Positions 1 to 64,000 of a stretch of 64,000 nt of DNA are shown piece after piece. Below the pieces are notes generated by a model. It was not told where the DNA came from. It was given only the letters and a program-made list of their open reading frames with translations, and did no database searches. Location of the stretch: positions 6,388,621 to 6,452,620 of the forward strand of contig NC_091116.1 of the NCBI RefSeq assembly GCF_024713975.1, given 5' to 3'. A program made the position numbers and the translations under genes. This DNA is from Paralichthys olivaceus. Lineage: Eukaryota > Chordata > Actinopteri > Pleuronectiformes > Paralichthyidae. Within the stretch, counting starts at the first letter, position 1. The number at the start of each line of letters is the position of its first letter.

Positions 1-1660
1 GTAAAGTAAAGACAGCTGCACAGTGACTAATTGTAAAAAGCCAGTTTCATACATCTTGTTGGAAAAAACGATTCATGGGATAAATAATTCTGCACCACAT
101 GCTGGGCTTTAGCAGTAGTCTCTCCTGCAGGCTCAAACATTCACACATTTCTCACACATATCTGTGTTTTATAGCAAAGAGGCTTCCAATCTTTAGCTTT
201 AAGTGCAGTTTAAGAGGTTATCCAAACAAGAACGCTGCATATGTAACATGGGAAGCAGCAAAACTGTCTCCTGTTTAAACCTGGAACATATGTTAAATAG
301 TCCTGCGGGACAAAATATGATAAAGGGGGTTTTAACACAGCAAAGTTCGTGCTCAGCCTTTAAATTGCACGAGGGCCCCTGGAGAATTTCCTGTCTTAAG
401 GGTTTACTCTCAGGGAAATTCTTCTAAACTGTATATGTTATATTCAGTTAGTGCACTTTTGATAATATAAATGGACTAGAAATCCCCTGAATACATGTAG
501 AGAGTAATAAAATGTGAGTGGAACACTGCGTAATGCATTTGCTCAACTTTTAAATGTTTCAAAGCTCTGCAACTATTTTCAAAAGAACCTGTGACGTAAC
601 ATTGCTGACCATTACTGATGTACATCACACACATACAAAAAACGAGGAGGTTTTGAGCTGGGACGAGACAACCACACCAAAACGTGCAACGCATGCATCC
701 TGCGGACAGTGACGTGAACTCGCGGTGTTGCGTCATGCGCCGACGAGAGCCTCCTCTGGACGTGCAGCGGACACAGAGCAGCAGCAATAGCGACTGCAAA
801 GATCAAACTGAGTGTTTTTGCATGTTTTAACCATTAATTGCTGATTGTTTATCATTAACATTTCTGGCCACCGTGCTTCTACCTCGAAGACATCCTGTGC
901 TTTCTGCTGTTGTAATTATAGGCTGGTGCAGACTCCATACCTGCTTGATTTAAAACATGGAGAACATCATCTTGTAAGTGCATCAGTAATTACAATGCAA
1001 TTGCAATAAAATGTATAATTTTTTTATATTTATTTGACTTATGGTATAGTGATGCAACTACTCTTTAAGTATAAAGCTATACTGTGGCTGCAATGTTACC
1101 TCTCATCTCTTATGAGCTGTCTTCTTCTTTTTATTGTTTCTATCCTTCTAATTGCTTTTATTTATTACGTCTTGTATGTAGTTGCATGTGCCCAGCGACT
1201 AATGTTATAACGAACTATGTCATATGCAATCTGGAAGCTTGTGGGTTACAGAAGCACAAACCAAAGTTTGTCTTGAAGATGGTGCAGGGGAGGAGACATT
1301 GACTTTAACGTGCACCGATATGTGGATATCTACACCTCTAAATCTGCACCTTCAAGTGCAATGCAACAATAACAATACTTCAACAACAATAAAAGCAGGT
1401 ATGATGTTTGGATCACCTGTCTGAAGTCCCTTCAGGCTGATTTTATGACTCTTTCAAGGGGAGGTGCCACGGTAGGTGTAAAAAAAATGGATGGTGTTTA
1501 AATATGGCGAAAACATGCAAAAACCACATTTGTCACGAGCAAAGATCCACAGTGGCAATCAAGTGCTTGGACGTGTGCAATACCTCAACAGACAGTGCAC
1601 AAACACACACAGACTTGAGCGCTGTAACATCAATGACGAAAAGGTGACATGACATCGGAT
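1..1660. other. Left-edge region inside the col18a1 gene, no certain exon
   Basis: This stretch lies downstream of the collagen XVIII long first exon and is presumably the start of its following intron. I searched it for the next collagen XVIII exon (the laminin-G/TSPN domain) and did not find it. A CpG-richer patch at about 640-790 contains CRE-like TGACGTGA and TGCGTCAT words. On the plus strand it is followed by an ATG at 957 and a donor-like CTT/GTAAGT at 973/974, and an AATAAA lies near 1388. I cannot assemble a coding gene from these. Confidence 0.4.
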
Positions 1661-1707
1661 TCAAAATGTATCAGCACACACAATACATTCGAACCCGCCG
1701 GGGTTAC

Positions 1708-2626
1708 CTTTCCAGTTACTACTTGACACGCATGAGGGCTCCTCTGCTCTTTCAGGCAGGAGGCAACACTCCACCGGGAGACGCCCGTTCTCCAGGGACG
1801 CCCAGCAGCTGTCCCGCAGGACGTGGCAGAAGCTGCGGCAGGGCAGGAGCGAGGGGGCTCGGGGCGAAGGGCACCTGGGGGCCAGCAAGAGGCAGAGGAA
1901 CCACTCTGTGCCGTGGTGACACCCCGCCCTCGTCAGCCACGCCCACTCCTGCAGCGCCGCCCCCACCTCTTCCACAGATGTGTGGTTGAAAAAATTGGGC
2001 AGCGTGAAAAACTTTGACTGTTTGCCCGAGCAAATGGACCAATCAGAGGGCACGGGGAGACACCGTTGGATGCGACCATCGGCGGGGGTCGGCTTTGAAT
2101 CCAGAGCACCCCCAAGAGTTCCGTTCACTTTAAAAACATCACCGGTTAAATTGCGAGGCAGGACTTTATCACCTGTCGAGACCGATTCAAGATCTGTCTC
2201 AAGATCATCTGTGGACGCTGATCCTGAGCCAGATCCATCCCCTGCACCCACCCCAGACCCCTCCTCCAACCTCTCCCCTCGGAGCCTGTCTGTATTACCC
2301 GTCATGTTCGGGGTCACGCTCTCCACCTTCTCTGTGAGGCCTGCGTTAGTAGTCGTGGCGGTCGGGGTCCCGTTCCACGCCTCGACAATCTTACGGATCC
2401 CTGTGGCAACGTCGATGATTTCTTCCCCAAGCCCGGACAGGTTGTCATCCTCCTCCTCCACCTCCACCTTCTTCTCTGTGCCATTGAGTGTCACGGTGGC
2501 ACCTGTCGCTGCCGTCGTCTCTGTTGGGATTTCTGTGGTGGGATTTGGTTTTGGGATCCAAAACCAGGCCTCCAGGCTCCCAGAGCAGAGGACCAAGACA
2601 AGAAGCCACGTCTGGATTCTCCACAT
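1708..2626 (-). CDS. Collagen XVIII alpha-1, first exon of the long (frizzled) isoform, partial gene
   Basis: Collagen XVIII is a secreted basement-membrane heparan sulfate proteoglycan; its C-terminal endostatin and collagenous parts lie outside this window. The exon encodes 306 residues. A signal peptide starts at MWRIQTWLLVLVLC. A mucin-like acidic Ser/Thr/Gly-rich region follows, containing the conserved GLGEEIIDVATGIRKIVEAW stretch (DUF959-type). Last comes a frizzled cysteine-rich domain beginning at RCLPVPSDWSIC, with eleven cysteines. The reading frame is also open from an upstream ATG at 2689, but the ATG at 2626 directly precedes the hydrophobic signal core, so I chose it. The exon ends at a GTAACC donor (1707) in phase 1. 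This combination of DUF959 plus frizzled is, to my knowledge, specific to the collagen XVIII long form. The remaining exons are off the left edge. Confidence 0.88.
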
Positions 2627-3867
2627 GCTGCCGGCTCCTGCAACAGTCCTTCCAAGTGATCCACACGGCGCTCTCACTGTTTCCTCCAATAAGCGCCACC
2701 TGTTAGCCAGCCGGTCAGCAGTTCAATCCAAGCTGTTGGAGGGCCACTGAGCATCCACTGAATGAGAGCTGCAACATAAAAACTCCCACTCTCAGACCCT
2801 CCCTCCAGATCTCAACTCAGTACAACACTGCTGCAAACTCCCTCATAAAAAAAAAAAAAAAAGCTTACATGGACGGGGGGAGACAGAAGTGTGGGGGGAA
2901 GGCTTGCTATATACTGAAGCTGCTGGAAGTCATTGGTTACTCAAGAGTTGCCCCGACACACACTCCTCCCTGTGTGAGCTGAAAAGTCGCTCCCCTAAGA
3001 CCCTTTTCTACCACATGAGAGAAAAAGAATGCAAGCGTGCCTGTTACCGCAATGACACACCCATCCATGCACAGAAGAAATATGGAGTTTTTAAAATACT
3101 GTTTGACCACAATAAAAAGGTTCTGATTAGGATCATTCTGAATTCAAAGCTGTCAAACACAAGACATTTAGAAGACGTGACCTTGAGTTGCAGAAAGTTG
3201 AGTCGTCAGGGATCTGTTGTTTTTAAATCACATTCTGGCACAATTCTTAAATCCAGTTTAAGGATTTAAAGGAATTTTATTTGTCACATGCACAGAGATG
3301 CAAGGTAGAACATGTTTCTGTGCAGGCATAGCAAAGGGATCAATAATAAAGAACATAAACTAGATAAATAAAATAGCATTACATAAAATAAAATACTAGT
3401 ACATTAGGTTGAAGACTTCGTAAAAGCTCTCTACACACAGAAAACATGCAGGCACATTTTCTCAAAACCACTTAGATGACAAGATCGACGCCACACCAGG
3501 TTAATTAAACAAGACACAACATGTTCATTTAATGAGTGTTAGATGTAGACACTTTTTAAAGGGCTAGACATTTAAAGTATAAAGTAATAAACAGATTATT
3601 CCTATAATTATGTTCTCTCTCTTCTCTCATGTGCCAACTATCATGTGATCACTGTGGCTCTTTTCATAAGAAATAAAAGTAGAATTACTGCACTGCGGTT
3701 CTATGCCCCCACCAACCTGAAAGGTTTCTATGTACATATTTCTACATACTTTACCTTTAACCACTGAACATAATCACTTTATCCAAAAATCTTAGTCCAC
3801 TGTCACAAAAACTAACAACCATCCATCCATCCATGATCTACACCACTAAGGGTCTCGAGGCTCTGGG

Positions 3868-4140
3868 AGGCAAGGAGGGAAGGAAGGAAAGAAGGAAGGT
3901 TGCTTCCCTGCTTGCTTGCATTTATTCATCCATCCATCCATCCTTTATCTATTCCACTTATCCTTAAAGGAAAAAAGACTCAGGAAAGGAAGAAAGCAAG
4001 AATGGAAGGCAGGCTGAAAGGACGAAAGGAAGGTAGGAAGGTTGCTTGCTTGCTTCCAGCCATCTATCCATTGATCTATTATTTAAAACACTTATCCTTT
4101 TAAAATTGCAGGGCTTTGGAAAGGAAGGAAGGAAAGAAGG
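3868..4140. repeat. Compound GGAA / GCTT / CATC low-complexity repeat
   Basis: Degenerate GGAAGGAAAGAAGG runs alternate with GCTTGCTTGC and CATCCATCCATCC runs. The unit occurs twice: a purine run, then GGAAGGTTGCTT, then a CATC-like run, then a CACTTATCCTT word (about 3868-3965 and 4000-4100), then a third purine run. This looks like a tandem duplication of a compound microsatellite followed by drift. No gene overlaps it. Confidence 0.7.
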
Positions 4141-5117
4141 TAAACACAGGGGAGAACATGCAAACTCCTCACATAAAGGCAGGATCTGAAACGTGCCGCT
4201 CATCTTTGTTTAACTAACATTATTTAAAAGTGTCAAATAATCAGCCAGTTAATCAGTATAGCTGCAGCGTGGTCGCTCAGGCTCTCAGAGGTTCTGGGGT
4301 TTTTCTCTAATCTTGCATGTTTCTTGTGAATTAATGTGCAGTTGTACCTGTGGAGCAACATATAGGTTGAAAACAACTGGAAGCAGCCAACTGGTTATAA
4401 TGACACAGATCAATGCCCTGCAGCAGATGCAAGCAGAGACAAAAAGACAAATGTTCAGTTACACAATGATGACATGTCGTTTTGATTTATTGCCTCGTTT
4501 CAAAGAGAAGCGATATTGTGTTCGACTACTATCACCACAGACTCACTCTGCTGATTAACAACTCGGTGATGAGAAAGAAAAGCAAACACAGCGAAACCCA
4601 AAAGTGAGGAAAAGTAAAGCAGCAGAGTGAGGGGCATGAATGAAAGGCAGCAGCTGAGGGAGCGAGGACGCCAGGGAGGGCGTGTCTGATTGGATCAGCA
4701 GCTTAAGCTTTTCTCCCGGGGGACCGACTCCATTGCCTCATCGCGAAAAATCCTCGGAGAATGTACCACCTCCAGGTTCTCACAGATGGGCGATAAGGGA
4801 AGAAGGGACCCCCTCCACCTCCGCCTTTTTTCCAGGCCTTCTCCTCCTCCTCAACGCTGCCCTGAGTGCCCCCATCATCCAGCTCCCCGCCTCATCTGCC
4901 AAGCTAGGACATCCAGCTGTTACACATTCCAGCGCTCAGACCTCCCACACCCACGCTGCATGTGACATGTGGAGATTTGGAAACTGCTGCATCTTGATCA
5001 CTTGTGCATTCATCCGCCATCGCTCCTGCTGTCAGCGTGTGAGCCGGAGGCGCACTGAACCAGACGCTGAGCAGAGCTACTTTTCTGCTTGGGAAACTGG
5101 ACTGGATGCTGTGTCTG

Positions 5118-5142
5118 TGTGTGTCAGTGTTTGTGTCAGTGT

Positions 5143-5185
<43 letters not shown>

Positions 5186-5196
5186 TGTGTGTGTCA
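5118..5196. repeat. GT microsatellite, interrupted
   Basis: Mostly GTGTGT with scattered CA and TT interruptions; the longest pure run is about 5150-5181. It produces long but meaningless open frames (Cys-Val repeats on plus, Thr-His repeats on minus). Confidence 0.9.
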
Positions 5197-5413
5197 GATC
5201 AAGAGTTTTGGCCCAAAGGTCACCAATCCCAGTCAAAGCTCAGTGCACAATTTGATCAAGTATATCTTGACTTGACTTTCTCATCACTATACCACAACAA
5301 TGTCCATTCAGAAAAATATAACTGCGCCAACAATAGAAAATTAAATAGCAACACCAAAACTGAGCATTAATGAGTGGCAACGGTTCTTTATCTGGGTTGT
5401 ATTACAGGGAAAT

Positions 5414-5453
5414 AGTTTTAGAATTTAATTGTGTGCAATTAAATTCTAAAACT
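5414..5453. repeat. Perfect 18-bp inverted repeat with 4-base loop
   Basis: The left arm 5414-5431 (AGTTTTAGAATTTAATTG) is exactly complementary to the right arm 5436-5453, with loop TGTG. The arms are AT-rich. No gene or element boundary was recognised around it. Confidence 0.9.
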
Positions 5454-8400
5454 CAATTTTCTTTTTGACAAAGAAGTGATTTCCAGGTGTACAGCGTCAA
5501 ATGTCAGCAAATATTTTACGCTGGAAAGTCCCACAAGCAAACAACGACATGTAAGTAAAATGAATTGATTGTTTCATATTCCTAGATTGATATACCTGTA
5601 ATTGGTCCTCGGTTGTGACCGTCAAACTACATAATAGAAGAAGTTCTATGGCATCACTTCCACATAGGGTTAGTAGCATACAGCTGTTGAAATACATTAT
5701 GTAAGTTATTATTTATTCAGTGCTCAGATCAGTACTCGGTATCAGCCAAGTATCAGAAGGGTTAGGGCATCAGGAAGGGGAAGATGGTATCTCTAGTAAA
5801 TATGCTGTTATACTCAATACCTGACTGTCACAAATAATAAAATCCTATATGTCTTATTGTTGCAGCTATTACAAAAAGCAATTACAGAGATTGATTTTTT
5901 TTGACACAAGAAAAAAGCCTTTTTCTTACTAAAGTTGATTTCTTAAACACATCTGGACTCAAAGCGCAGGTTCGACTTTTTCCTTCATCATCGACGTATA
6001 CCAGTTAATACATCAGCATAAAGGCCCTGCAGACTCTCCCATATACACGTGTGACCCTCCCTCTGTGTTTCCAGCACTTTTCATCACTATCAGCTGTCAG
6101 CTGCCCTGACCTGCACAGGGCCATGAGCAGGGTAAGTAAACACACCGCGGCATTATGCTCCAGTGAGTCAGTGAATGTAACTTCATGAGGCCACCTGGTG
6201 CAGTAATATGTACATATACATACAGTTGGTGCAGCTTCTGCAGCTGCATGTTAAAGCTCCATTGGGAACGTGTCTCCTTAAAGAAAACATTTCCCCCTTA
6301 AACACTTCGATCCCATCGGTTTCTGACTTTCACTGCATTTTTCTCTCTGCACTGGATTTCCCAGCATGCTTTTCAAGTAGCCCTGGAAAATGTGCATGGC
6401 CTGAACATGTTGATTTTATTTCGGAAGGAAGCCCTTGGGATGTTTGGTGTTCCTTTTTAAAATTGTTGTCTCCAGGAACAAAAAAACTCTGAGCTAACAT
6501 GTGCACTACTTTTAAAAGAAACAGTTAAAAATGGAATATGACAAACTTTTTTAAACAAAGATTTTTAGAAGTAAACACAGGGCTGTCCACTTCAAACTAA
6601 ATAGACACAAATTGAAAACCTTTAACTTTTCTTATTTCCCTCTATTGCCTGGTGACTGATGTACAGTAAGTTGTTTGTATTGGATTCAGCTTATATGTAA
6701 ATGTGTAAATAAGTGCAGAGGCAGTGCCGATGACAGCATGTCAGGGCTGTCCACTTACTTACGGCCATGCAGGATGGATGGAAGAACTGTGAATGAGTCC
6801 TAACAGTAAGGGAGGATGTGTAACGGCATTATGGGATATTTGTGAGAAAGAGAGAGGGAGGGAGTGTATGACTTGCAGCTGTACTAAATTACCAAAGGAA
6901 GGGCTAAATCTCTCCCAACCTCGACTAATCAACTATCGCCATGGCAACAAGATCCTTCCGGAGACTGCCGGGGCGACCGAACACAGAGAAATTACGACTT
7001 TAGCATTTGTGTTTAAAGAGTTTTCCTCTTGAGTTGTTTGCGGCTGATTAAATCTCTGCATCTGAGATGGTGTCTCTCTATGACAAGTGGGGACGAGGCA
7101 GGAGTTCATACCCGTCACCAGCAGACATACTTGCACTGCGATTAGTTAAATTTACAGACACTTAAGGTTGACATGTTTGTAGAGCCATTAATCAGCAAAA
7201 CGTTTGCCTCATTTAACCTGTACGTCTCACAAATTGCAAAGTCAAAGCCCTTGTTGCTGCTTCTTCTCATTTTCCATCTTTTGTCTAATAACCGTGCAGT
7301 CTCAGGACAATCCGAGCAAGCGTGCATGTGTGCGTCCCTGCTGGGGTTTCACAGGCCAGGCAGCTCCAACGTCTCAGAATTTAATTGGTGTATCATGTTA
7401 CCGTTTCCCACAGGGATTCCCAGCAGTTCACATGCTAAGATATATGTGTTGGCCATAAAATACTGGTGAGGGGACACACATGCTGTCAGCAGGGAGGTAG
7501 GAGCGTGGAATGGTGTCCACAAACCTTTGGAAATGCAGTTTTCCACTCATGTACTCACAGTACTTGGGTAAACCAGCAGATGGCAGAAGCACATTGTATT
7601 TATGTTACAGGAGATTTATTCTCTCACTCTTTGCAACAGCTTTTATTCAATCAATCAATTATCTCACCAGGAAATCTAAATTATTTATTTAGTGCAGAAA
7701 GGCCTTGTTGCATAATGTGAACTGTGAACATGTGAATGCACAAGAGAGAAAATGTGAATAAAAATCAGCTTAAACTGCATCCAAAAAAATAAGCCTGCCT
7801 ATTTATCTTTTATGATTTTTCCAAAATGTTGTTTCAAAACCAAAAACTGTTTTAATGGAGCTACCAAAAAATGCAGAAAGAATAAATGCTGCCACCTGTT
7901 GTCTAAAGCCTGAAGTACATGCAAAAAAGAGCCTCTGCATAAATATGCATTAAAAACCAGTTTATTATTATTTATATGTTAGTTACTTAATAGAAATCTC
8001 CCTGTTATGTCTGTAAATCTTACAGGGTTAGGGTTACAGCCAGCTTTGCTTTGTGATCACCTCGCTCATACTCAAATCCAAGAAGCAGAGAGAAAAGAAA
8101 GGAAAAGAAAAAAGTCCCCCGTGAGGCATCTTGGCAGAAGCTCCTCAGAAATGAACACCCATGACACTCCTCCCTCCTTCTCTATATCGGTATGTTGAAG
8201 TGGGTTTTTTTTTTGGCACGGACAAAGAAGCGGGGCATTTCCAGACAAGAGGGTGTGAGGGGCATCTTGTCGGCCCCTTATCGAGCGTCAATGCTCGAAT
8301 TGAGCAACATGGGAGCGAGACAGTTGGCTCCTTGTGCAGAGAATCCCAATCGCTGAATGGGAACATTTGTTGTGGTAGCAATGAGACATAATGGGAGGAA

Positions 8401-11400
8401 TTTAATGTGGTGGCTCCGTTTTCAAATGTGAGAAAAAGCCAAAACAAATGAAAAGCTCTGTTCCAGAAAGAGGAAAAATCCTCGATCCTTCATTGTACCC
8501 CGACACATCTGTCTCTTTTCAGCTGATCTCACCTGTCTGAGGTGCATTTTTGCAGCATGAGTCTGAGGAGACGTGACATTCGAGTCGAGTGCAAGAGGCC
8601 TCAACGCCGCGGGAACCTTTAAATTCCTGCACAAAAGATTCTATACTCGAGGGCACGGACTGCTCATAACCTCAGCAATGCACCCAAAACCACAGACGCT
8701 CATCCAGAGCAGCTCCTGTAACACAGAGCAACATATCCGGTTTCAATCAGAGATTCTCTTTTACATCGGAGGCAAATATTTTCAGGATCGTCCGCTTTTT
8801 AGAATGTTTAATTGATGATAGCATGATCAGCGAGTGTTTCTTTGAAAGTGTCAAAGGAAAAGAAGTATAAAGGCAGAAAAACCTGACTGCTAACACCTGT
8901 GCTTAAATGTGATTCACTCCCTGCAGCGCTTCACTGGAGCAGCTGCTAAATAGTGTGTAATTGCAAAAAGTTCAAGTGGTAAATCATTTCCAATAACCGG
9001 TTTTGTTATTGAGGTTAAATTTAGGTCGTGTGTACAGTTTTTTCGATCATCAGACGGCCCCTGCTTCTGAAGTCTCTGGAAACATAAATCCGGTCTTTAA
9101 AAAATGAATGTGACGCTTGACTTAAACTGGAGAAGCTGAATTTTTGACCAGTTTAAAATCTTTGAAACACATTTTTGAGAGAGAAAGTTTGTCTCCCATC
9201 ATTTGGATTCACTTTATGAATAAATACTTTAATGGCCACTTTTGACAAGAAGATAAATAACTCTATGGGAACCTGAATTTTGTTTTAAGACTAAACTTAA
9301 AATCATTTTTCTCCTCACACGCGTGAAACTGAGGATTTTTACTCTGATGACTGACGTATGCAAAACCAACAATGACATGTTCAAGAACAGGAGGCGTGAA
9401 AGGTTGTTTTCTCTCATCGGCGCCCCTGATATCCCCGATCCGACCCGAACCTGGAATGCAAATCACAACAAACAACTTTATGCAATTCAGTCATCAATCT
9501 CTGCTCGGTGAATCTGTCGTGTCAGTAAAACTCAGACAAACAAGAACGCGAGGAGCGACCTCCGTGCTTCGTCTCCCGTGCCACCTCTTGGCTGATTTAC
9601 AGCGGCGTGAATCAGAGGTCAGTGGCCTCCGTGTTGGCAGCCGTCCCGCCTCCCCCTCTGGGTGATATGAGCATCAGAGCCTTGTTCGGCCATCGCTGGG
9701 GGAATGATTAATACCCTCCCTCCTCATTTTACTGTCGGTGCTCGTCAAGACTGTTGGGATGTTCTCCGCAAAACATGTCGTCGGCTCAATGGAAACTATG
9801 ACAATGGAGGGTCACCCCTGCTCCGGGTTGAGGGCAGTTCAGTCTGCACATACACGTTTCACTGTCAAGCATTTTCACGTCAGCCTGAATAAAATAAATC
9901 TACTGATTTGTGACTTTTTCAGTTGTGAACAAAAAGCTTTTCTGTTTGGTGTCATGACCTGTGCTTGTGCATTCAAGTGCATGGAGGATAATTAAGCAGT
10001 TTTATAGGAAACTATAGCTTCAGACGTATGTGGTATCTAACAAGTGGCTCTTTGTTATGCCTGTAGTGTTATATCAAAATGAAAATAAGTTTTAAAACAT
10101 TGGGGAAATGACACTCTTGAAGGTAAATCAATAGTGTGTTGAGTGATTTTTGTCTTATGTGTCAACTATTTTTATATTCAATAAATTATCCAGGTAAATT
10201 TCCACACATTAAGGCCGAACATATCATTCATCAAATTTTTCCCCTCTGTCCATTTGTTTGTTTGTGTTTTTGTACATAAGAGGATGACGTAAAAACTTCT
10301 GGATGGATAATAATAAAAGAATGAAGAAGATAAGGGTATAAAATTTAAATGATTACAATCCACAGCAGTTGCGTGAAAATACAGCAAATATCCAAACGTA
10401 TGTCATTGACCTGAGTTAAAATCCCTCTCTCCTAAGACAAATCTTTGCTGCAGCAGGGTCTGGATGAATAAATGATCCAAAGCCACGAATAAGACTGACA
10501 GTATCAATATTTGTCTGTTTGTCAATATTATCAGGAGAAACAACAATCTTGCAGGATTAAAGCTTTAAATGACTTATTGCTTAAGGGCCCCTTACGAGAT
10601 CTGAAACCTGAATCAGCAAGCTTTGTGTAACAGGAGGCAAAAATCCAAGCTCGGACCTGAAGTCTGATTTTGATTCCTTCATTTAGAAGCTGGAAATGGA
10701 GCAAAAGGTTTGCATGCTATTTGTGGATAAGTGATGAAAGAGGCGAGCAGGTGGGAGGCACCAACCACCTCCGCTGTTATCTACCATTATCACCACCTCA
10801 AAGCCGTCCGCTCTGCAGCTGGAACAACACAGCCTTTATTCCTAGTGACAGAGACACGACATATCAGATTGGGCTGCATAGAAAAGATGGAAGACGGGTA
10901 CTAAAAACATCCTGTCACCCCTCAGCTCGACCTCACACTTCCGCTGTCAACCTGAAAAAGCTGGCAGAAGGTAGTAAGCACCCACAGCTGCCTTTATGAG
11001 CCTTTTAAAGTCTTCTCCTCTGCTGCTGGAAAGAGCTTTGGTGTTTCTTCTGTTTCTGTCTGCAGGTCTCATTAGACCTGAAGGGGCCCGGCTCAGGCAC
11101 GGCCGCCGAGTTTGAGACAAACGCAGGATAAAAGCAGTAATTACAGATAAAAGTGGGAGTTAACCACAGATGAGAAACGTCCTCGAGGCTACAGAGGCAA
11201 TGAGGAGCTGAGGATGCAACATGTTATTCCCTGCAGGGTTAATGTGGCAGAAAACCAGGATCAGCAGTCACACCCAAGAAAATCCAGTCCAAGTTGATAC
11301 TGAGTTATTTATAAAGACTACTTTTTTACGTCCTTTTTTTCAACATAAGATATTAAATAACTTTTACCATCTATATCAAAGTTGTCAGACTCTTAAAATC

Positions 11401-14284
11401 CCCCAAACCAAAGTTTGATATTCTCATCTTTATAATCATCAATAAACATAAACCAGAAATCGGATAATATAATAAAGGAATTCTGTTTTTTCTTTGAAAT
11501 GGTCAAGAACAGAGCGACAATTATAGGTGAAAACGAAAATGTTGGGTCCAAACCAGAGTGGTAATAACAACAGGGCTGAGAACAAACAAGTTAAACCTCC
11601 ATCGCCCACTTCCTGTCCAGTCAAAACCTCCTTGATGTTCTCATCGCAGCGAGAGAAATGTCCAGTCCCCATTCATTTCACCCACTCAGCCTCCTCTAGA
11701 CTTATAATTTTAAAAACCTTTAATCTGAAAGAGTGACACATGAGTCCAGGAGTTGATATTCTGTCGGGTTTAGGTCACCTTAGAAAAGAACACATTTTTC
11801 TGAAACTGTTTCCATAAAACCTGATAATCATCTGGATTTATTGCAATTTCCTTGTATTACACTACATCAGTCGAGCGTTCCTATTAAACTGCCAACAAAG
11901 TGTAAGTCAGGACACGATGAGTGAAGTTGAAATAAATCTCAGTTAAGAAATGAGTGGAAAAAAGTTAAGATACTTCAGGGTGATAAGATGAGTCATAAAA
12001 TCAGAAAATAACAAAATGAGTTACAATTCAAGTCAAGACACTTCAAAATAAATATTTTAAGCCAAGACGAGTCCACAAAATTGAAGATTAGTTTACATTC
12101 ATGATGATAAGCCGCATATGATACGTTGACAAACATCAAGATATGAAAAGTGAAGATAAGTGCAAATAAGAGATTTTGAGTCAATATAAGAAATAGAAAT
12201 AAGAATCACCAAGATAAGACGCAAGAGCAAAGTATGCATAAGTAGCATAAGTAAAAAAGATATTAACAGGAGAGTAAGATTAATGCCAAACAATAAGTTC
12301 ATGAGAATGAAAAGTCACGAAAGATTTCAGATCCCTGAGAGACATAAAAGAACGAGCAGCCATCTTTGTGTAAAAACAAGCAGGAGAGATGAAGAGCACG
12401 ACATGTGTCACGTTATCAGATCTACAGCAGCGGCTCATCCAGACGTGTTTTCCATCCAAACCCAAACAGAGAGCCTTCATCACTGGCTTATCTGCAGCAA
12501 ACGTGCTGATTAGTGGTTCGGCTGAGGGAGAAACCGCAGCGTGATGATTTCCTAAGCGATCCTCCAAAGACACCACAGCCACTCACTGTAATCACTTGCT
12601 GTGTTTTCACATAAATAAATATCTACTTCTCTCCGTCAACACAACTGATAACAATCAAACAGCGATTTCCCCTTTCATCCATCTTGTGAAAACTGTTGTG
12701 TCATGTCCTGCTGCAGCTAATGAATATCACTTAATCAGTCAATTAAATAAAAATAAAAATGTTTGGAGTCCAAAACACAAAGATATTCCATCTTAAAAGT
12801 TACAGAACAGAGCAGACCAGCAAATAAATTGCATTTGCAAAAGTGGAAATAAGTTTTTTTTTTGCGTGTGTTGATTAATAAAAGGATGCAATTGGCTTTA
12901 TTGATCCACAGGAACATTGATGAAGAGATTTATTTTCTAATTTCCCAATCATGCTACTCTGCATTTAGGATGGCAAATCCAATGTTAACCCCCACCCAGA
13001 GTCTTGAGCCTGCCCTGCAGCTGTATCATGGATTTATATGTTCAGGTGAGTTTTGCACCTCGATGCTGACTTTGTGTAGAACTCACCACGTACTTGCTTT
13101 TATTGAGCTCCAGGCTTCAAAACACAAAATGAAAACATCAGCCAGCAAATTTCCCCCTAAAATGCAGCGTAGATATTTTTTGCTGGTAGTGTCGTGTTGA
13201 GACACGCCGAACAAGCTGCACGTTCAGGAAATAAAGGACAAAAAGTGGTGAAAAAAACAGCATAACACTTGATGACAATGCCCTGACATCCTGAGTGTGC
13301 ATGGCGCAGCTACGTGCACGACTAAAACAGTTCATTGGTTTTTATTTGCTTCATTTGTTTGCTTTGATGAAATATAGCATCATCAATCATTGAAGCGGGG
13401 CAGTTTGGCCACCCAGGCCGCTGCTTGTGTTACAGCATACTTCCACAAAGTGCTTACACGCCGTGTAAACACAATTACAGTAAATCTGAGTGGTGTTAGA
13501 TCTGTCGAATGTCGAGGAAAAACAAATCAAATCGGATTTAAACTATGAGGATTCACTTCAAGGAAACAAACCCAGCCTCGGAGACGGTGAAAAGTTACGA
13601 TGCTCGCTGTTTGAAGGAGTTGGAATTTCCTTATTTGGAAGATTCACATTCCTACATCCTGCTTCGCCCTCTTCTATAATTCCTAAATTACCCAGGAGGC
13701 CTTACAAACCTGCTGCAAGTTCAATATTTAGAATAACAAAATGCTGCACTCCTAATTCTGGGTTTTTGTTGGTGTTAAAAGCATGCAAAATAAAAAACAA
13801 GTTAAATAAGAGGTTCGATTCATACGTTTACAGCAGATTGTATATGCACCTTACACAGATCTTATAATGTGAATTGATGGAGAGTGTAGAAATAAGTAGA
13901 GCTTCTATCTGAGGGGTCACCAAGCAAATGATGGGGTAGAAATGAGACAAGATTTTCCATTTTTAATAAAACTTGTTGTATCCATTTTTGTAGCTACAGA
14001 TTATTCAAATGAAACAATCAGGGATGTTTACAGAGGAAAAAATTGGTCTGGTCTTAAAAAGCTTTTTCATCTGAACCACAAACATTTCAGCATCGTACAT
14101 GCAATGAAAATCTCAGAAACAAAAGAAAACACAATTACCTTTGATAACATTTGATTTTTTTTTAACCATTTTTAAGAGCATTTTATTCCCACACTGCACC
14201 AGCCGAAATGCTTGTGTGATGCTTGTCGGAGAATTTCTGCATAAACAGTAGTGTGTCTCTACATGAATGTACAGACATGCCTGA

Positions 14285-14314
<30 letters not shown>
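14285..14314. repeat. GT microsatellite
   Basis: An uninterrupted GTGTGT run of about 29 bases. A CA-rich run of opposite sense (ACACACACACGCGCGCAC) follows at about 14441-14474. Confidence 0.9.
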
Positions 14315-14318
<4 letters not shown>

Positions 14319-14723
14319 CTGCAGAGGAGGGAAAACCACAGTCAGGTAAAATTAGGCGATGAAGTGCGTCTGTTTTTCTGGGAGGAACCGACAAGCCCTG
14401 AAGAAGGGAAAATCTGAGAGAACCACAAATCCCCACCCTCTACACACACACACGCGCGCACACGCACACGCACAGGTAACATCCCACACCTGCAAGTGGT
14501 GCAAGTTATTCATTCTACACTCAAATATAAACGGCTACACAATCCTGCATGGATTACTGGACAGGCCCCTCGACAAGAGCCTCTCTTTAATGTGATGTTA
14601 ATATTTCCCACTGGAAACTCGTCAGACGACTATAGAGGCACAAAACGACTGATAAGAGGCAGAGACACAATGAAGACAGATGAAAAAAGACAATCGCAAA
14701 CATGCATAAAGTCAAATGCTGAC

Positions 14724-14937
14724 TTAAAGGGATAGTTCAGTGAAAATGCACTCATTATCTATTCAGCAATATGGAGAGGTGAGTGAAGTGTTTGAGTCCA
14801 AAAAACACTTTTGCAGTTTCAGGGGTAAACAGTGTTGCAGTCAAATCCAATACAACTGAAGTAACTGGGGGATCGATTCTTCAAACGTAAAGTAGATGAT
14901 GAGTGGATTAGAATTTTTCGAAAAACTATCCCTTTCA
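14724..14937. mobile_element. Short nonautonomous inverted-repeat element (MITE-like)
   Basis: Begins with AAAGGGATAGTTCAG (14726 on) and ends with AACTATCCCTTT (to 14935), so the first 12 bases AAAGGGATAGTT are perfectly inverted at the far end. Length is about 210 bases and there is no coding capacity. Many teleost genomes carry abundant elements with this AAAGGGATAGTT terminus. I see no clear target-site duplication. The family assignment is from memory and not checked. Confidence 0.65.
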
Positions 14938-15782
14938 CAACAACAAAAAGGCAAAAGGCAAAAAAAAAAAACTACCCAAAGATGCCAAATGACCGAGATT
15001 TCTTCCTCAAGAGACGATCACACAGACACAAAATGACAACAAAAAGATACAGGACATCTAAAACACTAAAATACAAGGAAACTAAAGTGGCGTTCATCAT
15101 TTTTTGGTTCTGTTTTTTGTGTGTGTGTCTCTATTCTCTGCGGTGGTCCGGCCCTCAGGGGCTGGGGGCCTTCTACGCTCTCTGCATCCGGGGGCCCATT
15201 GTCTCTATCCATGTACAAACCGGTGCTACACAAAGCAAAAGAAACCTGAAACTCTGCCGCCACACAGCATCAGAAAAAGGCAGCAAATATCCGAAATAAG
15301 TCCTCCGATTAAAATAGATCATTATTTCCAATCACAGGTCAGTGCATGATCCACTGAATACAGAGGTCAGGTTACATCCTGCTGCTTTAATACACTTTAA
15401 AGCAAAGACAACAAAGAGACAGCAAAGTACAGTAGAGCCCATTATCAGTGGAGGAGATTCATAATTCCCAATAGACAAGTTCAGACATTCAAGTCAACCA
15501 CAGGCTCATTCCAGCCTGAAAAGCCAAGCTTGGAGATCATGTGTCAGCACAGAAGCAGCTCATTATTTACACAGATGCAGCACAAGTGGAAGGAAAATGT
15601 CAGGATTTAAATTAAAAGTCCCAGAATGAGGTTTTCTGAGGTACAGTGCAGACACACACCAGAAAGAGCTTATGTTTTACACAATTCTAAAACATTTTCA
15701 CTGCACTTTTTCCATAGTTTCTCTGAAGGAGACAAATATCCTGAATTAAAAAGCCATAAGGAATAAATTCAGCATCCTTTAC

Positions 15783-15864
15783 CTCTCCGCTGTGACTGTG
15801 TCCGTGCGACCAGCAGCAGGATGAAGACGCAGCTCCACGTCGACCACCTGTCGCGTCGACGCAT
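15783..15864 (-). CDS. Probable first exon of the short collagen XVIII isoform (signal peptide exon)
   Basis: The ATG at 15864 opens 27 codons: a basic N terminus MRRRDRWSTW, a hydrophobic core CVFILLLVA and a polar end, which is a typical secretory signal. The exon stops at a strong AG/GTAAAG donor (15783/15782) in phase 1. That is the same strand and the same phase as the long frizzled exon 13 kb downstream, so both could join the same common exon. In mammals COL18A1 has this arrangement: an upstream promoter giving a short form that carries little more than a signal peptide, and a downstream promoter giving the DUF959/frizzled forms. The flanking 15780-16110 is CpG-rich, consistent with a promoter. 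The sequence itself is too short to identify by homology, so the assignment is inference from position, signal peptide and phase. Confidence 0.6.
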
Positions 15865-18601
15865 CCTCCAAGAGCGCGTTTTTAAACTTTGACAGAGAAA
15901 ATAAAAAAAGAGATAAAAATCCTTTCAGAGGCTCAGAGGAGGAGTGTTCATGTCCAGGAGACACATTCACACACACAATCCTGCAGGAAGATGAATCTGT
16001 GTGAGGCGCAGGTCCACCGGCCTCGTGTCCACCTGACGAGGATGTGCGCACCTTTACGCACGGCGGCGCGTAAAAGGAGGAGGGTGTCAAGTGGGAAGGG
16101 AAGCGCACAGCAACATCCTGCGTTAGACCTTCACAGTAAAAGTTCCATTTATCATTTTTTTCTCCAATTCCAAATGGATAAACTGGCTACACATGGATTC
16201 ACATTCACTTCATTGTACTTGAGTGTTTCCATTTTATCCTATTTAATAGTTTATATAACAACATTTTGGATGCAAATATACTTTTTAGTTTTCCTTAGAT
16301 TCTGATTAATACAGATTTAAACTAATACATAATTATTAGAGATTGACATGATCAGCAACGTCTCAAGTAAAACTCCAATTTTGACACATAAAATACCTTT
16401 ATTTTGAAAGCAGCTGCCTTGACACATCAGCCCTCAGTTAATTTACAGTGCAGCCTGAAGGCCTGAGGACCAACACTTCACATTAGTGTCAAGGAGTCTG
16501 ACCCTTCTGAAAGCTTCGCCTCAGGCTACAAAAAGCTGTGAAATCCACTATATCGAATCCTTGAGAACTAATGTGGCAGCTGACAGAAGTAGAGGAGAAA
16601 AGTGGAGTCAGTGACCGATGAAAATGGAGCTTCAATAAGACAAAAACCTACGGTGAATAGAGTTTGTAGTATTTAAAAGGAAAGTGGATGTAGAACAATA
16701 ATAACAATATGATGCAAATTACACAAGTTTCTGTTTCAGCCAAGGTGAGATGGAGGAAGCAAGCATTTATTTTTACTCGTAAAGAAATACATTAAAATTA
16801 GTAAAACATAAAACAAGTTTTTTTTTTAATTTCCCATGTATTACAAATATTTTTTTTGGCAAAGCAGTTAAAAGTACACCAACTACAGTACTAGAGCCGT
16901 GGTAATATTGATGTAAAGTTTGTAAAATTAAGGACAATAAAACGATTATCACACACTCTCTGGCCCTGACTGTAGATCTTTGATTATTGAAAGTGGTGGG
17001 TGGCATTAAATCTCTCTGCAGACGCTACATGACACACGCGTAAAACATTGGATAAATGAAGCATTCGGGTCTGAAACATAATATTTAAATTCAATCATTT
17101 GAGAAGGTCACAGGCCACAAATGGTTTTAACTCACTGCAGGTTACATACAACACACACTTACATAAATCATACATGTTAACATGTGAACTCTTACTGAAA
17201 TCTCCACAGATTGTTGCCGGTGGAAACACAAATTCTACTTATTCCTAGAACAGTCGGATCCCCATCAGGGCATCAGGTTGATAAGTTTGGCTGAGTCTCT
17301 GTTCAGGCACGTTGGCTGCGGTGTGACACCTGTCTGCGGTGCCGGCTAAAAAAACGCATTCCTCAAAGAGAGAAAGGCTTCACATGATGACAGACGCTCC
17401 ATAACTATCCACACACGACACGCACATGCACGCACGACGAAAGGTCAGAGAGCTAACCCACAATTCCATGCACAAGCTGCACAATCTTCCTGCTGAAAAT
17501 CAAGACAAAGAAGAGCTTGGATCAGGAAGATTTCACCCCATAATAAATGTGTTTTGTAGGGAAGCTCAGTGCATGTGCAGTAAAAGTGTAAAAGTGTTTG
17601 TCAGAACTTGTACGACCAAATCGAAGAATCCCTCTGACACATCTCGCTCCCTGTTTCCGTGCCAATCCTGTCTGCACATGTAAAGATAAGTCCACCTTTC
17701 ACTGTGATTTCACCCCCCCCCCCCCCAGCTCTGTTGTTCATCTCTCCCCCCAATCCTCTTCATTCACACACTTCAAATTTAAATTCCATCCATCTCGCCT
17801 CCTGCTCTCAGCTGTCAAAGCTCAGGAAGAGTCATACTGAAGGTAGCACTTATACCACCTGTCTGTTTTCTTTCTTCTTTGTCTCGATACACAACATGAG
17901 GCCTGTTCCAGGAGAGAGGGGGCCAAAGTTTTTGCGAGATCTTAAAAAACTTTCTGGAGGTCTTGCAAAAACATATCAATTGTTTTTTTGGATGGATGGA
18001 TGGATAGATACCCCAACCAAAATTACAGTATGCACACTAACTGTCCCACTATGCTTGGCTCTCTTCAAGTTCAATTCAACATTTTTAAGCCTTCTTCATT
18101 TGAGTTTGAATTTGTCTCTCTAGCGCTAATTCTTTGAGATTTCTTGTAAAATGTGTTTTTCTCATCATATTTACTAGAACTTTGACCAATCAGCATCATC
18201 TCGACCCAACCTCCTATATATATATATATAGGACGGTAAAATAATGGAAAAACCGTTACTGCTGCATTATTTTAATCTAGTTTATTTTTTGATTTGTATG
18301 CGTTTTATTGGAAAATCCTGGCTTTAACGGTCTTTTATAAAATAATTTCACAATCAGGGTAGTCACAAGTAGTTGACTACTGTTCTTTTAGATGAAGAAA
18401 TGAACTATATGACCCCAAATGTGAAGCAGTATCTTATTAAAAGCATATATTATTTAATTTAGTTTGAATTAAGCAGCTATAACAGTCTCAAAAAGATAAT
18501 TCTGCTTTGAAATGTGAACATTTTAAGATGCAATCCAATAATTATGCATAAATACATAAAAACAAGCACCAAGACATAACTACACCATAAATCTTAATAA
18601 T
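15865..18601. other. Intergenic region between collagen XVIII upstream exon and abi2 3' end
   Basis: Nothing coding could be supported. It contains the CpG-rich upstream flank of the collagen short exon (to about 16110), a C-run near 17710-17725, and an AT palindrome CCTATATATATATATATAGG at 18213-18232. The abi2 and collagen genes point the same way (minus strand), so this holds the abi2 3' boundary and the collagen promoter. Confidence 0.5.
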
Positions 18602-18607
18602 TTTATT
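18602..18607 (-). terminator. Candidate distal abi2 polyadenylation signal
   Basis: AATAAA on the minus strand, about 2.2 kb after the abi2 stop. A nearer candidate AATAAA lies at 19507-19512 (1.3 kb after the stop). Sequence alone does not say which is used; either would fit a long ABI2-type 3' UTR. Confidence 0.35.
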
Positions 18608-20838
18608 GTCTTTGTTCTCATGATTTTACAAATATGATACTTCTGCAATTCAACTTTAACTGTGCAACACAATGGCATTATGGACTGTTGAACTCGACAT
18701 CCCGAGGGACGCCTGTGACTCCAGGGGCTGTGAATCCTGCAGACCCAGGGATTTTCATTTGGAGCGTTAGAAAATAAAAATAAAAACAAGAGTCAAGCTT
18801 TTGCAGTTGATCTTGAGCATTAGCATATATCATCATTCATTCATTCATCTCCCTCCCTCACTCCCTCCCGCCTGTTGGGGTTCATTGTCCGCAGGATTCA
18901 CGAGGCCCTTCCCTCCGTCCTCCCCCACGGGTCAGAGATGACTCCTCGGAGGCGGGCTTGAAGTAAGGTTGTACAGTCTCTTTGGATGAGGCTGGCGGTA
19001 CCGGGTCAGAGCTGCAGGGCTGCTTGTCTTTTTGAGAATGGGTGATCTTGCCACACAGGTTTTTGGGACACCAGTACAGATAAGAACAATGGCATGCAAG
19101 ACTCACATACAGACCCACTTGTTATTATTTCTTTTTTTTTTTAATAGAAAATAAAGATTCTGACATAAGTACAAGCACTGAGCCCTCGCAAACACCCAAC
19201 ATCCAAGCGTATTGGAAACAGTACGGAGGACCGACGATGCCTAAACTGACGCCGTTAAGAATTATCGGGGGCTTGCGACGGTTATAACCATTTCAACACA
19301 ACAGCTGGCTTCTTTTCATATTCAATAAGTCCTGTTTTTGAGGACATAATACATCTCACATTTATATTATTTCTTCTTCTACACCTTTTTACTACAAATG
19401 TATGTGCTTTTGATTTAAAATAACTTGGGAAAACGGATGGAGAAAAAAAAAATATGAGAGAATAAAGTTTTGTATTTCAACGACAATCCAACCCCACTCC
19501 GGCCAATTTATTGCAAATGAAGTGATAACCTCTGAACAGCAACACACACTTCAATATGGCACAAGCATCTTAGATAAATGCGTCGTCGTTGTAGGTGAAT
19601 ATCAAAAACCAAACCACACCATATCTAAAAGTATTAAGACATTAATCTTCAGAAGAGCAGAAGAGAAAAGTTTTTTTTCCCCTTGTTGAAACATGCAGTC
19701 TGCCGCTCTGCAAGCAAAACTTGATTCTGGACCCCTTCGTGTGGAGTGCATATGATCACTGCAAACGATTAGTGCGCCGGCTGAGCTAAAATATTTCTAG
19801 TGTTCATGACAGGAGCTGCAGAGCAAGACTTCATAATCCAGGTCATTGTGCAGCTGACAAGCTCTTGCTCTCCTCTTTCTTTGTGGGGTGGACCCGAAGA
19901 CTGGCCAGAAAAGTGAAGAATGTAGTGACTAAACTCGCCCCCTTGAGTTAAACCTCGGACTTGCATGGTGCAAAACATTTCAGGTAATTAAATAAACTTT
20001 GAAAAAAAGGAGAATGGGGATTCAAAGCACTTTCGGGGTTTTCCGTTTGCCTTCAGACGTTTCACTGACCCACTTTCATCTTGCTTAGTGTGTCACCTTA
20101 AGACATTTGATGTGCTTATCTTAGTAAATGTCAGCTTTGGCACACTCCTTGCTGAGGTACCAAACTAAAACTCTTGTCAAGTACAGAAACTACTACCATT
20201 TTCCCCCTTCGAGGATATTGTTGTTGCATCATACTTTATATATATATATATATGTATAGAGGTGTGTTTTTCTCTTAAATGTCTCTGGAGTGTTAAGGAG
20301 AAAATCTACAAGTGCAGACATTCTTCTCCAGCCCTTTCTCTGAGGCCGCAACGTAGAAACCCCCAAAATGAATCCCTCTCAGCAGCCCCATCTGCCTGCT
20401 TACCATTTATCCCACTACAAAATCCAATAAATATTCTTAAAAATAAGGGCAATTTGGTTAAACAAAAAGAAAACAATGAAGCAAAAATCAATGTAGTGGC
20501 CTCACAATGTAACACAAAACTCTCACAATACAATAAATCTATCACCGTTCCAGTCCTCAGTCAAATAAAGGAACAAAAAAAGAAATATGTCAGGGAAGGA
20601 TATATCTAGAGTAGTGGTTGTTTTACAATGGCGACTATGTCGAGAGAATGACAGGGGTTCAGTTTGTCATGTTGCAACTTCTTTAAAAACTGCTTTGTCT
20701 TCCCACCTGCTTCTCTCTTCTCTCCTTTCACGGAGGTGATCATACTCTACCTGATCACAGTCTTTGACCTTAAACCCCTTCCCTTCCTCTTCAAAAGCTC
20801 CTCCTGCTCCTCTTCCTCTCAGACGGGGGGGGGATAGT
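18608..20838 (-). other. Probable abi2 3' UTR
   Basis: The stretch after the abi2 stop codon has no coding content and no other gene. It is bounded below by the AATAAA candidates at 19507 and 18602. A TA run occurs at about 20236-20252. The extent is inferred from poly(A) signals only. Confidence 0.45.
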
Positions 20839-35598
<14,760 letters not shown>

Positions 35599-35604
35599 TT
35601 TATT
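35599..35604 (-). terminator. cyp20a1: cyp20a1 polyadenylation signal candidate
   Basis: Minus-strand AATAAA, about 315 bases after the cyp20a1 stop codon at 35919-35921. It is the first such hexamer in the likely 3' UTR that I noticed. Confidence 0.55.
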
Positions 35605-35918
35605 GTAGAATATTAAAATAGCGATGTTATTAACAGTCTTTCAACAAGTGCAAAGTGTATCTGTGGGGAGAGAAGGGAATAATGTGCTTCATGCTTCGGC
35701 TGAAAAAGAATCCGCAAGACAACCAGGAAAACAGCTATGGTGCAACTTAGGTGCAAAAAATCCCTCAAATTAAGAAAAGTCCCTCAACATTGATGCTAAT
35801 TTCAGAATGAATTATTGTCATGTCAGACACAGACTGGATCCTCGACATTCAACAAATACTTTGCTGGTAATTGGACTCTACAGCTCTTCTGCCCCCTGGT
35901 GATGATTAATGACGAGTT

Positions 35919-38900
35919 CTAGCTTCTCCTGCTGACCGTGACCCAGGTCTCGTCTTTAGGTGTGGACACCAGCTCAGATCTGACCTCCAGGACTTGCCCC
36001 TTCAACTTGTGGAGCTTCAGCTGCCGCGCCATCGTGCTGAGCAGGACGGTGGCGACAGTGTAGGCGAACCTGTCGGAGAGACCAAACACAATAGACTGTG
36101 GTAAGCGTCCCCCTGAAGTATCCAACCAAAGAGTTGGTCCTGATCATTTAAAGTCATTTATTGTATTTCTTCCAGGCTTGACTAATGTAATGCACTTTAT
36201 TCTGGTATCAGTAGGAGAAACAGTTCCAAAATCTCAACTGGACACTACAGGTGACCGGGCCTTTGTTATCCAGGCAAAGCTCCCTGCCTAGAGAGCTTAG
36301 GCAGGCAACACTCACTGTTATCGAATGGCTTTATTACAACTGTTGGTCTTTGTCCTTAATTTTAAATGACCATATCTTCCTTTTCAGGTTAAAATAAAAA
36401 TGTTGTTTCTTGAAATTCTGTTTTATTGTAAAACACTTAATAACTCTGCTTTAGAAGAGGTGCAATATAAACAAGGTTATTATGATTATTATTATTTAAA
36501 ACAGCAAGTTAAAGCTCATGGCCCCTGAGTTTTAATGTGTTTCTGTACCTGAGCTCTGGGCACGTTTGACTCCCAGAGAAGCCAAGCAGAGAGAAGCTCT
36601 TCCTGACTGAATCCTCCTCAAATCGGTCAGGATCGAACCTGAAAGAGTCATCACCAAATCAGACACTGTACATATTAATATTTGCACCTGAAAAAAAAAC
36701 TGCCTGTGATGCTGTGACAGTCTTTTAACCATCAATATTCCATCATATGAAGCAAACCTGTATGGGGTGCTCCATGTGTCAGAATCTTGCAGGACTACTC
36801 CCAAAGCATAAATCACCAAAGTCTGAAAGACAAAATCAATACATGATCTTCTAGAAATAATTAATTTACTATGATGTTTTCCACTATAATATTAGTGTTT
36901 CTTGTCTCCTCAAAGTTTGACACCCACATATTAACATTAAATTTAAATCTTACATACACAAAAACTCTTTTTTTTACAATTTCTTTTATACTTTGTCTGA
37001 TTATTAGTCATTTTCTCAAAGCATCTCTACAATAAACTTACTAAAAACTTGACTGATTGTTTGTAATACTGTGACAAACAGCTGAGAAGAAATCGACGGA
37101 CAGAGAGCCACGCACACGGAATCCAGATACCTCTTTGGGGATGACGTGTTGATCAACCTTCCCCTCCACTTGCTGAAGCCGAGCTGCGACGGGGGTCAGC
37201 TTGGCAGTCCTCACTGTCTCGTTGAGGACCTGCTGGCAGTATCTGGTCAAGGACAGAAAATGAATAAGAGTTATTGAATGCAGAAATGTCTGGATGTGCC
37301 TTCACATCTGTCTGCTTAAAGAGTTTAAATGACGGTGACAGCGAGTATGCTCCTTCCACGTTTCACTAAAATTTGACCAATGTCAGGCTGCAGATTTAAG
37401 CCTGGTTTAAAGATCTTACTTAAGCTGAGGGATCTTGTCCAGAGAAACCGGAGCCGAACCCAAAACTTCAGTCAGCTCCTGGTACAACTTGTCCTGGACT
37501 TCCTCTGAGGTGGACAGGAAATGAAGTGCCCAGATGCACACTGCAAAATCACAACATTTTACAGCGATGCTTAGGAGATCCATCTGAAAATGAGTGTTTT
37601 CAGTCGGGGACACTTTGATGCAGGGCTTTCAGGGTTAGATTATATAATAATTATTATAATAAACTTTATATGTACCACACTTTTCTGAATAATGCTGCAA
37701 GATGTTTAACATAGTTGAAGCAGGCAATTAAATACAGAAGCAAAATAACATGACATATTTGTAATAAACCGGTGTGCTAGGAATAATAAAGGAATTGATG
37801 TTCATGTCAATGGATTAACAATTTGTCAGAGTTTGCCAGGAAAGTCCTGAGAAATCTGAGGATATAAAATTGTTAAATCCTTCTGAAAACCTTCCTCCCG
37901 TTTGAGAATTAAGTGATAATTTGCTGGTATAATTTAAACAACAGATATCAGCCCAGATTGATAATTTCTTACTAGAGGAGTCAATGTCTATAATCAGAAT
38001 TTAACCGTTCTGTGATTAATTTTAGAGCATCTGTTTTGATTGCTGATGAGTTATTTCAATAACTTCCTATTCCATCATTTTGAGGATTTGCTTCTCTCTC
38101 TCTGTTTTATACATCAACTGTAGACATAGTTGTGTTTTTTGACTGTTATTTAGATTCTCGACATAGCTCTAGAAATGTGTGATTTATAACAATTAATTAA
38201 AAAATGTACAATATATTAATTGATCACAGCCTTATTTCAGTTATGAATTGTTTGGCACATGGTGAGATCATCTCCAGTCGTTTTCATAGTTGTCACTTAC
38301 AGTTGGCAGTGATGACGCATCCAGCCAAAGTGAAAACCATGCAGTCCTCCATGATCTTAAACAAACAAAATGTATTTCAGAATATTTTCAGACCTTTGCA
38401 GTAACTGTGAAGGTTTTTCAATTATCGCTCAGGTTTCAAACCAGAGTGGGAGACTTCATCAGTATTCACCTGTCGCTCTATGAGGCTGGCCTGAAGGAGA
38501 GCATCAACAAACGCTGTCTGCTTCCTCTGGGCCTTTCTCTCCTTCGCCACTGACAGCAGCACAGACTCCATCTCTGACAGAGCTGAACAAACAGGGAGGA
38601 AATTATTTTTAAAAAACTTTGTCATTAGACTTTCATGTTGTAGGCCTGACACCGTTTAAAGGTTAAAAACTTTGGGGTTTTGTTTCCAGTCTTTCAGACA
38701 GCATCCAAGATTAACTCCAGCCAGGTGCCTAGTGCCTGAAACAACTGCCCTTGGCAGCAAATCAATAAAAGTCCCCAAGATTAGTGGCGGCTCACTGATT
38801 AAAGTGATAGACCTGATCGGGTTGGGTATGTCTGTTCTCCCACTCTATTTCTATCTGTCTGTAACACAGCTTTACACACAGATCATAGCTGAGCCTCTGC

Positions 38901-41226
38901 AAAGCCTTGTTTCTCTAAAGCAACCAGAATAAGAGCAGAATCCCACTGCTGCTCCCACATTTCAACACACAGCAGGTGCGGGGGGATAAAATGGACTTGC
39001 TAGACTCACAAAACAAGACAGACAGCAGTTTAGTGTTCCCACACATCCTTCAACAACTCAGATTAATTCACGTCATCTTATTCTGCAGAGAAAACTAATG
39101 ATGTCCACCTCACTCACCTTTCTCATAATGTCCTTTTCTGCTGGTGCTCTTCTCCAGGGAGCCGTCCAAGTAGCCTTTCCCGATTTCTGACCAGATCTGG
39201 TGGCATCGAAGTGAGTTAGAAGATGAGAAAAATAAAATTAAGACTTTAATCTAAATTAAGTATTTAATCAGAAATTTAACAGCCCAAATTCCTAGATTAC
39301 AACCTGCAGAAAAAGTCAAGGATGTGAAAATATTAAAATACAATGAACTTAATCTTACTATTTAACTATATATGGGTGAGGTAACCCATACTTTCCAGTT
39401 GTAAATTCTATAAGAGTAAGTACTTTTTAAAAAACATGCAAGAAATCGATTGTTCAAAATGCAAAAGAGCACATTTTCACATGCACAGATGATATTTGGT
39501 GATTTAGGATGTTTAAAACAATCTGCCTCACTGCATCATGGTTCTTGCGGAAGGAGATGACCTCTGCGTCGTCTTTGAAGCGCTCACCCAGAGCCAGCTG
39601 AGTGACCGTCTTCATGGCCAGCCCAAGCAGGTGGGCGCACAATGGGGTGTGCTGGTCCTCCGGGAACGACTTCCACTTTCCGACCAGCTCCTCCACCAGC
39701 TGGGAAACAAAAGACGATCACAGAGGGGATGTTTGAAAAGGCTCAATACTTATAAACCATGTGTTCATCAGCGGCACAAACCTGTAGCACGAGAGGAAAG
39801 TTGTTCTCCAGTGTGTTGTTGATGGCACCCTCATACACCTTTTTCCTTATCACGGTCTCACTGGCCCCACTTCCCATCCCTGACTGGTAACCTAGCAACG
39901 ACTTCAGCATCGTCTCAAAGGAGTCAGCTGAGAGGAGCGAAAAGAAAAAGTTTAGGTTTAGGTATTTTTGTTTACAAAGCAACAACTGTGGTTTTATTTC
40001 CCTCCTGCTGGTGGACCTACTGGTGTGGTTGGGGTTGATGTGCTGCTGCAGCTGGTTCACAGAGCCCAGACTGACCACCGGCCGACCACCGAACCAGAAC
40101 GAGGCCACAGACCCGTACTCCTGATGCAGACTGAGGAGGAACTCGTGCAGACTGCCTCTGTTCACGATGTCCTGCAGGTTGCCATCCCTGACGAGGCAGA
40201 AAACAATGGATGTGAATTTGATGCTAACAGTCGGTTATACACATTTTATAAATAAATACGAGAGATGATAGCAGGCATACATTTTCTTTCTTTCAAATGC
40301 AATATCTGGGAAATTGTTAAAATTAAAATCGATAATGTGCCATAAAGATAATAAACCAACTCTTTATGTGAAAAGAGGGCGGCCAAGCAAATTGTTTTAT
40401 AAAACTATTGGGCATTTTTACTGGACTGTTGGGGAGCCAAGTACAAATAACAGGACTTCTTTAAAAGTTTAGATTTTTCTAGTTTCTAGAAGATGCAAAG
40501 ACAAAAATAAATATATAAACTTACTTTTCATCTGTAGGGTTAAGACCTGGGATGCCAGAGGCTCTTCTGGATGACTGCAAATAAAGTCACAAACAGATTT
40601 AATTTCAATAAAATGTGTAATTAATTGTTCATGCAATTTAAATTAACACATATACATAAGTGAACTTTCTACACAGGGGCCAAACACATTTTATTCGCCA
40701 ATAAATCCAGCTAAAATCCATTCAATTATATGGAATCCCATTGAAAAATATGCTGATTTAAGGTGTCTTTGCTTCCACACATGCTAAGACACCACATTTG
40801 GTACTTTGGTTTGAACCTTAAGATAAAATCGGCATGTAAGTGGCGTACTTTAGAGAGTTTGATTTCTAGATTTTTACTTTTGTAGCTCATTATGGCAAGT
40901 AGATCAGCGCTCGCTGACGCCCACGTTGACTTAGTAAAGTTGTATTTTCTCTAAGCAGTTTTCTGTTTGGTGTATTACACGAAAGCCGAACTTATAAACA
41001 GATCACAATATCAGTGTGTGGTTCTTAAACTGGCTTGAAAGGGATGCTCCCGCTCGCCAGGGAGATATGCAGTGTTAAATTCACCATTTTAAGGCGGAAA
41101 CTGGGGAGATAACGACTAGCCTAAGAAGCTAACTTGAAGCTTGCAGAGACGTACCGGGTACAAGTAGAGAACAGCGCCGACTAACACGATGACAAACGTG
41201 ACGGCAAAGATGGCGAAGTCCAGCAT
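35919..41226 (-). CDS. cyp20a1: Cytochrome P450 family 20 subfamily A member 1 (orphan P450)
   Basis: Thirteen coding exons join in frame to 462 aa, the same length as the human protein as I recall it: 41155-41226, 40525-40574, 40021-40187, 39782-39927, 39532-39699, 39118-39196, 38470-38582, 38301-38355, 37420-37540, 37131-37242, 36758-36822, 36549-36638, 35919-36069. Order: N-terminal membrane anchor MLDFAIFAVTFVIVLVGAVL, then P450 fold, K-helix ExxR as ETVR in NETVRTAKLTPVAARL, then LYALGVVLQD-like strand (IYALGVVLQDSDTW), then the haem loop. The haem-ligand Cys is kept in FSGSQTCPELR, but the usual FGxGxRxCxG context is not, which is a known oddity of CYP20. No substrate is known to me. 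A LINE remnant lies in the last intron (36175-36500). Confidence 0.95.
36175..36500 (+). mobile_element. Degraded non-LTR (LINE) 3' end
   Basis: Contains the word GGTGACCGGGCCTTTG, followed by AGCTCCCTGCCTAGAGAGCTT, and ends with TTTTATTGTAAAACACTTAA, GGTGCAATATAAACAAGGTT and ATT repeats. These words match, from memory, the reverse-transcriptase end and 3' tail of common teleost L2/Maui-type LINEs. The copy is truncated at its 5' side and sits in the cyp20a1 intron between exons 12 and 13, opposite to the gene. Confidence 0.65.
37650..37722. repeat. Degraded teleost repeat end
   Basis: Segment ATAAACTTTATATGTACCAC followed by TTTTCTGAATAATGCTGCAAGATG resembles the common teleost TTTATATAGCACTTTTCA...AAGTGCTTTACA repeat terminus, with many differences. 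It lies in the cyp20a1 intron between exons 8 and 9. The match is from memory. Confidence 0.4.
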
Positions 41227-41499
41227 GACTGCTCACTTCTGACAGAACCGTTTCAGGGACTTTTATTCACGAACATCTGGATGTTTTCCTCCTAAACTCT
41301 GTTAGCGACACCACGTCAACACAGGAGGAGGCGTCTGGGCTCGACTGCACGGGCTGCACCGCAGCCAGGCAGAAGTAATCGAAAGGGGTGAAATCGATAC
41401 TGAAACTATAGCAACACTCACACTCATTGCTTTTTATTAAATATTTGTATCTACTATGTATTTATTTTATTATGAATTCATTCATTCATTTCTAATAAC

Positions 41500-41872
41500 G
41501 TTCAACTTGAATTCATTTCTTTTTAGAATTCAAATGTTGTTTTATCCTCTTGTGAAGCATTTTGTAACCGAGCAGTTGTGCCACACAAATAGAGTTTATT
41601 ATAATTATCATCATTACTATTAATCTTTCATCATGTGATTATCTTAACTTCCAGTGAACGAGGTAGCTTTTTCTCTTGCTCGCTCATTGAGGGAGCTGTT
41701 GGGTTTCTCTATAAATGTTAAGGTCTTGACCTTATTATGTTATGATGATGTTAACATTGAACTGAATTGAAAACCTTTTATTTTAGTTCATTATTTCTTT
41801 CCCATGGATATTGTGAAGCACGTTGTAACCTTGTTTAGATAAGTACTCTACAAATAAAATTATTATTATTAA
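41500..41872 (+). mobile_element. Cluster of three degraded retroelement 3' tails
   Basis: Three tail-like ends follow one another: TTGTGAAGCATTTTGTAACC with AATAGAGTTTATTATAAT (about 41550-41620); GGGTTTCTCTATAAATGTTA to TTGAACTGAATTGA (about 41700-41770); and ATTGTGAAGCACGTTGTAAC with CTACAAATAAAATTATTATT (about 41810-41872). Each resembles a teleost LINE/SINE terminus. They lie just upstream of cyp20a1 and in or beyond the tmem237 3' UTR. Confidence 0.55.
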
Positions 41873-42353
41873 CTTATCTCACCTTTCATTGTTGTTCTTT
41901 CCTATTATTGATTGCTTTGGAATGCATTAATCTTGTGTTATGTAGATCAACCATAAAGATTTGCATTTAATTAGTTTGAAAGGAAATATAAATCAAGTTT
42001 GATTTAATCTTTTATATACTTTCCATTTTCCTATTGTTAACATTCTCAAATTACAAAAGAAAAAGCTTTCACACATACACATACACTGACAATTATTTAT
42101 GTTGTTACATCTCAATTTATAATGCCAGCGCTGAAACAAACAGACATTTGAATAGTTTTCGTCACATCGAATTCCCCCAAAAGAAAATAAAAACACATTG
42201 TTGGATTCTTTGGTTAAAACCCTGTCCTTAAAAAACAATATATATTGACATTTAAAAAACACAATAAAACACAGTTAGAGTTTAATGCTAAAACACAAAA
42301 ATATGTGCAAAATGACAGCAAGGCTTTAGTGTTGCAGCAGACACACATGTTCC

Positions 42354-45300
42354 TCAGGCGATCATTTCTGATTTGTCCTCTGGTTTGGGCGGCTCAAGCT
42401 CCATGGCCATGAGATAACCTGAAGGACAACACATTCAAATTAAACTGGGATCTTCCTTCAAAGCAAACCCCAAACACAAACACAGATTATTCTCTCTCAC
42501 CCTCAGTGTAGTCTGTCTCAGGTTGGGAAGCTATACAAATCCAGGCCAGGCCGACAAACAGCGCCACCACCAGGTTGATTGTCACCCATGGGTGGAGGAT
42601 CTGGTGCTCGGACCCTGGTGGCCTGGAGAAGAAAAAGGAGAGCGTCAGGGTTTTATATCCAGGCTTCATGACGTGAGAAATAACCTAACATAGCAGTTCC
42701 AGTGAGCTCACCATAGCGTTGTGTTGAAGGATGGGTACAGGTTGATTCGATCACTGGTCATCTGCTGGCTCAAACACAGGACCAACGCTGAGAAATCCAC
42801 TACACAGGAGAGAGAGAAAAGAAAGCAGGGGGAAAAAAACTGTCAACACTCAACCATTGAAGTTTAAAGGGAGGATCCCTTGATTATAAATACAGTGTGG
42901 ACTCACAGAATGAGGCGAGAGCGACGGGGTCCAGTGTGATGAACTCTCGCAGAGCCATGGAGCCTTTGGCCAGATTCACTCTGTGAAGCAGAGCAGGTTT
43001 AAGAAACTTACAAAAGCTCCGTCAGCTCAATACTCTGAGATAAAAACCTGCACATTTCTAAAGATTTTAAATAAACATTCAGGCATCTTTGATAAATATT
43101 AACACTGCAATCAGATTTTTTTTAATTGAAATAAAAATGTGAGCATATGAGCAAAGTATCCATGGTGATGGGAAGGTTGATCCTCACCTGTCAAAGGCGG
43201 CCACAGTGTTGATGGCCAGCAGCATGTAGAGCAGAGACTGGCAGGGGTAAGCCAGGCTGTGGTACTGCTCCAGCAGGTTGGACAGAGCGGTGAGTTGCTG
43301 ACCGGCCAACGTGTACACCACCACAATGTTCCACACGGCGCAGCCTGCCAGGAAGCCATGACAGTACAAACCGAACCTCCTAAAGCAGATACAGAAGAGA
43401 TGATATTTAGAAGGAGGAGGAAGGACCACGCTCATGTGTTGATTTTCTTACAGAGACATGTTTCCTTCACCTGTAGCCTTTGTGCACTCTAATAGAAACG
43501 TCTCTGGTCGTCCAGAGCGGCTGCATGTGCTGGAAGTCCGTCATGTTATCCATCTGGTCGCTGGTCTTCCTCCAGTCGGAGCGTTCCGACGCCTGGAAAC
43601 GCTCTGCACATGAATGCACACGTTTAAGTTAGTATTTCCACATTTAACAGCCTTGATCACACCTTCTTCTTCTTCCTCCTTTGCTACTCACTGTTCCTCT
43701 CGACAAACACCTTCCCGACTGGCTGGCTCTGACCCTGTGGGGCCGAGAACAGAGAATGCTGGGAGATAGGGGGAGGAGTGTCAGTGATAATATCATCCTC
43801 TTCTACATCCAACTCATCGGGAAGCTGCGATTCAACGACTTTTGACTTCCTAAAATGACAAGAATAAAGGTTATCAAAATGTATAAATATGTTGTTCTCT
43901 CATTAAATATTTTCTTTTGTTAGTTGGTTCCGTATTTTTAACAATTATTAGAGGGAAAGTAAAAGACACTAAAGGAAAAAAGACACAAATACAACACAAC
44001 TCAACACGTCATGCATAAAATTACAAATGGTCCAGGAACAAACATTCTTGCTGCATTTTTGAGAGAAACATTTGTTCTGACTTTTCAATGAGACCTGCAA
44101 CGATCAGTAGATAATACGTTGATAATCTATGAATCATTTTGTGAATGTGGTCGCTTTTTGGCAGAGACTTGATTCAGACATGATTGTAAAAATATTTTTT
44201 GACTGATATTGACCCGAAGACGTCACTTTGTGTGGCTGTGGCAAATTAAAGCAGCTGTTTTTATTATATTCCAACTTTTTTGACAAATTAAGTAAATGAT
44301 CAACTGAGAAAAGATTTACTGATATTGAAACTAGCTGTTATCTTCGGTGCTTGCGGATATAACATGTAGTGTTATGAAAACGTACTTTTTCCTTTTGGTT
44401 TTTTTGACCACTTCTTCTCCATCGGTGGTCTGATCAGCTGCATCTCCGTTCACCAGATCGGCTTGGTCATCTTCAACATCTGAAACTGCGGCACAAGCGT
44501 GAATATACTCATCTATAAATGCCACGATGCACCAAACTGAGCTGGTCACACTATAGTTACTCCATAAAAATGCACAGATCTGCCACAGTTTCTGTTGTTT
44601 ATACAATTAAATTGTTTTCTTGTCATGTTAAGAAAAGCCTACGTGTATTGTCTGTCCTTGCTATTTTACCAATAGTGGCAGTTTTCTTTTTCTTCCTCCT
44701 TCTCGGGGGAGGCGCTCCATTTGTGGGTTCAAGGGAAAGTTGCTCTCCAACCTCAGATGTCCTCCTACTGCCCAGGCCTCCCATCTCCATCCCTTGATCT
44801 GAAAAATGAGGCGGTACATGAGTATTGAGATTTTATTCTGAAAGGTTAAGGGGCAAATGTAGTTGTGCTGATAGGTCCACCAATTTTCTCCCATGTATTT
44901 CGTACCATCTACATCGTCAACTCCATTCGTCTCCTTTCTCACCCTCTTCTTCTTTTGTCTGGGTGCTGCCACTTCTCCTGCGGGAGAAAAAACAGAATAT
45001 ACATAGTCTCAACAAGATGCCCATAGAAGTTATTGAATATTATTGTTATTATGATTATTATATCAACATATATTCTATAGATTCTGACTCACCAGCTGTG
45101 TCTTCACTTCACGTTTCAAACGACAGAGAAAGAGCAGACAAAAATATGGTTTAGTTTAAAAACTGTAAGTGAAGAAAAAATGAATTATTATATGGTCACA
45201 GTTAGAAATGAACACATTCATGTACCTCGTCATCGTGGGGAGCGTCCGCTGTCCTCGCTTAAGAGACAAAAGAGAGAAGCACAAGTCAATTCTCTTCTTT

Positions 45301-45799
45301 ATGTTGTTGTTGTTAAAGGTTCTTGTCAAACAAACAGACTTTCAGATTAATTTCAAGACTTTTTCATGGTCTTCTTCACATAGAGGTTTAATATCTGTTT
45401 CACGGCCAAATACAATATAAACACAGGAATAAACCGAATCCAGTACAAAATATACTTGTCTACCACGAACGACAGTGCTGAGAAACAACAAATCAGACAC
45501 TTCAGGTGGGGAAATTGGATTAGTGAGACACTCAGACCCATCAAAAAACATTAACAAACGATCTCTCATTAAAAACAGTGAGCTCAGGCGCAAAGAAAGA
45601 TTTTCACTTTGACAAACCATTAAAAATGATACACCTGCTCTTAGAAAACCAGTCGCTCTAAGGCTATTTAAGTCTCGGACACTTACACAACACCTAAAGT
45701 GGTTTAGAATTGAATAAAGTTAGTTTTTTTAAATGCTCGGTCATAGCGTAAAGGATAAGGCATCAGAAATAAAGATCTTACCATTGTCTTTCTGGCCAT
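42354..45799 (-). CDS. tmem237: Transmembrane protein 237 (ciliary transition zone)
   Basis: TMEM237 is a tetraspan protein of the ciliary transition zone; human mutations cause Joubert syndrome. Thirteen coding exons join in frame to 398 aa: 45782-45799, 45226-45257, 45093-45106, 44906-44977, 44670-44798, 44386-44485, 43692-43849, 43471-43603, 43188-43379, 42907-42980, 42712-42799, 42501-42622, 42354-42418. The N-terminal half is cytosolic, charged and Lys-rich ([22 protein letters not shown]), with VEEDDIITD then [11 protein letters not shown]. Four membrane helices follow: [69 protein letters not shown]. The C-terminal core matches human TMEM237 closely; the N terminus is weaker but LPTMTSEDTAG aligns with human LPPVPSQDD. 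The first three exons are only 18, 32 and 14 bases, so the start and those junctions are the least certain part; an upstream noncoding exon is possible. Confidence 0.92.
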
Positions 45800-46916
45800 T
45801 TCACCCAAGAATCAAGTAAGAGCCGAGTGAAGCTGCACGTAACATCCTGGCTGTTAAATCCTCGGCTAAATCTGTGTTCATACATCTGCCACGACGGAGG
45901 ATTACTCAGGGCAGAGGTCAAACCCTTTTTCTTTTTTTCTTTAAACTCTTGAAGAAGTGGCTGTGTGCTTATTTTTGTGAAACTTCAAGGAAGTGCATCT
46001 GTGGAATCTGGTTTAATCTGTGACGACAAAGCTTAGTCTATTTCTTCTAGGTTTGTTTGGTGACAATCGAGGAATGGAAGTTATATTTTTTACCCAGTTA
46101 TTTACATCCAATAGGCTTTTTATCATTGGGAATCTTTTGTGATTATATGCTGTTACAGTGTTATGATTCCAATCAACAGTGATCAAAATCTAAACAAAAT
46201 AAGTTTTGTTTTACGCGTTAAGACTTTTGTCTGTTGTACAAAATGACATTAATGACTATGACACAGCACAGTGATCTTATAAATACCCGTAATGGAATAA
46301 GTTTGGGGTAAGAACACTTGGATTTCACTGACTGACCTGTGGAAGAGGCGGAAGCTCCCTGGGCCGCATTTTCTGGAGAGGAAATACAGAATTTCAGCGA
46401 GATTTACATGTGAGTTACCATGCGAACATCTAAAAACATTCAAAATGAGATAAAAAATGTTTACTAGAGTTAGTATATGTCGAAAATATCACGCTCACGG
46501 CACAGGAAGGTATTTAACTGTGTGGAAACTACTCAAAATCGCTAACTCTGATAAGGCTAATCCTAAGCCACTTAAACCGTTATTTAGGAAAACAAACACG
46601 TGAGCTACCTTCGAGTTTTCCGTCTTTCAACCCAAATGTTCTTAAATCTGCACTTTTCAATTCTCATCTAGTGAAATAAACTCCACTTGATGCGAATTCA
46701 TCAACCACATGAGATTTACACTGAATAAACAGCGACTTCTCTCGTTGCTCGCTTTATTTACATTCTACAGGAAGAGAGTTGCGAACCGGAGGTATTTAAA
46801 AGACGGACACAACACTCCCTTCCTGTGTCTTCACAATAAAAGTCCCACTGCAAGCGAGAACAGATGAAAAAAAGACAAAATAAGTGAATCCAGGAATAAA
46901 TTACTATCATATTTGC
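45800..46916. other. tmem237 upstream region
   Basis: No coding exon was seen. It should contain the tmem237 promoter and any noncoding first exon, but no clear CpG island or TATA box marks it. Confidence 0.4.
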
Positions 46917-46922
46917 TTTATT
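46917..46922 (-). terminator. mpp4: mpp4 polyadenylation signal candidate
   Basis: Minus-strand AATAAA about 0.93 kb after the mpp4 stop codon (47845-47847). The interval 46923-47844 is AT-rich without coding content and is the probable mpp4 3' UTR. Confidence 0.45.
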
Positions 46923-47844
46923 AACGTCACAAACACGTATGTATTAAAATGTCATTGCTTTGCATGCACTTTGGTTGCATTTTACTATGGAAAACATGGT
47001 TTTCATTACACCAGTTTAATGAAATAAGGTCACTAAGTGCTATTTTGCAAGTTTGCTGAACAGAGCATTCTGTATTTTTTTCTTTGTAAACCTTGGATAA
47101 CTCTTTGGCATGCAATGACACGGTAAGCTATAGAAACACACAAAGAGATGACAGACATGTGGAGAACTCCATCCTGTGCTGTGGCTACACACACAGAGTA
47201 TATACCGGACGTCAGCTCACTTAGATCATTTCAGATTATTGTATTCATCTTAAAATTTACAGACAAAATTAAAAAAAGATCTAAAAAAAAACAAATTCTT
47301 GATTTCAACTGTGTAAACATCAATTGGACAAACATCAAGTCTTTATGTAGATTTGTGTTATAACAGTGGGGAGCAGGGCAGGAAATTCAAAAGCTACCAG
47401 CAAAGTACAAATCAACAGTTTTATCATCACTCTCTCACTATAATAATTCCAACATCCTGTAGACACACAGAAGAAGGTGCCCCTGGTTGTGTTGTCATTG
47501 TACTAACAGCTGTCTTCCTACTTTGAAAATACAAACCAAATTCTGACAAACGTGAGCTTCAGGGATTTCTTTGAGCATGAGTCCAGCTTCATCTTGTCTT
47601 TGGGGATTTGAAACGACTCAAGAGCCAGTTAAGCATGTCAGAAACACCCAGATCAAAATATTCAGATTTCTTTTCCATGCCCCACTCCCCTTGAAAATGC
47701 AGTGTTAGACATAAAACATTTGATTTGAATGTTAAGCTTTTTGGGACAATATTCCAGACTTTCAGTATCCAAAATGTGCTGCCCTAATAAATGCGAGGGG
47801 GCCACATTCCCCCTCTTGCCCCTCGTCTTCTCCTCCGTCCTCCC

Positions 47845-50800
47845 TCACGACTCTGTGGTGGGTCGTATCCAGCTGGCAGGGACCCACTGCGGCTCGTCCT
47901 GAGCCTTCCGCACCGCGGTCAGCAGCTGGACGCAGGAGTCCTGCAGCTCATCGTTGACGATCACGTGGTCGAAAAACTGACAGAAGTGCGATTCTATCTT
48001 GCGCGCTGCTTCTTCCATCTCCTGGAAATCTTCGCTCTGTTGGAAGAGACAGAATTTTGGACTAAAATGTTTAGAAAATATAAATTACATAGGTTTGAAA
48101 TTAAATATACAGCATATAAGTGTTTATAATAATATACTGAATTTAAGTAATTAGAATTAATACGATTTATTCAATATTTTATGGATGTCCACAAGGGGAG
48201 TTGTAGTTATTGACATTAATACATAAAACTCATATAACCAGAACCAATTAAAAACATTTTGGGGGGAGCAAAAATACAGTTACAGTCAAACCACTTGATG
48301 ATTCATTAAAAAACGTGTGGAGATAAATTGTGTCTTTATTTTTAAATCTAAATGTTTAAAAAAAATCTTTTTATCAATACTGAAGTAAGAAAAACAGACT
48401 CATAACAGACCAGAATTACAACATGGGCCGATGGGTGAGCTTACTTTGAACGGTCTGTTGACATAGTAGTTGGTGGTGATGTACGAATCCTGTCTGGTCT
48501 CCCTGATGCGCTCCAGAGGTGGAGGCTTCACATAGACGATGTAGGCCTTCAGCTCGTGGGTCCTCACTGCCTGAATGGCCTGAATAGAGAATCAATAAAT
48601 TAAATATATTCTAATTGAAGCTATTTTTAATAAAAAGGTATAAAAGTGATGGAAACTCAAAGAATTATTTTAATGTAGACACAACAGATGATAATAATGT
48701 CATTAAATGGAAACCAAGTTTGTAAAACGTTTTTCTTGACTCTGAAACTTAAAACTTGAATTCCTGCCACTGTTCATATTGTGTTTACGTTCGGCTCGAT
48801 GTCGATGATGCAGATCTTTCCGCTGTTTAAAACCTCCTTCACAGACTCGATGCTGGTGCCGTACAGATTCCCTTTGTACTCGCCGTACTCCAGAAACCTG
48901 GTAAACACCGTCATCATCATTTTGATGAGTTGTGTTATGTGCAGACTCACATCATTTTATTTTCAGAGGCCGGCATACCTGTTGTTATAAACCATGTTGT
49001 CGAAGACTTCTCTGCTCGTGAAGAAATATTCTCTTCCTGACTCCTCGTATCCTTTGGGTGCTCTTGTGGTATCTGGTCAAAGAAAAAAAAAAAGAATCGC
49101 ATTAATCACAACTGATTCAAAAACTTACAAAAGACTATCACACACGAAAAAGATAGAAAAGTGGACTATGTGTGTTTATGATGTGATTTTATATATATAT
49201 ATATAAGTGTCTGATACATACAAGCTAAAGCTCCCTGGAAGACGTTGGGGTTCATTTCAATCAAGCGCCTCCGAAGTTCATTCACACCCACACTAGACGG
49301 ACCTGCGGACATCAGAAAACATCTAAACCTTTATCCTAATCATACATTTCATCACCCTGAACATTTATGCAAGGTCTTAATTTATTGATGCCCTAAAATA
49401 AAACAGAAGCAGTGCCCAAGCTCATGTGTTTGGTGTACCTAAGAGGGCGATAAGGCGGTGTGGGTCCTGTGGTTGACGCTGGTAGCGTACCACCTCCTCA
49501 TAGGGGCTGTTGAGGGCGCTGTTGCAGCTGCTGGGACAGCGAGTGTGGCAGGATGGCGGGATGGTGCTGTGAAAGTGCCGCCTGCACAGACGCATGCTGC
49601 GTCTGAAGCCCGCTGAGGTAAAATGAAGATAAAGGTCATTAGTAAACCGATCCGGATAGAAACGGACGTATAAAACATAAAGGATAGATTGTGATATACA
49701 ATATAAATGAGCATATATATATGTTTGGAGACTTACTTAAGTAAATCCCCTCAATGTTGCTGAAGTCATCCTCCTCTGGTTGGATATGACGAGAAGCAGA
49801 ATGAGACATGGATGACAAAAGGATGGTGAAAAATAAAAAGCAAGAAATAAAGATGTTAAGGAAACTACGGCTGCAAGGTTGATTGGAAAAAAAAAATCCA
49901 CATCACAATCTTTGAAAGCAGAGCATATTCACAATAAGTGCATTTTTGAGTAATGCATTTTTATATCTATCAGCACTTATATTATATATATTATATATAT
50001 AATTATAATATCAATCTACCCAAATCTTATTTTCTCACCTTCTCTGAGCTCCTCTGACATTTCCCCCCCATCAGACAGCAGGAACATTCGGAAAAAGAAA
50101 GAAAAACCAAAGCTTTAGGTGAAGGACAAGTTACAGAGCGTTGCATCTTAAATACAGAGTTCAGAATCAAAAAAACTTACCTACCACATTCAAATGCCTC
50201 CTCATCTGTCAGAAAGGAAAAAACACACACAGGATATTTATCACAAAGCAGCAAAGACACACAAGAAGGTTGTTGGATGAAAAACTAAGTGGCAGCTGAG
50301 GCTTTACCTGCTTCAACACATTTCTCATCAATGGCCATCATGTCTTCCTCTGTGGGTGGAAAGTAAAACGTTATATCTGAGGGAGAACGTAAAAATACAT
50401 GGCGTTTTTTTTGCGGTTTTGCCCAAAACCTGAAGTGTGATCTCTGCTTACCTTCGTCTACAGTGCTCACTTCAGTAAGCGTGGAGTAAAACACAAGGAA
50501 AACTCAACTGTGACATCAGGTCGTACAGGGAGAGTCACTTCTGAAACTGCGTGGGCTTTTAATTCAAAGTCTGAGATGAGTTAAAGACGATGTGAGTGGA
50601 CTTACAGGTCTGAACGCAGGCATGTGGCTGATAAGGCTGAGCCCACCAGAACTCCCTCTGCTTCCTGTTACAACCCACACATACAGGTTTCAATTCATCA
50701 GCTGAGGTGTACAAATAGACAAAATGCACATTTCGAATATGCATCAGCGAGGACTTTAACTTCAAAAAACAAATCATGTTATTGATAGAAAACAGAGGAA

Positions 50801-53800
50801 ATAAGAAAATTCACATTTGAGAAAAATAGGCTTTTGTAAAGGAAAACATCTACATTTTTCAAATTAGGGTATCAATAAAAGTATTTAATATTATATGAAT
50901 TCTAGTTAATAAAATCTAAACAAATAATACCAGGCTTGTGTTTTATATGTGTATATTTTTACAGTGTCTTATTTTAAAGTTTCCTGAAGCACGAGCCTTT
51001 CTTTTTGTTCTTTAAAGATCAGCAGAGAAAACAGAATATATACAAACAACTGTACTTTGGGTTTGTGCATCGTGAAAATATTCTGCCCAAGTGGAGAGGA
51101 TCTTTTATAACTGACTAAATCAAATCCAACTCCTCTGACCGTTTGAGCAGGTTGGTGGAAGGGATGAGGCCGGCGCAGGCTGTGTTGCTGGGAAGTTTCT
51201 TGGCCTGCCACCAGAGGGAATCGGTCTGGTCCACGATTTCGAGCACGTCGCCCTTTCGGAAGCTCATACCGGCGTCAGCGCAGGGGATGGACGGGTCCTG
51301 TTGAGGGCTGTAGTCGGCCATGGCCCGCACATAGAGCTAACACCAGACAAGTTTATAGAGATGATAATATAACAATAAACCTTTTTAACTTGTGACAATG
51401 AGGTAGTATAGAGGATGGTGATTTACCATTGTCTGGTTGTGGACCGGCCTTTCTGTGATGGGAACCACCTTAAACATGATGGTGCCCTGCGACCTCACTT
51501 GCTGAAGACACCACAAGGATTAATTTTTAGTTTTATTTGTTATTCACGGGCGAACGTTAAGTCGCTGTGATGCACTTGACCTACCACGACTTGGATGACC
51601 TGCTCAGGCTCCATCCCGTCCACAGGAAAACCATTCACCTCTATGATCCGGTCCCCTGCATGGAGCAGACCTGCAGACGCACACACATAAATACAAAATG
51701 AATTTAAATATGTGTCACTGCTAAAATAAAGTTATTTTAGCTTCTTAATTAACATTCAGCTCACCACTGCGATCAGCCAGTCCTCCGTGAATCACCCGGG
51801 CAACAAAAATCTCCCCCGTGATCTCGTTCCTCTTTATAGTCGCTCCCTAGAACAAAAAAAGATGCAGAATAAAATCAACCTGTTGAATGTGAAACTGAAT
51901 CACACAAATGAGGACAAATAGACACTGATGGAGTCTGTGGGACGTGAAGACAGGATGAAAACCAAACGCTGAGGTGAAGTAGTTGAAATGAAGGCTCCAG
52001 ATGTCAGATATCGTTGGTGATGAGGAAGAAGGAGATGATGAAAATATGAAAGAATGAAATGGTCCTTACGAGACAAGAAATTTCAACTACCACTGTGCAG
52101 AGATGGCTTGAAAGGACCCATGAAGTCCATTTTCTGGACACTTTGGTCTGCGTGTCTCACGTCGCCTTCTTTTTCTTCTTCTTCTTCTTCTTCTTCTTCT
52201 TCCGCTTGTTTGCGGGACTTCCTTTCTCCTGCCCGTTGATCAGTGGATGCTTGGACGTTTGGAGATCAGCAAAGATGTGCTGTTTCTGAGGCAAAGGGAA
52301 ATTTGGGGCTTTTACGGTGGTTCGAGGTGACCCACCGCAAGACACAGACAGACAACTGGTGCCCTGGGAGGTGGAGGGAGCGTCGAGCAAGCTGCTGAGG
52401 GAGCTTGAAGAGGAGGTGCAGGAAGGGAGTGATGGGAAGGAACATCTGGATTGATGCGTCAGAGATGGACGATGCCCTCGAAGATTTGGACTTTGGCTTT
52501 TCTTGGGTGTGCAGACTTGCTCAGCGACTACATGCTTTGGGGAGTTGATGTCAAACTTCGGGGCAGAGAGGAGGGTCTGCAGCCGGTCCACCACCTGAGT
52601 GAGGAGGACTAAGGCGTGCGAGTTGTCCTGCACCGTCTCTGACATGCGTTCGGTGGCGGCTGCCATCTTCTCCCCCAGGAGCTTGATGTCCTTGGTGCTG
52701 CTCTCCATGGAGCTGGCGGCCAGCTGCACGGTCGTCCTGAGCTCATCCAGACTCTCCTGCTTGGCGAGCTCAACAGGAGGCACCTGGGGCATCTCCATCA
52801 CGCGGTGAGGGCGCATAGGGCTCGGGGGAGCCGTGCGGATGCGAGGGCTTTGGTTTCTGAGCCGAGGAGGCAAGCCTGGCGGGAGGTAGTCGTCTATGTG
52901 GGCACAGTAAGGTACAGTGAGGCACGGGGGAGAAGCGGTCCAACGCCGGGATGCGGGAAGCGGGGATGGGGCATTGGCAGACGTCTCATCCTCATCTCCG
53001 CTGTTGAGCTCTTCTATGATGTTGTCTCCAATGAGAAAACAGAAATTATTAATCCATGACAAACCAGAAGTAGAGGTGATGGAAGATGAAGGTGCAATGA
53101 TGAATGATGAAAAACGCACAGGGTCTTTTTTCCTCAAAATGCAAGCTTCGATCGTGTCTGCAGAAATTATTATAGCTGCTATAGACGGACCTCAAACTAC
53201 AGATTTGATCCAATATAAGAATATCTCTCTTCTGGCTAAAATAGAACATTTCTGATGATATATTTTCATGGTTCAATCGTTGGCCCAGATTTTTTCTTAC
53301 CAATCAGAACAGAGCTGTAGACCGAAGGCGCCGAGCGGTTCAGACTTGGCTCCCAGAGCAGTTTGGCGTAACAAACTCTACACTGGCTCACCGGTTTGCA
53401 ACAGCACATCCGACAGTTACTCGTTGGCTTATATTGAGGTGGGGTGTACGTCCGAGCCCCTACTGGGTGACACAGCGCTTCAGTTGGAGGGTAGCTGCCT
53501 CTTCGAACGCTACCCCACGATGAATCCCTGTCATCGAGGGCCTGGCTCTCGACGGCCGGGCTCTGGAACCCGAATGCGCCGCCTCTGTGGAGCCTTTGCC
53601 GGGTCAGGTGTCTCACGGTTTCCCAGTGATTGCTGATTCCCACTCTGGGGCTTTTTGCACAGGGAGGGGAGGCAGTGGGCAGCGGCCGCCCGACTCTCTG
53701 GTAGTTGCAAAACTGTGAGACAAGAGAGTCACTCAAATATTCAACACAGGGACTGAAGGGTTTGAGAGGAAAGTGTAAAGATGGAATATCTGCTAGGAAA

Positions 53801-55839
53801 AGTGAGATTGAGGCTGCCACAAAGACATAGCAGTAACTAGCTGGAGACACAAGTAGGAAGTATTTTGCAGAGATGGATAGAAAATGTTTTTCTTAGAAAT
53901 CCTTCTCTTTCAGGGGTTTCGAACGTTTGGAAATCATCTGTAGCATCAACAGACAATTCCACAAATGAGAGCTTATAAAATTCTAACATCTGGTCTCTGT
54001 TGGATACATCAGCTGTCTGATTTATATTTGGCAAAAAAACAACCTACATATTAAAATATCCATGTGCATCTGCTTACACAGTACAGTAAAAGAAAATCAA
54101 TGGTCCAATTTACTGTCCAGATACTTTTGGGAACATGCCAGTGACCAGGGGAGTGAATAACTCCAGATTGTTTAAATCCTGATTCAGGGATATGAGTAAA
54201 ATCCACTTAATTTATCCACTCATTTTTATTGGAACTATGTTCTCTCACAGCTACAGTATGACTTCATTAATGTGGCTCCAGAAGGTGAGGTTTATCTGAT
54301 GGGTTTCCCTTATCCCAACAAACCTGTTTTAGTGAGTAGGGATTAAATAAATAAAATGATCTCATCACAGCGTGGCCTTATTTTAGAGCCTAAATAGGGC
54401 CTTAAGAAGCTGTTCCAAAAAATAGCGCTAACCAAACTGAATTTGCAGTTTAATGATTCAACAATGCTTAAATTTAGACTGAGTAACGAGTGGGGATAAG
54501 CCATGTAGCTCACCAAGGGTTGTTTGTTTTTGACCAGGCAGACGATCCTGGTGGCCTCCTCGTCGTCCGGCAGGTCCTCAGGCATCGGCGGCAGCATTGG
54601 CTCGTAGTCCCGCTGGGCCACCGAATCATGAGCAGACAGAAGAGCCTACACACCACGCAGATCAGACACAATACAAACTATTACAATGGTTGTCCAAATA
54701 AGATGTACATTACTGAAATTGAGATAAATATCAGGTCAACGTTAGAAGTCATAAAGCTGTTGCCCATAAAAATCTGCATTCTTTAATGATATTCACTTAA
54801 AATATTTTAGAGGATGTTTGCAGGAATACTATTTCAATATTTATGCAGAAAAATGTAAATAATAAGAATACTATTATCAAGTATATTTCTTGTTTTTGCA
54901 CCTTTTTTACTGAAGCTTTATAGAATGGTTGCATATATGTTACCTATTTAAAGTTTTAATGCTTTAAAAACTATAAACTGGTTTCCTTAACTTGTCAGTA
55001 AGTAAATGAAGAAATAAGCACAGAACCCCAGACACGGTTTCTTACCTGCAGGTGAGGCTGCCGCAGGAGACGGTAGAGCTCTTTGGCCTCTTCCGAGCCG
55101 CCCGGTAACGCCCTGATGTCGATCAGCAACTACACACACAGGGATTACGACACATATTTAATAAAAACATGGCTACAAAATGACTGTGAGCAAGATGTCG
55201 TTAAAAAAAACCAATCCAAGTAAAACCTGAAGTGAGAGTCCCGAAGCGTAGTCCAGAACCGGAGCTGGGGAATCTCTCAGGTGCCTCTGAAGACACTCGT
55301 AGACCTGAAAACAAATAATTTAGAATTTAATAATAAAAGCAGTTATTTACAGCAAGTGGGAAAAAGGAAAAATCTTCCCTCACACACTTTAAGGTTGTTT
55401 TTCATCATTAGTGGGTGATAGGTTAAAGGCTAGGCTCACATTTCTTCTTTAAAACAATAATAATTTGTCCATTTGCAACTTATTATTTCTCTCTGGTAAA
55501 AATATCTTTGTGGGGCCTGTTATTAACAGAAAATTAATCAAACAATTTTTTTACGGGGCAGTTTTGGAGTCACCTTGAGCAGCGACTGCAGCCAGGGGGC
55601 GTTCAACAAACTGTGGAGAACCTCCGCTCCATCGATGTCCGGATCTACCGCCTGCCTCACCTCCTCGATCACATCCGTCAGGATCTGACGCAGGCCTGCG
55701 ACACATGAACACACACACCAGGATTATTATTTAGAGTGTGAAAATTTAAATCTATGAAGAAACTAAACGTGCCCTACTGACCGTGTTCTCCAAGTTCACA
55801 GTGGGGGTTTAACACCTGAGCCTCCACCGCCTGCCTCAT
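47845..55839 (-). CDS. mpp4: MAGUK p55 subfamily member 4 (membrane palmitoylated protein 4)
   Basis: MPP4 is a membrane-associated scaffold, in mammals best known at photoreceptor synapses. Twenty-one coding exons join in frame to 630 aa: 55782-55839, 55574-55695, 55227-55304, 55046-55129, 54514-54645, 51765-51846, 51585-51670, 51427-51501, 51140-51336, 50606-50664, 50452-50469, 50308-50349, 50186-50206, 50039-50053, 49737-49775, 49439-49612, 49222-49302, 48979-49072, 48789-48897, 48445-48579, 47845-48036. Domains: two L27 ([13 protein letters not shown] to [16 protein letters not shown]), PDZ ([20 protein letters not shown]), SH3 ([20 protein letters not shown]), acidic hook from five tiny exons, GUK ([31 protein letters not shown]) ending in WIRPTTES. 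The GUK loop lacks the Lys of a real kinase P-loop, as in MAGUKs generally. [14 protein letters not shown] and [11 protein letters not shown] point to MPP4 rather than MPP3/7. The start [13 protein letters not shown] is provisional: open exons upstream offer another N terminus. Confidence 0.93.
50039..50469 (-). other. mpp4: Hook-region microexon cluster of mpp4
   Basis: Four microexons of 18, 42, 21 and 15 bases (50452-50469, 50308-50349, 50186-50206, 50039-50053), followed by one of 39 bases (49737-49775). They encode [30 protein letters not shown] and an [12 protein letters not shown] segment. All have phase 1 on both sides, so any subset can be skipped without frame change. Splice sites have AG/GT ends; the acceptors of the 18- and 15-base exons (CTGAAG and TGTCAG) are the weakest. 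Confidence 0.75.
52157..53712 (-). CDS. Unrecognised two-exon coding unit inside an mpp4 intron
   Basis: I do not recognise this protein. Exon d, 53301-53712, has acceptor CTCACAG and donor TTG/GTAAG and encodes 137 codons plus one base. Exon e, 52157-53025, joins it in phase 1 and runs 288 codons to a TGA. Seen: exon d has a Cys cluster ([15 protein letters not shown]) in a basic, Ser/Pro-rich context; exon e has an acidic start ([13 protein letters not shown]), a Pro-rich segment, an amphipathic helix suggestive of a coiled coil ([20 protein letters not shown] to VVDRLQTLL), a Ser-rich stretch and a poly-Lys tail written by a TTC repeat. The whole sits in the mpp4 intron 51847-54513, same strand. 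Exon d is open 5' of its acceptor to an ATG at 53850, but the good acceptor suggests an internal exon. Its phase-0 start fits mpp4 exon 54514-54645 (alternative C terminus) or the open exons at 56.4-56.8 kb (separate gene interleaved with mpp4). The end of the transcript is unknown. Confidence 0.55.
52167..52202. repeat. TTC/GAA trinucleotide repeat in coding sequence
   Basis: About a dozen near-perfect TTC units on the plus strand, read on the minus strand as a run of lysine codons (AAG/AAA) just before the stop of the unrecognised coding unit. Length variation here would change only the poly-Lys count. Confidence 0.8.
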
Positions 55840-56448
55840 GGTCGATGGACTCCCGACCTCTGACCCCGACTACTGGCCGACAGCTTACCAGGACTGGCAA
55901 TGACCTGGAAAAAAATAAAAGGTAACACAACACGGGAGGGGGGGGGGGGGGTACAAGGTTGAGTACATTTGTGAAATACGTATCTTGTGGGAAGACTCCA
56001 ACAGTCATTAGTGTGAATGGGGTCAGGGGTTAATGGCACACTTCATGGCAGCTTGAATGAAAATACAGAGATGTGGACAGTGTAATCTCTGGCTGGTGAA
56101 GCGTCACAGTATATGCAGCAATAGATTAAGAAACTGTTTAATAATTGTGCTGTGACAGTATTCATATAGTCATTAGGTAAATTTGACATTAAGTAGAACA
56201 ATGTGATTAACCAAAGGAAAAAAAAAGAAAGAAAATGGGACAAACTGAAAGCTTCTAACGATCTTTATATCCCTGGTCATGCAATACAAATAGTTGAGCC
56301 TAAGTAAAGTGGTAGTAAGAATTAAAACAGCTACTTATGAGGTAAACACCCATCTGGCAATTTCTGTAGTTAAGGGAGAGGATGACCCATCTGGCCTTCC
56401 TCCCAGCCCTTCCCCTTTTTTCAAATCAAGCAAGTTTATGAATCTTAC

Positions 56449-56592
56449 CTGTACGTCCTCGTCCTCAGGGATGCTGCGAACCTCCGTCCTGCAGCTCCTG
56501 CGGGTTTTAGCACCGTTATTGGTGCAGGAATCTGAAGATATGATGGGAAAATATTCCCTGAAGACTGGACGGAGCCCTACGCTTTCATCAAA
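56449..56592 (-). CDS. Candidate 144-base exon upstream of mpp4
   Basis: Strong splice signals: a long CT-rich tract (56595-56640) before the CTGTAG acceptor and a CAG/GTAAGA donor at 56449/56448. Exactly 48 codons, phase 0 on both sides and no stop, beginning FDESVGLRPVFREYFP and ending RSIPEDEDVQ. It may be an N-terminal exon of mpp4, reached through a 16-base segment 55889-55904 (VIASP plus one base) that splices in phase 1 to 55574-55695, or part of the unrecognised gene with exons inside mpp4. I know no homologue. Confidence 0.45.
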
Positions 56593-56604
56593 CTACAGGG
56601 AACG

Positions 56605-56642
56605 AGGGAGAGAGAGAGACTGAGAGAGAGAGAGAAAGAGAG
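56605..56642. repeat. GA/CT microsatellite
   Basis: GAGAGA with minor interruptions on the plus strand. Read on the minus strand it forms the polypyrimidine tract of the acceptor at 56593. Confidence 0.8.
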
Positions 56643-56728
56643 GAGGGCTGTAATCTCTCCCGATCCCACTTAATCCTGAGCAAGTGAGCTGCCTCCCTCT
56701 GGCCACCGGAAGCCAGTTCCCCTCTCAC

Positions 56729-56776
56729 CGGCTGGCTGGTTGTCACCGTGCTGCCAAATCTTCTTAACTCTTTCAG
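56729..56776 (-). CDS. Candidate 48-base exon upstream of mpp4
   Basis: Acceptor TAAAAG preceded by a pyrimidine-rich tract (CCTCCTTCTCCTGCGTGCC) and donor CCG/GTGAGA. Sixteen codons, phase 0 on both sides, LKELRRFGSTVTTSQP, joining in frame to the 56449-56592 exon. Short, so chance openness is possible; the support is the pair of good splice sites and the matching phase. No start codon exon was found upstream. Confidence 0.35.
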
Positions 56777-57514
56777 CTTTTAGCGGCACGCAGGAGAAGG
56801 AGGCAACGGACTGAGGACATGTACGTGTTACTTCAAAAGACAAGACTTTAAGATCACATGCATCAACATTTTCGTCTTCACAAATTAGAAAAGGGCTTTA
56901 AGATCTCACTTCTCAGGGGAGGCAGGAATTTAAAAAGGTTGGAACATTCTTAAATTAATAATTAAAGATTGGCTAATCTGCAAAATCAGGAGGAGTGAGT
57001 GAAGAGTAATGATTCTCAGACAAGAACTCTTCCCTCAGGGCCTGGGTAATAATCTCCTGATCGGTAATCCAATTCTCGAGGAAATCTGAAAAAACAAAGA
57101 TGTTGTTCTGTGCTCAAAACACTGAGATTATCCTTCTGCACTTGACAAAAAGCTCTTAAGGTGCTTGTGTTTGTTCTCACCTCACTCAAGTCTTAAGATC
57201 TATTGATGCCTCTGCGTGAAACACCAGCCACCTCTGGCTCATTGTAACATATAGAGTAAAAAACAAGGTTAAAATGCCAGTTATCGCCAACAAAATCCAT
57301 TTTAAAAACCGGTTTCAAATTTCTTATAATTGTTTATAACCTGAAAACCCCATGAATTAGGTTTGGTAAAAAGACAAAACAACCAACATCTATGATATCT
57401 CAACTTCCCACATCCTCTGGCGTCTTGAAGTAATTTGCACTGTCCAACAAACAGTAGAAAACTAAAACATATAAAAAGAAATGTGGGATTTGTTAGCGAT
57501 GTCCATTAAATAAG

Positions 57515-57520
57515 TTTATT
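57515..57520 (-). terminator. als2: Candidate als2 polyadenylation signal
   Basis: Minus-strand AATAAA about 2.8 kb after the als2 stop. Nearer hexamers exist (for example near 58849 and 58897), so the true end may be earlier. Confidence 0.35.
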
Positions 57521-60343
57521 GCCCTTCGTTGTCATTTAAAGGAACAACACACGTGACATCATGTAAAAGACACAGGTTGGGCGTCATGTCAGCCAGCTTA
57601 AACAAACAATAACAGCAAACTTCGCAAACGCAACAGTTATTTTCACACAAAACTCCGGTATCTCCATCGTAAACTGTTGCTGTTGAGGTCAGTACATTAA
57701 GCAGTCACTTGTCACAGGGTTTCAATCATGAATCCAACAAAAGCTTTTGAACAATAACCTTCAGTTTACATAAACAACACAAAGTCACAAAGTTCGTGTC
57801 AGAGTCAGTCATGGCACAATGGCTGAAATAAATGTCACGATCTGAATGAGTCGTCAGTTGTGTCCTTCTTTTTAAATGGCAGCAGCATCTTTTCAATTTT
57901 TTAACTACAGTGCACGGGGGAAGATTTTCTCCGTCACAGAGACAATCTTGCTTCACTGATTTGAGAGTCAGGCACGTACGGTCCCAGCAGTAACTGGAGG
58001 TTGTAATCAATGACAGAGAAATGTCATCACAGTTGTTTTTAAAGTCACAAAAGTATGAGAGAGGCCTGATTTTAAATGGTTCTGCTATGAGATGTTCACT
58101 CAAAGCGCTGATTCATTGTTTCCATCGTTAGCAAGAACATGCTTGGAGGACTTATTGTGATATTTGCCCACACAAAATTACCAGTTTAAATTTAATCGTG
58201 CACATGAGCACTATTCAAATTCTAGATTTGAATTTTATCCATTTGGCACCAACTTCCTGTTGCTAGATTTTAAAAATCCTGCAGCTTCACCAAAATTCAC
58301 TCAAAAAGTGGGCCAGTGGCTTTTCTATTGTTAAACCGTCTGAGAAATCAAATAAAAAAAGGCTTGATCATCCTCTGAATCCTCTCTTAAGCCCTTTTTT
58401 TTTATAAACTGGCATGCGTGACGCAAATAAACAACAATGCCTGACAGTTAGTGCTGTACATGGTTTAAAAAAAGAACAATCAGTATTAACAGAAACAAGG
58501 GCAGAGAATCAGCTTTGAATCTAAAATAACAGTGTTTGCATTATACCGACTGCCTGCCTCTCTGTAGACGCTTCACTTGCATCCCGAAAAGATCAACTTT
58601 TGTATTCATTATTTCAAAGTTCAAGAACTCTTGGGGCTATTTTCAGATTTTGGATCGAAAGCTTTATCCAAAACATAATTCATGTCAGTAGGGAAAAAGC
58701 TGATCTTTATCAGCGGAATGTCCTTAAGTCTTCTCTGCTAAATAAAAAGATTTGCACTGATGATTGCCGTTCACAACACAGCACGCAGACATATGGCGCC
58801 ACTGTAAAACATGCTTCTCCAATTTCTTTTCAGGAGCTACAATCTTTTATTTTTTAGGCTATCTGACAGTTTTTTTCAGAAAAGAGTATTTAAGTGGTTT
58901 ATTCATGTTTTAAAAGAACAATCAATCCTTCAGTTTATCTGGAAAATTCAGATTTTTACATAGCAGTATCGATATGTAAAAAGGCAGAAGATTAAGTCGC
59001 ATTCGAAACCCCACAATATTAGCAGACCAGTGTCGGCACCATGTCAATATTCAATAATACAGGAATCTGGGCTCAGAATCCAACGCTGGAGGAGTTCAGA
59101 TTGTCTAGGAGAGAACATTTCTTTTCACTAGATGTAGCTCTTAACCTGGTTTTGCATTAGGAAACAAAGGTACCGGAAGTTAAGGGTCCATCTTACCATA
59201 AACGTTCAAGTGTGAAATATCTGTGTGCTTTCAAGTCAGTGAATCCAGCTGAAGCTCGTGCCGCATCTACAGAATTAAGTTCAAAAACCTCAGCGCTCTT
59301 CTCCCACTTACTAATTGAAATGGAAAGTTGGAGTAGCTGCTTGGCTGCCAACTTCTCTGAACCGTATTCATTAGTCATTTAGAGTTAAAGTCAAGTCAGT
59401 ATATATTCACCAACCGTACAGCTACAGTATCAAACCGTGGCGTGCTGTCCACTGCAATCCATGAGAGACAGCTCTACAGTTTCAGTTGAAAAAAGCCCAA
59501 AGAAGTGACTACGTGTTGGCCCTCAATCAAAGGTAGGAAGGTTAACTAGACCCACATTCTCAAAACTAACCCGTTAGTCTTCTCTCTTGTCAAACTAAAA
59601 ACTACTAACCGGTTCGTTTAGCAAATGCACGTCTGGTTAACTTCCCCAATAACACTAAGGAGCAGTACTGCTATGAATGAGCTGTAAGAATACCGTTGGT
59701 TCGGATTAAATTAAAAAACAACATTCATGTCAGAGTCAGAAAGTCACATGCTTCCGGGAGATCATGCTCCTCTTTTTTCCGTCCCATTTCTCCATAAAAA
59801 GAGTGAGAGTGACTGAAATGACGGGAGGAAAATAAAGTTTCAGCAAGTAATCTGTCAAATAATTCATGCTGAAAATGTGATAGAAGGTAGAAAATGAGGT
59901 CCGGCTTTTCGCAGGTCGAGAACAAAGCAGTCTCATTAGCATCAAGTAAAAAAAGCTATTGACGATGTTATATCCAACAGCACCCACGTCAGGATTTCAG
60001 TTGTGAGCCTCATCATTTCACACTGGACGGTACAAAGAGGCACTGGTCACATGTGTAACGTCATGATCCGTAGATAAGAGGCTGGTAAAGGTCATTGAGA
60101 GGGTAAAAACCTCTGCAGTGTTTGTATGTGTGTGTCAGAGACTGTCTCCCGTCTCCATGACAGTAGCAGCTGGAGCTGCCTGCAACCTGTTCGTATGATC
60201 CTCTGCCTCCCATTGGCCGCTGCACACATCCATCACTCCAAAGCCCGGTTGGTCCTAGCCCTGCGACTGCCTGTGTGTGTGTGTGAGTTGAAGCAGGGAG
60301 GGTGGGGCAACAGCGTGCAGATCACAGAGGGAGTAACGCCACG
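57521..60343 (-). other. Probable als2 3' UTR and spacer before mpp4
   Basis: No exon of a known gene was found. Open frames on the minus strand at 57726-58103 and 59193-59378 have no recognisable domain and no splice context. The position after the als2 stop and the presence of minus-strand AATAAA words make 3' UTR the best reading for most of it. Confidence 0.4.
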
Positions 60344-63300
60344 CTAAGTGATCTTCTCATGCTGGATCTGGTAGTAACACGCCTGTAGGTGGATAGTACA
60401 AGCACATAAATCCCTTTAAAACCAGGAGGCGATTAACTGGTAGTGTAATTGAACAGTTTCCATTTCCCCGTGTTAGGAGCAAATAACAAAATCCATTTTT
60501 CTTTTATAGCATTTAGGATTGTACAATTAAATCTAGAGGAGCTCTCCATTATATTGAATGACAGGAAGCTCTGCGTTACCTTGAGCGTGGTGAACATGAT
60601 TCCATGCTCTCCATGCTGGACGCTGGGGTCCATCAGGTCTTCGATCAGGCTGACCTCTGACCCCAGGTTCCTGATACTGAAGGGGGAATTTTAAACAACA
60701 TTGAAATTGAAAGCCTAGACATTGAGTATATATCATTATATAAAATATTATGCAGTTTTGTCCTGTTGGTCTGACCTTTTTAATATTTCATTCACCAAAC
60801 TATAAGCAAGGGATTACAACAAGAGTGTTTCACAATCTTTGTTCATTTTTAGATCTGCTTCAGCATTATTACTTGTGTGTGTGTGTGTAGTTTAGTGTGT
60901 GATGGAATGAGTTCTGGGGCTGACCGAGCTCGCAGCACAACGTAGAGGAAGACAGGGAAGAGGTCGTCCATGGACCACAGGAAGTCTTGCTTCAGCAGCG
61001 ACTGGACTTCCTGCGTGATCTCCTCGAATGTGAGCTGGATCACCTGCAGCTTGTCAGACGGAGTGAACGTTGTGCTGCAAACACACAACAAACACAAATA
61101 TATATATTTTTCGCCCCATTTTATTCTTCCTTTTCCAACTTGATTCTAAGTGAACTGTGTTGTGTTTATTTTCACAACATAAGAGGAAACTACAACTGCA
61201 TTTCACGGTGCTGTCTTCTGAATTATAATAATAAATATGCACTGTGAACCTTGCATGCAAACCAAGGGTCAGTTCCTTTGTATCTACAACCAAAAAAACT
61301 GGTTCATCTGGTGTCAGTCAGTCTGACAGTTTATTTAACATGAAAAACCTCATAAGCTCTTTAGGCTAGTGTAAATATTTAACTTGTTCTACAGTTGTTA
61401 AAGAGTTTTACCTAATCTGTTGCAGAGTTTCCACTGCAGAAGCAAAGCAGGCGTCTTTGGTGCTGGAGAGAACCTGTCGGAGACAAATGGGCAGAAACGC
61501 AACTGTTTACATCTTCATACAGTACAAGAAATACAGTTAATTCAGCTTTAGCAGGTGACTAATTTAATAATAAAGCTTGATCTGAATGCAAACTTCTGTT
61601 TGAGCCTAAATCAATTGTGTGATTGTAAATTAAGTACCTGGATTTTTGTTGTCGATGTACTTGGGGTAGAGTAAGATGAACAACCAAAACGTACCTGCTG
61701 CTTCTCCCCCAGTGCAGGCATGCAGACAGAAATGGTAACAGGCCAGAATTTTCTGGGGTAGGAAAGAAAGCAGGTCAAGCATTTGTTCAGGATTCAGACG
61801 AAAAAACAGGAAATAATCTCTTTCCCAGTGTGGCACGTACTGCTGGACGCCCAGGAAGGCGAGGAGGGCAAGGTCAGCCTGCTTATTGAGGCGGAGGACG
61901 CAATCCCAGTAGACGCCGTCTTCCTTCTCTTTGTCTAGAGCGTAGAGGGTGAAGAGTGGCGGGTAGAGGCGAGGCAGTAGGACGGGAAGCAGCAGAGCCG
62001 AGCAGCTGACCACACGGCTGAGTGCAGAGGACACACAGGAGGGTTAAATAAGACCAGCTGATGTCTTCAGCATCACAAAAAAAGCTTTAAAGAGGGAAAT
62101 CGTTGGTTTACACAGGTTTGGGTGACTGCGGCGGGGCATCAGTCGAGCCTGGCTCCTTCTGGTCTGGTAGGTTCGTGGTTGGCTCTGGAATTTGGCCACC
62201 CTCTTCTGGCAGGTCTGGGAACAGAAACCTGCAGAGGATTGAAGAACCCATGATGGAAACTGCATATGAGGTTGTTTATATCACATGTAGAATTGCGGTT
62301 GATGGTTATTTTTACGGTTTCTGGGGTTTTATAGACAAGTAATTTCCCCAGCTGCTCAAAAAAACCCTAGAGGAAACACTGCTATGTGATTAAAATCATA
62401 GCGATACACAAATCTGAGATAAGAGGACATTTAGAAATAAAAGCTGCATTGTATGTTAAGCACCTGACAATCTGGAAGATGCGGTTGAGGTAAGACTTGA
62501 TCTCATTGACAGCCTGAGGCAGGAGTCGCCGGTTGGCTCCAACGCCCACGTAGGTCATCCTGTAGACCGCCACCAGGGTCTCCACCAGCCGTCCCAGTGG
62601 GTGGAGTGGGGTGTCACAAGCCTGAGAGCGGGAGATATTTTTACAATCCTGAATAATTATAGTGTTTTCAGTGGGAGTGAGGAGCGGTGGGTGGATTCAC
62701 CTTGATGAGGTAGAGGCGGATGATGTGATATCTGTCCATAGTAATGGGTCCCACATGCTGCGGGATGACCTCCAGACTCTCCAGGGTTCTACTGTGGCTC
62801 CGAGAGAGAATCTCCGGCCTGAGATAAAATGGAAAATTATAATATGATCCAGCTATAATCTAAATATAAAACATTCATGTTTAACCGATCCAAAAACATA
62901 CAAATGACAGAGAGAGCGTTACACAAATCGCATCATGTCGCGTGTACCTGTCCTGGATCTGCCACCGGTTGGTGGTGAGGGCCACAGCTATGTTCTCCCA
63001 CGCCTTCCAGTTTTCTCCTTGGCCCGACGTCTCACATCCCAGCTGACTCCAACACTCGACAAACACCGCCTGCCACTTATCCTCCGAGCACACACACAGA
63101 CGGCCGAGCTTCCTGCAAGATCACACACAAAGTATATGATGTATATAATATGGCGAATACGACGTCCACGCTGATGATTTCTGACACTGTTAGCTTACAC
63201 AACATGAGTCTTTTCTTTGTCGGCGTCGAATAGGTGTGGTTTGAAGTAGGAGCCCGTCACCTTGAGGCTGGAGCCCCATTCACCACCAAAGGAGCCCTCC

Positions 63301-64000
63301 AGGTAGTCACTGTTTGCCATGGTCAGCACACCCTGAGAAATATCCAAATCAATACATTAAACAACACTGAAATACGTTTCACTGCTAATACTTGAATAAT
63401 ATCTCGGTACAGAGGCCATGTATAACATTTAGGCAGTTAGCCAAAATGAATCACACATCCAAAGGCACATGAGTTGTGATGTTTATAAGTCACCTTTCCA
63501 TTCAGGGTCCAGTCGTCAGAGAACTCCCCCTCATACGTTGTGTCGTCCTCTGACAGAAGGATTCCAGTGCCCTAAAAACAACAAGACTCAGTTCATTCTT
63601 CAAAAATGTCTCTACTGCTTCTCCATCAAAAGCCTTCCTTATATTGTACAAAGTATAAAACAGCTAATATACATATAGTAGCTTTATTTATTTTGAGCTT
63701 AAATAAGAAATCTTCTCAGAAACACTCAATAATATCAATCACTGAAGATCCAACACGACTTGGAGAGTTTTGAAAAAAAACTGCACTGGCATTAAATCAA
63801 AACACACAAGAACTTTCACTCCTGTTTTTCCAATTCATATTTTTTCTTGTATAAATAACTGTGACTTCATTTTAAAGACAGAAGTGCTCACCATCATTTT
63901 ATTATCTTTGAAGGTTCCTTCATAGTACAGGCCAAACTGGGTGACGACCACCCCGGTGCCCTGCCGCAGGTGGTCCTGCCACATGCCCATGTACTTTTCT
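60344..64000 (-). CDS. als2: Alsin (ALS2), 3' part: MORN tail and VPS9 domain
   Basis: Alsin is a Rab5 guanine nucleotide exchange factor acting on endosomes; human loss causes juvenile motor neuron disease. Thirteen exons in the window join in frame to the C-terminal 486 aa: 63892-64000 (cut by the edge), 63494-63571, 63199-63332, 62948-63112, 62701-62818, 62464-62621, 62112-62228, 61841-62017, 61695-61752, 61412-61473, 60925-61074, 60580-60676, 60344-60382. Visible: MORN-type repeats ([45 protein letters not shown]), then the VPS9-bearing C terminus ([68 protein letters not shown]) ending [12 protein letters not shown]. All match human ALS2 strongly. The variable linker [20 protein letters not shown] between MORN and VPS9 is typical of the family. 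The N-terminal RCC1 and DH/PH parts lie beyond the right edge. Confidence 0.95.

Follow-up and report, generated by a model that had tools for sequence, protein, structure and literature searches.

A candidate alternative 3' end within an intron of mpp4 in Paralichthys olivaceus, with a counterpart in the second mpp4 gene

Introduction

To which gene product do two open exons inside an intron of mpp4 belong? The question arises in a 64,000-nucleotide stretch of the Paralichthys olivaceus genome (588 Mb, 25 contigs), referred to below as the window (C24:6388621-6452620; positions without a prefix are those of the window). The two exons, here termed d and e, lie between the mpp4 L27C exon (54645-54514) and the first PDZ exon (from 51846), on the same strand as the gene. 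The initial annotation had described them as a 425-codon coding unit and had offered three readings: a self-contained nested gene, an alternative C terminus giving an L27-only mpp4 isoform, or the 3' half of a gene that also uses open exons at 56449-56776. We compared the locus with a second mpp4 gene on contig C10; the comparison covers one genome and two mpp4 copies.

Results

Structure and open length of exons d and e

The two exons are as follows.

53301..53712, minus strand: exon d, start of the new tail; 412 nt, entered in phase 0 and left in phase 1; contains an HW..VR.LT..RL motif, a Cys cluster and an LW...LN.SAPSV.S motif; C10 homologue L010:4769-5114
52157..53025, minus strand: exon e, remainder of the new tail, including the stop codon; 869 nt including TGA; Pro-rich part, coiled coil, Ser-rich part and Lys-rich end; C10 homologue L010:5529-6607

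Both exons are open, with GT/AG at the junctions; spliced together in phase 1, they encode 426 residues. The junctions in the window read CACAG/TTTTGC into exon d, TGATTG/GTAAGA at the exon d donor and TTGGAG/ACAACA into exon e. The coordinates given initially (53712-53301 and 53025-52157) were exact and the phase-1 join was upheld; the open two-exon unit also stood, but its product is one residue longer than the 425 claimed. The splice sites had been called good; scored with an approximate splice matrix, the acceptor of exon e is weak in the window (3.0 bits, and 5.1 bits for its C10 counterpart). By the same matrix, the acceptors of exon d, the PDZ exon and the canonical L27C exon score 9.0, 11.6 and 2.0 bits, and the exon e acceptor is thus not below that of the L27C exon.

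Of 500 dinucleotide shuffles each, none reached the open length of exon e or of the whole intron, and two reached that of exon d; since the limits of d and e had been picked for being open, the figures for those two exons are flattered. A genome-wide DNA search returned the window's own copy as its sole match, and exons d and e are therefore not a dispersed repeat. A repeat or mobile origin was rejected on this result, together with the finding that the tail has no relative besides the one on C10 at E≤0.1.

A second copy of both exons in the mpp4 gene on C10

A genome search with the window tail (414 of the 426 residues) returned seven matches at E≤10. Two of these are exons d and e, and one is a relative on C10 (43% identity at E 6.2e-13, over query residues 217-359); the other four, at E 0.308 to 5.27, were treated as chance. 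The reciprocal search, in which the C10 protein (340 of 474 residues) was the query, gave six matches: the pair of C10 exons, the window (E 4.1e-13), and three more between E 0.189 and 7.09. C10 is the sole other match in the genome at E≤0.1, and the match lies in the corresponding intron of the second mpp4 gene. The mpp4 exons surrounding the tail in the window are listed below.

55782..55839, minus strand: proposed first coding exon of mpp4 (ATG at 55839), common to the canonical product and the proposed isoform; read from the sequence, joins in frame
55574..55695, minus strand: L27 exon; 122 nt, phase 1 in, phase 0 out; C10 counterpart L010:2819-2940 of equal length and phase
55227..55304, minus strand: L27 exon; 78 nt, phase 0; C10 counterpart L010:3014-3091 of equal length
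55046..55129, minus strand: L27 exon; 84 nt, phase 0; C10 counterpart L010:3276-3359 of equal length
54514..54645, minus strand: L27C exon; 132 nt, ends in phase 0; C10 counterpart L010:4397-4528, 73% identical
51765..51846, minus strand: first PDZ exon of canonical mpp4; starts in phase 0; alternative partner of the L27C donor

All 2,194 window ORFs of at least 20 aa were compared with 30 kb of C10, 12.8 kb of it upstream of the first L27 exon located there, and 57 matches were seen at E≤0.01. Through the mpp4 region of C10 the matches follow one another as L27 exons, exon d, exon e, PDZ, SH3 and later exons, and then tmem237, an order of genes and exons identical to that of the window; the TMEM237 identity in the window was confirmed by Pfam. 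A counterpart of the first coding exon was not located in C10. A few other rows among the ORF matches represent repeats or chance.

The four L27 exons are equally long in the window and in C10 (122, 78, 84 and 132 nt), and splice phases match at every junction compared. The L27C donor of C10 reads CTG/GTGAGA. Exon d, of 412 nt in the window and 346 nt in C10, is entered in phase 0 and left in phase 1 in both; exon e, of 869 and 1079 nt, respectively, runs from phase 1 to a stop in both. The intron from the L27C exon to exon d is shorter in C10 (240 bp) than in the window (801 bp). In our view of these sequences, the most decisive evidence for exons d and e is that the C10 copy of mpp4 keeps both of them, in the same intron and in the same phases. 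The description of d and e as a same-strand coding unit inside an mpp4 intron is thus well supported by the C10 copy.

The C10 gene also carries two tandem arrays. The intron before its L27C exon contains a minisatellite of approximately 1 kb (L010:3348-4366), whose unit is similar to the 3' end of the L27 exon before it, together with its donor; CACCTCCAGGT occurs in 19 copies in L010:3331-4400, the real site included, and the minisatellite amounts to many decoy 5' splice sites next to the real one. Between the tail stop and the PDZ exon of C10 lies a (CAT)n array of approximately 55 units (L010:6915-7078), which is possibly within a 3' untranslated region.

Conservation and coding signature of the tail

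The blocks kept in C10 are the HW..VR.LT..RL motif, the Cys patch, the LW...LN.SAPSV.S motif, the coil and the Lys-rich end. The Cys cluster noted at the outset comprises six Cys in the window, but only three of the six align with Cys in C10. The best conserved segment is the following.

52556..52768, minus strand: 71-residue coiled-coil block in exon e (ending ...LLSAPK); 52% identical to C10 over the 71 residues; heptads; predicted helix

Protein alignment of the two copies scored 93 for exon d (500 shuffles, 29.4±4.9, maximum 47) and 250 for exon e (500 shuffles, 51.2±8.8, maximum 82). The Pro-rich part before the coil showed no alignable similarity between window and C10 (37 versus a shuffle mean of 36.7). 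The part after the coil scored 90 (shuffle mean 45.8, maximum 78); without the final 30 residues in the window and 25 in C10 it scored 59 (43.9±7.4, maximum 69), which is unconvincing. Of the last 25 residues, 15 are basic in the window and 11 in C10. Both Lys-rich ends are encoded by AAG repeats, and they could be convergent.

In the coil and the exon d blocks, which make up 119 of the 382 aligned codons, the codon differences at positions 1, 2 and 3 numbered 41, 33 and 66 (Fisher p=1.2e-5), a test that is favoured because these codons were picked as conserved once the alignment had been seen. A third-position excess was also present across all 382 codons (0.48, 0.42 and 0.66 at positions 1, 2 and 3). 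The NG86 dN/dS values were 0.40/1.14 for the coil, 0.46/1.68 for the exon d blocks, 0.96/2.25 for the part before the coil and 0.70/2.54 for all 382 aligned codons, with dS saturated after the coil. The canonical exons gave 0.19/3.4 (L27), 0.14/1.2 (PDZ) and 0.26/3.0 (SH3, where the last codons overrun the C10 donor). Compared with these, the tail is constrained, yet looser than the domains, and at the level of sequence a purifying pattern in it is evident.

These results bear on the possibility that d and e are non-functional, being either a chance open pair or a decaying remnant. The fast divergence of the tail, the weak polyadenylation signals described below and the weak exon e acceptor in the window would suit such an origin. 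Against it, both copies are open with matching phases and show the third-position excess, and none of 27 antisense ORFs over d and e matches C10, unlike the antisense of several canonical exons, which does match. The existence of the C10 copy strongly disfavours a non-functional pair, and we regard this explanation as highly improbable.

The coil and the predicted structure of the tail

In the coil, the a and d positions are 83% hydrophobic in both copies (best of seven registers), as against 27-29% elsewhere. The heptad run is continuous and has Asn at one a position in both copies; Asn at an a position favours parallel dimers. The coil, of about nine heptads, probably dimerises.

AlphaFold2 was run on exon e with a two-sequence alignment. 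The model contained one confident long helix (residues 87-153; block pLDDT 93-98 over residues 91-150) and a short helix over the Lys-rich end (residues 270-287; block pLDDT 79-84), and was of low confidence elsewhere (mean pLDDT 57, pTM 0.29). The exon d model was of low confidence throughout (mean pLDDT 41). The Pro/Ser-rich linkers, modelled at low confidence, are probably disordered.

Start and end of the proposed transcript

The L27C donor (54514) has two possible in-frame partners, the PDZ exon and exon d, and the phase-0 link from this donor to exon d is kept in both copies. When the upstream mpp4 exons from the ATG at 55839 were joined in frame to d and e, the product had 584 residues, and Pfam recognised L27 in its upstream part (E=3.1e-28, two stretches).

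A self-contained nested gene would instead have its own promoter and a start exon in or upstream of the intron, and would produce a free coiled-coil protein. Such a gene would account for a tail that matches no MAGUK domain and forms a coherent protein of its own with a stop, and the 801 bp window intron has room for a start exon; mechanically defined start exons ending in phase 0 numbered seven in the upstream intron of the window and four in that of C10. By eye, however, these candidates do not match between the copies, and at 240 bp the C10 intron is short. Read from its last upstream stop, the frame of exon d contains no Met in C10 and a single Met in the window, which sits inside the Cys cluster, and the conserved residues start well before it. 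A comparison of ORFs of at least 20 aa between window and C10 found no conserved ORF between the mpp4 exons except d and e. A start exon farther upstream is still conceivable. Since the copies share no Met in exon d and no start exon in the intron before it, and the phase-0 fit is kept in both, an alternative C terminus of mpp4 is preferred, and the nested gene appears unlikely. The suggestion that the tail also uses the open exons at 56449-56776 found no backing, as none of the 16 overlapping window ORFs (at least 20 aa) matched the 30 kb of C10.

The 3' side of the tail was also inspected. In the window, the tail stop is followed by no AATAAA before the PDZ exon; the first is at 51537, past the second PDZ exon. 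Past the tail stop of C10 only variant signals were seen, AATAGA at 42 nt and AGTAAA at 64 nt.

The L27C exon ends and the PDZ exon begins in phase 0, which would allow a longer in-frame cassette between them, made of exon d and an exon e shortened at an internal donor, in an MPP4 with all its domains. Donor-like sites in phase 0 occur within exon e of both copies (window, 52784 and 52595; C10, L010:5845 and 6436), but they reach only 4.6-6.3 bits by the approximate matrix and were judged not to correspond between the copies. Splicing at 52784 or 52595 would remove or truncate the conserved coil (52768-52556), and a donor-like site at the end of exon e (52161, 5.5 bits by that matrix) is in phase 2 and leads to a stop in the PDZ exon. 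We consider such a cassette very improbable.

Taken on the evidence of phase, openness and conservation in the two genes, exons d and e are likely to be an alternative 3' end of mpp4, and the reading as an L27-only isoform is the best supported of the three proposed initially.

Searches for relatives of the tail

Pfam gave none of PDZ, SH3 or GUK in the tail, in agreement with the initial statement that it resembles no MAGUK domain. With the window tail nothing was found in Pfam at the cut-off (best E 0.36, over the Lys-rich end), in NCBIfam (E≤1) or in PDB (E≤1), and the C10 tail had no Pfam match at E≤5. The coil alone gave sub-cutoff Pfam matches in the window (E 0.013 and 0.052) and none in C10.

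A genome search with the L27C-PDZ part produced 23 matches at E≤0.001. Beyond the two mpp4 genes, four loci match over the L27C exon at E≤3e-9, on C21, C17, C5 and C16; we take these to be MPP3/7-like. Their L27C-PDZ introns measure about 301, 15247, 126 and 2526 bp, respectively, between aligned ends. No credible relative of the tail was found in the 20 kb downstream of each of the four L27C exons, where tblastn of the tail gave 12 matches at E≤10, the best at 0.41. As far as these four loci go, the tail appears to be specific to mpp4.

One short C21 ORF matched the exon d profile at E 0.0014 and the whole-tail profile at E 0.0086. It lies some 18 kb away, approximately 18.6 kb from the start of C21:4979100-4999099 (reverse) and outside the L27C-PDZ intron, and was set aside as presumably chance or composition.

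Other origins were also considered. A non-coding RNA was rejected, as the window has no Rfam match at the gathering score. No phage similarity was seen, and pattern searches of public viral and prokaryote contigs yielded 60 and 113 matches with none confirmed, as expected for a fish gene. In the literature, no such isoform appears in the titles or abstract openings of the matches listed, most subscription journals being outside the scope of that search. Fish annotation may already list such transcripts.

Age and origin of the two copies

Upstream of mpp4 in the window lies an exon (61630-62043, minus strand; no Pfam family) that we take to belong to als2. Its only other genome match is on C10 (C10:15556987-15557157), approximately 15 Mb from the C10 mpp4 gene, and the block therefore seems rearranged on C10. 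The presence of mpp4, tmem237 and als2 each on C24 and C10 fits the teleost genome duplication, and by this pairing exons d and e probably predate that event. Teleost genome duplicates are about 300 million years old, according to an abstract. A later segmental duplication is formally conceivable instead; the high dS of the canonical exons as well (1.2 to 3.4) argues for an old split.

At the other end of the window, a 353-codon open frame (1661-2722, minus strand) encodes an Fz domain of the frizzled type (E 2.1e-15) and matches DUF959 below the cut-off. It resembles the N-terminal part of a gene of the collagen XVIII type, which is presumably not adjacent to MPP4 in human.

Discussion

In the preferred reading of exons d and e as an alternative 3' end, the choice of partner for one donor would decide between two products. 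Splicing from the L27C donor (54514) to the PDZ exon (51846) would give the ordinary MAGUK, and splicing from the same donor to exon d (53712), in a transcript whose existence we infer, would give a protein of 584 residues in which both L27 domains are followed by the new tail. The tail would consist of a short HW motif, a Cys-rich patch, Pro/Ser linkers, a long coiled coil and a very basic C-terminal end. Having no PDZ, SH3 or GUK, the proposed product would be an isoform of the MPP4 gene and not itself a MAGUK.

The L27 domains of MPP4 are described as binding LIN7 and pairing with PSD-95beta, and the L27 homodimer as recruiting PMCAs (PMC7662862). The isoform would presumably keep the L27 partners of MPP4 (LIN7/Veli, PSD-95beta) while being uncoupled from the ligands of PDZ-SH3-GUK. 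It might compete with the ordinary scaffold or re-address it, for example at photoreceptor terminals, and could perhaps be tethered by its basic or Cys-rich segments. As a whole, we put forward only tentatively, and with somewhat more doubt than confidence, that a teleost MPP4 isoform older than the duplication has the PDZ-SH3-GUK half swapped for a coiled-coil, basic-ended tail, that it serves as an L27 adaptor opposing or re-routing the scaffold at photoreceptor synapses, and that the tail constitutes a family without a known relative.

If the junction is real, the gene would have two products, a full synaptic scaffold and an adaptor; the adaptor would retain the recruiting half of the scaffold and lack the half that binds ligands. 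The finding would also bring to light a coding family that both duplicates retain and that is missing from the domain libraries searched (Pfam, NCBIfam).

Several known systems invite comparison. The proposed product shares with MPP4 (membrane palmitoylated protein 4), a MAGUK of the p55 subfamily, its gene and both L27 domains, and differs from it in having no PDZ, SH3 or GUK and in carrying an unrelated tail of 426 residues. RIBEYE is a retinal isoform in which the product of one gene gains a large unrelated N-terminal part; here the unrelated part would be a C-terminal tail, and the likeness is one of architecture. RIBEYE is listed as isoform 2 of CtBP2 (PMC12710781).

MAGUK isoforms that differ in L27 include MPP4 without L27, varicose long and short, PSD-95 with and without L27, and DlgA and Dlg-S97, and the MPP4 isoform without L27 is described as retina-specific (PMC2414870). 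In those cases, as here, one gene would yield scaffolds with and without a set of domains; those four, however, change L27 and keep the rest, whereas in the fish gene L27 would be kept and all that follows replaced. The L27-plus-tail isoform would, if true, be the complement of the retina-specific MPP4 isoform.

In mice with only the two L27 domains of MPP4, PSD-95 is reported to be strongly reduced at photoreceptor synapses (PMC7662862). The mouse protein likewise has L27 without PDZ-SH3-GUK, but it is apparently a mutant, and it is not described as having a new tail. The fish isoform, if it exists, would be a natural version of the L27-only state described in mice.
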